In this document: piece by piece, positions 1 through 64,000 of the stretch
Numbering within the stretch: the stretch's first letter is position 1
Layout of the letters: every line of letters begins with the position of its first letter
NCBI GenBank assembly: GCA_025458865.1
Contig: JALORP010000004.1
Span: 1-64,000, forward strand
From: Steroidobacteraceae bacterium
GTDB lineage: Bacteria > Pseudomonadota > Gammaproteobacteria > Steroidobacterales > Steroidobacteraceae
Direction of reading: 5' to 3'
DNA: 64,000 bases
Notes under the pieces: generated by a model
What the model was told of the DNA's origin: nothing
Database searches by the model: none
The model's input: only the letters and a program-made list of their open reading frames with translations
Program-made: the position numbers and the translations under genes

Positions 1-193
1 CGAGCGGGTCACCCGTGCCGGGGTGACGGAGTTCCGGCATCAGATCCACGGTCCGACCGGGCCGGTGGCCATCTACACCCGCCGCAGCAGCGGCACGGCC
101 GCGAGCGCCGACTCGGTGCGCAGCCGGGCGGCCAGGGCGTCAACCGCCACGGGGGCCTCGACGGTTGTACATACAAATGGCTATACTGGCAAC
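1..193. other. left-edge stretch without a recognised gene
   Basis: An open frame enters from the left edge on the plus strand and reads into brnT in the same frame. On the minus strand an Ala/Leu/Arg-rich open stretch ends with a stop at about 73-75. Neither is recognisable as a known family, and the second could be the C-terminal tail of a gene disrupted by the toxin-antitoxin locus. No gene call is made apart from the brnT promoter at its right end. Confidence 0.4.
158..187 (+). promoter_or_regulatory. candidate brnT promoter with operator palindrome
   Basis: A -10 like TATACT (182-187) lies 18 bp after a weak -35 like TCGACG (158-163). Between them is a dyad, TTGTA-CA-TACAA (165-176), with perfect 5-bp arms. 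brnTA operons are autoregulated by the antitoxin or complex at their promoter (family knowledge), so an operator in the spacer is plausible. Transcription would start near 194, the proposed GTG start, so the mRNA may be leaderless (inference). Confidence 0.45.
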
Positions 194-505
194 GTGGGCG
201 AGCGTGTCGCCGGCTTCGAATGGGAAGACGGCAAGCGCGCCAAGTGCACCCGGCACGGCGTGTCGATCGCCGAGATCGAGGCGCTGTTTCGGGGCGAGGT
301 TTGGGTCTTTCCGGACATCTCCCATTCGGACCGGGAAACCCGCTGCCTGGGCATTGGCCGGACGGCCGCGGGCCGGCACGTGTTCGTGGCGTTCACCTTC
401 CGGCTGCGGGACGGTGAACGCTGGTTGCGGCCGATCAGTGCGAGGTTCATGCATGCGAAAGAAGTCCGGTACTACAAGGCGGAAGTTGCCCGTCGCCAGG
501 ACTGA
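194..505 (+). CDS. brnT: BrnT-family ribonuclease toxin
   Basis: A protein of about 103 residues from a GTG start. It shows the BrnT pattern throughout: N-terminal FEWEDGKRAK, HGVSIAEIEALF, a central DISHSDRETR, then GRHVFVAFTFR and the C-terminal RPISARFMHAKE. BrnT is a RelE-like-fold mRNA endonuclease toxin normally neutralised by BrnA, encoded immediately downstream. The GTG at 194 was chosen because family homology begins a few residues later; longer in-frame starts add an unrelated Ser/Ala/Arg-rich stretch. There is no Shine-Dalgarno, in line with a possible leaderless transcript. The antitoxin gene overlaps its 3' end by 53 nt, a usual BrnTA arrangement, but that antitoxin is truncated here. 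Confidence 0.85.
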   Translation: MGERVAGFEWEDGKRAKCTRHGVSIAEIEALFRGEVWVFPDISHSDRETRCLGIGRTAAGRHVFVAFTFRLRDGERWLRPISARFMHAKEVRYYKAEVARRQD

Positions 506-743
506 CCGGGCCGCCGAGGCGTTCGTCGGCCGGGCGGACCTGACCCGCTATGACCTGAGTGGCCTGCAGCCGGTGCGCTTCGAGTTCGCGCCAAAGTCGG
601 CGCGGCTCAACATGCCGGGATCCGCCCTGCCGCGAAGTCAGCTCGCGCCGCGGTTCTTCTTCCAGAGCACCTCGCTGCCGTTCTCGTGTCGCGCGAGCAC
701 GCGCGCGAGCACGAACAGCAGGTCGGAGAGCCGGTTCAGGTAG
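453..743 (+). pseudogene. brnA: truncated BrnA-type antitoxin
   Basis: The frame opens at an ATG inside brnT. After a basic N-terminus it gives the recognisable antitoxin segment with ADLTRYDLSGLQPVRFEF and then KSARLNM. In intact relatives this is followed at once by the ribbon-helix-helix DNA-binding domain. Here similarity stops at about position 613 and the frame runs antisense into the 3' end of the adenosyltransferase gene, ending at 743. The toxin-binding N-terminal part may still be made, but the operator-binding dimerisation domain is absent. This looks like loss of the 3' half at a junction with the neighbouring gene. Confidence 0.75.
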
Positions 744-1195
744 GTCAGCGGCAGCGGGCCGACGTCCTCCTGCCGCGCGAGCGTCCACACGCGCCGCTCG
801 GCGCGCCGGCACACGGTGCGTGCGACGTGGCAGGCCGCGGCCGAGGGACCGCCGCCGGGCAGGATGAAGTCCTTGAGCGGCGGCAGGTTCGCGTTGAAGG
901 CGTCGAGCTGCTCCTCGAGCCGCGTCACGTGCGCCTCGGTGATCGCGCGGAACCCGGGGATGCACAGCTCGCCGCCGAGGTCGAACAGGTCGTGCTGCAC
1001 GCCCGTCAGCACCTCGCGCACCGCGGCGGGCAGGTAGGGCACGGCGAGCACCACGCCGATGCAGCTGTTGCACTCGTCCACGGTGCCGTAGGCCTCGACG
1101 CGCGCGTCGTCCTTGGGCACGCGGGTGCCGTCGCCGAGGCCGGTGCTGCCGTCGTCGCCGGTGCGGGTGTAGATCTTGGTCAGCCGGTTGCCCAT
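638..1195 (-). CDS. pduO: PduO-type cob(I)alamin adenosyltransferase
   Basis: A 185-residue ATP:cob(I)alamin adenosyltransferase, which makes adenosylcobalamin from ATP and reduced corrinoid in the cytoplasm. The N-terminal ATP-binding motif YTRTGDDGSTGLGDG is at residues 9-23. LPGG and the HVARTVCRRAERR helix with its conserved arginines follow, then the C-terminal NRLSDLLFVLAR. The start at 1195 is set by an AGGAG six bases upstream; a longer frame lacks homology. It lies 19 bp downstream of btuB and is probably cotranscribed with it under the B12 riboswitch, forming an uptake-plus-activation unit. Its 3' end abuts the truncated antitoxin. Confidence 0.95.
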   Translation of the reverse strand: MGNRLTKIYTRTGDDGSTGLGDGTRVPKDDARVEAYGTVDECNSCIGVVLAVPYLPAAVREVLTGVQHDLFDLGGELCIPGFRAITEAHVTRLEEQLDAFNANLPPLKDFILPGGGPSAAACHVARTVCRRAERRVWTLARQEDVGPLPLTYLNRLSDLLFVLARVLARHENGSEVLWKKNRGAS

Positions 1196-1214
1196 CGAAA
1201 TCTCCTCGCGCAGG

Positions 1215-3011
1215 TCAGCGCAGGTCGCGGCCGAGTGTGAGGAACCCACTGCGGTCAGGGGTGTTATAGCCGCTGGCGAGTTCGTACTGCTCGTCGAACA
1301 GGTTCTCGACGCGCGCGGTCAGGCGCCAGCCGCCGGGCAGCGCGAGGCGGGCCGACAGGCTCGCCACGGCGTAGGACGGCAGCTTCACCGGCTCGGGGAA
1401 GCCGAAATCGAGTCGCTCGCCGGCGGCGAGGACGTCGAGCGCCAGCACGTGCACGCCGATGCGCCGGCCGACGGCGAGGGTGTAGTTCTCGCGCGCGCGG
1501 CGCAGCAGGCGCTCGTCGCTGTCGCGGTCGCGCGGGTCCTGCCAGGTGGCCGCGGCGCGAGCGAACCAGGCCTCGCCCTCGTAGCGCCAGGCGGCCTCGA
1601 CACCCTCGATGCGCGCGCGCGCGACGTTTCGGTTCTCGCCGTCGAAGGTGGTGAAGTCGGTGACGACGTACTGGATCAGGTCGTCGATGTCGTTGCGGAA
1701 GGCGGCCAGGGTCAGCTGGTGGCGTTCGCCAATGCGGTGGCGCAGCGCGACCTCGAAGCTCTCCGACGACTCCGGCTGGAGATCCGGGTTGCCGCCGAAG
1801 CCGTAGCGGTCCGTGGCGTCCGGCGCGCGGAAGGCGGTGCCGGCCGCGAGGGACACCGACGTTGCGGCGCCGAGCGCGACGCCGTACTCGAGGTTCCAGG
1901 TCGCCTCGCTGCCGAAGTCCTCGTGGTGCGTGTATCCCACCGCCGCCAGCAGCCGGTGCCGCCCCGCCGTGAACTGGTCCTGCACGTAGGCCAGCTGCAT
2001 GCCGGTGCCCTGGTCGAAGCCAAGGCCGTAGGAGTCAGAGGAGGCGTCCTCCTGCTGCAGCAGAACGCCGGCGGTGACCGAGTGCTTGTCCCCGACCGCA
2101 ACGTCGTTCTGCCAGTCGAGCTGCCAGCGGCGCGTCTTCAGGTAATCCGGCGACTGGTTCTGCTCGATGCGGTCGAGCGCGTGGCCGAGCGTCACGCGCG
2201 TGTCCCAGCCGGCGCGCGGGCTGGCTGCAGCCTCGAGCGCGAAGGCCGCGTTCTCGAAGTCCTGGTCCACCGGCGTGACGAAGAAGTCGGAGTATTCCGA
2301 GGTGCCGGCCGCGTACCAGGCGCGCGCCGCGAGCTCGATCCCGCCCAGCTCGCGCCGCGCCGAGGCGTTCGCGCTCAGGTTGCGGTAGCCGCGGTCCACG
2401 TCGTCGCCCGTGCGGGTGGGGAAGCCCTCGCTGTCGAGCCAGCTGACGCCGAGCGAGGCGCCGCCATCGTCGCCGGCGAAGCCGGCCGCGAGCGCCGCCG
2501 TGCGCGTGTCGTAGCTGCCGCCGCCGACCTCGAGCGAGGTGCCGGCGTATTGGCGAGTGATGACGTTGATCACGCCGCCGATCGCGTCCGAGCCGTAGAG
2601 CGTGGAGCGCGGGCCCTTCACGACCTCGATGCGCTCGACCATGGACGGCGGGACGTTCTGCAGGGAGGCCACGCCGATGGTGCCCGGGTTGATGCGCACG
2701 CCGTCCACCAGCACCAGCACGTGGTTCGACTCGGTGCCGCGCAGGAACAGCGAGGTTTGCTGGCCGGGCCCGCCGGCGCGCGCCACTTCCACGCCGGCCC
2801 GGAAGCGCAGCGCGTCGCCAACGTCCGCGCCGGGCAGGCGCGCGAGTTCCTCGGCCGTGATCACCTCGACCGAGGCGAGCACCTCGGCGTGCGCCGCGGG
2901 CGTGCGCGTGGCGGTGACGATCAGCGGCTCGAGGGCCGGTGAGTCCGCGAGCGCGGTCAGCGAAACGGTCGCGCCGACGGCGGCGGCCACCCAGGATCTT
3001 GTCGTTGTCAT
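1215..3011 (-). CDS. btuB: TonB-dependent outer-membrane cobalamin receptor BtuB
   Basis: 598 residues with a signal peptide (about 1-22, cleaved after ALA). A TonB-box-like PLIVTATRTP follows, then a plug domain with FLRGTESNHVLVLVDGVR and KGPRSTLYGSDAIGGVINV, and a beta-barrel. BtuB imports cobalamin across the outer membrane using TonB energy. The ATG at 3011 has a GGGAGGGAG ribosome-binding site. Control by the upstream cobalamin riboswitch, and an adenosyltransferase gene next in line, make the B12 assignment secure. The C-terminal strand contains YNTPDRSGFLTL as in BtuB homologues but the last residue is Arg, not the aromatic residue usual for BamA recognition. Confidence 0.95.
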   Translation of the reverse strand: MTTTRSWVAAAVGATVSLTALADSPALEPLIVTATRTPAAHAEVLASVEVITAEELARLPGADVGDALRFRAGVEVARAGGPGQQTSLFLRGTESNHVLVLVDGVRINPGTIGVASLQNVPPSMVERIEVVKGPRSTLYGSDAIGGVINVITRQYAGTSLEVGGGSYDTRTAALAAGFAGDDGGASLGVSWLDSEGFPTRTGDDVDRGYRNLSANASARRELGGIELAARAWYAAGTSEYSDFFVTPVDQDFENAAFALEAAASPRAGWDTRVTLGHALDRIEQNQSPDYLKTRRWQLDWQNDVAVGDKHSVTAGVLLQQEDASSDSYGLGFDQGTGMQLAYVQDQFTAGRHRLLAAVGYTHHEDFGSEATWNLEYGVALGAATSVSLAAGTAFRAPDATDRYGFGGNPDLQPESSESFEVALRHRIGERHQLTLAAFRNDIDDLIQYVVTDFTTFDGENRNVARARIEGVEAAWRYEGEAWFARAAATWQDPRDRDSDERLLRRARENYTLAVGRRIGVHVLALDVLAAGERLDFGFPEPVKLPSYAVASLSARLALPGGWRLTARVENLFDEQYELASGYNTPDRSGFLTLGRDLR

Positions 3012-3013
3012 GC

Positions 3014-3073
3014 TCCCTCCCATGCACGCCCGCAGGGGATGTGAAATGACCGCGGGGCGGTGGAGGGGAGGGA
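3014..3073 (-). promoter_or_regulatory. anti-Shine-Dalgarno pairing in the btuB leader
   Basis: On the minus strand the btuB ribosome-binding site reads GGGAGGGA (3021-3014). An exactly complementary UCCCUCCC lies at 3073-3066, between the riboswitch aptamer and the start codon. Eight perfect base pairs could hide the ribosome-binding site. This would be the expression platform of a translation-controlling cobalamin riboswitch (inference from complementarity). Confidence 0.6.
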
Positions 3074-3124
3074 CAGTACGGCGAGGGCCCGGACCGGCCG
3101 TCGCCCACCGCGACACGGCGCCTT

Positions 3125-3300
3125 CGACAGGCCGGTCTCCGGGCTCTCGGCGGGCCTTGCGGGCCTTCGCGTCGCCTTCCCGCCGGCGTGTGCCGGCAGT
3201 GGCTGCAGCTGCTGCGTGACGCGAATTCAGCCGATTACCGTTGCGGGGGCAGCGCCGGAATCGCGATCGCTCGCTCACCGGCTTCCCGTTTAACCCGGGC
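3125..3300 (-). promoter_or_regulatory. cobalamin riboswitch upstream of btuB
   Basis: Read on the minus strand, the order of conserved B12-aptamer elements is complete. GGGAAGCCGGTG comes near the 5' end (about 3294), then the B12 box CCCGCAACGGTAA at about 3235-3247. GCCACTG follows, then a variable stem and CGGGAAGGCGA. The closing element GAGCCCGGAGACCGGCC is near 3130-3146. When adenosylcobalamin binds, such RNAs repress expression of uptake genes. It sits about 115 nt before btuB, in the leader shared with the adenosyltransferase. Confidence 0.95.
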
Positions 3301-3449
3301 GGACCCGGGTCACCTGTCGGCGTGCACTCTAGGTACGGTACCCCCTGCGGTCAAGCCCGGGTTGACGCAGGAGTCGGCGCGCCGCAGGCTGCGGCCGCTG
3401 CCGGGCCTGACCCGGCAGGTTGTCACGGGCTCCGAGGTTGAAGCAGACC

Positions 3450-4223
3450 ATGTCCCATTCGCCCCATCTTCGGGCGGCCCTCGATGCCGCCGCCGCCGCC
3501 GCGGAGGTGATCCGCGGCCTGTATCGCCAGAACGTCAGGGTCGAGGTGAAGGCCGACAAGACGCCCGTGACCGAGGCCGACGTCGGCGCGGAGCGCGCGA
3601 TCCGCGCCGTGCTCGAGGCGCGCTTCCCCGGCTATGGCTTTTTCGGCGAGGAGACGGGCAGCCGCGCGATGGAGTCCGAGTACGTCTGGCTCGTGGATCC
3701 CATCGACGGCACCAAGGCCTTCGTGCGCGAGTACCCGATGTTCTCCACGCAGATCGCGCTGATGCACCGCGGTGCGCTGGTGCTCGGCGTGTCGAGCGCG
3801 CCCGTGTACGGCGAACTGGCGTGGGCGGAGCGGGGACAGGGCGCGTTCCTCGACGGGCAGCCGCTGCAGGTGAGCGACATCGCGGAGCTCTCGTCAGCGG
3901 CGCTCTCCGCCGGCAACCTCAAGTCGCTCGCGCGTTCGGACGCCTGGGATCGCTACGGCGGGATCGTCGCCGAGGTGAGCCGCATCCGCGGCTACGGCGA
4001 CTTCCTGCACTACCACCTGCTCGCGGCCGGCAAGATCGACGCCGTGATCGAGTCGGACCTCAACATCCTCGACATCGCCGCGCTCGCGGTGATCGTCGAG
4101 GAAGCGGGCGGACGGGTGACCGACCTGGCCGGCGGGCCCGTGACGCTGGCGACGACGAGCCTGCTTGCGACCAACGGGCGTCTGCACGACCTGCTGCTCG
4201 AGCGAATGCGCTGGGGTCGCTGA
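3450..4223 (+). CDS. inositol monophosphatase-family phosphatase (histidinol-phosphatase-like)
   Basis: 257 residues. The Mg-dependent phosphatase signatures are present: GFFGEETG around residue 60, the metal-binding WLVDPIDGTKAF around 75-86, and a C-terminal LDIAALAVIVEEAGG carrying the last metal-ligand Asp. The spacing and the KAFVREYPMFSTQIAL segment resemble the HisN-type histidinol phosphatases. CysQ (3'-phosphoadenosine 5'-phosphate phosphatase) is a less likely alternative. The ATG at 3450 is chosen because an upstream TTG would add ten residues without homology. It is divergent from the B12 riboswitch and followed by the RND genes, which gives no clue to its substrate. Confidence 0.85.
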   Translation: MSHSPHLRAALDAAAAAAEVIRGLYRQNVRVEVKADKTPVTEADVGAERAIRAVLEARFPGYGFFGEETGSRAMESEYVWLVDPIDGTKAFVREYPMFSTQIALMHRGALVLGVSSAPVYGELAWAERGQGAFLDGQPLQVSDIAELSSAALSAGNLKSLARSDAWDRYGGIVAEVSRIRGYGDFLHYHLLAAGKIDAVIESDLNILDIAALAVIVEEAGGRVTDLAGGPVTLATTSLLATNGRLHDLLLERMRWGR

Positions 4224-4325
4224 CGCGCGGCCCGGACTGCCCATTTTGGGCGGCCGAGGCAGAGCGGGGTAGCTGCGGGCAGGTAAATTGACGGGTTCCG
4301 CGCCGACCGACGGGGAGACGTCTCG

Positions 4326-5396
4326 ATGCCGCCAATTCCCACGATGCTGCGCCGCCACTGGCTTGCGGCAGCCGCCTGCACCGCCTTGCTGGCCGGCGGG
4401 TGCTCGAGCGAAGCCCCGCCGGTCGTTGCACAGGATGTCGAGAGGCCCGCCGAGATCTTGGAGGTCGGCGCATCCGGACCCGAGTCCGGCCTGCGCTTTC
4501 CGGGCCGCGTCCGGGCGGCGCAGCGGGCGGAGCTCACCTTCAGCGTGCCCGGCAAGCTCGTCGAGCTGCCGGTCCGGGAAGGCCAGCAGGTGGCGACCGG
4601 TGCGCTCATTGCGCGCCTCGACCCCGGCAGCTACCAGTCGCGGCTGGCCTCGGCGCAGGCCGAGTTCGACAAGGCGAAGAGCGATTACGAGCGTGTGCGG
4701 ACCATCTGGGAGCGCTCGAAGGCCGTCGCGCAGGTGGACGTGGACCAGAAGCGCACGGCGATGGAGGTCGCGCGCTCGACCCTCGCCGCGGCGCGCAAGG
4801 ACGTGGCGGACACGCGGCTGACGGCGCCCTTCGCGGGCGTCGTGGCGCGCCGCCACGTCGAGAACTTCCAGAACGTGCAGGCGAAGGAACCCATCGTCAG
4901 CCTGCAGGACGCGGCGCAGCTCGAGGTGGTGATCCACGTCCCCGAGCGCGTGGTGCGCGGCGAGCCGAGGCGGGCCGAGGGATACGCGACCTTCGAAGGC
5001 GTGCAGGACCGCCGCTTCCCGGTGAAGCTGAAGTCGATCGCCACCGAGGCCGACCCGCAGACGCAGACCTATGAAGTCGTCCTCGGCCTCACTGTGCCCG
5101 CCGGCGTGACGGTGCTGCCGGGGATGTCGGCGACCGTCTTTCCGCAGGAGGCGACCGGGCCGGGTGTGGATGCCGTCGTGCGAGTGCCGGTCGAGGCGGT
5201 GTTCGCCGATGCCGAGGGCGTGCCGCAGGTCTGGGTGGTGGATGCCGAGACCTCCCGCGTCGCGGCTCGCGCGGTCGAGACCGGTTCGCTGGAGGGCGGC
5301 GAGGTGGTGGTGATCCGCGGACTGGCCGCGGGCGAGCGCATCGTGACCGCCGGCGTCCATCACTTGCGCGCCGGCATGCGCGTTCGTCCGCTCTGA
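4326..5396 (+). CDS. RND efflux periplasmic adaptor lipoprotein
   Basis: 356 residues with a lipoprotein signal ending in LLAGGC, so probably anchored to the inner membrane facing the periplasm. It then follows the membrane-fusion-protein plan: FPGRVRAAQRAEL and a lipoyl-like half, an alpha-helical hairpin (about 105-160), ADTRLTAPFAGVVARR closing the second lipoyl half, a beta-barrel domain, and a C-terminal membrane-proximal domain ending GERIVTAGVHHLRAGMRV. It bridges the permease encoded 15 bp downstream to an outer-membrane channel. No TolC-like gene is seen here, so the channel must be encoded elsewhere. The ATG at 4344 is an alternative start. Confidence 0.93.
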   Translation: MPPIPTMLRRHWLAAAACTALLAGGCSSEAPPVVAQDVERPAEILEVGASGPESGLRFPGRVRAAQRAELTFSVPGKLVELPVREGQQVATGALIARLDPGSYQSRLASAQAEFDKAKSDYERVRTIWERSKAVAQVDVDQKRTAMEVARSTLAAARKDVADTRLTAPFAGVVARRHVENFQNVQAKEPIVSLQDAAQLEVVIHVPERVVRGEPRRAEGYATFEGVQDRRFPVKLKSIATEADPQTQTYEVVLGLTVPAGVTVLPGMSATVFPQEATGPGVDAVVRVPVEAVFADAEGVPQVWVVDAETSRVAARAVETGSLEGGEVVVIRGLAAGERIVTAGVHHLRAGMRVRPL

Positions 5397-5411
5397 CCTG
5401 CGAGGCGGCCC

Positions 5412-8400
5412 GTGAATCTTGCCGAGCTGACGCTGCGCAAGCCCACGATCGCGTGGGTGAGCTGCCTCCTGCTGCTGGTGGGCGGCTATATCGCCTACCA
5501 GGGACTCGGTCGCTTCGAGGATCCGGAGTTCGTGATCCGGCAGGCTGTAATCACGACGCCCTACCCGGGTGCCCTGCCGACGCAGGTCGCCGAGGAGGTC
5601 ACGGACGTGATCGAGGGCGCGGTCCAGCAGCTCCAGGAGCTGAAGGAGGTCACCTCCGTCTCCCGCGTGGGCAGCTCGACCGTCAAGGTCGAGGTGGACA
5701 TGCGCTTCGCGCGCACGCGCGACGAGCTGGAGCAGGTCTGGGACAAGCTCAGGCGCAAGGTTGCGGATGCGCAGCGCCGGTTGCCACCGGGCGCGGGGCC
5801 ATCGATCGTCAACGACGACTTCGGCGACGTCTATGCGCTGTTCTTCGCCGTCACAGGCGAAGGCTACAGCCTGCGGCAGATCCACGACTACGTGGACGGC
5901 CTGCAGCGCGAGCTGCTGCTGGTTCCCGGCGTCGCGAAGGTCGCGACGCTGGGCGCGCCGCGCGAGGCGATCTTCGTCGAGATCTCGTCCGCCCGCGCCG
6001 CGCAGCTCGGCATCCCGCTCGAGCGCGTCCACGCTGCCCTGCGAGAGCAGAACGTGATCACGCCGGCCGGCAACACGCTCGCCGGGTCGCTGCGCATCGA
6101 GGTGAGCCCCACCGGGCAGCCTGCCTCCGTCGAGGCGGTCGCCGGTCTCGCCCTCGCGTCGGCAGGCGGCGATCGCGTCATCTTCCTCCGGGACGTGGCG
6201 GACGTGAGCCGGGGCTACGTCGAGCCGCCGCAGGCGCTGATGCGCCATGACGGACGGCCGGCCATCGGGCTCGGCATCTCGAACATCTCCGGCGGCAACG
6301 TCGTCGCAATGGGAGACGCGGTCCGCGCCCGGCTCGCGGAGCTCGAGGCCCAGCGGCCGGTCGGCATGGAGCTCAACGTCGTCTCCTACCAGTCCGACTC
6401 GGTCCGCGCGGCGGTGGACGGATTCGTCGTCAACCTCGTGGCCGCGGTGGTCATCGTGGTCCTGGTGCTCGTGGTGTTCATGGGGCTGCGCAGTGGCCTG
6501 ATCGTTGGCGCGGTGCTGCTGCTCACGGTGGCCGGCACGCTGGTGGCAATGCTGCTCGACGACATCGCGATGCAGCGCATCTCGCTCGGCGCGCTGATCA
6601 TCGCGCTGGGCATGCTGGTGGACAACGCGATCGTGGTCACCGACGGCATCCTCGTGCGCATGCAGCGCGGCGAGGATGCCGCGCGCGCGGCGGTCGAGGT
6701 GGTGGAGGCCACGAAGTGGCCGCTGCTCGGCGGCACGGCCGTCGGCATCCTAGCCTTCAGCGCGATCGGCCTGTCGCCCACGGACATGGGCGAGTACGCC
6801 GGCTCTCTGTTCTGGGTGATCCTCTATTCGATGCTGCTCAGCTGGCTGTTCGCAGTGACGTTGACGCCGCTGTTCTGCGTGCGGTTCCTGAAGGTCGCGC
6901 CGCGGGCCGGCGGCGAGCTGCAGGCCGGCGCGCTGGTGACGCGCTACCGCGGTCTGCTCCGTGCCGTGCTGCGCCGGCGCGCGTTTACCGGCCTCGTGCT
7001 GCTCGCCCTGCTCGCAGCGGCCGTGGGCGGCTTCGGTTTCGTGCCCCCGGGCTTCATGCCGGAATCGGCGCGGCCCCAGTTCGTGGTGGACATGTCCCTG
7101 CCGCAGGGCACGGACATCGGGGCGACGGCCGCGGAGCTCGAGAAGGCGGAGGAGCACGTCCGCTCGCGTCCTGGCGTCACGCACATCACCACCTTCGTCG
7201 GGCAGGGCGGATTGAGGTTCATGCTGACGTACTCGCCCGAGGATCCGAACAGCGCCTACGGCCAGCTCCTCGTGGACGTCGAGGACGCGAAGCTGATCCC
7301 GGGGCTCGTCACGGAACTGCAGGCCTCGCTCGAGCAGCGGCATCCGGGCGCCGAGGTCAAGGCCTGGAAGTTCATGCTCGGCCGCGGCGGCGGGAAGAAG
7401 ATCGAGGCGGCCTTCCGCGGCCCCGAGCCGCAGGTCCTGCGCCGTCTCGCCGACCAGGCGACCGCCATCATGGCGGCCGATCCCGGCGCGGTGGCGGTGA
7501 GGGACGACTGGCGGCAGAAGGTGCCGGTACTTCGCCCTGCGCTCGACGACGTGGCCGCGCAGCGCGCCGGCGTGACGCTGCCGCAGGTCAGCGATGCCCT
7601 GAACCGCGCCCTGACCGGCAGCCAGGTCGGCGTCTACCGCGAGGGGGACGACCTGATTCCCATCGTTTCGCGCGCCCCGGCCGATGAGCGGGCCGTGTCG
7701 ACGCAGCTCGACAGCGTGCAGGTGTACAGCCCCGCGGCGCAGCGATACCTGCCGCTGGGGCAGCTCGTCACGGGCGTTGAGGTCGAGTGGGTCGACGCGA
7801 TGATCCGCCGCGTGGACCGGTTTCCGACCATCAAGGCCCAGGCGGATCCGCTGCCCGGCGAGCTGCCCGCGCCACTGCTCGACCGGCTGCGGCCGCAGAT
7901 CGAGGCGATCGAGCTGCCGCCGGGCTATGCGCTGGAGTGGCACGGCGAGTACAAGGCCTCCAAGGAGGCGAACGCGGGCCTGGCCCAGGCAGCGCCTTAC
8001 GGCTTCGCCGCGATGATCCTGGCGGTGGTTTTCATGTTCAGCGCGCTGCGCCAGCCGCTCGTGATCTGGCTCACCGCGCCGCTCGCCATCGTTGGCGTGA
8101 CCGCGGGCCTGCTGCTCTTCCAGGCGCCGTTCGAGTTCATGGCGATCCTCGGCTTCCTGAGCCTGATCGGCATGCTGGTCAAGAACTCGATCGTGCTGGT
8201 CGACGAGGCGGATTCCGAGATCCGCGGTGGGAAGCCGGGGCTTCAGGCCGTGATCGACGCCGCGCTGAGCCGCGCGAGGCCGGTATTCCTCGGCGCCCTC
8301 ACCACGATTCTCGGCGTGGCGCCGCTGCTCGCAGACCCCTTCTTCAAGAGCATGGCCGTGACGATCATGTTCGGGCTCGCCTTCGCGACCCTGCTGACGC

Positions 8401-8462
8401 TGGTGGTGGTGCCGTTGCTCTACGCGGCGGTATTCCGGCTGCGGGAGTCGCCGGCGGGTTGA
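5412..8462 (+). CDS. RND-family efflux permease
   Basis: A 1016-residue inner-membrane transporter of the AcrB-type resistance-nodulation-division superfamily, starting at a GTG. It has an N-terminal TM helix, two large periplasmic loops and two six-TM blocks around 340-480 and 850-1005. The TM4 motif reads GMLVDNAIVV, where AcrB has GLLVDDA, so one of the two proton-relay aspartates is Asn. The TM10 lysine is kept in GMLVKNSIVLVDEAD. It forms an operon with the adaptor upstream. The substrate cannot be deduced; both drug and solvent efflux are possible. Confidence 0.93.
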   Translation: MNLAELTLRKPTIAWVSCLLLLVGGYIAYQGLGRFEDPEFVIRQAVITTPYPGALPTQVAEEVTDVIEGAVQQLQELKEVTSVSRVGSSTVKVEVDMRFARTRDELEQVWDKLRRKVADAQRRLPPGAGPSIVNDDFGDVYALFFAVTGEGYSLRQIHDYVDGLQRELLLVPGVAKVATLGAPREAIFVEISSARAAQLGIPLERVHAALREQNVITPAGNTLAGSLRIEVSPTGQPASVEAVAGLALASAGGDRVIFLRDVADVSRGYVEPPQALMRHDGRPAIGLGISNISGGNVVAMGDAVRARLAELEAQRPVGMELNVVSYQSDSVRAAVDGFVVNLVAAVVIVVLVLVVFMGLRSGLIVGAVLLLTVAGTLVAMLLDDIAMQRISLGALIIALGMLVDNAIVVTDGILVRMQRGEDAARAAVEVVEATKWPLLGGTAVGILAFSAIGLSPTDMGEYAGSLFWVILYSMLLSWLFAVTLTPLFCVRFLKVAPRAGGELQAGALVTRYRGLLRAVLRRRAFTGLVLLALLAAAVGGFGFVPPGFMPESARPQFVVDMSLPQGTDIGATAAELEKAEEHVRSRPGVTHITTFVGQGGLRFMLTYSPEDPNSAYGQLLVDVEDAKLIPGLVTELQASLEQRHPGAEVKAWKFMLGRGGGKKIEAAFRGPEPQVLRRLADQATAIMAADPGAVAVRDDWRQKVPVLRPALDDVAAQRAGVTLPQVSDALNRALTGSQVGVYREGDDLIPIVSRAPADERAVSTQLDSVQVYSPAAQRYLPLGQLVTGVEVEWVDAMIRRVDRFPTIKAQADPLPGELPAPLLDRLRPQIEAIELPPGYALEWHGEYKASKEANAGLAQAAPYGFAAMILAVVFMFSALRQPLVIWLTAPLAIVGVTAGLLLFQAPFEFMAILGFLSLIGMLVKNSIVLVDEADSEIRGGKPGLQAVIDAALSRARPVFLGALTTILGVAPLLADPFFKSMAVTIMFGLAFATLLTLVVVPLLYAAVFRLRESPAG

Positions 8463-8486
8463 AGCGCCGGCAGCCGGGCCACGGGG

Positions 8487-8876
8487 TCAGTCGTCGTTTT
8501 TCGACGACGAGATCGCCGCAGCCACGCCGACTACGGCAGCTCCGATGACGACGCCCTTGAGCACGTCGTCGTCCCGGTCGCGGTCGTAGCGGTCGTCCCA
8601 GCGGTCCTCGCGGATTTCGCGTCGGACTTCCCGCCGGGCTTCCCGTCGCTCTCGCTCGACTTCGCGATAGCCCTCGCGGATCTCGCGCCGGGCGCACTCT
8701 CGGGTCTCGCAGCGGCGCAGCTCGCGCCGCGCCTCGCGCTTCTCGCGCTCGACCTCACGGATTCCCTCGCGGACCTCACGCCGGACCTCCCAGCGGTCCG
8801 CGTGCGCGGCGGGCGCAGACGCCATCGCCGCCAGCAGCACGGTGACGGCGGCAGCGATGTGACCGGGGGCGGGCAT
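8487..8876 (-). CDS. exported Arg/Glu-rich repeat protein
   Basis: 129 residues, family not recognised. A signal peptide (cleaved near AAHADR) is followed by about 75 residues built from repeats of the type REVREGIREVEREKREARREL. A CETREC pair in the middle separates two copies of the pattern. Then come an Asp/Arg-rich stretch and a hydrophobic C-terminal helix (VVIGAAVVGVAAAI) ending SSSKNDD. The composition suggests a long, highly charged single alpha-helix in the periplasm with a membrane-seeking tail. The ATG overlaps the stop of the upstream gene (TGATG), so the two are translationally coupled. Confidence 0.7.
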   Translation of the reverse strand: MPAPGHIAAAVTVLLAAMASAPAAHADRWEVRREVREGIREVEREKREARRELRRCETRECARREIREGYREVERERREARREVRREIREDRWDDRYDRDRDDDVLKGVVIGAAVVGVAAAISSSKNDD

Positions 8877-9253
8877 CAACCTGCTCCCCCGCGGCCGACG
8901 CGGAACTTCGCGACGCGCTCCTCGTAGCTGCGAACGACCTTCTCGCAATCCTTCGTTTCCACCGAGACGGTGGTGCCGTAGCCGAAGGCCGAGGCGAAGA
9001 GGAACGAGCGGTCCGTGCCGAACAGCCGGCCGATCGCGCCGTGCAGGTCGAGCGCCTCGCGCTCGAAGTCCACGCGCTGCTCCGCGACGACGCAGCCTCG
9101 GGCAAGGCCCGCGAGGTAGCCAAAGCGTTTAAGGCTCTCGTCGAGCTCCGCTTCCGGGTCGGCCGCATCGGCTGGCGCAGCGGGAGGATCGGCTGCCATC
9201 GCAAGCGGCGAACAGGCGACGAGTGTCGCTGCAAGGGCGGTCAGGAAGCGCAT
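8876..9253 (-). CDS. small exported protein of unknown function
   Basis: 125 residues with a signal peptide (MRFLTALAATLVACSPLAMAAD). This is followed by an acidic, Ala/Pro-rich stretch and a small domain containing FGYLAGLARGCVVAEQ and VSVETKDCEKVVRSYEERVAKF. The two cysteines could form a disulphide. No family is recognised. The ATG at 9253 is the only start that leaves the signal peptide at the N-terminus. It is coupled to the Arg/Glu-rich repeat protein gene by a TGATG overlap, so the two products probably act together in the envelope. Confidence 0.65.
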   Translation of the reverse strand: MRFLTALAATLVACSPLAMAADPPAAPADAADPEAELDESLKRFGYLAGLARGCVVAEQRVDFEREALDLHGAIGRLFGTDRSFLFASAFGYGTTVSVETKDCEKVVRSYEERVAKFRVGRGGAG

Positions 9254-9383
9254 GGAAGGCACGGCGGCTCTCCGGGGTCTGTACCAGACGACTGCGCCGC
9301 TTCCCCCGCGGGGAGCGACGAAGGCCATGCGTGGGAAGCTCGCAGCCCCTTCGTGCCGCGGCAAGGGGCCGGGGGCGCTGGCG

Positions 9384-9398
9384 TGCCCGAATCGGGCA
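9384..9398. repeat. 15-bp palindrome, copy 1
   Basis: TGCCCGAATCGGGCA between two minus-strand genes, downstream of the winged-helix gene. The same palindrome with only its central base changed (A for T) occurs at 12464-12478, and the shared stretch extends to GTGCCCGAA-N-CGGGCATC. No T-tract follows on either strand, so it is not an intrinsic terminator. It may be a protein-binding site or a small dispersed repeat. Confidence 0.45.
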
Positions 9399-9422
9399 TC
9401 CCGGCGCGAAGCTGCGCGGGCC

Positions 9423-9914
9423 TCAGCGGCGGTGCGCGTCGGCGCCGGGCGCGCGCGGGGCGAGCAGCGGCAGGATGCGGCTCGCCGCGTCGTAGAAGCG
9501 CTCCAGCGCCTCGAGGTCGAAATCGGCGAAGTCCTGGCGCGTCTTCGAGGTCACCAGCAGCTTGTCCCGTCCGACTTTCTGGATCCAGCCTTTCTCGACC
9601 AGCCACGCGATCTTGCGCCGGACCGTCTCCCGGGGAATGCCCGTCGAGGCGCTGACCGACATCGCGTTGCAGGGGCGGAGGAAATCCCTGTGGGCGTCCT
9701 TCGTTACCAGGGCGTGCAGTCCTTCGCTCGAGCGGGCGGCGATCTCGTCGTAGAACCGGCGCACGTTGTACTGGGCGATGACTCCGAGCACCACGGCAGC
9801 GGTCAGGTCGCCGCCGAAGGCCTGGTTCACCCGGATCAGGTGCTCGATCATGAACCGGCCGAGCAGATAGGACACCTCGATGTGGTGCTCGCGCAGCCGC
9901 TGTCGGTCCAGCAT
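9423..9914 (-). CDS. winged-helix DNA-binding protein
   Basis: 163 residues. The N-terminal half is helical (YLLGRFMIEHLIRVNQAFGG, then VIAQYNVRRFYDE). A winged helix-turn-helix follows at about residues 85-130, with NAMSVSASTGIPRETVRRK as the recognition helix region and KGWIQKVGRDKLLVTSKT as the wing. The start at 9914 has a GGGGAGA ribosome-binding site; the upstream extension is Pro/Ala-rich and unlikely. It is probably a transcriptional regulator, since the RETVRRK helix is typical of MarR/IclR-like winged helices. Targets are unknown. Confidence 0.7.
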   Translation of the reverse strand: MLDRQRLREHHIEVSYLLGRFMIEHLIRVNQAFGGDLTAAVVLGVIAQYNVRRFYDEIAARSSEGLHALVTKDAHRDFLRPCNAMSVSASTGIPRETVRRKIAWLVEKGWIQKVGRDKLLVTSKTRQDFADFDLEALERFYDAASRILPLLAPRAPGADAHRR

Positions 9915-10028
9915 GACCCGTCTCCCCCTCTGCGGCGCCGCGGGACCTCCGGCGGGAGGGCGCGGCGCCGCGGGGGCAGTGTACGACAACCGGCGGCGCG
10001 GCCGGATGAGCCTCTGCGCAGCAGGGTG

Positions 10029-10667
10029 TCAATCCTGGCGCAGGCCCTCCAGGTCGCGTGCGAGGCGCACGGCGATGCGGTCGACCACCTTCTTGGCCGC
10101 GTCCCAGGGGCGGAAAGCCACCGTGGCGTCGATGCCCGGCCGGGTGCCATACGCGACGAAGGCCACACTCATGTCGTCGGCCAGTCCCTCGCGGAACTCG
10201 CCGGCGATGGTGACGGAACCGGTGAAGATGCCCTTCGGGCTCACCATGTTGACCATGGAGAACGGCGGCAACATCATCGCCACCTGTCCCTTGCTGGTGG
10301 GTTTCGCGTCGAGGACGCGGAAGCGGATGCGCAGTACGTCCGCCGCCGGCGTATCCACGAGCTCGAACGAGCGCGAGAGCTCCGCGCGAAGCCGCGTGTC
10401 CGCGTAGGCGGCCACCTCGCTGGCGCCTGCGTCCTGGGCGGCGTGGACGCCGGTCTCGTCCTGGATACGGATTTCCGTGGGCTCGAGCAGGACCTTACGG
10501 TAGCCGGAGAGGTCGAGGCCGGGCTTCGTGAACAGCAGCACGTTCGAGTCGTCCGGCGATACGTATAGCTGCGGGTAGTCATCGGGGGCGACGAGCTTCG
10601 GGTTGCCGCAGCCGGCGAGGGCCAGGAGTCCGAGGGACGCGGCGGTGAGTGTCGTGATTCGATTCAT
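10029..10667 (-). CDS. DUF3313-like lipoprotein
   Basis: 212 residues with a lipoprotein signal (LGLLALAGCGN; lipidated Cys about residue 20). The body follows the DUF3313 layout: the GYRKVLLEPTEI segment, DTRLRAELSRSFELVDTPAADVLRIRFRVLDA, then a C-terminal GTVAFRPWD-like region (here ATVAFRPWDAAKKVVDRI). It is probably an outer-membrane-associated lipoprotein; the family has no known biochemical role. A GGAG ribosome-binding site supports the start at 10667. It is divergent from the patatin lipoprotein gene, sharing a 161-bp promoter region. Confidence 0.8.
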   Translation of the reverse strand: MNRITTLTAASLGLLALAGCGNPKLVAPDDYPQLYVSPDDSNVLLFTKPGLDLSGYRKVLLEPTEIRIQDETGVHAAQDAGASEVAAYADTRLRAELSRSFELVDTPAADVLRIRFRVLDAKPTSKGQVAMMLPPFSMVNMVSPKGIFTGSVTIAGEFREGLADDMSVAFVAYGTRPGIDATVAFRPWDAAKKVVDRIAVRLARDLEGLRQD

Positions 10668-10828
10668 GGGTGTGCTCCGAAAGCGCGGCAAGATCTCAGT
10701 GGTGGACGGGATCGTCAACGCGCGTTCGGGGCAGGTCTGCCCAAATTGAGCATGTTGCGCGCCTGCGAGCGCCGTCCGTGGAAGGCGTGGCGCTCGGGTG
10801 CTCCTTAGACTACGGTCCCGGAGAACCC

Positions 10829-12025
10829 ATGGAACTGTGGCGGACGATCGTAGCCGGCGCCGTAGTGGCGGTGGCACTTCAGGGCTGCGGCGCAGCCGCC
10901 GTGCGGCCCGATCCCCTGCCTGGATCGCTCGCTGCCGATGCCGCCGTGCCCGGCATTCCCGGTGTGCGTTACTGGGGCGACGTCTCACCGCCCGGCTTCG
11001 ATCGCTGGCTCGCGTTGCCGGACGCGGCCCTCGCCGAGCGCTACGCCGGCGTCATGAACCGCAGCCACGAGTACTTGCTGCTGTCGGGCGGTGGCGCCCA
11101 AGGCGCTTTCGGTGCCGGCTTGCTGGTCGGCTGGACTGCAAGTGGCAGCCGGCCCGACTTCGAGGTGGTCACGGGCGTCAGCACCGGCGCGCTGATTGCG
11201 CCTTTCGCTTTCCTTGGTCCCGACTACGACCAGGTGCTCGAAGAGGCCTACACGAGCCTGTCCACCGAGGACCTCGTCGAGCGTCGCGGTCTGCTCCAGA
11301 TCGTGCGGGGCGACGCCGCGGCCGACACGCGTCGCCTGCGCGCGGTGATCGCACGCTACCTCGACGATGCCGCCATCGGCGCCATCGCCGCCGAAGGGCG
11401 CAAGGGCCGGTCGCTTCTCGTGGGCACTACCAACCTCGACGCCGGCCGGCCGGTAATCTGGGACATCACGGCGATCGCGGCGAGCGGTTCGCCGCGGGCG
11501 GCCGAGCTGATCCGCGACGTCGTGCTGGCCTCGACGTCGATCCCCGGCGCATTCCCGCCCGTGCTGATCGAGGTGGAGGCGGGCGGGCGGCGCTACACCG
11601 AGATGCATGTCGATGGCGGCGTCGCCTCGCAGGTGTTCCTCGGGCCGTCGGCGCTCGACTGGCGGGCGATCGCCGAGCGCCTCGGGGTGCAGGGCACGCC
11701 GCGACTCTTCGTGATCCGCAACGGGTGGCTCGAACGCGCCTGGGAGACGACCGAGCCGCGGCTCGTCCCGATCCTGAACCGCACGATCTCGACGCTGATC
11801 CACAGCCAGAGCCTCGGCGACCTCGCCAAGATCTATCTCGTGTCGAGGCGCGACGGACTCGACTTCAATCTTGCCCACGTGCCAGACACGTTCACGGAGG
11901 AGCCGCAGGAGGTGTTCGACGTCGACTACATGCGCAAACTCTTCGCGCTCGGTCGCTCCATGGCGGAGAGCGGATTCCCCTGGGCCCGGGAGCGCCTGGA
12001 ACCAGGGTCGACCGGGTCTCCATAG
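10829..12025 (+). CDS. patatin-like phospholipase lipoprotein
   Basis: 398 residues. A lipoprotein signal ending ALQGC is followed by a patatin domain. The oxyanion-hole loop is SGGGAQGAFGAGLL, the nucleophile elbow is GVSTGAL (GxSxG), an ASTSIPGAFPPV segment follows, and the catalytic Asp lies in HVDGG. All elements of the Ser-Asp dyad are present, so it should be an active acyl hydrolase, probably on membrane lipids from the periplasmic or outer-membrane side. The ATG at 10829 is preceded by GGAG. It stands alone and faces the DUF3313 lipoprotein gene. Confidence 0.9.
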   Translation: MELWRTIVAGAVVAVALQGCGAAAVRPDPLPGSLAADAAVPGIPGVRYWGDVSPPGFDRWLALPDAALAERYAGVMNRSHEYLLLSGGGAQGAFGAGLLVGWTASGSRPDFEVVTGVSTGALIAPFAFLGPDYDQVLEEAYTSLSTEDLVERRGLLQIVRGDAAADTRRLRAVIARYLDDAAIGAIAAEGRKGRSLLVGTTNLDAGRPVIWDITAIAASGSPRAAELIRDVVLASTSIPGAFPPVLIEVEAGGRRYTEMHVDGGVASQVFLGPSALDWRAIAERLGVQGTPRLFVIRNGWLERAWETTEPRLVPILNRTISTLIHSQSLGDLAKIYLVSRRDGLDFNLAHVPDTFTEEPQEVFDVDYMRKLFALGRSMAESGFPWARERLEPGSTGSP

Positions 12026-12061
12026 CCCGGCGTCGTTCGCCGCCGGGCCCCCGGCGCGGCC

Positions 12062-12394
12062 TCACCCGCCGTGGCCGAGACGCTTCATGCGCTCGCGGAT
12101 ATGCTGGACAACGTCGGCGACGATGGCCTGCGCCTCCGCGGCGTCGAGCGCTTCGAACGCCCGCTCGCGGGTCACGTAGTGCAGCATCAGAAGGCCCCGC
12201 ATGCGGCGGAACGCGCCAGGGTTCGCGACGCCACAGGTCGACGGATCGTTGGCCAGCACCGCCCGCACGTTGGACTCCTGGCTGAGATCCACCCGGCACA
12301 GCAGCGCGAGCCGTGCGAGCTCGCCGAGGATATCCTCGAACTGCCTACGGATCCGCTGGATATCGAGCGCCCCGGGCTTCTTGTTCGACATCAT
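12062..12394 (-). CDS. small helical protein of unknown function
   Basis: 110 residues, no family recognised and no signal peptide. Predicted mostly helical: IQRIRRQFEDILGELARLALLCRVD, a middle NDPSTCGVANPGAFRRMRGLLMLHY, and C-terminal EAQAIVADVVQHIRERMKRL. A good AGGAGAG ribosome-binding site favours the first of two adjacent ATGs (12394). The 15-bp palindrome at 12464-12478 lies about 70 bp upstream and may be part of its control region. Confidence 0.6.
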   Translation of the reverse strand: MMSNKKPGALDIQRIRRQFEDILGELARLALLCRVDLSQESNVRAVLANDPSTCGVANPGAFRRMRGLLMLHYVTRERAFEALDAAEAQAIVADVVQHIRERMKRLGHGG

Positions 12395-12463
12395 GGCTCT
12401 CCTGCGCCGTGGCCGGTTTCTATCACCTGCAGTGACCGATTTGGTGTGGTCCGCCACCCGGTG

Positions 12464-12478
12464 TGCCCGAAACGGGCA
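12464..12478. repeat. 15-bp palindrome, copy 2
   Basis: TGCCCGAAACGGGCA, differing from the copy at 9384-9398 only at the centre. It lies between the 3' end of the DHFR-like gene and the start of the 110-residue protein gene, both on the minus strand. Confidence 0.45.
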
Positions 12479-12524
12479 TCGGTACGGCAGCGAAGGCGCC
12501 CGCAGGCGGGCACGTCGGCGCGAG

Positions 12525-13124
12525 TCAGGCGATCGGGTCGCAATCCGTCGATGACTCCGCGCCAGCGCCATCCGGCCGCGGCACCGCGTAGCGCAGCTCG
12601 GCGAGGCCTGTGCCGAAGGCCTTCACAGAGATGAGCCGCAGCGGCGGGAAGGCGATGCGGCGCGGCAGCAGCGGCTGCCCGCGGCCGAGGGTCACCGATC
12701 CAATCTGGACGATGATCTCGTCGAGCAGCCCCGCATCGTGGAACTGGCCGGCGAGGTCGCCGCCGCCGACGATCCACAGGTTCCTGCCGCCGGCAGCCGC
12801 GAGCATGGCCGCGTGTACCGGCCTCACGTCGCCGCTCACGAAGCTCACATCGGCGCCTTCCAGGCGCGGCAGCGTCCGGCGCGAGAAAACCCACACGGGC
12901 ATCTCATAGGGCCAGGGCGCCTGCTCCGCGGTACCGGGCTTCACGTGGTTGCGCAGCATCCACTCGTAGGTCGAGGAGCCCATCGCGGCCGCGCCGACCT
13001 CGCGGATGAAGTCCGGGTAGCTGCTCTCGGCCGGGTCACCGAGCGGAAACAGCCAGTCGAGCGAGTGGTCCTCTGTGGCGATGAAGCCGTCGAGGCTGGT
13101 GGCGGTGTAGTACTGCGTAGCCAT
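12525..13124 (-). CDS. dihydrofolate reductase-family protein (RibD C-terminal type)
   Basis: 199 residues. It opens with YYTATSLDGFIA, typical of the RibD-C/DHFR-like reductases, then has GSSTYEWML, PVWVFSRRTLP and the NADPH-binding IVGGGDLAGQFHDAGLLDEI. It ends near LGRGQPLLPRR, all in the family order. Such proteins are NADPH-dependent reductases of mostly unknown substrate; riboflavin or folate work is possible but not shown by context. It is followed on the same strand by the small helical protein gene. The start is the only ATG giving a full family N-terminus. Confidence 0.88.
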   Translation of the reverse strand: MATQYYTATSLDGFIATEDHSLDWLFPLGDPAESSYPDFIREVGAAAMGSSTYEWMLRNHVKPGTAEQAPWPYEMPVWVFSRRTLPRLEGADVSFVSGDVRPVHAAMLAAAGGRNLWIVGGGDLAGQFHDAGLLDEIIVQIGSVTLGRGQPLLPRRIAFPPLRLISVKAFGTGLAELRYAVPRPDGAGAESSTDCDPIA

Positions 13125-13160
13125 GGGGGGTTCCGGTCGGACTCGAGGGCGGCGCCGCGC

Positions 13161-13574
13161 TCAGGCGGTGGTCTTCGCTCGCGCCACACGGGCGCGCAAC
13201 TCGTCGATGAAACGCTCGCGCTCCGCCGGTGACACCAGCTGGAAGCGCCCGCGGTAGCTGACCTTCGCTCGCGTAAGCGACATCGCCGGGGCGGCCCACA
13301 AGCTGCGGCTCGGTGCGACGTCCGTGATGTCGGCGTAGGGAATTCGCCATCGGACCACGCCGGACCGGATCAGGAGATGGTCGTCGGCCAGGGTGTACTC
13401 GCAGGGAACACCGACGAGAAAGACCAGCAGCACCATGAAGGCCGTCACCCCAAAGCCGATCAGGCTCTCGATAGGGTTGGTCTCGAGTGCCGCGACTGCG
13501 CCAGCAAGCGCGGCGGCGATGCCACCCGCGGCCGCAAGGACCAGCCAGGCGTCCACCTTGGTCGGGAAAGTCAT
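13161..13574 (-). CDS. PH-domain membrane protein
   Basis: 137 residues from ATG. Two TM helices (about 9-30 and 38-60) are followed by a bacterial PH-like domain: CEYTLADDHLLIRSGVVRWRI, PYADITDVAPSRSLW, then RFQLVSPAERERFIDELRARV. The YADITDV and PSRSLW segments are typical of the YdbS/bPH family. The role is unknown and probably envelope-associated. A GGAGGT lies 15 nt before the ATG but only 6 nt before an in-frame TTG at 13583, so the true start may be that TTG, three codons earlier. Confidence 0.75.
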   Translation of the reverse strand: MTFPTKVDAWLVLAAAGGIAAALAGAVAALETNPIESLIGFGVTAFMVLLVFLVGVPCEYTLADDHLLIRSGVVRWRIPYADITDVAPSRSLWAAPAMSLTRAKVSYRGRFQLVSPAERERFIDELRARVARAKTTA

Positions 13575-13671
13575 CTCGTTCAAGGGTCCACCTCCGCAGA
13601 TTGGCGACTCGCTCCACCCGGCGAGGAATCGAGCGCCGGCCCGCAGGTCCGGTGGCGCCTGCAGCGAACGG

Positions 13672-14481
13672 CTAGGCGCCTTCGGCATGGGGACTCGCGG
13701 CGGAACCGGCAAGGATTCCACCGTCTATGTTCAGCTCCGCGCCGGTGATGTAGGGTGCTTCGTCCGAGGCCAGCAGCACGGCCAATGCCGCGACCTCTTC
13801 AGGCAGCCCGAAGCGGCGCAACGGCGTGTCCCTCACGAACTGGGCCATGCGTGCCTCCCGGTCCTTCCCACTCCCGAGCATCGGCTCCCACATCGGGGTC
13901 AGGATGGCAGCCGGGTGGATCGAGTTGCAGCGAATCATGAGATCCTGCTCTGCACAGTACAGCGCAACCGACTTGGTGTGGTTCCTGACGGCTGCCTTGG
14001 ATGATGCGTAGGCCGCTGCGCCGGGTATCCCGACCATGCCCGAACGGGAAGACATGTTGATGATGGCGCCGCGCTTCCGTGGACGCATCATCCTTATGGC
14101 GTACTTGCACCCAAGGAAGACGCCATCGAGGTTCGTCCTGTGAACCGACCTCCACGCATCCAGGCTGGCGTGTTCGGGATCATGCAATGGATCCCCGTCC
14201 TCGAAGCCCGTGATCCCGGCATTGTTCACGACCACGTCGAGGTATCCGTGCGTCGCGAGCAGCGTATCGGTCGTTCGTAGCCAATCCTCTTCTTCCCGGA
14301 CATCCAGGTGGATGTACCTGGCCGACTGACCCAGGTTCGTGGCCGTCTGGCGACCAAGCTCGTCGTTGATGTCGGCCAGGTACACGAGCGCGCCCTCGCC
14401 GACGAACGCCCTTGCCACGGCTTCGCCGATGCCCCGGGCCGCTCCGGTCACCAGTGCGATCTTTCCTTCGAGTCGTTTCAA
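13672..14481 (-). CDS. short-chain dehydrogenase/reductase
   Basis: About 269 residues of a classical SDR. The NAD(P) motif [12 protein letters not shown] is near residue 12, then NNAGITG, and the catalytic Ser in [11 protein letters not shown] with YASSK for Tyr and Lys. It closes with [12 protein letters not shown]. An acidic residue at the end of beta-2 (LADIND) favours NAD over NADP. The substrate is unknown; the overall pattern resembles cyclic-alcohol or hydroxysteroid dehydrogenases. The best start is a TTG at 14481 with AGGAGA nine bases upstream. Third-position GC is visibly lower than in neighbouring genes, suggesting more recent acquisition. Confidence 0.88.
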
Positions 14482-14575
14482 TGCCCCGAGTCTCCTCTTG
14501 ATGCGCAATGTCAAACGGGCTCTAGGGATGCAACGAACGATCGGTCATGCATCGGTAGCGATGCGGGGCACGACG

Positions 14576-14860
14576 TCACTTGTGCTCGTGATCGTGCGGG
14601 GCCTCGCCGTGCGATGCGCTGCCGAGATCGGGATGGGTGTGCTCGTGCCCGGCGCCGGCCGGTCCATGAGGATGCGCCGGATCGGCGGGCGCATGCGGCT
14701 CGCCATGCTCGTGCTCATGGGCGTGGGTGTGGGCGTGGGAATGCGCATGCGGGTGACTGTGGGCGAGATCGCCGTGGCGATGGGTGTGCTCGTGGACATG
14801 CTCGTGCGCATGCGCGTGTTCGTGGCTATGCGGTTCGACCGGAACGTACTTGGTGGTCAT
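14576..14860 (-). CDS. histidine-rich metal-binding-like protein
   Basis: 94 residues of which 30 are His, arranged mostly as alternating His-X dipeptides from residue 11 to 52 (HEHAHAHEHVHEHTHRHG) and again near the C-terminus (HGEAPHDHEHK). There is no signal peptide and no other domain. An excellent GGGGGAG ribosome-binding site and a normal start argue that it is expressed and not a chance frame. Such His tracts bind Ni, Co, Zn or Cu, so storage, buffering or chaperone roles are possible (inference). It lies between an SDR and an isoaspartyl peptidase gene, neither linked to metals. Confidence 0.7.
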   Translation of the reverse strand: MTTKYVPVEPHSHEHAHAHEHVHEHTHRHGDLAHSHPHAHSHAHTHAHEHEHGEPHAPADPAHPHGPAGAGHEHTHPDLGSASHGEAPHDHEHK

Positions 14861-14926
14861 GGATCTCCCCCGGAGAGGTTGTGGCAGTGAATTCGTGTGC
14901 GGCTCTGTCGATGCGCTGGCCGGCGC

Positions 14927-15919
14927 CTAGTAGATGGCGATCTCCCGCTTGCCCCTGGCGTCGCGCGCGCCGCGGAACATGCCCTCGGTGTTGAACTCCA
15001 TCGCGATGTTGCCCTCGCGGTCGACGACGATCACTCCGCCGTCGCCGCCCATGGCCGCGAGCCGGCCCTGGATCGCGGTGCGCGCCGCTTCGGCGACGTC
15101 GACTCCGCGGTACTTCATCAGCGCGCTGACCTCGTGCGAGATCACCCCCCGGATGAAGAACTCGCCGGTGCCGGTCGCCGAGACGGCGCAGGAGCCGTTG
15201 TCGGCATAGGTGCCGGCGCCGATGAGCGGCGCATCGCCGACGCGGCCCCACTTCTTGTTGGTCATGCCGCCGGTCGACGTGGCGGCGGCGAGGTTGCCTG
15301 CGGCGTCGAGCGCCACCGCGCCCACCGTGCCGTAGTAGCCGATGTCGGCGGCGCTCAGGCGCTCGCCGCGGCGGGCCTGCTCGAGCTGCTGCCAGCGGCG
15401 CTCGGTGTAGAACCAGCTGCGGGGCACGAGCGGCATGCCGTTCTCGAGCGCGAAGTCCTCGGCGCCCTTGCCGGTCAGGAACACGTGCGGCGAGCGGTCC
15501 ATGACCAGCCGGGCGAGCTCGATGGGATTGCGGACGTGGCGCAGGCCGGCGACGGCGCCGGCGCGCAGCGTCTGGCCGTCCATCACGGCGGCATCGAGCT
15601 CGTTGATGCCTTCGGCGCTGAAAACCGCGCCGCGGCCGGCGTTGAAGAGCGGCGAATCCTCCAGGATCTTCACCGCGGCGATCGCGGCATCCATGCTGGT
15701 GCCGCCGGATTCGAGGATCGAGTAGCCGGCGTCGAGGGCCTTCCCGAGGTCCTCCTGGTAGCTCTTCTCGGCCTCGGGCGTCATGGATGAGCGGCTGATC
15801 ACGCCGGCGCCTCCGTGGATGGCGATCGCGAACATGGGGGATTCCTCGGCAAGGGTGGGGGCCGGCGTGGCGGCGAGCAGCAGGACCAGCAGTCGGGCGG
15901 GCAAGGTGCGCAGCATCAT
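14927..15919 (-). CDS. exported isoaspartyl peptidase / type 2 (plant-type) L-asparaginase
   Basis: 330 residues of the Ntn-hydrolase asparaginase family, which self-cleaves before a catalytic Thr. The elements are AIAIHGGAGVISR, LFNAGRGAVFSAEG, LDAAVMDG, the cleavage site YYGTVGAVALD with Thr198 as nucleophile, then STGGMTNKKWGRVGDAPLIGAG, GTGEFFIR and GGDGGVIVVD. It removes beta-aspartyl (isoaspartyl) residues from dipeptides and hydrolyses asparagine. Unlike E. coli IaaA it carries a clear signal peptide (residues about 1-24), so it should act in the periplasm. Confidence 0.92.
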   Translation of the reverse strand: MMLRTLPARLLVLLLAATPAPTLAEESPMFAIAIHGGAGVISRSSMTPEAEKSYQEDLGKALDAGYSILESGGTSMDAAIAAVKILEDSPLFNAGRGAVFSAEGINELDAAVMDGQTLRAGAVAGLRHVRNPIELARLVMDRSPHVFLTGKGAEDFALENGMPLVPRSWFYTERRWQQLEQARRGERLSAADIGYYGTVGAVALDAAGNLAAATSTGGMTNKKWGRVGDAPLIGAGTYADNGSCAVSATGTGEFFIRGVISHEVSALMKYRGVDVAEAARTAIQGRLAAMGGDGGVIVVDREGNIAMEFNTEGMFRGARDARGKREIAIY

Positions 15920-16047
15920 GCAGGTTCTCCGCAGGGCCGTCCGCGCCGCGAGGTGTGCGGGGCCGGCCGGTGGCCGGTATTATCCAGAATGACGGCGACA
16001 GCGGGTCAACTCGCGTCGCGGGCCAGCCCAATTCCCCGGGAGTGTGC

Positions 16048-19000
16048 ATGATCCGGCCGATTCGCAGGCTCATGGTCGCCAATCGCGGCGAGATCGCCAT
16101 CCGCGTGATGCGGGCGGCGGCCGAACTCGGCATGAAGACGGTCGCGATCTACTCCCAGGAGGACCGGTTCTCGCTCCACCGGACCAAGGCCGACGAGGCC
16201 TACCAGGTGGGCGAGGGCAAGGGCCCGGTCGAGGCCTACCTGGACATCCCGGACATCATCCGCGTGGCCCGCGAGGCGCAGGTGGACGGCATCCACCCGG
16301 GCTACGGCTTCCTCTCCGAGAACCCGGAGTTCGCCGAGGCCTGCGCCCAGGCTGGCATCGTCTTCGTCGGCCCTCGGCCGGACACGATGCGCCGCCTGGG
16401 CAACAAGGTTCAGGCACGCGAGCTGGCGGTCGCCGCCGGCGTGCCGGTCATGCCGGCGACGGGACCGCTCCCGAAGGATGGCGCCGAGGCCGCGCGGCTC
16501 GCGCGCGGCGTGGGCTACCCCGTGATGCTGAAGGCCAGCTGGGGCGGCGGCGGGCGCGGCATGCGCGTCGTCGAGGACGAGGCGTCGCTGGCGGAGCTGG
16601 TCGCCACGGCGCGGCGCGAAGCGAAGGCCGCCTTCGGCAACGACGAGGTCTACCTCGAGAAGCTGATCCGCCACGCCCGCCACGTCGAGGTGCAGATCCT
16701 CGGCGACGTGCACGGCGGGCTGGTGCACCTGTGGGAGCGCGACTGCACCGTCCAGCGCCGCAACCAGAAGGTGGTCGAACGGGCGCCGGCCGTGTTCCTG
16801 GGCGACGCGCAGCGCGCCGAACTCACGGGTTACGCCCTCGCGATCGGCCGGGCCGCCGATTACGTGAACGCGGGCACGGTGGAGTTCCTGCAGGACGCCG
16901 ACACCGGCAGGTTCTACTTCATCGAGGTCAACCCGCGCATCCAGGTCGAGCACACGGTGACCGAGATGGTCACCGGCGTGGACCTGGTGAAGGCGCAGAT
17001 ACGCATTGCCCAGGGTGCGCGCATCGGCGAGCCGGACAGCGGCGTGCCGGTGCAGGAGAGGATCGGCGTCGCTGGCCACGCGATGCAGTGCCGGGTCACC
17101 AGCGAAGACCCCGAGAACGGCTTCATCCCGGACTACGGCCGCATCACCGCCTACCGTAGTCCCGCTGGTTTCGGCGTGCGCCTCGACGCGGGCACGGCCT
17201 ACACCGGCGCCTTCATCACGCGCTGGTACGACTCGCTGCTGGTCAAGGTGACCACCTGGGCGCCGACGCCGGAGGAGTGCAGCCGGCGCATGCACCGCGC
17301 GCTGTGGGAGTTCCGCGTCCGCGGCCTGACCACCAACCTGCGCTTCCTCGACCAGGTGGTGACGCACCCGAGCTTCGCCGACGGCAGCTACACGACCAAG
17401 TTCATAGACCAGACGCCGGAGCTGTTCCAGTGGCCGCGCCGGCGCGACCGGGCGACGCGCCTGCTCGGATTCATCGGGGAGGTCATCGTCAACGGCAACC
17501 CGGAGGTCCGCGGTCGGCCCCGGCCGGCCAGATCGCCCGAGCCGCGGCTGCCCGCGGTGCCCGCCGCGGCGCCGCCGCCCGGGAGCCGGCAGATCCTGGA
17601 GGAGCGCGGGCCGAAGGGCCTCGCCGAGTGGATGCTGGCGCAGGAGCAGGTGCTCGTCACCGACACCACCATGCGCGACGCCCACCAGTCGCTGCTCGCC
17701 ACGCGCTTTCGCACGCACGACATGGCGCGCATCGCGCCCTGGTACGCGAGCCTCGCGCCCGGGCTGTTCTCCGTCGAGTGCTGGGGCGGCGCGACTTTCG
17801 ACGTGGCGATGCGGTTCCTGAAGGAGTGCCCCTGGGAGCGCCTCGCCGCCTTCCGCGAGGCGATGCCGAACCTGCTGCTGCAGATGCTGCTGCGCTCGGC
17901 GAATGCGGTCGGCTACACGAACTACCCCGACAACGTGGTGCGTCATTTCGTGGCGCAGGCGGCGCGCGCCGGGGTGGATGTCTTCCGCGTATTCGACTCG
18001 CTGAACTGGGTCGACAACATGCGCGTCGCGATGGACGCGGTGATCGAGTCCGGCAAGGTCTGCGAGGCGGCGATCTGCTACACGGGCAACCTCGCCGATC
18101 CGCGCTGCACCAAGTACGACCTGAAGTACTACGTGGGCATGGCGCGCGAGCTGGAGCGCGCCGGCGCGCACGTGCTGGCCATCAAGGACATGGCCGGCCT
18201 CTGCCAGCCGCGCGCGGCCTACGACCTCGTGCGTGCCCTGAAGCAGGAGATCGGCCTGCCCATCCACTTCCACACCCACGACACGAGCGGCATCGCCGCG
18301 GCGAGCATCCTGATGGCGGTGGAGGCGGGCTGCGACGCCGTGGACGCGGCGATCGACTCGATGAGTGGCGGCACGTCCCAGCCGAACATGGGATCCATCG
18401 TCGAGGCGCTGCGCCACGGGCCGCGCGCCACCGCGCTCGACCCGGCGAAGGTGCGCGTGCTGTCCGGCTACTGGGAGCAGGTGCGGCGCCTCTACGGCGC
18501 CTTCGAGAGCGATATGCGCGCGGGCGCGTCGGAGGTCTACGTCCACGGCATGCCCGGCGGGCAATACACGAACCTGCGCGAGCAGGCCCGCTCGCTCGGC
18601 ATCGACGACCACCGCTGGCCCGAGGTGGCGCAGGCCTACCGCGAGGTCAACGAGATGTTCGGCGACATCGTCAAGGTGACGCCGTCCTCGAAGGTCGTGG
18701 GCGACATGGCGCTCGTGATGGTCACCAGCGGGCTCACGCGGGCCCAGGTGGAGGACCCGGCGGTGGAGATCGCTTTCCCGGAGTCGGTGGTCCAGTTCTT
18801 CCATGGCGACATCGGCCAGCCCCACGGCGGCTTCCCCGAGGCGCTGCAGCGGAAGGTGCTCAAGGGCAAGGCGCCGCTCGACCGTCGCCCGGGCGAGGTG
18901 CTGCCCCCCGCCGACCTCGCGGCGCTGCGCAGGAAGGCCGAGGAGCAGTGCGGCCGCGCAATCACCGAGCCCGAGTTCGCCTCGGCGCTGATGTACCCGA

Positions 19001-19494
19001 AGGTGTTTGCGGACTATATCGCGGACCGCAACGCCTTCGGCAACGTGACGGTGCTGCCCACGCACGCGTTCTTCTACGGCATGGAGCCGGGCGAAGAGAT
19101 CTCGATCGACCTCGAGCGCGGCAAGACGCTGATCGTGCGCTTCGTCACCGTGAGCGACGTGCACGACGACGGCACGCGAACGGTGTTCTTCGAGCTGAAC
19201 GGGCAGCCGCGCTCCGTGCGCGTGCGCGACAAGTCCCAGGGCGCCGTGCAGGAGGCGGCGCGCAAGGCCGACCCGGCGAACCCCAACCACGTCGGCGCGC
19301 CGATGCCCGGCACCGTCGCGACCATCGCGGTGGCGGTGGGCCAGAAGGTCGAGCGGGGCGACGTGCTGGTGACGCTGGAGGCCATGAAGATGGAGGCCGC
19401 GGTGCGCGCCGACCGCGCGGGCGAAGTGATCGAGGTCGCGGTACGCCCTGGCCAGCCGGTCGACGCGAAGGACCTGCTGGTGGTGCTGGCGTGA
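16048..19494 (+). CDS. pyc: pyruvate carboxylase, single chain
   Basis: 1148 residues carrying all parts of the enzyme. Biotin carboxylase comes first (LMVANRGEIAIRVMRAAAEL, HPGYGFLSENPEFA, the ATP-grasp KASWGGGGRGMR, EVNPRIQVEHTVTEM). The carboxyltransferase is next (DTTMRDAHQSLLATRFR near 560, then HFHTHDTSGIA). The biotin carrier is C-terminal (LEAMKMEAA, biotinyl-Lys about 1114). It converts pyruvate and bicarbonate to oxaloacetate for anaplerosis. The ATG at 16048 has GGGAG five bases upstream. It is followed after only 7 bp by a Crp/Fnr regulator, probably in the same mRNA. It is divergent from the isoaspartyl peptidase gene. Confidence 0.97.
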   Translation: MIRPIRRLMVANRGEIAIRVMRAAAELGMKTVAIYSQEDRFSLHRTKADEAYQVGEGKGPVEAYLDIPDIIRVAREAQVDGIHPGYGFLSENPEFAEACAQAGIVFVGPRPDTMRRLGNKVQARELAVAAGVPVMPATGPLPKDGAEAARLARGVGYPVMLKASWGGGGRGMRVVEDEASLAELVATARREAKAAFGNDEVYLEKLIRHARHVEVQILGDVHGGLVHLWERDCTVQRRNQKVVERAPAVFLGDAQRAELTGYALAIGRAADYVNAGTVEFLQDADTGRFYFIEVNPRIQVEHTVTEMVTGVDLVKAQIRIAQGARIGEPDSGVPVQERIGVAGHAMQCRVTSEDPENGFIPDYGRITAYRSPAGFGVRLDAGTAYTGAFITRWYDSLLVKVTTWAPTPEECSRRMHRALWEFRVRGLTTNLRFLDQVVTHPSFADGSYTTKFIDQTPELFQWPRRRDRATRLLGFIGEVIVNGNPEVRGRPRPARSPEPRLPAVPAAAPPPGSRQILEERGPKGLAEWMLAQEQVLVTDTTMRDAHQSLLATRFRTHDMARIAPWYASLAPGLFSVECWGGATFDVAMRFLKECPWERLAAFREAMPNLLLQMLLRSANAVGYTNYPDNVVRHFVAQAARAGVDVFRVFDSLNWVDNMRVAMDAVIESGKVCEAAICYTGNLADPRCTKYDLKYYVGMARELERAGAHVLAIKDMAGLCQPRAAYDLVRALKQEIGLPIHFHTHDTSGIAAASILMAVEAGCDAVDAAIDSMSGGTSQPNMGSIVEALRHGPRATALDPAKVRVLSGYWEQVRRLYGAFESDMRAGASEVYVHGMPGGQYTNLREQARSLGIDDHRWPEVAQAYREVNEMFGDIVKVTPSSKVVGDMALVMVTSGLTRAQVEDPAVEIAFPESVVQFFHGDIGQPHGGFPEALQRKVLKGKAPLDRRPGEVLPPADLAALRRKAEEQCGRAITEPEFASALMYPKVFADYIADRNAFGNVTVLPTHAFFYGMEPGEEISIDLERGKTLIVRFVTVSDVHDDGTRTVFFELNGQPRSVRVRDKSQGAVQEAARKADPANPNHVGAPMPGTVATIAVAVGQKVERGDVLVTLEAMKMEAAVRADRAGEVIEVAVRPGQPVDAKDLLVVLA

Positions 19495-19501
19495 GCTGGG
19501 G

Positions 19502-20182
19502 ATGCTGAAAAGAGTCGAATTCCCGCTGCGCAGCGAGCTGCTCGCCCGCTACCCGGTGCTGCGGTCCCTGCCGGCGCCCGAGTTCGAGCGGTTGCTCGCG
19601 GAGGGCGCCCTGAGGAAGGCGGCGGCCGGAACCGTGCTCTTCGACGAGGCGCAGCCCTGCACCGGGTTCCCGTTTGTCCTGGAGGGCGCGGTCGGGGTGA
19701 GCAAGTACGGCGACGGCGGCCGGGAGATCCAGCTCTACCGGGTCGAGGCCGGCGACAGCTGCATTCTCTCGAGCAGCTGCCTGCTCGGTTCCGTGGCCTA
19801 CAACGCCCACGGCGTGGCGCTCGCGGATACGACGCTGTTCGTGCTGCCGGTGCCGACCTTCCAGCGGCTCCTGGGAGCGAGTTCCGACTTCCGCGGCTAC
19901 GTCTTCAGCCTGTTCGCCGGCCGCATGGCCGACCTCATGCAGACCGTGGACGAGGTCGCGTTCAAGCGCCTCGACGAGCGCCTCGCCCGGCTGCTGCTCC
20001 GCCGGGGCCCGCGCATACAGGCGACGCACCAGCAGCTCGCCGACGAGCTCGGCAGCGTGCGCGAGATCGTCAGCCGCATCATGCGCGGGTTCGCCGAGCA
20101 GGGCCTGGTGAAGACCGGCCGCGAACAGATCGAGGTGCTGGACCGCGCCGGTCTTGCCCGGATTGCCGGCACCGAGGCCTGA
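19502..20182 (+). CDS. Crp/Fnr-family transcriptional regulator
   Basis: 226 residues. An N-terminal cyclic-nucleotide-binding-like beta roll (GTVLFDEAQPCTGFPFVLEGAVGVSK, then GDSCILSSSCLLG) is followed by a dimerisation helix. The C-terminal helix-turn-helix is ATHQQLADELGSVREIVSRIMRGF. Two closely spaced Cys in the CILSSSC segment could be redox-sensitive, but the FNR four-cysteine cluster motif is absent. The ligand is unknown. Located 7 bp after pyc and 39 bp before the exporter operon, it may control either. Confidence 0.88.
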   Translation: MLKRVEFPLRSELLARYPVLRSLPAPEFERLLAEGALRKAAAGTVLFDEAQPCTGFPFVLEGAVGVSKYGDGGREIQLYRVEAGDSCILSSSCLLGSVAYNAHGVALADTTLFVLPVPTFQRLLGASSDFRGYVFSLFAGRMADLMQTVDEVAFKRLDERLARLLLRRGPRIQATHQQLADELGSVREIVSRIMRGFAEQGLVKTGREQIEVLDRAGLARIAGTEA

Positions 20183-20221
20183 CGACATGCCCGCGGCTCA
20201 CGTGGCCGCAGGAGCGAGTAC

Positions 20222-21181
20222 ATGAAACGCCTGCTGCCGCTGATCGCGGCCATCGGCCTCGCCGCCTGCGGCGGCAACGACGGCGACGTCCTGCTCGGCA
20301 CGCTCGAACGCGACCGGCTCGAGCTGGTCGCCGAGACGCGCGACCCCATAGTCGAGATCGCCGTCCGCGAGGGCGAGCAGGTCGCGGCGGGCCAGCCCCT
20401 GCTGCGCCTCGACCCGGCGGCGCTCGACGCCGCGCTGGCGGAGTCGACGGGCGCGGTGAGCGACGCGAAGGCGCGCCTCGCCGAGGCGGTGACCGGCCCG
20501 CGGCGCGAGGAAATCCTCGCCGCGCGGGCCCGCCTCGCCGGCGCCGAAGGCCGACTCGCGACCGCGCGCGCGGAGACGGCGCGCGTGGCGACGCTCGTCG
20601 AGCGCCGGCTGCTCGCGCAGAGCGAGCTGGATCGCCAACGTGCGGCGCTCGACACGGCCACGGCCGACGTGGGCGTGGCGCGAGAGCAGCTCCTGCAGCT
20701 CGAGCGCGGCACGCGCAGCGAGGTGATCGAGCAGGCGCAGGCGGCGCTCGCCCGGGCCGAGGCGAACCGCGCCCAGCTGTCGGTCTCGCGCGAGCGGCTG
20801 GACCTCGTCGCGCCGCGGGCCGGGCTCGTGGAAGCGCTGCCGTATCGCCTCGGCGAGCGCGCGCCGGCCGGGGCCCCGCTCGTGGTGATGCTCGCCGCCG
20901 GGCAGCCCTATGCGCGCGTCTTCGTCCCTGCGCCGCAGCGCTTGAACGTTGCGACCGGCACCGCCGCGACCGTGCGCGTCTACGGCAGCGATCGCGAGTG
21001 GGCCGGCCGCGTGCGCTTCGTCGCAGGCGAGGCAGCCTTTACGCCCTACTACGCCCTGAACGAGCGCGACCGCAGCCGGCTGTCCTACCTCGCGGAGGTC
21101 GAGCTCACCGACGCCGATGCGGCGGGCCTGCCGGTCGGCGTGCCGGTCGAGGTGGTCCTCGGGGCCGGCGCCGCGCCGTGA
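20222..21181 (+). CDS. HlyD-family efflux adaptor lipoprotein
   Basis: 319 residues with a lipoprotein signal (LIAAIGLAACGGN). A lipoyl-like half (VAETRDPIVEIAVREGEQVAAGQPLLRLD) and a long coiled coil of about 130 residues rich in Ala, Arg and Glu follow. The second lipoyl half is RLDLVAPRAGLVEALPYRLGE, with a beta-barrel segment after it. It resembles YhiI/YbhG-type adaptors paired with ABC-2 exporters. The GTGA overlap with the next gene and GGAG ribosome-binding site show a three-gene operon that builds a periplasm-spanning exporter. Confidence 0.9.
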   Translation: MKRLLPLIAAIGLAACGGNDGDVLLGTLERDRLELVAETRDPIVEIAVREGEQVAAGQPLLRLDPAALDAALAESTGAVSDAKARLAEAVTGPRREEILAARARLAGAEGRLATARAETARVATLVERRLLAQSELDRQRAALDTATADVGVAREQLLQLERGTRSEVIEQAQAALARAEANRAQLSVSRERLDLVAPRAGLVEALPYRLGERAPAGAPLVVMLAAGQPYARVFVPAPQRLNVATGTAATVRVYGSDREWAGRVRFVAGEAAFTPYYALNERDRSRLSYLAEVELTDADAAGLPVGVPVEVVLGAGAAP

Positions 21182-22131
21182 CCGCGATCGTCGCGCGTGG
21201 CCTCGTGCGGCGCTTCGGCGAGGTGGTCGCCGTGGACGGCATCGACCTCGACGTGCCCGAGCGCCAGATCTACGGTTTCCTCGGGCCGAACGGCTCGGGC
21301 AAGTCCACGGCGTTTCGCATGATCTGCGGGCTGCTGCTGCCGACCGAGGGCAGCGTCACCGTGCTCGGCCACGACGCCCGCAAGGAGCCGGAGAAGGTCC
21401 GCCGCCGGATCGGCTACATGACCCAGCGCTTCTCGCTCTGGGAGGACCTCACGGTCCGCGAGAACCTCGGCTTCATGTGCCGCGTGTTCGGGATGTCGCG
21501 CCGGGACACGCACTCACGGATCGCCGAGCGGATCCGGGAGTACCAGCTCGAGGACCTGGAGCGGCGCTTCGCCGGCACCCTCTCCGGCGGCCAGAAGCAG
21601 CGCCTTGCGCTTGCCGCCGCAACGCTGCACGGGCCGGACCTGCTGCTGCTCGACGAGCCGACCAGCGCGGTGGACCCGCAGAGCCGGCGCGACTTCTGGG
21701 AGAAGCTCTTCGAGCTGGTCGCCGGCGGCACCACCATCCTGGTCTCGACGCACTACATGGACGAGGCCGAGCGCTGCCACCGCGTGGCGATCCTCGATCG
21801 CGGTCGCATCGCCGCGGAGGGCCCGCCGCGGCAGCTCGCGCGCGACATCGACGCGACGGTCCTCGAGGTCGAGTGCGGCAACCTGCCGGCCGCGCGGCGG
21901 CGGCTGGCAGGCGAGCGCTGGGTCCGGAGCGTCGCGCAGCTCGGCAATCGGCTGCACGTGCTGGTGGCCCGGGACGAGCCCGAGCCGATGGAGCGCCTGC
22001 GGGCGCTCGTGCTCGGCGACTGCCCGGACGTGCAGGTCGAGCGGGTCGCCGCGAACCTGGAAGACGTGTTCGTCGCGGCGACCGGGCGGCGCGCGGCGTC
22101 GACGGTGCCGGCGCAGGAGGCCGCCGCGTGA
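21178..22131 (+). CDS. ABC-2 exporter ATP-binding protein
   Basis: 317 residues from a GTG that overlaps the adaptor stop codon (GTGA). Walker A is GPNGSGKS (36-43), the Q-loop region YMTQRFSLWEDLTVRENL, the signature LSGGQKQRLALAAA, Walker B LLLLDEPTSAVDP, and the H-loop VSTHYMDEAERC. A C-terminal extension of about 90 residues is typical of CcmA/DrrA-type ATPases. It powers the permease encoded next, also with a GTGA overlap. The substrate is unknown; the order adaptor, ATPase, permease matches YbhFSR/YhiIHJ-like drug exporters. Confidence 0.95.
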   Translation: MTAIVARGLVRRFGEVVAVDGIDLDVPERQIYGFLGPNGSGKSTAFRMICGLLLPTEGSVTVLGHDARKEPEKVRRRIGYMTQRFSLWEDLTVRENLGFMCRVFGMSRRDTHSRIAERIREYQLEDLERRFAGTLSGGQKQRLALAAATLHGPDLLLLDEPTSAVDPQSRRDFWEKLFELVAGGTTILVSTHYMDEAERCHRVAILDRGRIAAEGPPRQLARDIDATVLEVECGNLPAARRRLAGERWVRSVAQLGNRLHVLVARDEPEPMERLRALVLGDCPDVQVERVAANLEDVFVAATGRRAASTVPAQEAAA

Positions 22132-23225
22132 GCTGGCTCGTCCGCCTCCTGTCGGTCGCCTCCAAGGAGACGCGCCAGCTGCTGCGCGACCGCGTGACCT
22201 TCGGGCTGATCGTCGGAATCCCGGCGATGCAGATCGTGCTGTTCGGCTACGCCATCAACTTCGACGTGCGCGACATCGACGCGGTGGTGCTCGACCAGTC
22301 GCGCAGCTCGCTGTCGCGGCAGATCGTCGCGGACCTCTCCGCGACGCAGGTGATGAACATCGCTTGGCAGGCCGACAGCGAGGCGGAGCTGGCCTGGCGC
22401 ATGCGCCGCGGCGACGCGCGCATCGGCGTGGTGATCGCGCAGGACGTGGAGCGGCGGCTGGCCGACGGCAGCCGCGCCGCCGTGCAGATCATCACCGACG
22501 GCGGCCAGCCCTCGCTGCAGAACGTGGCGCAGGGCCTCGCCGCGCTGCCCGTGCTCACCCGCCACGGCGCCGCGCGGCCGGGGCAGGGCGTGGTCGAGCT
22601 GCGCACCGAGTACAACCCCGGCAAGCGCACCGCCGTGCAGGTGGTGCCGGCCCTGGTCGGCACGATCCTCAACATCACCATGGTGATCTTCACCGCCGGC
22701 GCCATCGTCCGCGAGCGCGAGCGGGGCAACCTCGAACTGCTGATCACCACGCCGGTGTCCCGCGGCGAGCTGATGGCCGGCAAGCTGCTGCCCTACGTCG
22801 TGATCGGCCTCATCCAGACCACCCTGATCCTGGTGATCGGGCACTCGCTGTTCGCCGTGCCCATCGCCGGCAGCCTGGTGCAGCTCTACCTCGGGGCGCT
22901 GCTCTTCATCGCGGCGACGCTGGCCCTGGGGCTTTTCATCTCGACCGTTGCCCGCACCCAGTTCCAGGCCTTCCAGCTCGCCTTCATGACCATGCTGCCG
23001 TCGATCCTGATGTCCGGCTTCGTCTTCCCCTTCGAGGGCATGCCGGTGCCGGCCCAGTGGATCGCGCAGGTCCTGCCGCTGACCCACTTCGTGGAGATCG
23101 TCCGGGGCATCGTCCTGCGCGGGGCGGAACTCGGCGACATGCGGGCCGAAGTGGCCAAGCTGCTGGTCTTCTTCGTGGTCATGCTGGTCGCGGCGGTGCT
23201 GCGGTTCCACAAGCGCCTGGACTAG
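22128..23225 (+). CDS. ABC-2 exporter permease
   Basis: 365 residues. One N-terminal TM helix (LIVGIPAMQIVLFGYAI) is followed by a periplasmic domain of about 140 residues and five C-terminal TM helices. It has the ABC-2 signature region ERGNLELLITTPVSRGELMAGKLLPYV and FPFEGMPVPAQWIAQVLPLTHFVEIVRGI. It pairs with the ATPase through a GTGA start/stop overlap. Only one permease is present, so it probably works as a homodimer. Confidence 0.93.
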   Translation: MSWLVRLLSVASKETRQLLRDRVTFGLIVGIPAMQIVLFGYAINFDVRDIDAVVLDQSRSSLSRQIVADLSATQVMNIAWQADSEAELAWRMRRGDARIGVVIAQDVERRLADGSRAAVQIITDGGQPSLQNVAQGLAALPVLTRHGAARPGQGVVELRTEYNPGKRTAVQVVPALVGTILNITMVIFTAGAIVRERERGNLELLITTPVSRGELMAGKLLPYVVIGLIQTTLILVIGHSLFAVPIAGSLVQLYLGALLFIAATLALGLFISTVARTQFQAFQLAFMTMLPSILMSGFVFPFEGMPVPAQWIAQVLPLTHFVEIVRGIVLRGAELGDMRAEVAKLLVFFVVMLVAAVLRFHKRLD

Positions 23226-23487
23226 GGGACCGTCCACCGGGACTCGCTTTTCACGGGCCGCTTGTGATAGCCTCAGGGGCGATCGTGCCCATCCGCCCTG
23301 CAGTATCAGGCGCTTGCCGCCCCATTGCATCGTCGAATAGACCGATCAGGTGACAGGATCCGTCGCTACCGGTTCGATGTGCTGATAGCTCGTTCGACGA
23401 CCCCCGACCAGGTTCCTGCCGTTGTGTAGGCGGGCTGATGCGCCCTGCGCGCCTCTCGGCCCACTTTGTGAGTGAGACCCTAGGACT
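23226..23487 (+). other. long leader region of the RRM protein gene
   Basis: 262 bp with no supported gene. It probably contains the promoter and a long 5' untranslated region of the RNA-binding protein gene; genes of this kind often have structured, cold-responsive leaders (family knowledge). No clear promoter or hairpin was identified by eye. Confidence 0.4.
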
Positions 23488-23856
23488 ATGAAGATCTACG
23501 TTGGAAACCTGCCGTTCTCCGCTACGGAGTCGGAAGTTCGTGACCTGTTCGCGCAGCACGGCACCGTCGAGACGGTCGCGCTGCCGACCGATCGCGAGAC
23601 CGGCCGCCCGCGCGGTTTCGGCTTCGTCGAGATGCCGCAGGCTGACGCCCAGAAGGCGATCGGCGCGCTGAACGGCTTCCAGATGGGTGGCCGCGCGCTG
23701 CGCGTCAATGAGGCCCAGGATCGTCCGCGCACCGGCGGCGGTGGCGGCGGCGGTGGCCGTCCGGGCGGCGGCGGTGGCTATCGCCCCGGCGGCGGTGGCG
23801 GCGGTGGCGGCTTCCGCTCGGGTGGTGGTGGTGGCGGCGGCGGTGGCCGCTGGTAA
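23488..23856 (+). CDS. glycine-rich RRM RNA-binding protein
   Basis: 122 residues. One RNA-recognition motif fills residues 1-80, with RNP2 IYVGNL at 3-8 and RNP1 RGFGFVEM at 42-49. It is followed by a low-complexity tail of glycine runs broken by Arg, Tyr and Phe and ending GGRW. Bacterial proteins of this type are small cytoplasmic RNA chaperones, often cold-induced. The tail resembles eukaryotic RGG-box disordered regions. It is a single-gene unit with its own terminator 20 bp downstream and a long leader. Confidence 0.95.
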   Translation: MKIYVGNLPFSATESEVRDLFAQHGTVETVALPTDRETGRPRGFGFVEMPQADAQKAIGALNGFQMGGRALRVNEAQDRPRTGGGGGGGGRPGGGGGYRPGGGGGGGGFRSGGGGGGGGGRW

Positions 23857-23876
23857 TCACTCCCGGTGATGACCCG

Positions 23877-23902
23877 AAAAGGCCCGCGCAAGCGGGCCTT
23901 TT
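23877..23902 (+). terminator. intrinsic terminator after the RRM gene
   Basis: AAAA-GGCCCGC (23881-23887), loop GCAA, GCGGGCC (23892-23898), then TTTT. The A- and T-tracts on both sides make it usable in both directions, also for the convergent CoA-binding protein gene. Confidence 0.9.
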
Positions 23903-23938
23903 CCATTGGGGCGGCCCTCGCGCCGCGCGGCCGGGGTT

Positions 23939-24370
23939 TCACCCCATCCGCGCGCGGTCCTTGTAGATGCAGCGGTCCATCACCACGACGATGCCTGCGT
24001 CACGCGCGCGCTCCGCGGCGGCCTCGTCCACCACGCCCTCCTGCAGCCAGAGGGCCGGCAGGCCGAGCGCGATGCACTCGTCCACGATGCCCGCCACGTG
24101 CCCGGGCCGGCGGAAAACGTTGACGATGTCCACCTGCTCCCCTGGGGCCAGGGCCGTCCCCAGGTCTGCGAGCGCCGGGACGGCGCGCTCGCCCAGCGCG
24201 GATGCGAGTCCGGGGTTGACCGGGATCACCCGGTAGCCGAAACGCTGCATGGCGGCCGAGACGCCATGGCTGGTGCGGGCGGGGTCGGCCGAAAGCCCCA
24301 CCACGGCCAGCGTGCGCGCCCGCCGCAGAAGGGCGTCGATGTCCTCGCGCGGCGGGTTGGTGAAACCCAT
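23939..24370 (-). CDS. CoA-binding domain protein (YccU-like)
   Basis: 143 residues forming a single Rossmann-like CoA-binding domain: ARTLAVVGLSADPARTSHGVS, FGYRVIPVNPG, then DIVNVFRRPGHV and ALWLQEGVVDEAAAERARDAGI, closing with MDRCIYKD. The segments and length match the YccU family, whose function is unknown. The stop lies just beyond the RRM terminator, and the gene is 10 bp downstream of the EF-hand membrane protein gene on the same strand, so they are probably cotranscribed. Confidence 0.9.
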   Translation of the reverse strand: MGFTNPPREDIDALLRRARTLAVVGLSADPARTSHGVSAAMQRFGYRVIPVNPGLASALGERAVPALADLGTALAPGEQVDIVNVFRRPGHVAGIVDECIALGLPALWLQEGVVDEAAAERARDAGIVVVMDRCIYKDRARMG

Positions 24371-24380
24371 CGCGGGCCGT

Positions 24381-26519
24381 TCAGAAGGGCAGCATGCCGC
24401 GCCGCCAGGCGACGAGCACGGCGATCGCCACCGCCAGCAGGAACAGCAAGGTCTTCCAGGGCCGCTTCTTGTCCGCGAAGGGGTCGCTCATGGAGCGACT
24501 GGAGCCGGCCGGAAGCTCGGCCACGTGGGTGAGCGACCCGCCGAAGGGAAGGTTGATGCGCGCGCGGGCGTTGACGGCCCAGCCGTTGGCGTCGAGCAGC
24601 GGCCCGAGGCTGCGCCGGCGCAGCGTCATGTAGGCCAGCACCATCGAGGGCGCCGAGATTGCCAGCAGGATGCCGGCGAGCGCGATCGGCAGCTGCCACC
24701 AGGCGAGCGAGAACAGGCCGCTGATCGCGGCGGCGAGCGCCGTGCCGATGGCGCCGACGGCCAGGCCGATGGCCGCGAAGATGCCGGCGAACTTGGCGAT
24801 GTCGAAGGGCTGGGCCGGGGCGGCCTGTCCACCCTCGACCGCCGCGGCCTTCTCCGTGAGGCCGGTCGTCGCCTTCGCCTCGACGTCCTTGTCGCGTGAC
24901 GCGGCGAACTTGCGGATCTGCGCCTCGACGAAAGTGCCGATGCGCCGGTACGGCGACCAGAAGGCCTGGCGGATGCTGACCGGCTGTTCCACCACCTTGA
25001 CGACCGTCGCGCGCCAGTCGCGGCCCTCGCGGTCGTAGAACAGGCCGTTGCGCCCGGCGATGAGGAGGTCGTCCACCTCGCCGCCGGTCAGCGCCGCGAC
25101 GATGCTGATCGGGTCGCTGCCGGCGCGGACACAGTTGCAATACACGAGATAGCAGCCGCTGAACGGCGCGAGGGTGGCGTGCTTGCCCATGTCCGCGACG
25201 CGCATGACGAGATCGCAGCTGCGCTGGTCGAGGTAGAGCGTGCCGGCCTGGAACACGGCCTTTTCCCGGCCGCCGTAGAAGTCGCTCAGCGTGACGAAGT
25301 TCCGGAGCAGCTTCACGAGGTCGCGCTGGTAGCGCACGAGGCGTTCGAGTGCGTCGATGGTCGCCGCCGAAGTGTCGGCGGCGAGGTCCTGCTCGATCAG
25401 CGCCGCGAGGCGCTCGCGGGTGCCGTCGGCCAGAAGCTGTCCGAGGCGGGCGGTGTCGAGGTCGTGCACGGCCGTCGCCGGGCGCTCGCCCATCCAGGCG
25501 CGGTAGGCCGTGAACCTGGCCGAGAGCGTCCCCCAGTCCTCCTCGGACAGCGTGTCCCGCGTGCCGAGCAGCGGCCCGATCGCCTGTTCGCGCAGCGCGG
25601 CGACGGCGCCGGCCCAGGCCGGGTTCACGCCCATGGCCAGGGGCAGGGGCTGGCCAGCCGCGACGGTCGCGAGCGGCAGCGCGGCTACGTCGGCGTGGCC
25701 TGCCGCCAGCGTGTGGGCCGCGAGCGCGCCGTAGGTCTCCGCCGCCGGGTTCAGCGCGGAGCCGGCCCGCGGGTCGAAGGCCGCCAGCCGGCAGCGCGTG
25801 AAGTAGTCGTCCACCTTGGCCTGCACGGCCTCGTAGGCCGACGCGGCGGCGGCCGTGGCCTCTCCGAGGGGCAGGATTCCGGCGCCGGGCGCCGCGGCCT
25901 TGCCGCGCCAGGCCAGTACTTCCTCCGCCTGCTTGAAGAAGGCTTCCAGCGAGTCCTTCGTGACGCCTGGCTCGCCGCTGCGGTCGGGCGTGCCGCCCTG
26001 CGTCGCGACGATGTCGCCGATGGCCTTGGCGAGCGCCTCGTCGCCCGCGAGCGCCGCGGGCACGACGCCGTCGCCGTTGAGGTTGCCGGGCGTGAAGAGC
26101 TTCGTCATGTCGGCGAAATCGCCAACCTCGAGCAGCGCGGCGTCGGGCTTGCCGAGGTAGGCCAGCACTTTGGAGGCGGCGGCCTTGAGCCGCGCCCCGT
26201 CTGCGTCGCCCTCCGCGATGGCGTCGAGGGGCAGCGCGCCATCGCTGAACAGCGCCTTAGGGTCCTTCACGCGCTCGCAGGCCCAGCGGACCGCCGCCAG
26301 GACCTCCGGCACCCGGATCTGGCCGTCGCCGTCGGTGTCCATCAGGGCGAGCGTGCGGCCGTCGAACTCGAGGCCCGTCGTCGGACAGCTCAGCACGGTC
26401 CACAGCTTCGGGTCGAGCTCGTCGAGGTGGAGCAGGTCCTCGGCCGTCTCGATCGCGACCTGGTCGAAGCCGCCGATGCGGAAGAACTTCCAGCGGTGCG
26501 AGCTGCGGTCGTTGGCCAT
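24381..26519 (-). CDS. large EF-hand membrane protein, function unknown
   Basis: 712 residues, not assigned to a characterised family. A canonical calcium-binding EF-hand loop lies at residues 61-72 ([12 protein letters not shown]: Asp 1, 3, 5, Gly 6, Ile 8, Glu 12). A weaker loop-like NLNGDGVVP follows near 140. A long soluble region with many helices is followed at about 580-650 by two or three hydrophobic helices ([35 protein letters not shown]). The last TM helix is near the C-terminus ([17 protein letters not shown]). No signal peptide is seen, so the EF-hand part is probably cytoplasmic. It is divergent from ubiD. Confidence 0.75.
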
Positions 26520-26683
26520 GCGGCTGTCTCCTCGATTTCCGGGCGGCGTCCCCAATGATGCCCTGTGGGGTCACCGCGGTACAGGTCGAGGGGACTGCGC
26601 AGGAACAGGTTGATTCACGGACTCACGGGATGGACCATTCACCGGCTCGCGGCGCCCTGCCGCGCCCGGCGGAACTCCTATCC

Positions 26684-28147
26684 ATGCAGTACCACGACCT
26701 TCGCGACTTCATTGCGCAGCTCGAGTCCCGCGGTGAGCTGAGGCGGGTCACCGCCGAGGTGAGCCCGCGCCTCGAGATGACCGAAATCTGCGACCGCACG
26801 CTGCGCGCGGGCGGTCCGGCGCTCCTGTTCGAGCGGCCGGCGGGATTCGACGTGCCCGTGCTCGGCAACCTGTTCGGGACGCCCGAGCGCGTGGCGCGTG
26901 CCCTCGGGCAGTCCTCCGTCGCGGACCTGCGGGATGTCGGGCGGCTGCTCGCGGCACTGAAGGAGCCGGAGCCGCCGCGCGGCTTCAAGGACGCCTTCGA
27001 GAAGCTGCCGCTGTTTCGCAAGGTGCTCGACATGGCCCCGAAGGAGGTGCGCCGGGCACCCTGCCGCGAGGTCGAGATCGAGGGCCCGGACGTGGACCTG
27101 GGCCGCTATCCCGTGCAGACCTGCTGGCCGGGCGACGCAGGCCCGCTCATCACCTGGGGCCTGGTGGTCACGCGCGGGCCCGGCAAGCCGCGCCAGAACA
27201 TGGGCATCTACCGCCAGCAGGTGATCGGTCCCAACCGCACCATCATGCGCTGGCTGTCGCATCGCGGCGGCGCGCTCGACTTCCGCGACTGGCAGCTGGC
27301 GCGGCCGGGCGAGCCGTTCCCCGTGGCCGTCGCGCTCGGCGCCGATCCGGCCACCATCCTCGCCGCGGTGACGCCGGTGCCCGACACGCTCTCCGAGTTC
27401 GCCTTCGCGGGCCTGCTGCGCGGCGGGCGCACCGAGGTCGTGAAGAGCCGCGTGGGGGACCTCATGCTGCCGGCGAGCGCCGAGATCCTCCTCGAGGGCC
27501 ACATCCATCCGGGCGACACCGCGCCCGAGGGGCCCTTCGGCGACCACACGGGCTACTACAACGAGGTAGACCGCTTCCCCGTGTTCACCGTGGAGCGCAT
27601 CACGCAGCGCGAGAAGCCGATCTACCACAGCACCTACACCGGCCGGCCACCGGACGAGCCGGCGATCCTGGGCGTGGCGTTGAACGAGGTGTTCGTGCCG
27701 CTGCTGCAGAAGCAGTTCCCCGAGATCACGGATTTCTACCTGCCGCCCGAGGGCTGCTCCTACCGCATGGCCGTGGTCACGATGCGCAAGCAGTACCCGG
27801 GCCACGCCAAGCGCGTGATGATGGGCGTCTGGTCGTTCCTCCGGCAGTTCATGTACACCAAGTTCGTGGTGATCACGGACGACGACGTGAACGCGCGCGA
27901 CTGGAAGGACGTGATCTGGGCGATGACCACGCGCATGGATCCCGCGCGCGACACGGTGATCATCGAGAACACCCCGATCGACTACCTCGACTTCGCCTCG
28001 CCGGTCTCGGGCCTCGGCGGCAAGATCGGCTTCGACGCGACCAACAAGTGGCCCGGCGAAACCGCGCGCGAGTGGGGCCGGCCGATCGTGATGGATGCCG
28101 GCGTGAAGCGGCGCGTGGACGAGCTGTGGCCGTCGCTCGGGCTGTGA
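26684..28147 (+). CDS. ubiD: UbiD, 4-hydroxy-3-polyprenylbenzoate decarboxylase
   Basis: 487 residues of the UbiD decarboxylase, which uses prenylated FMN made by UbiX and acts in ubiquinone synthesis. Family landmarks include [20 protein letters not shown] at the start, [25 protein letters not shown] (the Arg of the active-site triad), [13 protein letters not shown] with the catalytic Glu region, and C-terminal KWPGET. The ATG at 26684 begins exactly where homology starts. The downstream beta-lactamase-like gene begins inside its stop codon, and a ferredoxin-reductase gene follows a little further on. Confidence 0.97.
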
Positions 28148-29004
28148 GCGCGCGGGGCCGCGCCGCCTTGTGGTCGGCGGCGCTGCTTGCGGGCCTCGCG
28201 TGGCAGTCCCCCGCGGCGCGGGCCGGGACCTGTGACTCGCCCGAGGTCCTCGACCTTGGCGCGTTCTCGACCGACATTGGCGAGCGGGAGGTCGTCTTTG
28301 TCGCGGCGAGTCCCGCGGGCCACTGCTGGGTCACGGACCTCGCGGCCGTCGGGCAGCGACACACGCCGTGGTCCACCTTCAAGATCCCGCACCTGCTGAT
28401 CGCGTTCGAGACCGGCGCGGCGACGGGTCTCGACGAGCGCATCGAGTGGTCGCCCGCGGCGCATCCGGCGCAGGACTACTGGCCGGCGGACTGGGCGCAG
28501 GCGCAGACGCTGGAATCGGCCTTCCGGCGCTCCGCGGCCTGGTACTTCCAGGAGCTGGTCCCGCGCATCGGCGCGTCGGCGTACGCGCATTGGCTCGGGC
28601 GGTTCAGCTACGGCAACGCGCGTGCGGACGCAGGAAACGACGAGTTTTGGCTGGACGGGACGCTCGCGATCTCGCCGCTCGAGCAGCTCCGCTTCCTGGA
28701 CTGTGTCGCGCGTTCCGGCTGCGGCGCGTCGCGCCGCGCGGTCGAGGCGCTCGAGGCCGTTGCGCTGGAGCGAGAGGCGGGCGAGGCGCGGCTCCATGGC
28801 AAAACAGGCGCCGGCCCGCAGCGGCGCGGCGGGATGGACGGGCCCTTCGAGGGCTGGTTCGTCGGCTACGTGAGGGATGACCAGGGCGGCGCATGGCCGT
28901 TCGCGCTGTTCGTGCGCGGGCCGTCCTACGCGTCCATCGGCGCGTTCCGTCGCGAGATGGCCCTGCGCCTGCTCTCGGCCGTCGGCGCATGGCCGGGGCC
29001 CTGA
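28144..29004 (+). CDS. class D (OXA-type) beta-lactamase-like protein
   Basis: 286 residues with a signal peptide (about 1-27). All three core penicilloyl-serine motifs are in class D order: S77-T-F-K80 (nucleophile Ser and carboxylatable Lys, followed by [11 protein letters not shown]), Y156-G-N158, and K220-T-G222. OXA-like neighbours include [30 protein letters not shown] and EGWFVGYV. The second motif is S130-A-A rather than Ser-X-Val. The GTG start overlaps the ubiD stop codon (GTGA). It is probably a periplasmic serine hydrolase acting on beta-lactams; a cell-wall or sensor role is also possible. Confidence 0.85.
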
Positions 29005-29615
29005 AGTCGCTCGCCGGCGCGGCTGCCGCCGCGCTCACGATCTACGCCTTCCTGCCCTACATCCGGGGCATCCTGCGCGGCACGGTGCGCCCGCACGTGT
29101 TCTCATGGGTGATCTGGGGCGCGACCACGCTGGTTGTCTTCTTCGCCGCGCTGCAGTCCGGCGGCGGGCTCGGGGCCTGGGTCATCGGACTGTCGGCGAC
29201 GCTGACCTTGTTCATCGCCGTGCTCGCCTGGAAGCACCGCGCGGACGTCACGATCACGCGCCTCGACTGGCTCTTCCTCCTGCTGGCAGCCTCGTCGCTG
29301 CCGCTGTGGTATTTCACCGCGAGCCCCGTCTGGGCGGTCGTGGTGCTCACGGCCGTGGACCTGCTCGGCTTCGGCCCCACGCTGCGCAAGGCCTGGGAGC
29401 AGCCCTGGTCGGAGTCGATGGGCTTCTATGCGCTTTTCGTGCTGCGCAACCTGCTGGTGGTTGCGGCGCTGGAGCGCTACACGCTCGCGACGTGGCTCTT
29501 CCCGGTCTCGATCGCGGTGGCCTGCGCGCTTCTGATCGGCCTGATGGCGCTGCGCCGGCGCGCCGCGCCTCAGCCCGCGAGGCTCGCCCGCACGCCCGAC
29601 TCGAGGTCGGGGTAG
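28989..29615 (+). CDS. multi-pass membrane protein of unknown function
   Basis: 208 residues with about six or seven predicted TM helices (for example ALTIYAFLPYIRGILRGT, WVIWGATTLVVFFAALQ, WVIGLSATLTLFIAVLAW, WLFLLLAASSLPLWYF). The VRPHVFSWVIWG and DLLGFGPTLRKAWEQPW segments look conserved, as in small uncharacterised membrane proteins, but no name can be given. Its ATG lies 16 bp inside the end of the beta-lactamase-like gene, so the two are translationally linked. Its 3' end overlaps the convergent epimerase gene by 46 bp. Confidence 0.75.
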   Translation: MAGALKSLAGAAAAALTIYAFLPYIRGILRGTVRPHVFSWVIWGATTLVVFFAALQSGGGLGAWVIGLSATLTLFIAVLAWKHRADVTITRLDWLFLLLAASSLPLWYFTASPVWAVVVLTAVDLLGFGPTLRKAWEQPWSESMGFYALFVLRNLLVVAALERYTLATWLFPVSIAVACALLIGLMALRRRAAPQPARLARTPDSRSG

Positions 29616-30427
29616 CGCAACGCGACGCCAAGCTCCTCTCGCATGCGCGTCGTGTCCACGCGTCGCGAATCGGCGAGGAACGACCACATCGCGGGCGAGA
29701 CCTGCGCGCGCACCTGCTCACGCGGCAGCTCCGGTGGCTCGGGCAATCCCGCGAGGCGGGCGACGGTGCGGAAGTAGGCCGTGCTGCTCGCGTGCTCTCC
29801 GTCGCCCACGTTGTAGACGCGGTTCACCGCGAGCAGCGAGTCGCCGGCGGCGCGCAGCACCGAGACGAGGTCGTCCACGTGGATGCGGTTGCCCGGGCCG
29901 GCCTCGGCCTCTTCGATGGACGGATCGCCGCGGCGGATGCGCTCGAGCGGCAGGCGTCCAGGACCGTAGATGCCCGGCACGCGCAGGATCACCCACGGCG
30001 CGCCGAGTCTCGCGCACCACGCCTGTACGGCCTGCTCGGCGGCGAGACGCCGGGCGCCGCGGGGCGTCGTCGGCGCGGGCGGCGTGTCCTCGCTCACCGT
30101 GCCGCCGCCGGCATCGCCGTACACGCCCGTGGTGCTGACGTAGACGAACTTGCGCGGCCGGCCGCGCAGCGTCGCGAGGCAGCGCGCGAGCCGCGGGTCG
30201 CCCTCGCCGGCCTCGGGCGGAGGGGCGAGGTAGAAGACGATGGCGCCCGTCACGTCGACCGTGCCGACGGGCTGCTGGTCGAGGTTCCAGACCCGGGCTT
30301 CGACGCCCGCGGCGCGCAGCCGCCGCGCGCCGGCATCGGAACCCGTGAAGGCGAGCGGCTGCCCGCCGAGGCGCCGCGCGAGCCGCTCGCCGGCGTAGCC
30401 GCAGCCGATGATCACCTGGCCGGTCAT
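29570..30427 (-). CDS. NAD-dependent epimerase/dehydratase-family protein (YeeZ-like)
   Basis: 285 residues of the atypical extended SDR group. The nucleotide motif is IIGCGYAGERLA at the N-terminus, followed by FVYVSTTGVYGD, an RVPGIYGPGRLP segment and RIHVDDLVSVL. The usual YxxxK is not obvious, as in YeeZ, whose substrate is unknown. It is convergent with the membrane protein gene, sharing 46 bp of coding sequence, and divergent from the ferredoxin-reductase gene. Confidence 0.88.
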   Translation of the reverse strand: MTGQVIIGCGYAGERLARRLGGQPLAFTGSDAGARRLRAAGVEARVWNLDQQPVGTVDVTGAIVFYLAPPPEAGEGDPRLARCLATLRGRPRKFVYVSTTGVYGDAGGGTVSEDTPPAPTTPRGARRLAAEQAVQAWCARLGAPWVILRVPGIYGPGRLPLERIRRGDPSIEEAEAGPGNRIHVDDLVSVLRAAGDSLLAVNRVYNVGDGEHASSTAYFRTVARLAGLPEPPELPREQVRAQVSPAMWSFLADSRRVDTTRMREELGVALRYPDLESGVRASLAG

Positions 30428-30487
30428 TGCGCCTCCCGTGGCGGTTCACCTGCGATAATAGCGGGAGGTCGATCGAGGAGGTCCGGA

Positions 30488-31522
30488 ATGCAGGTCAAGC
30501 TGGTGCCGTCGGGGGAGCAGTACGAGGTCGAGCCCGGCGAGAGCCTGCTGGACGGCGCGCTGCGCGCGGGCCTCAACCTGCCGCACAGCTGCAAGGGCGG
30601 CCGCTGCGGCTCCTGCCGCGCGCGCCTGCTGCGCGGAGAGGTGCACTACCCGCGCGGCCGTCCGGCGGCGTTGACCGAGGCCGAGGAGCTCGGCGGCGAC
30701 GTGCTTCTGTGCCAGGCCCGCGCGCGCACGCCGGTGGCGGTCGAGATCCGCGAGGTCCGCGAGGTCCCCGACGTCCAGATAAAGAGCCTGCCGGCGCGCG
30801 TGCAGCGCATGCGCCTGCTCGCGCCCAACGTCATGGGCCTGTGGCTCAAGCTGCCTTCGATCGAGCCGCTGCACTGGCTGCCGGGCCAGTACATCGACAT
30901 CATGCTGTCGGGCGGGCGTCGCCGCAGTTTCTCGCTCGCCAACCCGCCGCACGACGGCGGCCTTCTGGAGCTGCACGTCCGCCGCACCGGCCGGGGCGAG
31001 TTCACGAAGCAGGTCTTCGAGTCCATGACCGAAGGTACGCTGCTGCGCATCGAGGGGCCGCTGGGGCAGTTCGTGCTGCGCGAGGGGACGGGCCCGATCC
31101 TGCTGGCCGGCGGTGGCACGGGCTACGCGCCGCTCAAGGCCATTCTCCGCCATGCGATCGAGACGGGCGTGAAGCGGCCCGTCACGCTGTTCTGGGGCGC
31201 GCGCACGCGCGACGACCTCTACGAGGACGCGTGGCTCGCGAAGCTTGCGCTCGACCAGCCGCTGTTCACCTACGTGCCGGTGCTGTCCGAGGAGCCGGAT
31301 GCGCGGGACTACGCCGTCGGTTTCGCGCACGAGGCCATCGCCCCGCGCCTCGCCTCGCTCGCGGGCTACGACGTGTATGTCGCGGGTCCGCCGGCGATGG
31401 TCGAGGCCGTTTGCGGCGAGGCCGCGCGCCTCGGCGCGGATCCCTCGCGCGTGTTCTTCGACTCGTTCGAATATGCGCCCGACACGATCGCACGGGTGGG
31501 CGGCGCGAAGCTGGACGACTGA
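30488..31522 (+). CDS. 2Fe-2S ferredoxin / flavin reductase
   Basis: 344 residues. An N-terminal plant-type ferredoxin domain holds Cys35, 40, 43 and 75 (HSCKGGRCGSCRARLL, then LLCQAR). A flavodoxin-reductase-like FAD domain follows (RRRSFSLANPP) and then an NAD(P) domain (LLAGGGTGYAPLKAI; C-terminal YVAGPPAMVEAVC and FFDSFEYA). It moves electrons from NAD(P)H through FAD to the iron-sulphur centre. The type is often named CDP-6-deoxy-delta-3,4-glucoseen reductase, but near ubiD a role in quinone or flavin reduction is as likely. The start has GAGGAG upstream. Confidence 0.92.
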   Translation: MQVKLVPSGEQYEVEPGESLLDGALRAGLNLPHSCKGGRCGSCRARLLRGEVHYPRGRPAALTEAEELGGDVLLCQARARTPVAVEIREVREVPDVQIKSLPARVQRMRLLAPNVMGLWLKLPSIEPLHWLPGQYIDIMLSGGRRRSFSLANPPHDGGLLELHVRRTGRGEFTKQVFESMTEGTLLRIEGPLGQFVLREGTGPILLAGGGTGYAPLKAILRHAIETGVKRPVTLFWGARTRDDLYEDAWLAKLALDQPLFTYVPVLSEEPDARDYAVGFAHEAIAPRLASLAGYDVYVAGPPAMVEAVCGEAARLGADPSRVFFDSFEYAPDTIARVGGAKLDD

Positions 31523-31537
31523 GGATTCAACTCCCCT

Positions 31538-32320
31538 TCACGGCCGCCGCTCGCCGGTGGTGCGCCACCGCACCAGCGCGGCCACGAGAGACTCGTCCTC
31601 CTGGCGCTCCGCCAGCACCACCGGCGAGCCAAGCCCGCGGCGAACGGCGAGGTCGGCCACGCGCTCGGCGCCGGTCAGCATGGGCGTCGAATCCATCAGC
31701 TCGCGGCAGCGCGGCGTGACGATGCCGAGCAGCGCCTCGAGCAGGTCGGGGCTCGTGGCCGTGTAGACGTGGATCGCGCCGTGGCGCCACAACTCCTCGA
31801 GCTCCGCGAGCGCCTGGGGCGTCGGCCGCGCAGGCGCGCGGTCGTACAGCTCGGCGTACTGCACCTCGGCGCCGCGCTGCGCGAGCGTCTCGGCCAGGAG
31901 CTCGCGGCCGCCACGGCCGCGCACGATCAGCACGCGCTGGCCCGTCATGTGCTGCAGCTCGGGCATCGCGAGCAGCGCCTCGCTGTCCGCCCCGCCCGCC
32001 GGCAGGACCGAGACGCGGTGGCCGGCGGCGTTCAGGGCTTGCGCAGTCGCGCGCCCGACCGCGGCGAGCCTCAGGTCCCGGCGCTGGCCGAGCAGGTCCG
32101 TGCCGAAGCGCACGGCGTTGGCGCTGGTGAAGATGACGAGCTGGTAGCGGTCTGCCGGCCCGATCGCGGCGCGCACGGCGGCGCGGTCGGGAACGGCGGT
32201 GATGGCGAGCGCCGGGAAGCGCAGCGCCTGGCCGCCCTCGGCCTCGATGAGCTGGCACAGCCGGTGGGCCTGGTGCTCCGGCCGGGTGACGAGGACGCCG
32301 AGCCCGGCGAGCGCGCCCAT
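31538..32320 (-). CDS. hemD: uroporphyrinogen-III synthase
   Basis: 260 residues. HemD closes and rearranges hydroxymethylbilane to uroporphyrinogen III in haem and B12 biosynthesis. It is a poorly conserved family, but LAGLGVLVTRPEHQAHRLCQLI at the start, VIFTSANAVRFG, AAVGRATAQALNAAGH and YTATSPDLLEALL are characteristic. The position directly after hemC is decisive: the hemC stop and hemD start are separated by a single base (TGACATG). Confidence 0.93.
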   Translation of the reverse strand: MGALAGLGVLVTRPEHQAHRLCQLIEAEGGQALRFPALAITAVPDRAAVRAAIGPADRYQLVIFTSANAVRFGTDLLGQRRDLRLAAVGRATAQALNAAGHRVSVLPAGGADSEALLAMPELQHMTGQRVLIVRGRGGRELLAETLAQRGAEVQYAELYDRAPARPTPQALAELEELWRHGAIHVYTATSPDLLEALLGIVTPRCRELMDSTPMLTGAERVADLAVRRGLGSPVVLAERQEDESLVAALVRWRTTGERRP

Positions 32321-32321
32321 G

Positions 32322-33257
32322 TCAGGTCCGGGCGGCCGTCCGGAGCTGGTCGAGCAGTTCGCCGGCGCCGGCCGCGAGCAGGCGCTCCGCGAGGCGCTGG
32401 CCGAGCTGCGGGCCGTCAGTCGCGGGGCCGGAGACTTCGTCGGCATACATGAGGCTGCCGTCCGGCGCGCCGACGCGACCGCGCAGGCGCAGCGTCCCGC
32501 CGGCGAGCTCGGCGAAGCCCGCGACCGGCGATGTGCAGCTGCCCTGCAGCCGTGCGGCGAACGCGCGCTCGGCATCGAGGCACAGGCGGCTGTCGCGGTG
32601 CTCGAGGGCCGCGAGCCGCGACAGCGTGGCCTCGTCGCCGGCGCGGCACTCGATGCCGATGATCCCCTGGCCGACGGCGGGCAGCGAGGCCTCGGTGGGC
32701 ACGAGCGAGGCGATGCGCGCCTCGAGGCCGAGCCGCTTCAGGCCGGCGGCCGCGAGGATGATCGCGTCGTAGTCACCCTCGTCGAGCTTGCGCAGCCGCG
32801 TCTCGACGTTGCCGCGCAGCTGCAGGATCTGGAGGTCGGGGCGCATGTGGCGCAGCTGCGACTGGCGCCGCAGGCTCGAAGTGCCGACCCGCGCGCCCTG
32901 CGGGAGGTCGGCGATGACGGCATGGCGGTTCGAGACGAAGGCGTCGTGCGGGTCGGCGCGCTCCAGCACGATCGCCAGGGTCATCCCCTCGGGCAGTTCG
33001 GCCGGGACGTCCTTCATCGAGTGCACGGCGAGGTCCGCGCGGCCCTCGAACATCGCCACCTCGAGTTCCTTGATGAACAGGCCCTTGCCGCCGACCTCGG
33101 CGAGCGCGCGGTCGAGGATCCGGTCCCCCTCGGTGACCATGGGGACCAGCTCGACCCCGAGGCCAGGGTGGGCGGCCTTGAGAAGAGCGGCGACGTGCTC
33201 GGCCTGCCAGAGGGCAAGGCGGCTCCTGCGGGTGGCGATTCTGAGCGTCTGTGGCAT
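32322..33257 (-). CDS. hemC: porphobilinogen deaminase (hydroxymethylbilane synthase)
   Basis: 311 residues. HemC condenses four porphobilinogens into hydroxymethylbilane on a dipyrromethane cofactor bound to Cys241 ([11 protein letters not shown]). It begins [18 protein letters not shown] and contains [34 protein letters not shown] and [13 protein letters not shown], all classic. It lies in the order algZ-algR-hemC-hemD, the same as in Pseudomonas, and it probably shares transcripts with hemD. Confidence 0.97.
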
Positions 33258-33320
33258 CCCGCCATTCTGCCACGGCGGCCGTGAGTGATGCCCGGGGGGT
33301 CACTCGAAAGGGTGGGCGGG

Positions 33321-34049
33321 CTACCGGAGGCGGCGCAGGACGTCCGCGGCGAGGCGGCGGCTGACCGGGAGCCGGCCGCCCCCGTGGCGCAGGTGCACGG
33401 CGTAATGCCCGTCCGGTTCCCGCTCGATGCGATCGACCTGCGCGATGGCGACCAGCGCGTTGCGGTGCACGCGCACGAAGCGCGGACCGAACTCGTCCTC
33501 GAGCGAACGCAGGGACTCCTCGATCAGGTCCTCGCCGTCCTTGTGCCGGACCGTCGTGTATTTCTGCTCGGCCAGGAAGCAGAGCACGTCCTCGACCGGG
33601 ACCAGCCGCAGCTGGTCGCGCAGCTTCACCGCGATATGGCTTCGGGCCGCCGCCGGCGGGTCGCCGAGCCGCGCGAGCTGGGCGCGGCTCACCCGCTGCG
33701 CGCGTTCGATCGCCCCGGCGAGCCGGTCGCGCCGGACCGGCTTCAGCAGGTAGCCTGCCGCCTGGGCGTCGAAGGCTTCGAGCGCATGGTGCTCATAGGC
33801 GGTGGTGAAGATCACGGCCGGCGGCTCGGCGAGTGCGGCCATTCGCCGCGCCGCCTCGAGGCCGTCCATGCCGGGCATGCGGATGTCGAGCAGCACGACG
33901 TCCGGCTCGAGCTCGTCGGCGAGGCGGACTGCTTCTTCGCCGGAGCCGGCTTCGCCCACGCACTCCGTTTCCGGGATGTCGGCGAGCAGGTGGCGCAGCC
34001 GTTCCCGCGCGGGCGGCTCGTCGTCCACGATCAGCACGCGCACGGTCAT
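33321..34049 (-). CDS. algR: LytTR-type response regulator AlgR
   Basis: 242 residues. An N-terminal receiver domain has Asp9/Asp10 and the phospho-acceptor Asp55 (VVLLDIRMPGMDG), with Thr and Lys in IFTTAYEHHA and YLLKPV. The C-terminal LytTR DNA-binding domain has VEDVLCFLAEQKYTTVRHKDG and FVRVHRNALVAI. AlgR homologues control exopolysaccharide, type IV pili and virulence genes. The gene starts one base after the stop of the kinase gene (TGACATG) and is probably translated together with it. Confidence 0.93.
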   Translation of the reverse strand: MTVRVLIVDDEPPARERLRHLLADIPETECVGEAGSGEEAVRLADELEPDVVLLDIRMPGMDGLEAARRMAALAEPPAVIFTTAYEHHALEAFDAQAAGYLLKPVRRDRLAGAIERAQRVSRAQLARLGDPPAAARSHIAVKLRDQLRLVPVEDVLCFLAEQKYTTVRHKDGEDLIEESLRSLEDEFGPRFVRVHRNALVAIAQVDRIEREPDGHYAVHLRHGGGRLPVSRRLAADVLRRLR

Positions 34050-34050
34050 G

Positions 34051-35112
34051 TCAGCCGGCCTCCGCCGGGAAGCGCAGCGTGACGCGGAAACGGCCGCCGC
34101 TGTCGGACACGCCGAAGGAGGCCTGGCCGGGGAAGCTGAGCTCGATGCGCTCGCGCACGTTGTTCAGGCCGATGCGGCTGCCGCCCTCGCGGCGCGGCCG
34201 GTCACGGGCCACCGGGTTGTCCACCACGAGGAGCACATGGCCGCCGTCGCGCCGGCACGTGACGGTGATGGTGCCACCCTCCGGCAGCGGCTCGATGCCG
34301 TGGTAGACCGCGTTCTCCACGAGCGGCTGCAGGATCAGCGCGGGAACCAGGACCGACGGCAACTCGTCGATCTGCCAGTCCACGGAGAGGCGCGATCCCA
34401 GCCGCAGGTGCTCGATCCGGGCATAGGTGCGGGCGACCTCGATTTCCTCGGCCAGCGGGATGCGCTCGTGAATCTCCCGCAACGAGGCGCGGAACAGGTC
34501 GGCGAGGTCGGCCACCGCGTCCTCGGCCCGTGCGGGGTCCGAACGGGTGAGCGAGGCGATCGTATTCATGCTGTTGAACAGGAAGTGCGGCCGTATGCGC
34601 GCCTGCAGCGCGCGGATGCGCGACCGGGCCTCGGCCTCCACGTTGCGCTTCCACTGCTGGGACACGTAGAAGTACCGCAAGGCAAGGCCGCCGGCGATGG
34701 TCCCGATGATCAGGTTGCGCGCCACGAAGCCAAGCTGGTCGCCGAGGCCCCCGGCCGGCAGGCCGAGCGCGCGTCCCGCCGAGGCCGCGATCCACCACGC
34801 CGCCGCGGACACCGCGGCCGTCACTGCGAGCAGCAGGGCGAGCGCCAGCGCGGACCCGCGCGCCACGGAAAGGCTCTGCAGTCGCGAGCGCGCGGCGCAC
34901 AGCAGCGCGGCGCTGCCGAGGCCCGTCCACAGCAGGAACATCGAGGTGCGCGCGAGGTCGGGCCAGAAGTTCTCGGAGATGCCGTAGCGGGCGAGCGTCA
35001 GCAGCAGCGCCACGAGCTCCGCGATCAGCACGATGGCCAGCACGTTGCCGGGTGCGCAGAAATCCGGCAGGTAGAAGGACGCCCGGCCGCGGCCGTCAGC
35101 CTGGCTGGCCAT
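34051..35112 (-). CDS. algZ: LytS/AlgZ-type sensor histidine kinase
   Basis: 353 residues. Four TM helices fill the N-terminal half. A short coiled region is followed by the histidine-kinase core of the His_kinase/LytS class, with H176 in RPHFLFNSMNTIASL. The ATP-binding boxes are LQPLVENAVYHGI and GSRIGLNNVRERIEL. No periplasmic sensor domain is visible, so the signal is probably membrane-borne. It is the partner of AlgR, encoded one base downstream. Confidence 0.93.
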   Translation of the reverse strand: MASQADGRGRASFYLPDFCAPGNVLAIVLIAELVALLLTLARYGISENFWPDLARTSMFLLWTGLGSAALLCAARSRLQSLSVARGSALALALLLAVTAAVSAAAWWIAASAGRALGLPAGGLGDQLGFVARNLIIGTIAGGLALRYFYVSQQWKRNVEAEARSRIRALQARIRPHFLFNSMNTIASLTRSDPARAEDAVADLADLFRASLREIHERIPLAEEIEVARTYARIEHLRLGSRLSVDWQIDELPSVLVPALILQPLVENAVYHGIEPLPEGGTITVTCRRDGGHVLLVVDNPVARDRPRREGGSRIGLNNVRERIELSFPGQASFGVSDSGGRFRVTLRFPAEAG

Positions 35113-35116
35113 GGCT

Positions 35117-36001
35117 TCAGCCGCCCCGGTCCGGGCCGCGCTCGAACAGGGCGGCCTTGAGCCGGAACACGGCCGAGATGTCCTCGTCGCCGTGGCCCTC
35201 TTCGATGAGGCGCCCGTAGAGCTCGAGCGCGCGCTCGGCGACCGGCAGCGGCGCGCCGTGCCGCGCGGCCATCTCCCGGCAGATCCCCAGGTCCTTGGCG
35301 TGCAGCCGCACGCGGAAGCCGGCCGGGAACTCGCCGCGCGCCATGTAGGGCGCCCGGTGCACGAAATACCAGCTGGAGCCCGCGCCCTGGCCGAGGGTCT
35401 CGATCACCCGGTCGAGCGGAAGGCCCTCGGCGCGGGCGAACGCCATCGCCTCGCCGACGGCCTCGATGATCCCGGCGCACATGATCTGGTTGGTGGCCTT
35501 CGTGGCCTGGCCGAACCCGCTCGGGCCCATGTGTACGATGGTCCGGCCCATGGCCCTGAGCAGCGGGCCCGCCCGCTCGAAGGCGACCGGGTCGCCGCCG
35601 CACATGATCGCGAGCGTGCCTCCCTTCGCGCCCTCGACCCCGCCGCTGACGGGGCAGTCGAGGAAGGCGACGCCGCGCGCGGCCAACCGGGCGGCGGCCT
35701 CGCGGGCCGTGTCCGCGCCGACCGTCGAGCAGTCGATGACGATGCCGCCGGCCGCAAGGTTCGGCTGGATCGCGTCCACGACCTCGAGCACGTCGGCATC
35801 GGCCGAGACGCACATGACGACCGCGTCGCTGCTGCCCGCCAGTTCGGCCACAGAGCCGAAGGCGCGAGTTGCCGTCTCGGCGGCCAGCGCCCGGGCTTTG
35901 TCGCCGCTGCGGTTCCAGGCGCCGGCGAGCAGGCCGGCGCGCGCGAGGTTGCGCGCCATGGGCAGGCCCATGGCGCCGAGTCCGATGAATCCGGCTTTCA
36001 T
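35117..36001 (-). CDS. 3-hydroxyisobutyrate dehydrogenase-family reductase
   Basis: 294 residues of the beta-hydroxyacid dehydrogenase family. The NAD(P) motif is GFIGLGAMGLPMARNLARAG, then IVIDCSTVGADTAR, the substrate loop FLDCPVSGGVEGAKGGTLAIMCGG, and the catalytic Lys in GQATKATNQIMCA. Members include 3-hydroxyisobutyrate dehydrogenase and tartronate semialdehyde reductase (GarR/GlxR), and sequence alone does not separate them here. The start at 36001 is the first Met before the fold. It lies four bases upstream of algZ and may share its transcript, which is unusual. Confidence 0.9.
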   Translation of the reverse strand: MKAGFIGLGAMGLPMARNLARAGLLAGAWNRSGDKARALAAETATRAFGSVAELAGSSDAVVMCVSADADVLEVVDAIQPNLAAGGIVIDCSTVGADTAREAAARLAARGVAFLDCPVSGGVEGAKGGTLAIMCGGDPVAFERAGPLLRAMGRTIVHMGPSGFGQATKATNQIMCAGIIEAVGEAMAFARAEGLPLDRVIETLGQGAGSSWYFVHRAPYMARGEFPAGFRVRLHAKDLGICREMAARHGAPLPVAERALELYGRLIEEGHGDEDISAVFRLKAALFERGPDRGG

Positions 36002-36047
36002 GCCGCCGAATGGTACCCGCACGGACCGCCGCCTGCGCGGCGGGCGT

Positions 36048-36524
36048 TCAGCGGCTGCCCGGGCCGCAGTACTCGTCGACCGCCTTCTTGGCGTCGATGC
36101 GGGCCTGGGTCAGCTCGGCGTCGGAGAGATACTGGCGCTGGCCGTCCGGCGTGGTCCGGAACAGCCGCTGCGACTCGATGTACTGCTTGTAGCGCGCCTG
36201 GGCCTGCGTGCACTGCTCGGCGCGCTGGGCGGCTACGTCCCGCTGCACGGCCGCGGCGGTGGCGCGGGTCGCGCCGTCCGGCGCGTCCGACTCGCTGAAG
36301 CCGGGCGGCAGCGTGTCGGCCTCGGCGGGCTCGCTGGCGTCGTCCCCGGCCGGGACGCCGACCCGGCCCTGGTAGGTCGAGAGCAACCGGGCGCCCGACT
36401 CGCGGGGCGGCAGGTCCGTGTAATGGACCTGCCCGCGGCTATCGACCCACTTGTAGACGGTCTCGCCGGCGGCCACGGTGGCTACCCCGGCGAGCACCAG
36501 CGTTACGAGCATCTTTCTGAGCAT
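36048..36524 (-). CDS. DUF4124-domain exported protein
   Basis: 158 residues with a signal peptide (about 1-19, VATVAAG). The short DUF4124 motif is ETVYKWVDSRGQVHYTDLPP. A disordered acidic linker and a C-terminal helical region (AEQCTQAQARYKQYIESQRLF, RIDAKKAVDEYCGPG) with two Cys follow. DUF4124 proteins are small periplasmic proteins of unknown role, common in gammaproteobacteria. It lies between glnK-amtB and the reductase gene, on the same strand as both. Confidence 0.9.
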   Translation of the reverse strand: MLRKMLVTLVLAGVATVAAGETVYKWVDSRGQVHYTDLPPRESGARLLSTYQGRVGVPAGDDASEPAEADTLPPGFSESDAPDGATRATAAAVQRDVAAQRAEQCTQAQARYKQYIESQRLFRTTPDGQRQYLSDAELTQARIDAKKAVDEYCGPGSR

Positions 36525-36670
36525 GTCGGGCTCCAGAACGGGTGTCCGGCCTCGGTGCTTGCCGGCATCGACCATACACTAAATCAACTCGGGGCCCCGG
36601 GGGGCGGGAAACCTGCGAGGCGGTTCACATTTGGCCCGATTCGGGCCGGATGGGCGCGCCCGCCGGGCCC

Positions 36671-36705
36671 AAAGAAGAAGGGCGGGCGTCTTGCGACGCC
36701 CGCCC
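36671..36705 (-). terminator. intrinsic terminator of the glnK-amtB operon
   Basis: On the minus strand GGGCGGGCGTC, loop GCAA, GACGCCCGCCC (plus-strand arms 36680-36690 and 36695-36705) is followed by TTCTTCTTT. The 11-bp GC stem with a T-rich tail lies 31 bp after the amtB stop. Confidence 0.85.
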
Positions 36706-36735
36706 CACAGCCGCATCCCGGGGGGGGGAAGGGGA

Positions 36736-38241
36736 TCAGCTGTTGTAAGCGCGCTCGTCGTGGAGGGCGAGGTCGAGGCCCTCGCTCTCCTGCTCGGGCG
36801 TTACGCGCAGCCCGATGACAGCGTCGATGATCTTCAGGATCACGAAGGTCAGGACGCCCGTGAACACGATCGTGAACAGGACGCTCTTGGCCTGGATCCA
36901 GACCTGGCCCGCGATGGTGCCGCCGGCAGGGTCGCCGAAGCCGCCGAGCGCCGGGAAGGCGAACACGCCGGTCAGGATCGCCCCGACGATGCCGCCGACC
37001 GCGTGCACGCCGAACACGTCGAGCGAATCGTCGTAGCCGAGCGCGCGCTTGAGCTTCGTCGCAGCGAAGAAGCACAGGATGCCGGAGGCGAAGCCGATCA
37101 CCAGCGCGCCGGCGGGGCCGGCGGTGCCGGAAGCCGGGGTGATGGCGACGAGGCCCGCGACCGCGCCGGAGACGATGCCGAGCACGCTCGGCTTGCCGTG
37201 CCTGATCCACTCGATGAGCATCCAGCCGAGCGCCGCGGCGGCAGTGGCGATCTGCGTGACCAGCATGGCCATGCCGGCGGTGCCGTTGGCGGCCACCGCG
37301 CTGCCGGCGTTGAACCCGAACCAGCCGACCCACAGCATCGATGCGCCGATGACGGTGAGCGTCAGGTTGTGCGGCGGCATGGCGGTGCCCGGATAGCCGT
37401 GGCGCTTGCCGAGCACCAGTGCGGCCACCAGGCCGGCGATGCCGGCGTTGATGTGGACCACGGTGCCGCCCGCGAAGTCGAGCACGCCCCAGTCCCACAT
37501 CAGCGCGCCGTCACCGCTCCACACCATGTGGGTCATGGGCGCGTAGACGAGCGTGAACCACAGCGCGCTGAACACCAGCAGCGCCGAGAACTTCATGCGC
37601 TCCGCGAAGGCGCCGACGATCAGCGCCGTCGTGATGATGGCGAAAGTGCCCTGGAAGGTGGCGAACACCGATTCAGGCACCGTGAAGATCAGCGAGTCGA
37701 TCTCGATGTGCGACAGCATCGCGAGATTCAGGCCGCCGACGATGGAGTTGAGGTTCAGTACCCCGGCCTCCATCCCCGTCGTGTCGAAAGCGAGGCTGTA
37801 GCCGTAGACCATCCACAGCACCGAGATGAGCGCCGTGATGGCGAAGCACTGCATCAGCACGGACAGCGCGTTCTTCTGCCGCACCATGCCGGCATAGAAG
37901 AGCGCCAGGCCGGGGAGGGTCATGAACAGGACCAGCACCGTCGCCACGATCATCCAGGCGGTGTCGCCGGTGTCGAGCGTGGGCGCTTCCTCTTCGGCGG
38001 CGGCTTCCTCGGCCGGGGCCTCCGCCGCAGGAGCTTCCTCGGCGACGGCCTCGGTCGCGACGATCTCGGCCTCGACCACGTCCTGCGCGAGCGCGGGGCC
38101 GGCGAGGAGCGCGAGCGCCGCCGCGAGCAGCACGAGCAGGGCGAGGGCGCGATGCCAGGGCGCCCGCAGCGTCGTTGCGCGCGGCGCGCGCGTGCGCCGC
38201 AGGCTTGCGGCGTTCGGCGGAGTCAGGGTCTCGGTTGTCAC
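36736..38241 (-). CDS. amtB: ammonium transporter AmtB
   Basis: 501 residues from a GTG start with a good GGAGG. A signal-like segment (about 30-52) is followed by an unusual low-complexity Ala/Glu stretch of about 40 residues before the first core TM helix. The eleven-TM Amt core follows. The twin pore histidines are in GTVVHINAGIAGLVAALVLG and DVFGVHAVGGIVGAILTG, and the family signature DWGVLDFAGGTVVHIN is intact. It imports ammonium and is gated by the PII protein encoded 66 bp upstream in the same operon. Confidence 0.96.
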   Translation of the reverse strand: MTTETLTPPNAASLRRTRAPRATTLRAPWHRALALLVLLAAALALLAGPALAQDVVEAEIVATEAVAEEAPAAEAPAEEAAAEEEAPTLDTGDTAWMIVATVLVLFMTLPGLALFYAGMVRQKNALSVLMQCFAITALISVLWMVYGYSLAFDTTGMEAGVLNLNSIVGGLNLAMLSHIEIDSLIFTVPESVFATFQGTFAIITTALIVGAFAERMKFSALLVFSALWFTLVYAPMTHMVWSGDGALMWDWGVLDFAGGTVVHINAGIAGLVAALVLGKRHGYPGTAMPPHNLTLTVIGASMLWVGWFGFNAGSAVAANGTAGMAMLVTQIATAAAALGWMLIEWIRHGKPSVLGIVSGAVAGLVAITPASGTAGPAGALVIGFASGILCFFAATKLKRALGYDDSLDVFGVHAVGGIVGAILTGVFAFPALGGFGDPAGGTIAGQVWIQAKSVLFTIVFTGVLTFVILKIIDAVIGLRVTPEQESEGLDLALHDERAYNS

Positions 38242-38307
38242 TTCTATCCTCCAGCTGTCAGCGTGCTTGTAGGAATCCAGTCATCCTCGCGAGCCCGGCG
38301 GGTGGCT

Positions 38308-38646
38308 TCACAGCGCATCGTTGCCGGCTTCGCCGGTGCGGATGCGGATCGCGTCCTCAAGTTCCGACACGAACACCCGCCCGTCGCCCTTGCGGCCGGT
38401 GCGCGCCACGTTGCAGATGGCCTCGACGACCTGATCGGTCAGCTCGTCCTGCACGGCCATCTCGATGCGCATCCTCGGCTGCCAGTCAAAGCGGTACTCG
38501 GCGCCCCGGTACATCTCGGTCCGCGGCGCCCCCGCGCCGTGTTCCTCGACCTCGATCACCGTCAGCCCCACCAGTCCCATCTGCGCTACCACCACCCTCA
38601 CGTCGTCCAGACGGTGCGGACGGATCAAAGCGCTGATGAGCTTCAT
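38308..38646 (-). CDS. glnK: PII nitrogen-regulatory protein GlnK
   Basis: 112 residues. The PII fold and signatures are clear: MKLISALIRPHRLDDVR, GLTVIEVEEHG, the T-loop YRGAEY with the uridylylated Tyr, and ARTGRKGDGRVFV before RIRTGEAG. It senses nitrogen status and plugs AmtB. The T-loop base is atypical: where E. coli GlnK has GRQKGH, this has GAGAPR, so the Gln39 that helps bind Mg-ATP and 2-oxoglutarate is lost. The lysine-to-arginine changes in WQPRMR and GRKGDGR are also notable. Upstream are duplicated sigma54-type promoter elements. Confidence 0.95.
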   Translation of the reverse strand: MKLISALIRPHRLDDVRVVVAQMGLVGLTVIEVEEHGAGAPRTEMYRGAEYRFDWQPRMRIEMAVQDELTDQVVEAICNVARTGRKGDGRVFVSELEDAIRIRTGEAGNDAL

Positions 38647-38721
38647 CTCCCTAATTGCCTCCTTGCACCCGAATCCCGGCTACACCTGTCGCCGGCACGG
38701 GCCTAGGCTCTCGGCGACGGA

Positions 38722-38740
38722 ATTGCAGCTTCCGTGCCAT
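38722..38740 (-). promoter_or_regulatory. sigma54-type promoter, proximal copy
   Basis: The minus strand reads TGGCACG-GAAG-CTGCA, matching the consensus TGGCACG-N4-TTGCA except for one base, with GG and GC at the right spacing. It points toward glnK, with an expected start about 65 nt before the glnK ATG. glnK-amtB is a classic RpoN/NtrC-controlled operon (established knowledge), which supports the match. Confidence 0.7.
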
Positions 38741-38779
38741 GGCCTGTCGCCGGCACGGGCCTAGGCTCTCGGCGACGGA

Positions 38780-38798
38780 ATTGCAGCTTCCGTGCCAT
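38780..38798 (-). promoter_or_regulatory. sigma54-type promoter, distal copy
   Basis: Identical to the proximal element at 38722-38740 because of the 58-bp duplication, so the two -24/-12 elements are exactly 58 bp apart. It could act as a second promoter or as an extra RpoN-binding site. Confidence 0.6.
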
Positions 38799-38859
38799 GG
38801 CTGAACCCGGCGAGGATCAAGAACTTGCGAGCGAGCAGCAGTGTCGGGAGGGGCTCGGG

Positions 38860-38876
38860 CGCACCGTTTTGGCGCA
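38860..38876 (-). promoter_or_regulatory. NtrC-like enhancer dyad
   Basis: The minus strand reads TGCGCC-AAAAC-GGTGCG, fitting the NtrC consensus TGC(A/G)CC-N5-GGTGCA with one central spacer as required. It lies about 97 bp upstream of the distal and 155 bp upstream of the proximal predicted start, in the usual range for an NtrC enhancer. It also sits about 90 bp before the divergent ubiK gene. Confidence 0.65.
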
Positions 38877-38963
38877 GCTGTGGGCGACCGTTGCGTGAAA
38901 GCGGGGCGCGGGTTGACGAATGGAGGAGGCGGGCCGAAGCTGGCGGCCTGCCGGAGGCACCAC

Positions 38964-39212
38964 GTGAGCATCGACCCCAGGATCCTCGACGACCTTGCCC
39001 GCCGCCTGTCGGAGACCGTGCCTCCCGGCCTCACCGCCGTGCGCGACGACCTGGAGCGCAACTTCCGGTCGGTGCTGCAGTCCGGGCTCGCTCGCCTCGA
39101 CCTCGTCACCCGGCAGGAGTTCGACGTGCAGGCAGGCGTGCTGCGCCGCACCCGCGAACGCCTCGAGCAGCTCGAGGCGCGGCTCGCCGCGCTGGAGACG
39201 GACCGCCGCTGA
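38964..39212 (+). CDS. ubiK: UbiK-family (YqiC/BMFP) accessory factor
   Basis: 82 residues from a GTG with GGAG upstream. It has the pattern DPRILDDLARRLSETVP, DDLERNFRSVLQSGLARLDLVTRQEFDVQAGVLRRT split over two helices, and a C-terminal coiled coil RERLEQLEARLAALE. UbiK assists aerobic ubiquinone synthesis by binding UbiJ and lipids. A comM gene commonly follows, as here. The intergenic region upstream holds the glnK promoter cluster. Confidence 0.93.
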   Translation: MSIDPRILDDLARRLSETVPPGLTAVRDDLERNFRSVLQSGLARLDLVTRQEFDVQAGVLRRTRERLEQLEARLAALETDRR

Positions 39213-39240
39213 GCCGCGTCCGGCCCGCCAGGGGCGGGCC

Positions 39241-40743
39241 GTGAAACTCGCGACCGTCCTGACGCGGGCCCACTTCGGGCTCGACGCCCCGGCCGTGCGT
39301 GTGGAGGTCTACTGCGGCCCCGGCCTGCCCCAGTTCACGATCGTGGGCCTGGCGGAGGCGGCCGTCCGCGAGAGCCGGGATCGCGTCCGGGCCGCGCTGG
39401 CCATCACCGGGTACGAGTTCCCCGCGGGCCGTGTCGTCGTTAACCTGGCGCCGGCCGACCTGCCCAAGGAGGGCGGACGCTTCGACCTCGCCATCGCGCT
39501 CGGCATCCTGGCTGCCTCGGGCCAGCTGCCCAACGAGCCGCTGGCTGCGACCGAGTTCTTCGGCGAGCTGTCCCTGGCGGGCGACCTGCGTCCGGTGAGG
39601 GGAACGCTCGTCGCCGCCGCCCGCGCGGGACAGGACGGCCACCGGCTGGTGGTTCCGGCCGCCTGCCTCGCCGAGGCCAGGGCCGCGCGGGCCGCGTCCG
39701 TGGCCGCCGCCACGAGCCTCCTCGAAGTCTGCGCCGCACTGGCGGGAGGACCCGCGCTGGCTTTTGCCGCCGGCGAGCGGCTCCCGACCGTCGCCAACCT
39801 GGCGCCGGACCTCGCCGATGTGCGTGGCCAGGCCGCGGCGCGCCGGGCGCTCGAGATCGCGGCCGCTGGCCGCCACGGGCTGCTGCTGTCGGGCCCGCCG
39901 GGCGCGGGCAAGAGCATGCTGGCGCTGCGCCTGCCCGGGCTCCTGCCGCCGCTCGACGAGGACGAGGCGCTGGAGTCGGCGATGGTGCACGCCGTGGCCC
40001 GGGAACTGCCCTCGCCGGAGCGCTGGCGCACCCCGCCGTTTCGCGCGCCCCACCACGGCGCCTCGGCGGCCGCGGTGATCGGAGGCGGGGCCCAGCCGCA
40101 GCCAGGCGAGGTTTCGCTCGCGCACAACGGCGTGCTGTTCCTCGACGAGCTGCCCGAGTTCCGCCGCGACGTCCTGGAGGCGCTCCGAGAGCCTCTCGAG
40201 TCAGGCGAGGTGCGGATCGCGCGGGCGGGCTACCGTGTGCGCTTCCCGGCCCGGTTCCAGCTCGTCGCCGCGATGAACCCATGCCCCTGCGGTTATGCAG
40301 GCGACCCGGCTGGGCGTTGCCGCTGTGGGCCCGGCGATGTCCAGCGGTACATGGGGCGGGTCTCCGGGCCTCTCCTGGACCGCATCGACCTGCACGTGTC
40401 GGTGCGCGCGGTTGACTACGCGAGCCTTCGGTCCGCCCCTGGCGAGGCCAGCGCTGCGGTCGCCGGGCGCGTGCTCGCGGCCCGTGAGCGGCAACGCGGG
40501 CGCGGCGCGCTCAACGCTGCGCTTGCCGGCAAGGCGCTCGAGCGTGCCTGCCGGCTGGACGACGATTGCGATCGCCTGCTGGCCCGGGCGGCCTCGCGGC
40601 TCGGGCTGTCGGCGCGGGCCTGCCACCGGACGCTCAGGGTCGCGCGCAGCATCGCCGACCTTGCGGCGGCGCCGCGGGTAGGCGTGGAGCACCTGACCGA
40701 AGCGCTGGGCTACCGGCCGCAGGTCGCGGCCGGGCCGGACTGA
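39241..40743 (+). CDS. comM: YifB/ComM-family Mg-chelatase-like AAA ATPase
   Basis: 500 residues, GTG start. The N-terminal ChlI-like domain has FTIVGLAEAAVRESRDRVRAA and VVNLAPADLPKEGGRFDLAIALGIL. The AAA core has Walker A GPPGAGKS (218-225), FRAPHHGASAAAVIGGG, Walker B LFLDELPEF, a zinc-like cluster NPCPCGYAGDPAGRCRC, and sensor regions in GPLLDRIDLHV. ComM is a branch-migration helicase that extends heteroduplex in natural transformation; the family is widespread outside competent species too. Its stop abuts the convergent cytochrome gene in a TGATCA. Confidence 0.96.
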   Translation: MKLATVLTRAHFGLDAPAVRVEVYCGPGLPQFTIVGLAEAAVRESRDRVRAALAITGYEFPAGRVVVNLAPADLPKEGGRFDLAIALGILAASGQLPNEPLAATEFFGELSLAGDLRPVRGTLVAAARAGQDGHRLVVPAACLAEARAARAASVAAATSLLEVCAALAGGPALAFAAGERLPTVANLAPDLADVRGQAAARRALEIAAAGRHGLLLSGPPGAGKSMLALRLPGLLPPLDEDEALESAMVHAVARELPSPERWRTPPFRAPHHGASAAAVIGGGAQPQPGEVSLAHNGVLFLDELPEFRRDVLEALREPLESGEVRIARAGYRVRFPARFQLVAAMNPCPCGYAGDPAGRCRCGPGDVQRYMGRVSGPLLDRIDLHVSVRAVDYASLRSAPGEASAAVAGRVLAARERQRGRGALNAALAGKALERACRLDDDCDRLLARAASRLGLSARACHRTLRVARSIADLAAAPRVGVEHLTEALGYRPQVAAGPD

Positions 40744-41268
40744 TCAGCGGGCCTGGGCAACCATGTAGTCGACGGCTTCCTTCACGAGCTCGTCGGTGAG
40801 GTCCGCGCGGCCGCCCCTGGCCGGCATCACGCCCGCGCTGCCCTGGAAGCCCTCGATCGAGTGCTTGTAGAGGATCTCGTTGCCCTGCGCGATGCGCGGG
40901 GCCCAGGCCGCCCGATCGCCCGACTTCGGTGCGCCCGCGATGCCGGGCCCGTGGCAGACGGTGCACACGGCCCGGTAGACCTCTTCGCCGTTCGCGGGGA
41001 GGGCAGCGGCCGTGGTGGCCGCCGCGGCCGCGCCGGGGGGCGGCGCGATGGAGAGCGCCGAGTTGTCCTGCCCCGCGATCGCGAGCTGGCCGAAGCCGCG
41101 CACGCGTTCGGCGACTTCCGCCTGCAGGATCGGGTCGCTGGCCACGTGCTGGCGGGTCATGCCGCCACCGAAGAACTTCGCCAGCACGAAGAGGAAGAGG
41201 GTGATCGCCACGAGGATGCCCAGGACGGCGCTGAAAACGTTGAAAAAGTGGTCGTCCTGCTTGCTCAC
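40744..41268 (-). CDS. cytochrome c5-type monohaem protein
   Basis: 174 residues from a GTG start. One N-terminal TM helix (about 10-31) anchors it in the inner membrane. A linker of about 60 residues with an Ala/Pro stretch leads to a class I c-type cytochrome with haem motif C102-TV-C105-H106 (EEVYRAVCTVCHGPGIAGAP). The axial Met is in the GVMPARGG segment, as in cytochrome c5. It is an electron carrier in respiration. Its stop codon directly faces the comM stop with no gap. Confidence 0.92.
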   Translation of the reverse strand: MSKQDDHFFNVFSAVLGILVAITLFLFVLAKFFGGGMTRQHVASDPILQAEVAERVRGFGQLAIAGQDNSALSIAPPPGAAAAATTAAALPANGEEVYRAVCTVCHGPGIAGAPKSGDRAAWAPRIAQGNEILYKHSIEGFQGSAGVMPARGGRADLTDELVKEAVDYMVAQAR

Positions 41269-41365
41269 GGGCCTCTCCGGCGAACGGCGTAAAACGGGGC
41301 GCGAGTATAGCCGCCGGGGCGGGTCCACAAAAGGTTCGGCAGGGGCGTCCGGGCGATGTGGCTGC

Positions 41366-41371
41366 TACAAT
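41366..41371 (+). promoter_or_regulatory. possible -10 element upstream of tRNA-Arg
   Basis: TACAAT about 90 bp before the tRNA. No convincing -35 is seen at 16-18 bp, so this is only a weak candidate. Confidence 0.3.
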
Positions 41372-41460
41372 GTGGGCCCTCGGCAAAGCCGCACCCGGTG
41401 CGGGGCCGCCGAGCCGGCCCGTACGCACGCGGCCGCCGGGCCCGACAAATCAGTCTCCGC

Positions 41461-41705
<245 letters not shown>

Positions 41706-41730
41706 CTTCGGATCCGTCCCTGCTTTCCGG

Positions 41731-42702
41731 CTACAGCCAGCCCTTCCGCTTGAAGAACAGGTATGGCCCGACCGCCGAGGCCACCATCAGCAGTAGCGCG
41801 AGCGGGTAGCCGAGATGCCAGTCGAGCTCGGGCATGAAGTGGAAGTTCATGCCGTAGATGCTCGCGATCAACGTCGGCGGCAGGAACACGACCGCAACGA
41901 CCGAGAAGAGCTTCACCGTCTCGTTCTGCTCGATGTTGATCAGGCCCAGCGTGGCCTGCAGCATGAACGAGGCCTTGTTGCTGACGAAGGTCGCGTGGTC
42001 GGACAGCGCCAGCACGTCGCGCGACTGGGTCTTGAGCCGCGCCCGCACTTCCGGGGACAGGCTCAGCTGCGCCGATTGCTGCACGAAGGACAGCAGTCGA
42101 CCGAGGCTGACCAGGCTCTCGCGCGACTTGGAGATCAGGTCGCCGTTGCGGCCGATGCGCTCCATCACCGCGCGCATGTCGCGCGAGAACGTCCGGCGCC
42201 GCCGCTGTGGCGCGAACACCCCGGCCGACAGCTCGTCGAGGTCCGAGCCCACGCGCTCGAGCACGTCGGCGATGCGCTCGACCACCGACTCGAGCAAGCC
42301 CGCCAGTATGGACGGGGCCGAGGCTGCGGCAGCAGCGTGGCGCTCGGCGTAGGCCGTGAAGCGCCGGAACGGCAGGGTGTCGTGGTAGCGGTTGGTGATC
42401 AGCTTGTTGCCGACCAGGATGAACGTGAAGGCCGCGGCCTCCGGGCGCTCTGTGTCGATCCGGGTCAGGACCGTGGCAGTCATGTACAGCGCCCCGTCCT
42501 CCTCGTAGAGCCGGTTCGAGGTCTCGATTTCGCGCATTTCCTCGCGCGTCGGCACCTCGATGGCGAGCAGCTGCTCGACCGCGCGCTCTTCCTCCAGCGT
42601 CGGCTCGAGCAGGTCCACCCAGAGGCAATGCTCTGGAATGACCGCCGGCGGCGGATCCAGCCGGGTCAGGCCCTGCGGCTCGGGGACGAAGACGTTGAGC
42701 AT
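41731..42702 (-). CDS. corA: CorA-family divalent cation transporter
   Basis: 323 residues. A cytoplasmic N-terminal funnel domain (about 1-240) with long helices is followed by two C-terminal TM helices. The signature YGMNF at the end of TM1 and the acidic loop MPELDW mark CorA-type Mg/Co channels. The segment before them, NETVKLFSVVAVVFLPPTLIASI, also fits. It mediates passive Mg(2+) influx, with possible Co or Ni transport. It is monocistronic and immediately downstream of the tRNA scar. Confidence 0.95.
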   Translation of the reverse strand: MLNVFVPEPQGLTRLDPPPAVIPEHCLWVDLLEPTLEEERAVEQLLAIEVPTREEMREIETSNRLYEEDGALYMTATVLTRIDTERPEAAAFTFILVGNKLITNRYHDTLPFRRFTAYAERHAAAAASAPSILAGLLESVVERIADVLERVGSDLDELSAGVFAPQRRRRTFSRDMRAVMERIGRNGDLISKSRESLVSLGRLLSFVQQSAQLSLSPEVRARLKTQSRDVLALSDHATFVSNKASFMLQATLGLINIEQNETVKLFSVVAVVFLPPTLIASIYGMNFHFMPELDWHLGYPLALLLMVASAVGPYLFFKRKGWL

Positions 42703-42774
42703 GTCGGACCGCGTTTTAGCACAGTCGCGGCGGGAACGGCGCCCGCGGGAGCGGCCCGCGGGCGCTTCGCGGGA

Positions 42775-43671
42775 TCAGCGGGCGCTGCGCTCGCGGGCGG
42801 CGAGGTCGTTGATCAGCTGGAAGAGCTGGTCGACGCCGCCGGCCATGCTCACGTCGGTGGTGAACTTGCCCTGGACCACGACCATGGGCGTGTGGTCGGC
42901 GAGATACCGCCGCGAGAGGTTCTCGGCCTGGCGGATCTTGTTCTCGACGGCGAAGCCGCGGTAGGTCTTGCCGAAGTCCTCCGCGCTCACGCCGTTCTTG
43001 ACCATGAAGGCGCGCACCCGGCTCTCGGTGGCGGCGGCGTCCACGCGGTTGCCCGCGACGACCGTCAGCGGGTTGCGGTTCAGATGCAACTCGCGGAACA
43101 CCGCGAGGTGCAGGTCGTCGAGCCGGCCGAGGGCCTCGATCGTGTAGAACAGGCGCGCGTCCTCGCGCGTGACCTCGTTCCACACCACGGGCATGCGCAC
43201 CACCCTGACGAAGTCGGGGCGGCCGTTCTGGTCCCAGGACTTGATGCGCGGCTCGAGGGTGAAGCAATGCCCGCAGCCGTACCAGAAGATCTCCGTGACC
43301 TCGACCTGGCCGGGCGACACCGACACGGGCTGCGCCACCGGCAGCGGCGCGAAGTGCTGGCCTTCCTTCCAGCGGAAGGCGGCCGGCGCGGCCGGGGCCG
43401 GCGCGTTGGCCGCCACCGCGGCGGCGACCGGGCTGATGGAGACGCTGCTGGCCTCCGCTTCGACTGTCTCGCCGTCGGCGGCGGCGCCGGTCACTTCAGC
43501 GGTGTCGGTCGTCTCCGCCGGGCGCAGCGGCTCAGCGGCGCTGGCCGGGACCGAGGCGGGTGTCGTGGCCGCAGCCGTTTCAGCGGCGGGTGTCGTGGCG
43601 TCCTCGCGACCACAGGCGGCGGTGAAGAGCGCGATCGAGAGGACGGCGGCGAGCGGGGCGGGGCGGATCAT
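42775..43671 (-). CDS. DsbA-like thiol:disulphide interchange lipoprotein
   Basis: 298 residues. A lipoprotein signal (LFTAAC, lipid on Cys20) is followed by about 75 residues rich in Ala, Thr, Glu and Pro. The thioredoxin-fold DsbA domain starts near 100. The active site is C133-G-H-C136 (FWYGCGHC), the cis-proline loop is in ADHTPMVVVQGKF, and the long helical insertion is present. DsbA introduces disulphides into periplasmic proteins. It follows the cytochrome c4 gene on the same strand; DsbA next to cytochrome c4 is a common gammaproteobacterial pairing. Confidence 0.93.
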   Translation of the reverse strand: MIRPAPLAAVLSIALFTAACGREDATTPAAETAAATTPASVPASAAEPLRPAETTDTAEVTGAAADGETVEAEASSVSISPVAAAVAANAPAPAAPAAFRWKEGQHFAPLPVAQPVSVSPGQVEVTEIFWYGCGHCFTLEPRIKSWDQNGRPDFVRVVRMPVVWNEVTREDARLFYTIEALGRLDDLHLAVFRELHLNRNPLTVVAGNRVDAAATESRVRAFMVKNGVSAEDFGKTYRGFAVENKIRQAENLSRRYLADHTPMVVVQGKFTTDVSMAGGVDQLFQLINDLAARERSAR

Positions 43672-43688
43672 GCCAGGGTCTCCCTGCG

Positions 43689-43718
43689 GGGCATCGCGGC
43701 TTGGAGTCCGCGATGCCC
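43689..43718. other. perfect 11-bp hairpin between cytochrome c4 and dsbA
   Basis: GGGCATCGCGG (43689-43699), an 8-nt loop, and CCGCGATGCCC (43708-43718). No T-tract follows on the minus strand, so it is not a typical terminator. It may stabilise or separate the two halves of the mRNA. Confidence 0.6.
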
Positions 43719-43742
43719 GCGAAGTTCAGGCCAGGTGCCGGG

Positions 43743-44354
43743 TCAGCGCAGGCCCTGCAGGTAAGAGGCCACCGCGCGCATTTCCTCGTCGGTCATCTTC
43801 GAGGCGATGGTCTGCATCATGTCGTTGCCCGCCGGCACGCGCTCGCCGGAGGCATACGCGCGCAGCTGCAGGTAGGTGTAGAGCGAGTGCTGTGCCCTCA
43901 GCGCCGGGTAGCGGGCCGGACCATTGCCCTTGCCCTGCGGGCCGTGGCAGGCGATGCAGGCCGGCAGGCTGCGGGCCGGGTCGCCGGCGAGGTAGATCCG
44001 CCTGCCGGCCTCGGCGTTCGAGGGATCGGCCTCGAGGCCTGCCGGCTGCTGGCGCGAGAAATAGGCGGCGAGGTCCGCCATGTCCTCGTCGGTGAGCAGC
44101 ATGGCATTCGGCATCATGATGACGTTGTTGCGCACGCCCTCCTTGAACAGCTTCAGCTGCTGGACGATGTACGTCTCGTGCTGGCCCGCGAGGTTGGGCC
44201 ACTCCGGGTTGATGCTGTTGCCGTCCACGCCGTGGCAGGCTCCGCAGACGAGGGACTTCTGGGCGCCCGCCTCCGGGTCCCCGGCCAAGGCGGCCATGGG
44301 CAGGCAGGCAAGGGTGGTCACGAGCAGGGTGGCGATCCGGTTCTTGTTCATCAT
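43743..44354 (-). CDS. dihaem cytochrome c4
   Basis: 203 residues. A signal peptide (about 1-24, MAALAG) is followed by two class I cytochrome domains, with haem sites C37-GA-C40-H41 and C133-IA-C136-H137. The axial methionines are in the MMPNAM and NDMMQTIASKM segments. Cytochrome c4 is a periplasmic, often membrane-associated electron carrier to cbb3-type oxidases. It is divergent from engB, and the same strand continues into the DsbA-like gene. Confidence 0.94.
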   Translation of the reverse strand: MMNKNRIATLLVTTLACLPMAALAGDPEAGAQKSLVCGACHGVDGNSINPEWPNLAGQHETYIVQQLKLFKEGVRNNVIMMPNAMLLTDEDMADLAAYFSRQQPAGLEADPSNAEAGRRIYLAGDPARSLPACIACHGPQGKGNGPARYPALRAQHSLYTYLQLRAYASGERVPAGNDMMQTIASKMTDEEMRAVASYLQGLR

Positions 44355-44458
44355 CCAGCGACTCCAGGCTTGCGCCTTGGGGTTTCCCAGGGTTGGACGG
44401 CGAGGGGACGAGCCCCGCATTATACGCAAGCCGGGCCCTGCGGCGCGCGTGTACCAGG

Positions 44459-45100
44459 ATGGCTGCCTATCCCAACGTCCATTTCCTCAAGAGTGCGCAC
44501 GAGGCCTCCCAGTTCTGCGAGGACTTCGGCGCCGAGGTGGCCTTCGCCGGCCGCTCGAACAGCGGGAAGTCCAGCGCGATCAATGTGATGGTCCAGCGCC
44601 GCGATCTGGCAAGGACCAGCCGGACGCCGGGCCGCACCCAGCTCGTCAATTTCTTCGAGCTGGGCCCCGGCGAGCGCCTCGTGGACCTGCCGGGCTACGG
44701 CTACGCCCAGGTGCCTCCCCAGATGCGGGAGCACTGGCGACGCCTCATGGATGCCTATTTCGGGGCGCGCAGTTCGCTCGCCGGGCTTTTCATCGTCATG
44801 GACGCCCGCCGCCCGCTCGCCGAGACGGACTGGCGAATGATCGAGCTGGCCCGTTCCCGGGGCTGTCCGGTGCACGTGCTGCTGTCCAAGGCCGACAAGC
44901 TGGGCGGAAACGATGCGCGCAGCACCCTGCAGCGCGCCCGGGCGGAGCTGGGCGAGGCCGCGGGCGTGCAATTGTTCTCGGCCTTGAACAAGAATGGGGT
45001 GGACGAGGCCCGCGCGGTGCTGGGCCGGATGCTGGCCCGACAGGCCGTGGTACCGGACGGCGCGGCTTCCTCCGCGCGGCCCTGGCCGGCGCGGACCTGA
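44459..45100 (+). CDS. engB: ribosome-biogenesis GTPase EngB (YsxC/YihA)
   Basis: 213 residues. GTPase motifs: G1 GRSNSGKS (31-38), G2 around RTSRTPGRTQ, G3 DLPGYGYA, G4 SKADKL and G5 SALNK. EngB is an essential assembly factor for the 50S subunit. The start at 44459 follows a weak AGG; homology begins immediately after it. It is convergent to polA with an sRNA gene between, the same arrangement as in E. coli and Pseudomonas. Confidence 0.97.
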   Translation: MAAYPNVHFLKSAHEASQFCEDFGAEVAFAGRSNSGKSSAINVMVQRRDLARTSRTPGRTQLVNFFELGPGERLVDLPGYGYAQVPPQMREHWRRLMDAYFGARSSLAGLFIVMDARRPLAETDWRMIELARSRGCPVHVLLSKADKLGGNDARSTLQRARAELGEAAGVQLFSALNKNGVDEARAVLGRMLARQAVVPDGAASSARPWPART

Positions 45101-45116
45101 GGCCGGAATCCGGACG

Positions 45117-45152
45117 AAAAAAAGTCCCGAGGGTCTTTGTGACCCCCGGGAC
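45117..45152 (-). terminator. intrinsic terminator of the sRNA
   Basis: On the minus strand GTCCCGGGGGTC, loop ACAAA, GACCCTCGGGAC, followed by TTTTTTT (plus-strand A-run 45117-45123). The stem is 12 bp with one mismatch. It would also end polA transcripts that read through. Confidence 0.93.
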
Positions 45153-45227
45153 GACCAACCCGGCTTGGGGATGCTGTCCGGGTATTACCCGCTCAGGGAG
45201 GGTAGCGGGGAGCTTCTTGCGAAGCTC
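45117..45227 (-). ncRNA. ErsA/Spot42-locus small RNA with C-rich loops
   Basis: A gene of about 111 nt between engB and polA on the polA strand, the site of Spot 42 in enterics and ErsA in Pseudomonas. In order it shows: hairpin GAGCTTC-GCAA-GAAGCTC (45227-45210); stem CCCGCT/AGCGGG with a C-rich loop ACCCTCCCTG (45209-45188); stem ACCCGG/CCGGGT with loop ACAGCATCCCCAAG (45183-45158); and a terminator hairpin ending in seven T's. Unpaired CCCC/CUCCC loops are the hallmark of sRNAs that pair with G-rich ribosome-binding sites (sX13, ErsA). The predicted start matches the promoter at 45234-45261. Confidence 0.85.
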
Positions 45228-45233
45228 AACGGA

Positions 45234-45261
45234 TTAGAGGGACGGCCCCTGCGAAAGTTCC
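45234..45261 (-). promoter_or_regulatory. sigmaE/AlgU-type promoter of the sRNA
   Basis: Minus strand: GGAACTT (45261-45255), exactly 16 bp, then TCTAA (45238-45234). This matches the extracytoplasmic sigma consensus GAACTT-N16/17-TCtgA. The predicted start falls 6-7 bases on, at the first base of the first hairpin (45227). ErsA of Pseudomonas aeruginosa is likewise AlgU-dependent (established knowledge). Confidence 0.8.
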
Positions 45262-45299
45262 GGACCGCCTGTGTGGCGTAACTTTCTGTTTTGAAAAGA

Positions 45300-48047
45300 C
45301 TAATGCGCTTCGTCCCAGTTCGGGCCGGCGCCGGTGTCCACCTTCAGGGGCACCCTCAGGTCGGCTGCCCCGGCCATGAGGCCGACCAGCTTCGCGCGCA
45401 CCGCCGGAAGCGCGTCAGCCTCGACCTCGAGCACCAGCTCGTCGTGCACCTGCATCACGAGACGCGCAGGCGCGCGTTCCCGCTCGAGCCATGCGTCCAC
45501 GGCGATCATGGCGCGCTTGATGATGTCCGCGGCGGTGCCCTGCATGGGCGCGTTGATCGCGCTGCGCTCGGCGTACTGCTGCTGCTGCCTGTTCCGTGAG
45601 CGGATGTCGGGCAGGTAGAGGCGGCGGCCGAAGACGGTCTCCACGTAGCCGAGTTCGCGCGCCCGCTCGCGGGTCCCGTCCATGTAGCGCTTCACGCCGG
45701 GGTAGCGCTCGAAGTAGCGGTCCACGTATTGCTGGGCGGCGCCGCGCTCGATGCCGAGCTGGCGGGCGAGGCCGAAGGCCGACATGCCGTAGATCAGGCC
45801 GAAGTTGATCGCCTTCGCCGCACGGCGCTGCTCGGCGGTCACCTGAGTGAGCGGAATGCCGAGCACCTCGGCCGCGGTGGCCTGGTGGATGTCGCGGTCG
45901 GCGGCGAATGCGGCGAGCAGGCTCTCGTCGCCCGACAGGTGCGCCATGATCCGGAGCTCGATCTGCGAGTAGTCGGCCGCGAGCAGCAGCTGGCCTTCCG
46001 GCGCGACGAAGGCGCGGCGGATGCGCCGGCCCTCGGGCGTGCGGATGGGAATGTTCTGCAGGTTGGGGTCGCTGGAGGACAGGCGGCCCGTCACCGCCAC
46101 GGCCTGGTGGTAGGACGTGTGCACTCGGCCCGTATCCGCGTCGATCTGCTCGGGCAGGCGGTCGATATAGGTGGACCGGAGTTTCGCGAGGCCGCGGTAC
46201 TCCAGGATCAGCCTTGGCAGCGGGTACTCGTCCGCGAGTTCCTCCAGCACGTCCTCGGCCGTGGAGGGCTGGCCGGTGGGCGTGCGCCTCTGCACGGGAA
46301 TGCCGAGCTTGCCGAACAGGATCTCCTGCAGCTGCTTGGGGGAGTCGACGTTGAAGGGCTGGCCCGCGGCGGCGTGGATCTCGCCCTCGAGCTCCACCAG
46401 GCGCTTCGAGATCTCCCTGCCCTGCGCGGCGAGCACCGCCCGGTCCACCAGCACGCCGTGCCGCTCCATTCGCAGCAGCACCGGCACGAGCGGCTGCTCG
46501 ATCTCCTCGTAGAGCCTGCGCAGCGCCGGCTCCGCCTCGAGCTGCGGCCACAGCGCCCGGTGCAGCTGCAGCGTGATGTCGGCGTCCTCGGCCGCGTATT
46601 CGGTGGCCCGGTCCACCGGCACCTGGTCGAAGGGAATCTGCTTCGCGCCCTTTCCCGCGACGTCCTCGTAGCGGATGGTGTCGATGCCGAGGTAGCGCTT
46701 CGCGCAGGAATCCATGTCGTGGCGCGTCGCCGTCGAGTTCAGCACGTAGGACTCGAGCATGGAGTCGTACCGCAGGCCGGCGAGCGCGATGCCGTGGCGT
46801 GCCAGGACGTGCGCGTCGTACTTGAGGTGGTGGCCGACCTTGGCGCGCGACTCGTCCTCGAGCCAGGGCTTCAGGCGCGCGAGCGTGGCGTCGCGGTCGA
46901 GCTGGTCCGGCGCGCCGGCGTACCGGTGCGCGAGGGGTACGTAACCTGCGTGGCCCGGCTCGACGCAGAACGACACGCCGATGATCTCGGCCTGCATGTA
47001 GTCGAGGCTCGTGGTCTCGGTATCGAAGGCGGCGAGCTCGGCCGGCTGCAGTGCGGCCAGCCAGCGCTCGAGCGCGGCCTCGTCGGCGACCGTCTCGTAA
47101 TGGCGCGGCGGTGACGGCGCCGCCTGCGGGGGAACCGCGCCGGGGGCCCCGGCGCCCGTCGAGGTCGCCTGCGTCACGGAATCGGCGTCCGGCGCCTCGC
47201 CCAGCTGGCGCAGCAGCGAGGACAATTCGAGGCGCGTGTACAGCGTGCGCAGCCGATCGAGGTCGGGCTCCGCGGCCGTCAGCGCGTCGGGCGACGCGTC
47301 GAGGTCGAGGTCGCGGCGGATGGTCGCGAGCTTGCGCGAGAGTTCCAGCGTCCCGAGGTTCTCGCGCAGGCTCTCGCCCACCTTGCCGGGCACCTCGGCC
47401 GCGTGGGCGACGATCTCGTCGAGCGAGCCGTACTGGTTGAGCCACCTGGCGGCGGTCTTCGGGCCGACCTTGGGCACGCCGGGGATGTTGTCGGATGCGT
47501 CGCCGACGAGCGCGAGGTAGTCGACGATCTGCTCCGGCGTCACCTCGAACTTCGCCTTCACGCCGTCGCGGTCGAGCCGGGTGTTGCTCATGGTGTTGAC
47601 GAGCGTGATGCGCGGGTCCACCAACTGGGCCATGTCCTTGTCGCCGGTCGAGATCAGGACCCTCATGCCGCTGTCCGCGGCGCGCGTGGCGAGCGTGCCG
47701 ATCACGTCGTCGGCCTCGACCCCCGCGAGCCGGATGAGCGGCAGGCCCATGGCCTGCACGGCCTCCAGCAGCGGCTCCACCTGTGCGCGCAGGTCGTCGG
47801 GCATGGGCGGACGGTGCGCCTTGTACTCCTCGAACAGCTCGTCGCGGAACGTGCGGCCCGGGGCGTCGAAGACCACGGCCACGCAGTCCGGCGACTCCTC
47901 CTTGATCAGCTTGTGCAGCATGTTGAGCACGCCAAGCACGGCGCCGGTCGGCTCGCCGCGGGAAGTGGTCAGCGGTGGCAGCGCGTGGAAGGCGCGGTAG
48001 AGGTAGGAGGAGCCATCGACGAGGCAGAGCTTGCGGGGCGCGGTCAT
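45300..48047 (-). CDS. polA: DNA polymerase I
   Basis: 915 residues with all three domains. The 5'-nuclease (1-about 290) has VDGSSYLYRAF, GVEADDVIGTLA and VGDASDNIPGVPKVGPKTA. The 3'-5' exonuclease keeps its metal residues (D342 and E344 in FDTETTSLDY, later YAAEDADITLQL), so it should proofread. The polymerase domain has DYSQIELRIMAHLSGD, RRAAKAINFGLIYGMSAFGLA and QVHDELVLEV. It repairs DNA and removes Okazaki primers. It begins by an ATGA overlap with the lptM gene, and its 3' side carries the sRNA gene. Confidence 0.98.
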   Translation of the reverse strand: MTAPRKLCLVDGSSYLYRAFHALPPLTTSRGEPTGAVLGVLNMLHKLIKEESPDCVAVVFDAPGRTFRDELFEEYKAHRPPMPDDLRAQVEPLLEAVQAMGLPLIRLAGVEADDVIGTLATRAADSGMRVLISTGDKDMAQLVDPRITLVNTMSNTRLDRDGVKAKFEVTPEQIVDYLALVGDASDNIPGVPKVGPKTAARWLNQYGSLDEIVAHAAEVPGKVGESLRENLGTLELSRKLATIRRDLDLDASPDALTAAEPDLDRLRTLYTRLELSSLLRQLGEAPDADSVTQATSTGAGAPGAVPPQAAPSPPRHYETVADEAALERWLAALQPAELAAFDTETTSLDYMQAEIIGVSFCVEPGHAGYVPLAHRYAGAPDQLDRDATLARLKPWLEDESRAKVGHHLKYDAHVLARHGIALAGLRYDSMLESYVLNSTATRHDMDSCAKRYLGIDTIRYEDVAGKGAKQIPFDQVPVDRATEYAAEDADITLQLHRALWPQLEAEPALRRLYEEIEQPLVPVLLRMERHGVLVDRAVLAAQGREISKRLVELEGEIHAAAGQPFNVDSPKQLQEILFGKLGIPVQRRTPTGQPSTAEDVLEELADEYPLPRLILEYRGLAKLRSTYIDRLPEQIDADTGRVHTSYHQAVAVTGRLSSSDPNLQNIPIRTPEGRRIRRAFVAPEGQLLLAADYSQIELRIMAHLSGDESLLAAFAADRDIHQATAAEVLGIPLTQVTAEQRRAAKAINFGLIYGMSAFGLARQLGIERGAAQQYVDRYFERYPGVKRYMDGTRERARELGYVETVFGRRLYLPDIRSRNRQQQQYAERSAINAPMQGTAADIIKRAMIAVDAWLERERAPARLVMQVHDELVLEVEADALPAVRAKLVGLMAGAADLRVPLKVDTGAGPNWDEAH

Positions 48048-48268
48048 GGCGCGATCGGGCCCGGGGGTTCGTCGCCGTCCGGCTCCTCCGCCTGCTCCTC
48101 GGCCGGGGTGGGTGGGGCTGGCGCCTGGGGCGGTGCCTCGGGCGCGGCCGGGGCCGGACCGCGGATCTCGACCGGCGTCTCGATGCTCTCGTCGGGCAGG
48201 AACAGCGGCCCGGTCTGGCCACAGGCGGCGACCAGCGCGGCGGCGAAGATCAGCGGCAGTCTGCGCAT
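48044..48268 (-). CDS. lptM: LptM-type small lipoprotein
   Basis: 74 residues. A lipoprotein signal (LIFAAALVAAC) is followed directly by the LptM hallmark CGQTGPLFLP, then an acidic, Pro/Ala/Glu-rich tail. LptM (YifL) helps the LPS transporter LptD mature by mimicking LPS binding. The tail is longer than in E. coli and probably disordered. It overlaps the polA start by four bases (ATGA), so it may be translated with polA. Confidence 0.88.
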   Translation of the reverse strand: MRRLPLIFAAALVAACGQTGPLFLPDESIETPVEIRGPAPAAPEAPPQAPAPPTPAEEQAEEPDGDEPPGPIAP

Positions 48269-48317
48269 GGCGACACCAGCAGGCGGGGAGTGGGCAAGTA
48301 TAGGCGCGCGCGGCGGC

Positions 48318-48773
48318 TCAGGGCGCGAGGCGCTGGGCGTGACGGTCGAGGACCGCCAGCGTCAGGCGCGAGACGCAGGCGAGCCTGCCGCCGTCGTCCA
48401 CGATCTCGATGTTCCATACCTGGCTTCGGCCACCGAGATGGATCGGCCTCGCGGTGCCGGTGACGTGGCCGCTGCGCACGCCGCGGATGTGGTTGGCGTT
48501 GATCTCCTGGCCCACCACCTGCATGCGCGAAGAGTCGACCACCATGTGTGCTGCGGTGCTGCCGATCGTTTCGGCCAGCACCACCGAGGCGCCGCCGTGG
48601 AGCAACCCGAAGGGCTGCACGGTGCGGCTGTCGACCGGCATGCGCGCGGTGAGGTGGCTGGGGCCGAGGTCGGTGAACTCGATGCCAAGCAGCGTGATCA
48701 TCGAGTCGCCCTGCGCGGCATTCAGCTCCGACAGCGTGTAGGGGCGAAACCAGATCGGGGCGCGCTCTGCCAT
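48318..48773 (-). CDS. PaaI-family hotdog thioesterase
   Basis: 151 residues of the hotdog fold, with LGIEFTDLGPSHLTARMPV, RTVQPFGLLHGGASVVLAETIGS (HGG loop) and INANHIRGVRSGHVTGTARPIHLGGRSQVWNI. It resembles the acyl-CoA thioesterases EntH/YbdB and MenI (1,4-dihydroxy-2-naphthoyl-CoA hydrolase). The substrate is uncertain. It is divergent from the fumarylacetoacetate-hydrolase-type gene across a 100-bp region. Confidence 0.9.
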   Translation of the reverse strand: MAERAPIWFRPYTLSELNAAQGDSMITLLGIEFTDLGPSHLTARMPVDSRTVQPFGLLHGGASVVLAETIGSTAAHMVVDSSRMQVVGQEINANHIRGVRSGHVTGTARPIHLGGRSQVWNIEIVDDGGRLACVSRLTLAVLDRHAQRLAP

Positions 48774-48843
48774 GGCGGGGGACCTCTGGCCGGGGAGTGC
48801 CGGATTATCGCGGTTCCCGGCGGGGCGTGTCCCCACGGCTGCG

Positions 48844-48849
48844 TATAAT
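48844..48849 (+). promoter_or_regulatory. perfect -10 TATAAT upstream of the FAH gene
   Basis: TATAAT lies 27-32 bases before the TTG start at 48876. No good -35 is found at 16-18 bp. Confidence 0.45.
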
Positions 48850-48875
48850 CGGGCCGTTTCAACGGGGGACGCCAC

Positions 48876-49574
48876 TTGAGCCGCGACTTCGCTGTTTCAC
48901 CGTCACCCACGGTCGAGCTTGCCATTGACGGCTCGTCCAGCGTGTTTCCCGTCCACCGCATCTACTGCGTCGGTCGCAACTACGCGGATCACGTGCGCGA
49001 GATGGGCTCGGATCCGCGGAGCGAGCCGCCGATCTTCTTCTCGAAGCCCGCCGATGCGCTGGTGCCCTCGGGGACGGATGTGCGCTATCCGCCGCGCACG
49101 CAGAACCTGCACCACGAGATCGAGCTCGTCGTTGCGCTCGGTCGCGGCGGTCGAGACGTGCCAGCGGCAGTCGCGCCGGCACTGGTCTTCGGCTATGCGG
49201 TCGGCAACGACCTGACGCGGCGCGACCTGCAGGCGGCGGCGAAGAAAGCCGGCCAGCCCTGGGACGTGGCGAAGGGCTTCGATGCGTCCGCGCCGGTGAG
49301 CCGGCTTCGCCGCGTCGAGGAGACCGGCCAGCTGTCGCAGGGCCGCATCTGGCTCGAGGTCAACGGCGTGCTGCGCCAGCAGGCTGACATCGCGGACATG
49401 ATCTGGAGCGTGCCGGAGATCATCGCGGAGCTGTCCGCGTACTTCGAGCTGAGGCCGGGCGACCTGATCTTCACCGGCACGCCCGCCGGCGTGGGCGCGC
49501 TCCTGCCGGGCGACCGGGTCCGCGGCGGCGTGGACGGCGTCGGCACGCTCGAGCACGGCGTCGTCGCGCCGTGA
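48876..49574 (+). CDS. fumarylacetoacetate/fumarylpyruvate hydrolase-family protein
   Basis: 232 residues, TTG start with GGGGGAC upstream. FAH fold: YCVGRNYADHVREMG, FFSKPADALVPSG, the metal-binding NLHHEIELVVALG, VFGYAVGNDLTRRDLQ, and FTGTPAGVGALLPGD. The short form matches YcgM/fumarylpyruvate hydrolase rather than the large eukaryotic FAH. It cleaves a beta-diketo acid. The next gene is a maleylacetoacetate or maleylpyruvate isomerase with a GTGA overlap, so the two form a ring-cleavage-product hydrolysis module, either gentisate or homogentisate. Confidence 0.92.
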   Translation: MSRDFAVSPSPTVELAIDGSSSVFPVHRIYCVGRNYADHVREMGSDPRSEPPIFFSKPADALVPSGTDVRYPPRTQNLHHEIELVVALGRGGRDVPAAVAPALVFGYAVGNDLTRRDLQAAAKKAGQPWDVAKGFDASAPVSRLRRVEETGQLSQGRIWLEVNGVLRQQADIADMIWSVPEIIAELSAYFELRPGDLIFTGTPAGVGALLPGDRVRGGVDGVGTLEHGVVAP

Positions 49575-50215
49575 AGCTCTTCACCTACTTCCGCAGCTCG
49601 GCCGCGTACCGGGTGCGCATCGCGCTGAACTACAAGGACGTCGACTACGAGCAGGTTCCCAGGCACTTGCTGAGGAATGGCGGCGAGCACCGGCTCGAGG
49701 GCTATCTCGAGATCAACCCGCAAGGCCTCGTGCCGGCGATCGAGCACGCGGGGCGGGTCTTCGGCCAGTCGCTTGCCATCATCGAGTACCTCGAGGAGAT
49801 CCGCCCCGAGCCGCCGCTGCTGCCGCGCGAGCCGGCCGACCGCGCGGTCGTGCGCTCGATGGCGCTCGGCATCGCCTGCGACATCCACCCACTCAACAAC
49901 CTGCGCGTGCTCAACTACCTGAAGGGACCGCTGGGCCAGGACCCGGCCGCGGTGGACGCGTGGTACCGGCACTGGATCGCGGAGGGCTTCGGAGCGCTCG
50001 AGGAACTGGCCCGGCGCCACTCGGGTGATGGCCGGCACCTGTTCGGGCGCTCGGTGACGCTGGCCGACGTGTTTCTCGTGCCGCAGGTCTACAACGCGCG
50101 GCGGTTCCGCTGCGACCTTGGGGAGTACCCGACCCTCGTCACGATCTGTGCGCACCTCGATTCGCTGCCGGCGTTCGCCGCAGCGCGGCCAGAGGCGCAG
50201 CCGGACGCGGAGTGA
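49571..50215 (+). CDS. maiA: maleylacetoacetate (or maleylpyruvate) isomerase
   Basis: 214 residues of the zeta-class glutathione transferase fold. It starts KLFTYFRSSAAYRVRIALNYK, with the catalytic SSAAYRVR motif typical of MaiA. QVPRHLLRNGG, INPQGLVPAIE, the ACDIHPLNNLRVL helix and LADVFLVPQVYNARRF follow. It uses glutathione to isomerise the cis double bond in maleylacetoacetate or maleylpyruvate. Its GTG overlaps the stop of the fumarylacetoacetate-hydrolase-type gene, which acts next. Confidence 0.92.
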   Translation: MKLFTYFRSSAAYRVRIALNYKDVDYEQVPRHLLRNGGEHRLEGYLEINPQGLVPAIEHAGRVFGQSLAIIEYLEEIRPEPPLLPREPADRAVVRSMALGIACDIHPLNNLRVLNYLKGPLGQDPAAVDAWYRHWIAEGFGALEELARRHSGDGRHLFGRSVTLADVFLVPQVYNARRFRCDLGEYPTLVTICAHLDSLPAFAAARPEAQPDAE

Positions 50216-50264
50216 GGCGCCGGCCCACCTGAATCGGCCGGCCCCGGCGCCGCGAAGATCCGCC

Positions 50265-51017
50265 ATGACCGCCGCCACCCCTTCGCTCACGAGCTTCCCC
50301 GCGCCCTTCGACGCCGTCGTCTTCGGCGCCACGGGCGGACTCGGCCGCGCCTTCGTCGAGGCGCTGGCGGGCGACCCCGCGGTCGCGACCGTGACGGCCG
50401 TGTCGCGCCGCGCGGCGACCTGGGCCTCGCCAAAGGTCGTGCCGCTCGCGGCGGACCTGCTCGAGGACGCCTCGATCGCGGCCGCCGCCGAGGCCTGCCG
50501 GGCGCGCCCGCCGCGGCTCGTGATCGTCGCGACGGGCGTGCTGCACGGCGAGGACCTCCGCCCGGAGAAGTCGCTGCAGGAGCTCGACCCGGCGAAGCTC
50601 GCGCGCGTCCTCGCGATCAACGCCATCGGCCCGGCCCTGGTGATCAAGCACTTCGCGCCGCTCCTGCCGCGCACGGGCAAGAGCGTCATCTCGGCGCTGT
50701 CGGCGCGGGTCGGCTCCATTTCCGACAACCGCCTCGGCGGCTGGTACGCCTACCGGGCCTCGAAGGCGGCCTTGAACCAGGTTGTCCGCACGGCCTCGAT
50801 CGAGCTGGCCCGGCGCTGGCGGGAGGCCTGCGTCGTCGGCCTGCACCCGGGGACGGTGGCGACTCCCCTGTCCGAACCTTTCCGCGGAAACGTCGCGCCG
50901 GGCAAGCTGTTCACGGCTTCCCAGTCCGCGGCCCACCTCCTCGCCGTGCTCGACCGCCTCGCGCCCGCCGACAGCGGCCGCTGCTTCGCCTGGGACGGCA
51001 GCGTGGTCGAGCCCTGA
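50265..51017 (+). CDS. short-chain dehydrogenase (CsgA-like)
   Basis: 250 residues of the SDR family. The nucleotide motif is VVFGATGGLGRAFV, with LVIVATGVLHG in place of NNAG. It keeps the catalytic Ser in SALSARVGSISDN and the YRASK motif (Tyr-Lys). CsgA-type C-signal proteins and other small reductases share this pattern. It is 50 bp downstream of the isomerase gene and may be part of the same transcript, but a role in that pathway is not evident. Confidence 0.88.
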   Translation: MTAATPSLTSFPAPFDAVVFGATGGLGRAFVEALAGDPAVATVTAVSRRAATWASPKVVPLAADLLEDASIAAAAEACRARPPRLVIVATGVLHGEDLRPEKSLQELDPAKLARVLAINAIGPALVIKHFAPLLPRTGKSVISALSARVGSISDNRLGGWYAYRASKAALNQVVRTASIELARRWREACVVGLHPGTVATPLSEPFRGNVAPGKLFTASQSAAHLLAVLDRLAPADSGRCFAWDGSVVEP

Positions 51018-51181
51018 CGGGGGCTGCCGCAGGGCAGGGTCAGGCTTCTTCGCACGCCGCTGCGTTCCCGGACCTCGGAACCCCGCCGCCGATCCCCTCC
51101 GCGCACCGCGGGTGGCCCTCAGACCGCTAGAATTCAGGGACGGCCGGCTGGCCGCCTTGGCCGCGGGGCCCCGAGAGCCGC

Positions 51182-52495
51182 ATGACCCTTCCCGATTCCA
51201 CCGCCCCGTCGCCGCCCGAGGTCGTTCCCGGCTTCGACATCGGTTCCACCGACGACTCCCTCGAGCGCATGGTCGAGCTGTTCGCCCGCCACGGCGACAC
51301 CTACCGCGTATTCGCGCCGGGCCGCGCCAGCGAGACCCTCGTGATCCACGCGCCCGAGGATGTCCGGCGGGTGCTCGTCACCAACCGGCGCAACTACGTC
51401 AAGGGCGTGGGCTTCGACCGGGTGCGCATCCTCCTCGGCGACGGGTTGATCACCAGCGACGGCGACCTGTGGGCGCGGCAGCGCGCGATGATGCAGCCGA
51501 TGTTCCACCGGCGCGTGATCGCGCAGTTCGCTGCGAGCATCACGACGGCGAACGACGCGTTGCTCGCGCGTTGGGAGGCCAGCGCGGATCGCGGCGAGCC
51601 GGTGAACGTCACCGAGGATATGAGCACGATGACGCTCGACATCGTGCTGCGCGCGATACTCGGCCGCGACCTGGACCGCCTCATCGCCGAGACCGGCGCC
51701 AATCCCTTCGACCTGGTAGTCCAGGACCCGGCGCGCGACCTTCGCTTCGCCTATCGCTTCCGCTCGCTGTATCGCCTCGTGGCCGGGCTGATCGAGCGCC
51801 GCCGCGCCGAGGCGGACGAACACGCCGACTTCGTCGCCATGCTGATGGCCGCGCGGGACCCGGCCACCGGCGCGCCCATGAGCGAGCGCGAGATGATCGA
51901 CGAGATCATGACGCTCGTCGTGGCGGGTCACGAGACCACGGCCACGGGGCTCAACTGGGCCTGGTACCTGCTGTCGCAGCATCCGGACGCCGAGGCCCGC
52001 CTGCACGCGGAGCTCGACGGCATGCCGGAGCAGCATCCGCTCGAGCTCGCGGCGAGCGGCGAGCTGCCGTTCGCGCGTGCCGTCGTGGACGAGGCGCTGA
52101 GGCTCTATCCGCCCGTGTGGGTCTTCACGCGGCGCGCCCTCGAGGCGGACACGCTCGGCGGTTTCCCGGTGCCGGCCGCTACCGATGTCATGCTGCCGAC
52201 CTACGTCATTCACCGCCACCCGCGCTACTGGCACGACCCCGAGGTGTTTCGCCCCGAGCGCTTCGCGCCGGGCGGCGAGGGGCAGGGCGCGAGCTTCGCG
52301 TATATCCCCTTTGGCGCGGGTCCGCGCCGCTGCCTCGGCGACGGTTTCGCGATCTACGAGATGCTCGCCCACCTGTCCCGCTTCGCGCGGCGCTTCCGGC
52401 TGAGGATGGTGCCGGGCCAGGAGGTCGGGCTTGAGGCGCGCGTGAACCTGCGTCCGGCGCAGCCGATGTTCATGACGCTCGAAAGGCGAGGTTGA
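51182..52495 (+). CDS. cytochrome P450
   Basis: 437 residues. The I-helix oxygen-binding motif is AGHETTATG, the K-helix ExxR is in DEALRLYPP, PERF follows, and the haem-ligand loop is PFGAGPRRCLGDGFA with the Cys. The N-terminus lacks a membrane anchor, so it should be a soluble bacterial monooxygenase of the CYP4/CYP102-like type. No ferredoxin or reductase gene is adjacent; the ferredoxin-reductase at 30488-31522 is distant. The substrate is unknown. The 281 bp after it contain no supported gene. Confidence 0.93.
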   Translation: MTLPDSTAPSPPEVVPGFDIGSTDDSLERMVELFARHGDTYRVFAPGRASETLVIHAPEDVRRVLVTNRRNYVKGVGFDRVRILLGDGLITSDGDLWARQRAMMQPMFHRRVIAQFAASITTANDALLARWEASADRGEPVNVTEDMSTMTLDIVLRAILGRDLDRLIAETGANPFDLVVQDPARDLRFAYRFRSLYRLVAGLIERRRAEADEHADFVAMLMAARDPATGAPMSEREMIDEIMTLVVAGHETTATGLNWAWYLLSQHPDAEARLHAELDGMPEQHPLELAASGELPFARAVVDEALRLYPPVWVFTRRALEADTLGGFPVPAATDVMLPTYVIHRHPRYWHDPEVFRPERFAPGGEGQGASFAYIPFGAGPRRCLGDGFAIYEMLAHLSRFARRFRLRMVPGQEVGLEARVNLRPAQPMFMTLERRG

Positions 52496-52776
52496 CAAGC
52501 CCACGGCCGACCGCAGGCGGCGCGGCCGTTCACCCGACCGGTACGGCGTTCCGGGCGTCAGCTTCTAGCGGGTCGACCTTCCGTTACCTGACGATCTGAC
52601 GATTGCGCCATGACCCGCCGCGGGAGCCAGGGCGGCTTGCCGCGCCACCGCGGATCCGGCCGGTCCTCGGTCTCGACCGGTCTTGCGGTCTCTCCACGGG
52701 AGCCGCGATGATAGCGGCGTGCATGCGTACCGCCAGGGGCCCGTGCCATGGCCGGGCCGGTCGCCAGGGAGAGCCC

Positions 52777-53946
52777 ATGTCCTGCCCACGGATCTTCGCC
52801 AGTCTCGCTGCCGGCGCCTGCTGCGGTTGGCTCATGACCTCTTCCGCGACGGCTCAGCCGCAGGCCGCCGCCACCCCGCCGGCGGACCCGGGGCCGATGC
52901 CGCATCCGGTGGAGTTTTTCCGAAAGCCTGCCGATGCCGGGACAGTCCTCGGTTGCAAGGAAGGACGCGCGATCCCGACGCGGCCGGACGACCTGCTGAG
53001 GAAGAACCAGCAGGCCTACCACATGGCGAACAATCTGCGCCGCTGGGGCGAGATCAACTACGACTTCGAGGGCCCGCAGCCGGATTGCGCCGACTGGGGC
53101 CAGGTCATCGCCAAGTGGCAGGCGATGGTGGGCCTGCCGGTGACGGGCGTATTCACCCAGGCGGAGTCGGACAGCGTGCTCGCGGAGCGCCAGCGGGTCG
53201 AGCCACAGTGGAAGGCGGCGTACGAACAGTGGACCGCCGCACGCGTGGCGCTCCGGGCGGCTGGCGGCGAGCTGCCGGAAGAGCGCGTGGCGCGCGAGCG
53301 CGGCATGGCCGGCGCCGTCGCCCCGGCGGCCGTTGCCCGTGCGGCGCCGGTCGGGCCGCCGGAGAAACAGGCCTTCGGCCTGTCGCTCGGCGCACCGGTC
53401 GGATCACAGCTGCCGGCCTGTCCGCCGAAGGAAGGCTGGTTCGCCACGGGCTTCCACAGGACGGAGACCTGCTTGGCGCCAGTCAGGCGCATGGGTCGTT
53501 TCGGCGCGAATTACGAGATCGACTTGGAAGCGGAGAAGCTTTACGACCCCTCGTCCGACGCGACGCTGTCCGCCGACGGTTTCGCCATGATCCAGTTTTC
53601 GCAGGGCGACCAGCCGGGGTTCGTTGGTGGCGACCTGAAGGCCTTGCTCGTCGACGGCCGCCTCGAGGGCCTCGGCTTTTCCCCGCGGGACAAGCAGGCG
53701 GTGCTCGCGGCCTTCGAGAGCCGTTACGGCAAGCCCGAGTACGAGCCGGTACCCATGAAGAACGACCAGGGCGGCACGTGGATGGGCGAGCGCTACCGCT
53801 TCCGCGCGAACGACGTCTCGGCCACGGTCAACTGCGTGGGTTTCGACACCAGCTGGTGCAGCTACGCGCAGATCCTGACGGATCGCGGGCTGCACGGCCT
53901 GCGCGGCGAGCGGCAGCGCGAGGTGCAGAAGGGCGTCGGCTTCTGA
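52777..53946 (+). CDS. exported protein with peptidoglycan-binding-like segment
   Basis: 389 residues with a signal peptide (about 1-27, TSSATAQ). A first domain has WGEINYDFEGPQPDCADWGQV and KWQAMVGLPVTGVFTQAESD, resembling a peptidoglycan-binding-1 repeat. A helical Ala-rich linker is followed by a second domain with four Cys (TCLAPVRRMGRFGANYEID, later VNCVGFDTSWCSYAQ). The exact family is not recognised. AGGGAGAG supports the ATG at 52777. It is an isolated gene. Confidence 0.7.
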   Translation: MSCPRIFASLAAGACCGWLMTSSATAQPQAAATPPADPGPMPHPVEFFRKPADAGTVLGCKEGRAIPTRPDDLLRKNQQAYHMANNLRRWGEINYDFEGPQPDCADWGQVIAKWQAMVGLPVTGVFTQAESDSVLAERQRVEPQWKAAYEQWTAARVALRAAGGELPEERVARERGMAGAVAPAAVARAAPVGPPEKQAFGLSLGAPVGSQLPACPPKEGWFATGFHRTETCLAPVRRMGRFGANYEIDLEAEKLYDPSSDATLSADGFAMIQFSQGDQPGFVGGDLKALLVDGRLEGLGFSPRDKQAVLAAFESRYGKPEYEPVPMKNDQGGTWMGERYRFRANDVSATVNCVGFDTSWCSYAQILTDRGLHGLRGERQREVQKGVGF

Positions 53947-54009
53947 CGCGCCAGGAGATGGGAGACGGAGTCGCGATCGTCGCGGGCCGCGTCTTTGGGC
54001 GACTGCCCT

Positions 54010-54369
54010 TCAGCCCCCTGCGCGCTTGACCGTGTAGCCGCGCTTCGTGAGCTCGGCGACCAGCGCGTCGCGGTGGTCGCCCTGGATCTCGATGCGCCCC
54101 TCGCTCACGGTGCCGCCGCTGCCGCAGCGGCGCTTCAGCTCGCCGGCAAGGCCCTCGAGCTCGGCCGGCGTCAGCGGCAGGCCGGTGATGACGGAAACAC
54201 CCTTGCCCTTGCGGCCCGCGGTCTCGCGCGAGACGCGCACCACGCCGTCGCGGGCGGGCTTGCCCTTCGCGTCCTTGCAGGCGCAGTCCTTCACCGGCCG
54301 CCGGCAGCCGGGGCAGATGGCGCCGAGGCCTGTCGTGTAGACGACGGCGGGCTTCGCTCCCGGGCGCAT
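54010..54369 (-). CDS. yciH: SUI1/YciH translation factor-like protein
   Basis: 119 residues. An N-terminal small zinc ribbon (C19-PG-C22, C29-A-C31) is followed by the eIF1/SUI1 fold: VVRVSRETAGRKGKGVSVITGLPL, LAGELKRRCGSGGTVSEGRIEIQGDHRDALVAELTKRGY split across the domain. YciH-type proteins act as translation modulators by influencing start selection. Only four bases separate it from the fumarase stop codon, so it is the second gene of that operon. Confidence 0.93.
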   Translation of the reverse strand: MRPGAKPAVVYTTGLGAICPGCRRPVKDCACKDAKGKPARDGVVRVSRETAGRKGKGVSVITGLPLTPAELEGLAGELKRRCGSGGTVSEGRIEIQGDHRDALVAELTKRGYTVKRAGG

Positions 54370-54373
54370 CGGC

Positions 54374-55903
54374 TCAGGCCACTCGCACCGGGATCTTGAA
54401 CTCCCGGATGCGGCCGGCCCACTCGGCCGGGCCGGTCTGGTGCACCGACGCGCCATTCGCGTCCACCGCGACCGTGACCGGCATGTCCTTCACCTCGAAC
54501 TCGTAGATGGCCTCCATGCCGAGCTCCTCGAAGGCGACCACGCGCGAGGCCCGAATGGCCTTCGACACGAGGTAGGCCGCGCCGCCGACCGCCATCAGGT
54601 AGGCCGCCTTGTGCTTGTGGATCGCCTCGATGGCGACCGGGCCGCGTTCGGCCTTGCCGACCATGGCGATGAGACCCGTCTTCTCGAGCATCATCTCCGT
54701 GAACTTGTCCATGCGGGTCGCGGTCGTCGGGCCTGCGGGGCCCACGACCTCGTCGCGCACCGGGTCCACCGGTCCTACGTAGTAGATGACCTTGTTGCGG
54801 AAGTCGACGCCCGGCGGCAGTCCCTGGCCCGAGGCGAACAGGTCGGCGATCTTCTTGTGCGCCGCGTCGCGGCCGGTGAGCATCTTTCCCGACAGCAGCA
54901 GCGTCTCGCCCGGCTTCCAGCTCGCAACCTCCGCAGGCGTGAGCGTGTCGAGATTGACGCGGCGCGAGTCGCCGCCCGGCGTCCAGCCGACTTTCGGCCA
55001 CAGGTCGAGCGAGGGCGGCTCGAGCACCGCAGGGCCCGAGCCGTCGAGCACGAAGTGCGCGTGGCGCGTGGCGGCGCAGTTCGGGATCATCGCCACCGGC
55101 TTCGAGGCCGCGTGGGTCGGGAAGGTGGCGATCTTCACGTCGAGAACGGTGGTCAGCCCGCCGAGGCCCTGCGCGCCGATGCCGAGCGCATTGACCTTCT
55201 CGTAGAGCTCGACGCGCAGCTCCTCGAGCTTGTTCGCCGGGCCCCGCGCCAGCAGCTCGTGCATGTCGATCGGCTCCATCAGCACTTCCTTGGCCAGCAG
55301 CATGGCCTTCTCGGCCGTGCCGCCGACGCCGATGCCGAGCATGCCCGGCGGGCACCAGCCCGCACCCATGGTGGGGACGGTCTTGAGCACCCAGTCGGTC
55401 AGCGAGTCGGAGGGGTTCAGCATCACGAACTTCGACTTGTTCTCCGAGCCGCCTCCCTTGGCGGCGACGTTCACGTCGACGGTCCCGCCGGGCACCAGCT
55501 CGACGTGCACCACGGCCGGGGTGTTGTCCTTCGTGTTCCTGCGCGCGAACAGCGGGTCGTCCACGATCGAGGCGCGCAGCGTGTTGTCCGGGTGCAGGTA
55601 GGCGCGGCGAACGCCCTCGTTGACCATGTCCACGAGGCTCGATCGCGCGTCCCAGCGCACGTCCATGCCGACCTTCAGGAACACGTTGACGATGCCCGTG
55701 TCCTGGCAGATCGGCCGGCGGCCCTCGGCGCACATGCGCGAGTTGGTCAGGATCTGGGCGATCGCGTCCTTCGCCGCGGGCGACTGCTCGCGTTCGTACG
55801 CCCGGGCGAGATGCTCGATGTAGTCGGCCGGGTGGTAGTAGGAGATGAACTGCAACGCGTCGGCGACGCTTTGCACGAAGTCGGCTTCGCGGATGGTGGT
55901 CAC
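54374..55903 (-). CDS. fumA: class I fumarate hydratase (Fe-S, FumA-type)
   Basis: 509 residues of the oxygen-sensitive iron-sulphur fumarase. The N-terminal alpha part has RPICQDTGIVNVFLKVG, NTPAVVHVELVPG, GGGSENKSKF and GAGWCPPGMLGIGVGGT. A C-terminal beta part ends with KIPVRVA. The cluster cysteines are in RPICQ, AGWCPP and PNCAATR. It converts fumarate to malate in the TCA cycle. A GTG at 55903 is the best start because homology begins there. It is probably cotranscribed with the SUI1 gene. Confidence 0.95.
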   Translation of the reverse strand: MTTIREADFVQSVADALQFISYYHPADYIEHLARAYEREQSPAAKDAIAQILTNSRMCAEGRRPICQDTGIVNVFLKVGMDVRWDARSSLVDMVNEGVRRAYLHPDNTLRASIVDDPLFARRNTKDNTPAVVHVELVPGGTVDVNVAAKGGGSENKSKFVMLNPSDSLTDWVLKTVPTMGAGWCPPGMLGIGVGGTAEKAMLLAKEVLMEPIDMHELLARGPANKLEELRVELYEKVNALGIGAQGLGGLTTVLDVKIATFPTHAASKPVAMIPNCAATRHAHFVLDGSGPAVLEPPSLDLWPKVGWTPGGDSRRVNLDTLTPAEVASWKPGETLLLSGKMLTGRDAAHKKIADLFASGQGLPPGVDFRNKVIYYVGPVDPVRDEVVGPAGPTTATRMDKFTEMMLEKTGLIAMVGKAERGPVAIEAIHKHKAAYLMAVGGAAYLVSKAIRASRVVAFEELGMEAIYEFEVKDMPVTVAVDANGASVHQTGPAEWAGRIREFKIPVRVA

Positions 55904-55957
55904 GGCGCTCGTCCGGGAGTCATGGGGAACCCGGATTGTAGCCCCGGCGGGTCGCCC

Positions 55958-56017
55958 TGGTGGACGGCGGATGCCGCATCGGCTCAATGGTGGACGGCGG
56001 GTGCCATAGCGGCTTAA
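55958..56017. repeat. two imperfect 30-bp tandem units in the fumA-alaX region
   Basis: Units 55958-55987 and 55988-56017 both start TGGTGGACGGCGG and end in GGCT-AA, with a few differences in the middle. They lie between the divergent fumA and alaX starts and could be regulatory or a small duplication. Confidence 0.7.
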
Positions 56018-56048
56018 CTAGGCTGCCTGTCAAACCCTCGAGCGCGAC

Positions 56049-56759
56049 ATGAACCCGATCACCGAGGCCCTGTTCAACCGCAACGCATACCTCCAGCACT
56101 GCGAAGCCTGCGTGCTGGAGATCCCGCCCGAGGGCGTCGTGCTCGACCGAACCGTGTTCTATCCTCTCGGCGGCGGGCAGCCGGGCGATACCGGCGTCCT
56201 GCGCGGCAAGCACGGCCGGGAGTGGGCCGTGATCGACACCCGCAAGGGCGAGGGCGGGCGGATCCTGCATGTGCTTGCGCCGGGGACCGAGCCGCCTGCG
56301 CCGGGCGACGTGGTGAACGCCGAGCTCGACTGGACCCGTCGCCACGCGCACATGCGGATGCACACCTGCCTGCACCTGCTCGGCTCCGTCCTGCGTTACG
56401 GCGTCACAGGGGGGCAGGTCGGCGCCGACAAAGGTCGCCTCGATTTCGACACGCAGGCCGAGATCGACAAGGACCGCGTCACGGCCGAGGTGAACGCGCT
56501 GATCGCCGCCAACCACCCGGTGGAGCCGCGCTGGGTGGACGAGGCGGAGCTCGACCGGCAACCGGAGCTGGTGCGGACCATGTCCGTGCAGCCGCCGCGC
56601 GGCGCGGGTCGCATCCGGCTGCTCGATATCGCGGGCGTGGACCTGCAGCCCTGTGGCGGCACGCACGTCGCGGCCACCGGCGAGATCGGCCCCGTGGTGG
56701 TGACCAAGGTGGAGAGCAAGGGCAAGCGCAACAAGCGCGTGGTTGTCGCGTTCGCGTGA
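56049..56759 (+). CDS. alaX: alanyl-tRNA editing protein AlaX
   Basis: 236 residues. A free-standing editing domain with the zinc-binding HxxxH at H105-TCL-H109, matched by C202-GGT-H206. The upstream TVFYPLGGGQPGDTG is also characteristic. It deacylates mischarged Ser- or Gly-tRNA(Ala). The protein spans the editing domain plus an N-terminal half as in the AlaX-II/M class. The relic of a cation exporter begins within its stop codon (GTGA). Confidence 0.95.
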   Translation: MNPITEALFNRNAYLQHCEACVLEIPPEGVVLDRTVFYPLGGGQPGDTGVLRGKHGREWAVIDTRKGEGGRILHVLAPGTEPPAPGDVVNAELDWTRRHAHMRMHTCLHLLGSVLRYGVTGGQVGADKGRLDFDTQAEIDKDRVTAEVNALIAANHPVEPRWVDEAELDRQPELVRTMSVQPPRGAGRIRLLDIAGVDLQPCGGTHVAATGEIGPVVVTKVESKGKRNKRVVVAFA

Positions 56760-56959
56760 CGACGGACCGTGGCGCCGGCAACCCTCAGCGCTGGCGGCAC
56801 GAGCACAGCTTCGGCCAGGACCGGCTGCGCGAGGGTGAGCGGCGCACGCTGGTCGTGATTGCCATCACCGCCGTCATGATGGTGGTCGAGGTCGGCGCAG
56901 GGCTGGGTCTCGCGCACGTTTCCATAGAGGTGCACCGGGACACCGGCGCCGCATTATGA
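56756..56959 (+). pseudogene. relic of a cation-diffusion-facilitator (DmeF-like) transporter
   Basis: 67 residues from a GTG overlapping the alaX stop. Residues 1-49 match the start of DmeF-type Co/Zn exporters: a soluble HEHSFGQDRLREGERRT head, then the first TM helix LVVIAITAVMMVVEVGAG. The remaining residues, LAHVSIEVHRD plus a few, match the last strand of the C-terminal domain. So about 230 residues covering the other TM helices are missing in frame, and no transport is possible. The GTGA coupling to alaX indicates the intact gene once formed an operon with it. Confidence 0.65.
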
Positions 56960-56999
56960 TGGCCGCGCCCGGCCGTCCGTGCGGGGCGGGAGGAGTCGC

Positions 57000-58655
57000 A
57001 TGTCTTTTGAACTGAGAGCCTGCGCCGCGCTGCTGGCGGGCCTCTTCCTGTTCGCGGCCGACACGCCGATGGCCAGGGCGGCCGAGCCCAGCGAAGCCCA
57101 GGAGCTGCACGGCGAAGTCGAGCCGCCGGCGACCGCGACGGTCGAACTCGCCGGACGCGTCATCCTGCGGGTTCGCGGCGTGGCCGGCTACCCCGCGCCG
57201 GAGCGCGCCGCGGCCGTGAACAAGCGCCTGCACGAGTTCGCGGAGAACCGCGCCGTGGCGCCCGAGTCAGTCGAGCTGGTCGAGGTGCCGCGCGGGACCG
57301 CGCTGCAGGCGGGCACCGTGATGCTGGTGACCATCACGGACGCCGATGCCGCGCTCGAGGGGCTGCCACGGGCGCAGCTGGCCGGCCTCGCGAGGAACCT
57401 GCTGGTGGAGGCGGTGACGAAGTGGCGTGCCGAGCGCGCGCCGGCCTACCTGCTGCGCCAGGCCGCCTGGCTCGCCGGCGCCACGGTGCTGCTGGTCCTC
57501 GCCCTCTGGCCGCTCGCCCGCCTGCGGCGCTGGGCTGCAGAGAGGTTCGCCGAGCGCAGCGCCGCGGCCGTCCGCCTCAGGAAGGTCGAGTTCCTGCAGG
57601 CGGAGAGCGCGCGACAGCTGGTGCAGGCACTGGTGCGCCTCGCGTTCTGGCTGCTCGTCTTCGCGATCATCTATTACTACCTTCAGTATGCACTCAGGCT
57701 GTTCCCATGGACCCGGCCGCTCGGCGAGCGCCTGCTCGAACTGTTCGTGGATCCCCTGCGGACGCTCGGCCTCGGCGCCGTCGAATCTCTGCCCAGCCTG
57801 CTCTTCCTGCTGGTGCTGGCCATCGTCACCCGCTACCTGCTCGGGATGATCCACGCGTTCTTCGTCGCGGTGGAGCAGGGGCGCATCAAGCTCAGCGATT
57901 TCGACTCCGAGTGGGCGATGACCACCTACAAGCTCGTGCGGGTATTCGTGCTCGCCTTCGCGCTGGTGGTGGCCTATCCGTACATCCCCGGCTCGGATTC
58001 GGCGGCGTTCAAGGGCGTCAGCGTGCTGCTCGGCGTGCTGATCTCGATCGGCTCGTCGTCCATGATCTCCAGCATTGTCGCCGGCTACACCATGACCTAC
58101 AGGCGCACCTTCCGAAACGGTGACCGCATCCGGGTGGGTGATGTGTACGGCGATGTCGTGGATTCACGCCTGATGGTGACGACGGTGCGCACCCCCAAGA
58201 ACGAGCTGGTGATCGTGCCCAACTCGGAGATCCTGGCGAAGAGCGTCGTCAACTACACGGCGCTCGCCCGCGAGCGCGGTCTCATCCTGCACACCACCGT
58301 GGGCATCGGCTACGAGACGCCGTGGCGGCAGGTCGAGGCGATGCTGCTGATGGCGGCGGAGCGGACGCCCGGACTCGCGCCGGAGCCCGCTCCCTTCGTG
58401 CTGCAGACGTCCCTGGGCGACTTCGCGGTCAACTACCAGCTGAATGCCTACGTGCACCAGACGAAGGGGCTCAACCGCCTGTACTCGGAGCTGCACAAGA
58501 ACATCCAGGACGTGTTCAACGAGTACGGCGTGCAGATCATGACGCCGGCCTACGTGGCCGACCCAACTCCGCCGAAGGTGGTGCCGCCGGAGAGCTGGTA
58601 CCTGGCCCCGGCGGCGCCGCGGCCAGAGCCGGCTCGGACCGAGCCGGGAGCCTGA
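57000..58655 (+). CDS. MscS-family mechanosensitive ion channel
   Basis: 551 residues. A signal peptide (about 1-27) and periplasmic domain of about 130 residues are followed by about five TM helices. The pore helix is VSVLLGVLISIGSSSMISSIVAGYTMTY, split around Gly/Ser-rich turns typical of MscS TM3. The cytoplasmic beta domain has FRNGDRIRVGDVYGDVVDS and VIVPNSEILAKSVVNYT. The GGAGGAG just upstream supports the ATG at 57000. It releases solutes under hypo-osmotic shock. It follows the cation-efflux relic without obvious functional link. Confidence 0.95.
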   Translation: MSFELRACAALLAGLFLFAADTPMARAAEPSEAQELHGEVEPPATATVELAGRVILRVRGVAGYPAPERAAAVNKRLHEFAENRAVAPESVELVEVPRGTALQAGTVMLVTITDADAALEGLPRAQLAGLARNLLVEAVTKWRAERAPAYLLRQAAWLAGATVLLVLALWPLARLRRWAAERFAERSAAAVRLRKVEFLQAESARQLVQALVRLAFWLLVFAIIYYYLQYALRLFPWTRPLGERLLELFVDPLRTLGLGAVESLPSLLFLLVLAIVTRYLLGMIHAFFVAVEQGRIKLSDFDSEWAMTTYKLVRVFVLAFALVVAYPYIPGSDSAAFKGVSVLLGVLISIGSSSMISSIVAGYTMTYRRTFRNGDRIRVGDVYGDVVDSRLMVTTVRTPKNELVIVPNSEILAKSVVNYTALARERGLILHTTVGIGYETPWRQVEAMLLMAAERTPGLAPEPAPFVLQTSLGDFAVNYQLNAYVHQTKGLNRLYSELHKNIQDVFNEYGVQIMTPAYVADPTPPKVVPPESWYLAPAAPRPEPARTEPGA

Positions 58656-58698
58656 AGGTCCTGCCCGGCGGCGATGCCGCCGGGCAGCGCGTCCGGCA

Positions 58699-59208
58699 TC
58701 ACCTGATGAGCGGGATTTCGTCCGCGAGAACGAAGTCGCCGATGGCATCCAGCTTGTTCTCGATCTGGTAGAAGCGCGCCGCCTTGGTGGCCGGCAGCAG
58801 CTTGCGTGCCTGCTTCACGTACTTCTTGCGGACATCGAGCACCTGCTGCTCGTACCTCAGCGCATCGTCGATCAGCTTGTTAGCCGTCGCGTCGGTCATG
58901 CTGTCGTAGCTGCCGGCGAAGTCCAGGATCAGCTTGACCCGCCGGTCGCGGGCCTTGCCGAGATCCGCCATGTAGCGGTCGTACACGGGCCAGAACGCGG
59001 CGGCCTCCTGCTCGGTGAGGTCGAGCGCAGCCTTCACCAGCTCCTTGCGGTCAGCGGCGACAATGGCGCGCGCTTCCTGCGCGGCCTGCATGATCTCGAC
59101 ATCGGTGGGCTGCGCGACTGGCTGGGCGATTGAGGCGCCCTGGGCGTTGGCGAGGACGGGCGTGAGCAGCAGTGCCCACAGGGGTGAAGTGCGGCGAAGG
59201 ACGGTCAT
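58699..59208 (-). CDS. periplasmic helical protein, Spy/CpxP-like
   Basis: 169 residues with a signal peptide (LLLTPVLANAQ). A helical body follows with the motif LTEQEAAAFWPVYDRYMADL and a second helix pair (ATNKLIDDALRYEQQVLDVRKKYVKQARKLLPATKAARF in pieces). The LTxxEAxxFWPxYxxY pattern is frequent in small uncharacterised periplasmic proteins that recall Spy/CpxP chaperones. It lies 93 bp downstream of the gamma-glutamyltransferase-like gene on the same strand. Confidence 0.7.
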   Translation of the reverse strand: MTVLRRTSPLWALLLTPVLANAQGASIAQPVAQPTDVEIMQAAQEARAIVAADRKELVKAALDLTEQEAAAFWPVYDRYMADLGKARDRRVKLILDFAGSYDSMTDATANKLIDDALRYEQQVLDVRKKYVKQARKLLPATKAARFYQIENKLDAIGDFVLADEIPLIR

Positions 59209-59301
59209 GTCGGTCTCCGTTGTCAGGGTTGGGGCCCGGCGGAGCGGGCCCGTGGATGGGGAATCCTGTCGAAGCGGCAGAAGGCCATGCGGGAGGAGCT
59301 G

Positions 59302-61158
59302 CTACCAGCCGATTCCGTAGTCCTCGCCGTGGTGGCTCGAGCCGCCCCACATCGTGCCGTGGGCCCAGTCGAACCAGATGGCGTTCAGCGGCCCGGACGT
59401 GATCGGGCGCGTCACCAGCGTGTAGCCCATCTTCTCGAGCTCGGTCCGGACCTCGGGCGGCGTGGACTCGGCGACGAGCATGCGCCCCGGCTGGATTTCG
59501 TGCTGGTCGAAGGAGTCGCGCATCTGGAAGCTGTTGATGTTGGTGGCTTCGGTCGCCTGCTGCACGGTCATGTCGAACTCGACCATGTTGAGGAACAGCT
59601 GCAGGAGGTTCTGGTCCTGGCTGTCGCCGCCCTGCACCGCGAAGGCGAGGAACGGCTTGCCGTCCCTGAGGGCCATGGTCGGCGTCAGCGTGACGCGCGG
59701 CTGCTTGCCGGGTTCGAGCACATTGTAGGGGTTCTCGGCCGGATCGAGCACGAAGCTCTGCATGCGCTGCGACAGGCCGATGCCGGTGTTGCCGGCGATG
59801 AACGCCGGGATCCAGCCGCCGCTCGGCGTGATGGACACGACCCAGCCCTCGCGGTCGGCGGAGATGACGCTGGTCGTGCCGGTCGCCGGCTGGAAGCTCG
59901 GGCGGATATCCTCGCTCTCCTTCACGTTGGCGGTGGCCGCCCAGCCGGCCAGTTCCCGTTTGAACGGATTCTCGCCTCCCTGGAAGGGATAGGGGTCGCC
60001 GGGGCCGATGGCCGGGTCGTTCTTCTCGAAGCCGACGAGCTTCGCGCGCTCGCGGGCGTAGTCCTTCGACAGCAGGCCGGTGACCGGCTCCTGCGGCGGG
60101 AAGGCCGGGTCGCCGTAGTAGAAGTCGCGGTCCGCGAAGGCAAGGCTCATCGCCTGGTAGAGCGTGTGGATGTAGCGCGGGCTGTTGTAGCCCATCGCCT
60201 TGAGGTCGAAGTTCTCGAGGACGTTGAGCGCCTGCAGCATGGCCGGGCCCTGCGTCCAGGTCGTCAGCTTGTAGACCTCGATGCCCTTGTAGCTGACCGA
60301 GACCGGCTCCTCCAGCTTCGGGCGCCAGCCCGCGAGGTCTTCCTTCGTGATGAGACCGCCCGCTTCCCGCGTGGCGCGCGCGATCTCGTCGGCGATGTCG
60401 CCGCGGTAGAAGCGGTCGAAGGCGGCCATGATCGCCGCCTTGCGGTCGGCGCCGGCGGCCAGCGCCGCCTGCTCGGCCTCGACCAGCTTGCGCAGGGTCG
60501 CGGCGAGCTCGGGCTGGGAGAAGATCTGGCCGGCCTGCGGGGCCTTGCCATCGCGCGGCAGCATCACCCGCCGCGAATCGGGCCACTGGTTCAGGCGCTC
60601 CTGGTGCCGCTCGATCAGGGAAACGGTCTCCTGCTCGATCGGATAGCCGTCGGCGAGGTCGATGGCCGGCGCGAGCACCTGCGCGAGGGAGAGACGCCCG
60701 TACTCGGCCAGCATCAGCAGCAGGCCGCCGGGCGTGCCGGGGGTGACGGCGGACTGGGGACCGTACTGCGGCGGATAGCGCAGGCCCTGGTCGCGGTAGA
60801 AGTCCACGGTCGCGCCGGCCGGCGCGATGCCGAGGCCGTTCACGCCGATCACCTTGCCGGTGTGCGGGTTGTAGATGAGGGCCTGCGTCTCGCCGCCCCA
60901 ATGCAGCACGTCCCACATGGTCGCGGTCGCCGCCATCATGGCGCAGGCCGCGTCCACCGCGTTGCCGCCCTGCTGGAAGATCATCGCGCCCGCGGTGGCG
61001 CCGAGTGGCTTGCCGGTGATCGCGAGCCACTGCTTGGCGTGCAGCGGCGGCTTCACGGTCCGGGTCGCGGCATCGGCGTGGCCGGCGAGGGCGCCGTAGG
61101 TGAGCGCGGCCGCAGTCATGAGCGCGGCGGCGCGCAGGGCGCGGGGTTGGGCGGACAT
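59302..61158 (-). CDS. gamma-glutamyltransferase-family Ntn-hydrolase
   Basis: 618 residues with a signal peptide (about 1-30, HADAA). Family layout: GGNAVDAACAMMAATA, GTPGGLLLMLAEYGRL, then the autoprocessing/nucleophile region ATGTTSVISADREGWVVSIT (Thr after the Gly). Later PTMALRDGKPFLAFAVQGGDSQDQ and the C-terminal WGGSSHHGEDYGIGW. GGT cleaves glutathione and other gamma-glutamyl compounds in the periplasm; the nucleophile region departs from GGT's DTTH and suggests a specificity variant such as cephalosporin acylase-like. Confidence 0.93.
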   Translation of the reverse strand: MSAQPRALRAAALMTAAALTYGALAGHADAATRTVKPPLHAKQWLAITGKPLGATAGAMIFQQGGNAVDAACAMMAATATMWDVLHWGGETQALIYNPHTGKVIGVNGLGIAPAGATVDFYRDQGLRYPPQYGPQSAVTPGTPGGLLLMLAEYGRLSLAQVLAPAIDLADGYPIEQETVSLIERHQERLNQWPDSRRVMLPRDGKAPQAGQIFSQPELAATLRKLVEAEQAALAAGADRKAAIMAAFDRFYRGDIADEIARATREAGGLITKEDLAGWRPKLEEPVSVSYKGIEVYKLTTWTQGPAMLQALNVLENFDLKAMGYNSPRYIHTLYQAMSLAFADRDFYYGDPAFPPQEPVTGLLSKDYARERAKLVGFEKNDPAIGPGDPYPFQGGENPFKRELAGWAATANVKESEDIRPSFQPATGTTSVISADREGWVVSITPSGGWIPAFIAGNTGIGLSQRMQSFVLDPAENPYNVLEPGKQPRVTLTPTMALRDGKPFLAFAVQGGDSQDQNLLQLFLNMVEFDMTVQQATEATNINSFQMRDSFDQHEIQPGRMLVAESTPPEVRTELEKMGYTLVTRPITSGPLNAIWFDWAHGTMWGGSSHHGEDYGIGW

Positions 61159-61214
61159 GGGGTGTACCTCAAGGGTTGCCGGCCTCCGTCGCCCCGCATG
61201 TTAGCCCAGGACGG

Positions 61215-62402
61215 CTACTTTCCGGACAGGGCGCGCCCGATGCGAAGGTAGGCCTCGCGGAACGGGATGCCTTCCTCCAGCACGAGCCGGTAGGCCTGCT
61301 CGGTGGCGTGGATGCCGGGGTCGAGCCGGATGTTCTCGGGCCTGAATCGCAGCCCCTCGAGCGCCGCCGGCAGGATGTCGAGCGTCTGCAGGCAGAGGTC
61401 TATGCCGCGGAACAGCGGCGCCTTGATGAGCTGCAGGTCGCGGTGGTAGCCGGAGGGCAGCCGCGAGAAGATGCCGAGCGCCTCGACCAGGCAGGCGAGG
61501 GCCGTCGCGGAGCGGCCGCGGATCAGCTCGAATACGTCGGGGTTGCGCTTCTGCGGCATGATGGACGAGCCCGTCGTGAAGGCGTCCGGCAGCGCCACAT
61601 AGGCGAACTCCTGCGTGTAGAAGAGGATCAGGTCCGAGGCCATGCGGCCGAGGTCCTGCATGAGCAGCGTCACCTCGAACAGCACGTGCGCCTCGGCCTT
61701 GCCTCGCGAGAGCTGCACGGCGGTGACGGGCTCGTGCACCTCGGCGAAGCCGAGCTTCTCTCGCGTGAGGCTGCGCGAGACGGGAAGCCCTGGCGTGCCG
61801 TAGCCGGCCGCGGAGCCGAGCGGCGATTTGCCGATGCGGCGGTGGGCGTGGCGCAGTCCGTCGGCGTCGTCGCGCAGCTCGGCGGCGAAGCCCTGCGCCC
61901 AGAGAGCCACCGAGCTCGGCATGGCCTGCTGCAGGTGGGTGTAGCCCGGCAGGGTCACGTCGCCCTGGCGTGCGGCAAGCGCGTCGAGCGCCGCAGCCAC
62001 GCCCAGCGCGCCTGCGCGAAGCTGCTCGACCGCATCGCGCAGGTAGAGCCGCAGCGCCGTGAGCACCTGGTCGTTGCGGGAGCGTCCGAGGTGGATGCGC
62101 GCGCCGGCGGCCCCGAGGCGCCCGGTCAGCATGGACTCGATCGCCGTCTGCCCGTCCTCCTGCTCGAGCGTCACCCGCCACTCGTTGCGCGCGTGGGCGG
62201 CTGCAATGTCGCGTAGCGCCGCGACCAGCGCCTTCAGGTCGCCGTCGGCGAGCAGCCCCGCCGCGTGCAGCATCTCGGCGTGCGCGATCGAGCCCTCGAC
62301 GTCGTAGCGGACGAGGCGGTCGTCGAGCGCGTGGTCCTCGCCGGCGGTGTAGGCGAGGACCCGCGCGTCGAGCGGCGCGCCCTTGTCCCACAGTCGGGTC
62401 AT
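61215..62402 (-). CDS. argH: argininosuccinate lyase
   Basis: 395 residues of the fumarase/aspartase superfamily: HLGRSRNDQVLTALRLYLRD, the GYTHLQQAMP segment with the catalytic His, the KSPLGSAAGYGTP loop and the signature GSSIMPQKRNPD. It cleaves argininosuccinate to arginine and fumarate, the last step of arginine synthesis. At about 395 residues it is somewhat shorter than the usual 450-460. Its ATG overlaps the argB stop (ATGA), so the two are translationally coupled. Confidence 0.95.
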   Translation of the reverse strand: MTRLWDKGAPLDARVLAYTAGEDHALDDRLVRYDVEGSIAHAEMLHAAGLLADGDLKALVAALRDIAAAHARNEWRVTLEQEDGQTAIESMLTGRLGAAGARIHLGRSRNDQVLTALRLYLRDAVEQLRAGALGVAAALDALAARQGDVTLPGYTHLQQAMPSSVALWAQGFAAELRDDADGLRHAHRRIGKSPLGSAAGYGTPGLPVSRSLTREKLGFAEVHEPVTAVQLSRGKAEAHVLFEVTLLMQDLGRMASDLILFYTQEFAYVALPDAFTTGSSIMPQKRNPDVFELIRGRSATALACLVEALGIFSRLPSGYHRDLQLIKAPLFRGIDLCLQTLDILPAALEGLRFRPENIRLDPGIHATEQAYRLVLEEGIPFREAYLRIGRALSGK

Positions 62403-63337
62403 GGGCCCATCCCCGCCGGGTTCTGCTCGGCGGGCGTCAGCGCGCCGATGTCCTCGACGATCAGCGTGCCCGTGCCCTCGTTGGTGAACACCTCCGCGAG
62501 GACGCTGTCCGCCGCCTTGTAGGAGATGACGTGCACGCGGCGCACGCCGCCCCGGATCGCGCCCTCGATCGCCGTGGCCTTGGGCAGCATGCCGTCCGCG
62601 AAGCTGCCGGCCGCCTCGAGGCGCTTGAGCCCCCCGAGGTCCGTGTAAGAGACGAGCGAGCCAGGGTCGCGCACGTCCTCGAGGATGCCCGGGGCGCCGG
62701 TGCAAAGGATCAGCTTCTCGGCGCCGAGCGCTGCACCGAGGCGCGCGGCCACGGTGTCGGCGTTGATGTTGAGCACGCAGCCGTCGTCGTCCGCGGACAG
62801 CGGGCTCACGACGGGCATCAGGCCTGCCTCGAGCTGTCGGGTGATGACGCTCGGGTCCACCGCCAGCACGTCGCCGACGAAGCCGTAATCGACCGACTCG
62901 CCGTCCACGTCCACCGGGGGGCGGCGGCGGGCGCGGATGAGGCCGGCGTCCACGCCCGAGATGCCGATGGCGTCCACGCCCAGCTGGCGGCAGATCGCGA
63001 GGATGCGCGTGTTGAGCAGGCCGTTGAGCACCATCGTGGTGACGTCGATGCTCCTCGCGTCGGTCACGCGCCGGCCCTTCACCATGCGCGGTTCGATGCC
63101 GAGGGATCGCTGCATCTGGTCGAGCTGCGGGCCGCCGCCGTGCACGAGCACGACCTTGATCCCGAGGTTGTGCAGTATGCCGATCTGCTGGATCAGCGAG
63201 TGCGTGCCGACCGGGTCGGAAAACACAGCGCCGCCGGCCTTGATCACGAACACCTTGCCCTTGTAGAGCCGCACGTAGGGCGCGGCGCCGCGCAGGGCGC
63301 GCACGGTGGCGGAAGGGTCGCTGCGGTGGGTCACCAT
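62399..63337 (-). CDS. argB: acetylglutamate kinase
   Basis: 312 residues of the amino-acid kinase fold. FVIKAGGAVF is the phosphate loop, LVHGGGPQLD follows, then the substrate loop VKGRRVTDARSIDVTTMVLNG and VLNINADTVAARLGAALGAEKLI. It phosphorylates N-acetylglutamate, the second step of arginine synthesis. No fused acetyltransferase domain is present. The ATG at 63337 has GAAGAG upstream. Its 3' end couples to argH and it lies 35 bp after argF'. Confidence 0.93.
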   Translation of the reverse strand: MVTHRSDPSATVRALRGAAPYVRLYKGKVFVIKAGGAVFSDPVGTHSLIQQIGILHNLGIKVVLVHGGGPQLDQMQRSLGIEPRMVKGRRVTDARSIDVTTMVLNGLLNTRILAICRQLGVDAIGISGVDAGLIRARRRPPVDVDGESVDYGFVGDVLAVDPSVITRQLEAGLMPVVSPLSADDDGCVLNINADTVAARLGAALGAEKLILCTGAPGILEDVRDPGSLVSYTDLGGLKRLEAAGSFADGMLPKATAIEGAIRGGVRRVHVISYKAADSVLAEVFTNEGTGTLIVEDIGALTPAEQNPAGMGP

Positions 63338-63372
63338 CTCTTCGGTTCCTCTGTCGTGGGCGGGCGGCCGGG

Positions 63373-64000
63373 TCAGCGTGCGAGCAGGCGGTGCAGCACG
63401 GCCATCTGCACCACCATCCGGTTGTGGGCCTCGCGCAGCACCACGCTGCGCGGACCGTCGAGCACCTCGTCGGCGACTGCCACGTTGCGCCGCACCGGCA
63501 GGCAGTGCATGAACCTGCAGCCGGGCGCCGCGCGCGAGAACCACTCCTCGCGGACGGTCCAGTCGGCGAGCCCGCGGCGCAGTGCCGCGTCGGCCTCGGC
63601 CTCGCCGTAGTGGCGCGGCGAACCCCACTCCTTGGCGTACAGCACCTGCGCGCCGGCGAGCGCTTGCGAACGGTCGTCGGTCTCGGCGATGGAGCCGCCC
63701 GAGGCGGCGGCCGCCCGCCGGGCCTTGTCCATGAGCTCCGGCGGCAGCGCATAGCCGTCCGGGCGCAGCACCACCACGTCCATGCCGCGGTGGGCGGCCA
63801 TGTGCAGCGTCGCCGCGGGCACCGCGAGCGGCAGCGCGCGCGGGTGGTTCACCCAGCTCAGCACGAACTTGCCGCGGCGGGGCACCGAGAGGTCGTCGAG
63901 CGTCTTCCAGTCGGCGAGCGCCTGGCAAGGATGGTTCATCGCCGACTCGAGGTTGACCAGCGGCTTGTCGCACAGCGCCGCCATCGCGGAGAACGTTTCC
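63373..64000 (-). CDS. argF': N-acetylornithine carbamoyltransferase (argF'), partial at the window edge
   Basis: The last 209 residues of an aspartate/ornithine carbamoyltransferase-family protein; the N-terminal part lies outside the window. DKPLVNLESAMNHPCQALADWKTLDDL (in two pieces) and the C-terminal HCLPVRRNVAVADEVLDG match acetylornithine carbamoyltransferases (AOTCase) rather than ordinary ornithine carbamoyltransferase. It makes N-acetylcitrulline, so acetyl groups are removed only afterwards. Followed by argB and argH, it forms an arginine operon of the Xanthomonas type. Confidence 0.88.
   Translation of the reverse strand, partial: ETFSAMAALCDKPLVNLESAMNHPCQALADWKTLDDLSVPRRGKFVLSWVNHPRALPLAVPAATLHMAAHRGMDVVVLRPDGYALPPELMDKARRAAAASGGSIAETDDRSQALAGAQVLYAKEWGSPRHYGEAEADAALRRGLADWTVREEWFSRAAPGCRFMHCLPVRRNVAVADEVLDGPRSVVLREAHNRMVVQMAVLHRLLAR

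Follow-up and report, generated by a model that had tools for sequence, protein, structure and literature searches.

The window, as we call the whole 64,000-nucleotide stretch of the Steroidobacteraceae genome analysed here, very probably carries a small RNA gene between polA and engB, whose transcription is deduced from its promoter, fold and terminator. The reading that we favour, and consider probable, is that of a stand-alone trans-acting sRNA of the sigma-E regulon, orthologous to the anti-hemB RNA of Burkholderia and acting via an anti-Shine-Dalgarno-like loop. A sequence-only reading of the locus had proposed an envelope-stress sRNA gene of about 111 nt, and the parts that it named, namely a sigma-E/AlgU-type promoter, a start exactly at the first hairpin, two C-rich loops, one of them with CCCC, and a strong terminator, were all recovered. 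Table 1 lists these features and the neighbouring genes. The polA gene lies upstream on the same strand, some 72 nt separating its stop codon from the predicted start of the sRNA, and the convergent engB stops about 17 nt short of the 3' end of the sRNA. The sRNA terminator may also end polA transcription. Elsewhere in the window, a cobalamin riboswitch (3113-3332, minus strand, 92.6 bits) and a tRNA gene (41461-41534, plus strand) were found.

Table 1. Features of the sRNA locus and its flanking genes (window coordinates)
Feature	Position	Strand	Basis or remark
sRNA gene, about 111-112 nt	45117..45228	minus	promoter spacing, fold, terminator, covariance-model match
-35 element GGAACTT	45255..45261	minus	sequence; sigma-E-type promoter
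-10 element TCTAA	45234..45238	minus	sequence; 16-nt spacer from -35
Predicted transcription start	45227/45228	minus	base of first hairpin
Stem-loop 1 (stem of 7 bp with a short loop; contiguous with stem-loop 2)	45210..45227	minus	fold
Stem-loop 2 (stem CCCGCT/AGCGGG)	45188..45209	minus	fold; covarying pairs
C-rich loop ACCCUCCCUG of stem-loop 2, presumed seed	45194..45203	minus	CUCCCU conservation
Stem-loop 3	45158..45183	minus	fold; second C-rich loop CAUCCCCA at 45173-45166
Rho-independent terminator	45117..45152	minus	12-bp stem 45152-45141/45135-45124, then U7 at 45123-45117
polA (DNA polymerase I)	45300..48047	minus	ORF; Pfam DNA_pol_A and exonuclease domains
engB/yihA GTPase	44393..45100	plus	ORF; Pfam MMR_HSR1

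The predicted fold of the window RNA comprises four hairpins with a free energy of -54.9 kcal/mol, as compared with -36.6 +/- 3.5 kcal/mol for dinucleotide shuffles (z = -5.2; none of 200 as strong). Both structure and promoter are conserved across the order. A covariance model, termed R1, was built from a 15-sequence seed of equal loop length, genomic position being no part of the model, and it matches the window copy at 45234-45117 with 105.1 bits. Among 65 order-wide RNAs recruited by R1, 20 of the 21 modelled pairs show compensatory two-sided changes, including all six of stem-loop 2 and nine of ten in the terminator, and 96.9% of the cells are paired. None of 500 shuffles reaches the observed values, and sliding the pair partners abolishes the covariation signal. 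Since this alignment was fitted to R1 it is biased toward the structure, but fitting does not explain the range of pair types. A second set of 92 sequences gives the same picture; it was partly picked by a core pattern, and the order-wide set is therefore the preferred basis. The five modelled pairs of stem-loop 1 covary in both sets.

The most constant part of stem-loop 2 is not a stem. Its loop CUCCCU is unchanged in 64 of the 65 orthologues, though unpaired, and two C residues of the stem-loop 3 loop are kept in 62. The hexamer is complementary to AGGGAG, and the CCUCC of the loop resembles the tail of 16S rRNA that finds ribosome-binding sites. A seed that pairs in trans would be expected to look like this, unpaired and invariant while the stem that carries it covaries. 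This pattern also bears on whether the RNA encodes a small protein, as E. coli Spot 42 does at the same locus, where it is annotated as dual-function (SpfP). Conservation tracks base pairing rather than codons, and neither the window copy nor 42 of 92 family members contain any ATG; an encoded peptide was rejected on the latter ground, and we regard it as extremely improbable.

With respect to known families, the Rfam model of anti-hemB (RF02837) matches the window copy in cmscan with 47.0 bits (E = 3.8e-10), 2.5 bits below the gathering cut-off of 49.5. An orthologue from the same bacterial family scores 56.6 bits, above that cut-off (L220). Anti-hemB, described in B. cenocepacia as Bc7 or ncS04, shares with the window sRNA the first two hairpins, the loop CUCCCUGAGCGGG, the kind of terminator and the convergent neighbour engB, 3' of which both are located. 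The window RNA indeed contains the hairpin CCCGCU-N2-5-CUCCCUG-AGCGGG beside the first hairpin and the terminator. By contrast, the upstream neighbour polA and the sigma-E promoter set the window locus apart, such a promoter being present in only 1 of 19 Burkholderia, Cupriavidus and Pandoraea loci. On sequence and structure, the window sRNA is thus an orthologue of RF02837 anti-hemB, without being a formal Rfam member.

The suggestion that the sequence might be lineage-specific did not survive this comparison, as the sRNA is a borderline RF02837 match and belongs to a class-wide family. In a sample of 274 genomes from across the class, RF02837 has matches (E <= 1e-3) in 124, 13 of them above the cut-off, and at least 120 genome stretches from GTDB species contain the core CCCGCT-N3-5-CTCCCTGAGCGGG; hosts among the matches listed include Burkholderia, Cupriavidus, Variovorax, Azoarcus, Nitrosospira, Gallionellaceae, Vogesella, Ectothiorhodospira and Steroidobacteraceae. 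Within the order, R1 finds the sRNA in 149 of 196 genomes, nearly always as a single copy; counted on good genomes, the figure is 118 of 145, covering 50 of 61 genera. In genomes lacking an RF02837 match, 11 of 20 engB flanks nevertheless contain an R1 match (E < 1e-3), mostly less than 200 nt from engB. The top-scoring named gammaproteobacterial relatives under R1 are Steroidobacteraceae MAGs (L067, L079). A phylum-wide R1 search was positive in 7 of 200 genomes, a count that says little on reach outside the class, as the sample is apparently rich in large-genome groups such as Pseudomonads, whose ErsA-type copies R1 misses. Taken on these model and pattern matches, the family spans Beta- and Gammaproteobacteria, having so far been known mainly from Burkholderia.

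Gene order is also largely kept. The order polA-sRNA-engB is found in 59 of 68 inspected loci; in eight others engB is present, and the remaining one is truncated at the end of its contig. Where engB is recognisable among the matches listed, it follows the sRNA on the other strand, with a single exception (L099). In Betaproteobacteria, polA was not found near the sRNA, which there adjoins engB. Several side observations concern copy number and divergence. Two tandem copies, each with its own hairpins, were seen in six loci (L026, L029, L039, L101, L117 and L261), and four in another (L195 of G364:C33, locus positions 1500-2258). Weak R1 matches were obtained outside the class but within the phylum (L212 in G622, 31.6 bits; L214 in G597, 28.5 bits), reflecting either a wider reach or chance. 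Finally, diverged copies behind engB have CUUCCUACCCUGAGUAAG where the others have the CUCCCUGAG hairpin (L176, 144-261; L181, 1340-1467), and this lineage with an altered loop could show whether the targets changed too.

The promoter noted at the start, GGAACTT-N16-TCTAA, is unique in its genome and conserved in the order. The pattern GAACTT-N15-17-TCTRA occurs once in 3,094,930 bases, exactly at the sRNA promoter, and its reversed control does not occur in the same bases. Of 68 orthologous loci from the order, 66 have GAAC in the -35 position, and GAAC[TC]-N16-18-TCNN[AT] is found in 55 of the 68 upstream regions, against 0.6 in shuffled upstream sequences. When the 66 orthologues are aligned on GAAC, the successive -10 columns hold T (47), C (53), a mixture of T, C and A, A (38) and A (58). 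The genome also encodes the corresponding regulatory system, with an RpoE 63% identical to that of E. coli followed by RseA (RseA_N) and RseB (MucB/RseB) proteins, identified by their Pfam domains. A similar motif, GAACTT-N16-TCAGA, lies upstream of rpoE, which fits the expected rpoE autoregulation. The sRNA promoter is thus very probably real and of the sigma-E type.

The same promoter allows its history to be followed across lineages. GAAC[TC] with TC 15-18 nt further on is found in 13 of 14 gammaproteobacterial or unclassified loci and in 36 of 49 loci from other Betaproteobacteria, whereas 1 of 19 Burkholderia-Cupriavidus-Pandoraea loci and 2 of 33 Comamonadaceae-type loci have it, which is the level of shuffled sequences. 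In Burkholderia and Comamonadaceae loci (L052-L171), sigma-70-like boxes, recognised by eye, stand in its place. Judged by these motif counts, both groups have lost the sigma-E promoter. Such a loss in Burkholderia agrees with the behaviour of ncS04 of B. cenocepacia, which was unchanged in every condition tested (PMC5688073). From this distribution, we infer that sigma-E control is the older state of the family.

These data also weigh on the view that no separate gene with its own promoter exists here, the element being nothing more than the 3' UTR of polA with its terminator, or else a terminator that polA and engB share. The element does follow polA closely in the same orientation, its 3' end is a terminator, and transcripts reading through from polA would include it. 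Such a tail would account neither for the sigma-E promoter standing between polA and the RNA, with its -35 element kept in nearly every locus of the order, nor for stem-loops 1 and 2 being kept in Betaproteobacteria without a nearby polA and in the promoter-swapped lineages. A terminator has, in addition, no need of an invariant unpaired loop. We consider a mere polA tail very unlikely, and it was rejected on promoter conservation.

Three sRNAs linked to polA can be compared with the window sRNA, two of which, Spot 42 and ErsA, had been put forward as its counterparts. The positional part of that placement holds for both. Spot 42 of E. coli (spf, RF00021) has the same place and orientation, between polA and engB, but it is devoid of the CUCCCU hairpin; it is controlled by cAMP-CRP, not by sigma-E. 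RF00021 has no match on the window, and R1 scores 9.3 bits on E. coli spf, over the terminator only. The likeness is therefore positional, and homology with Spot 42 was rejected.

ErsA (Pseudomon-1, RF01719) comes closer in its setting, as it is polA-linked and has a terminator, C-rich stretches and a sigma-E-type promoter; in a Pseudomonad it was found behind polA with a GAACTT-type promoter, and the window locus likewise carries a promoter of the sigma-E/AlgU type. ErsA acts in the envelope-stress response (PMC7565897). It nonetheless differs from the window sRNA in being devoid of a stem-loop 2 with CUCCCU, and R1 scores 20.4 bits on it. RF01719 gave no match on the window at E values up to 10. 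A distant link appears through the four-copy tandem of G364 (L195), which is matched by the anti-hemB, sX13 (48.3 bits) and ErsA (37.1 bits) models.

The third relative, sX13 (RF02232) of the Xanthomonadaceae, is polA-linked with three C-rich loops that differ from those of the window sRNA. Among the searches that the sequence-only reading had proposed against Spot 42, ErsA and sX13, the sX13 model alone returned a signal on the window, a weak full-length match of 23.1 bits under a cut-off of 50. Conversely, R1 matches two sX13 loci at full length with 20-21 bits. Over 252 genomes, the sX13 model gave five matches with E <= 1e-4 besides two genomes above the cut-off, and four of the five fall on anti-hemB- or R1-type loci. 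One genome (G331) is intermediate, with the order polA-sRNA-engB and scores of 49.6 (R1), 36.9 (sX13) and 26.5 bits (anti-hemB). Common descent of the window sRNA family with sX13 is thus likely; with ErsA, whose likeness is weaker, it is possible, and C-rich hairpins could also arise by convergence. Sub-threshold matches of the alphaproteobacterial RNAs ar14 and Atu_C7 on sX13 and anti-hemB-type loci (L207, L195, L198) hint at an alphaproteobacterial link. It may be that anti-hemB, sX13, ErsA and the RNAs found here share a single ancestor, a sigma-E-controlled sRNA lying between polA and engB in Beta- and Gammaproteobacteria. The RNA would then have stayed beside engB in Betaproteobacteria and beside polA in Xanthomonads, with the promoter swapped in Burkholderia and Comamonadaceae; we regard this scenario as evenly poised.

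The differing neighbourhoods are informative with regard to a local role as well. Antisense action or transcription interference on engB or polA could be imagined for an RNA convergent with engB at such a short distance from its stop codon, the more so as the engB neighbourhood is kept across two classes. However, the window sRNA does not overlap the engB reading frame, sX13 is found behind polA in Xanthomonadaceae with engB not adjacent (two genomes checked), and the betaproteobacterial RNA is found at engB without polA. A local role would also leave unexplained an invariant loop complementary to ribosome-binding sites, and we hold it to be very improbable.

For the favoured trans-acting sRNA, a mechanism can be proposed from its sequence and from its relatives. 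Envelope stress would free RpoE from RseA, and RpoE would transcribe the sRNA, whose U-tail would probably be bound by Hfq. Two loops, the anti-Shine-Dalgarno-like one in stem-loop 2 and the one with CCCC in stem-loop 3, would pair with ribosome-binding sites containing AGGGAG or GGGG, block ribosome loading and thus lower the translation of a set of mRNAs, so that the sRNA would provide the repression within a stress response that otherwise activates genes. Transcription has been shown for the Burkholderia orthologue, its 3' end was confirmed by RACE (PMC5688073), and ncS04/Bc7 binds Hfq (PMC5688073, PMC6321483). sX13, which works without Hfq in Xanthomonas, has C-rich loops, and the mRNAs that it represses carry G-rich motifs close to their start codon (PMC3771888). 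ErsA depends on sigma-22 (PMC7565897) and pairs with the ribosome-binding site of algC, which it thereby represses (PMC6321483). Control of G-rich leaders by C-rich loops, as first suggested for this locus, is made plausible by the invariant loop and by likeness to sX13 (PMC3771888).

The complement of the loop, searched for as the pattern CAGGGAGG-N2-11-ATG, has 28 sites in the genome, about half of them at plausible gene starts, against some 20 expected by chance in a rough estimate from base composition. Candidate sites precede, among others, genes for CcmH, NuoH, adenylate kinase, an AhpC/TSA-type peroxiredoxin, shikimate dehydrogenase, GspH and an ADP-ribosylglycohydrolase. The 28 sites display no clear functional theme and include no outer-membrane porin. 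A heme or respiration flavour can be perceived among the candidates (CcmH, NuoH, Flavodoxin_5), to be read against the roughly 20 chance sites. Instead of mRNAs, the C-rich repeats might bind and sequester a regulator protein. The strong structure of the RNA and its several C-rich loops would suit such a role, and the conservation of the loop exceeds the need of an ordinary seed with changing targets. On the other hand, the window RNA has no GGA loops, which define CsrA/RsmA sponges, and its nearest characterised relatives, sX13 and ErsA, act by base pairing. We consider protein sequestration unlikely.

The name anti-hemB derives from a predicted target, not from a tested function (PMC6321483), and what has been filed under that name as a Burkholderia family is a widespread, probably sigma-E-controlled regulator, which has been studied best in a lineage that no longer has sigma-E control. 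The Rfam entry understates the breadth and age of the family and the probability that it is under stress control, and the locus informs on a large, mostly unstudied part of the Beta- and Gammaproteobacteria. Its long-fixed anti-ribosome-binding-site loop offers a testable case of an sRNA that keeps one seed while its targets change. If the common ancestry is true, this would be among the oldest traceable trans-acting sRNA genes, with an almost frozen anti-ribosome-binding-site loop.
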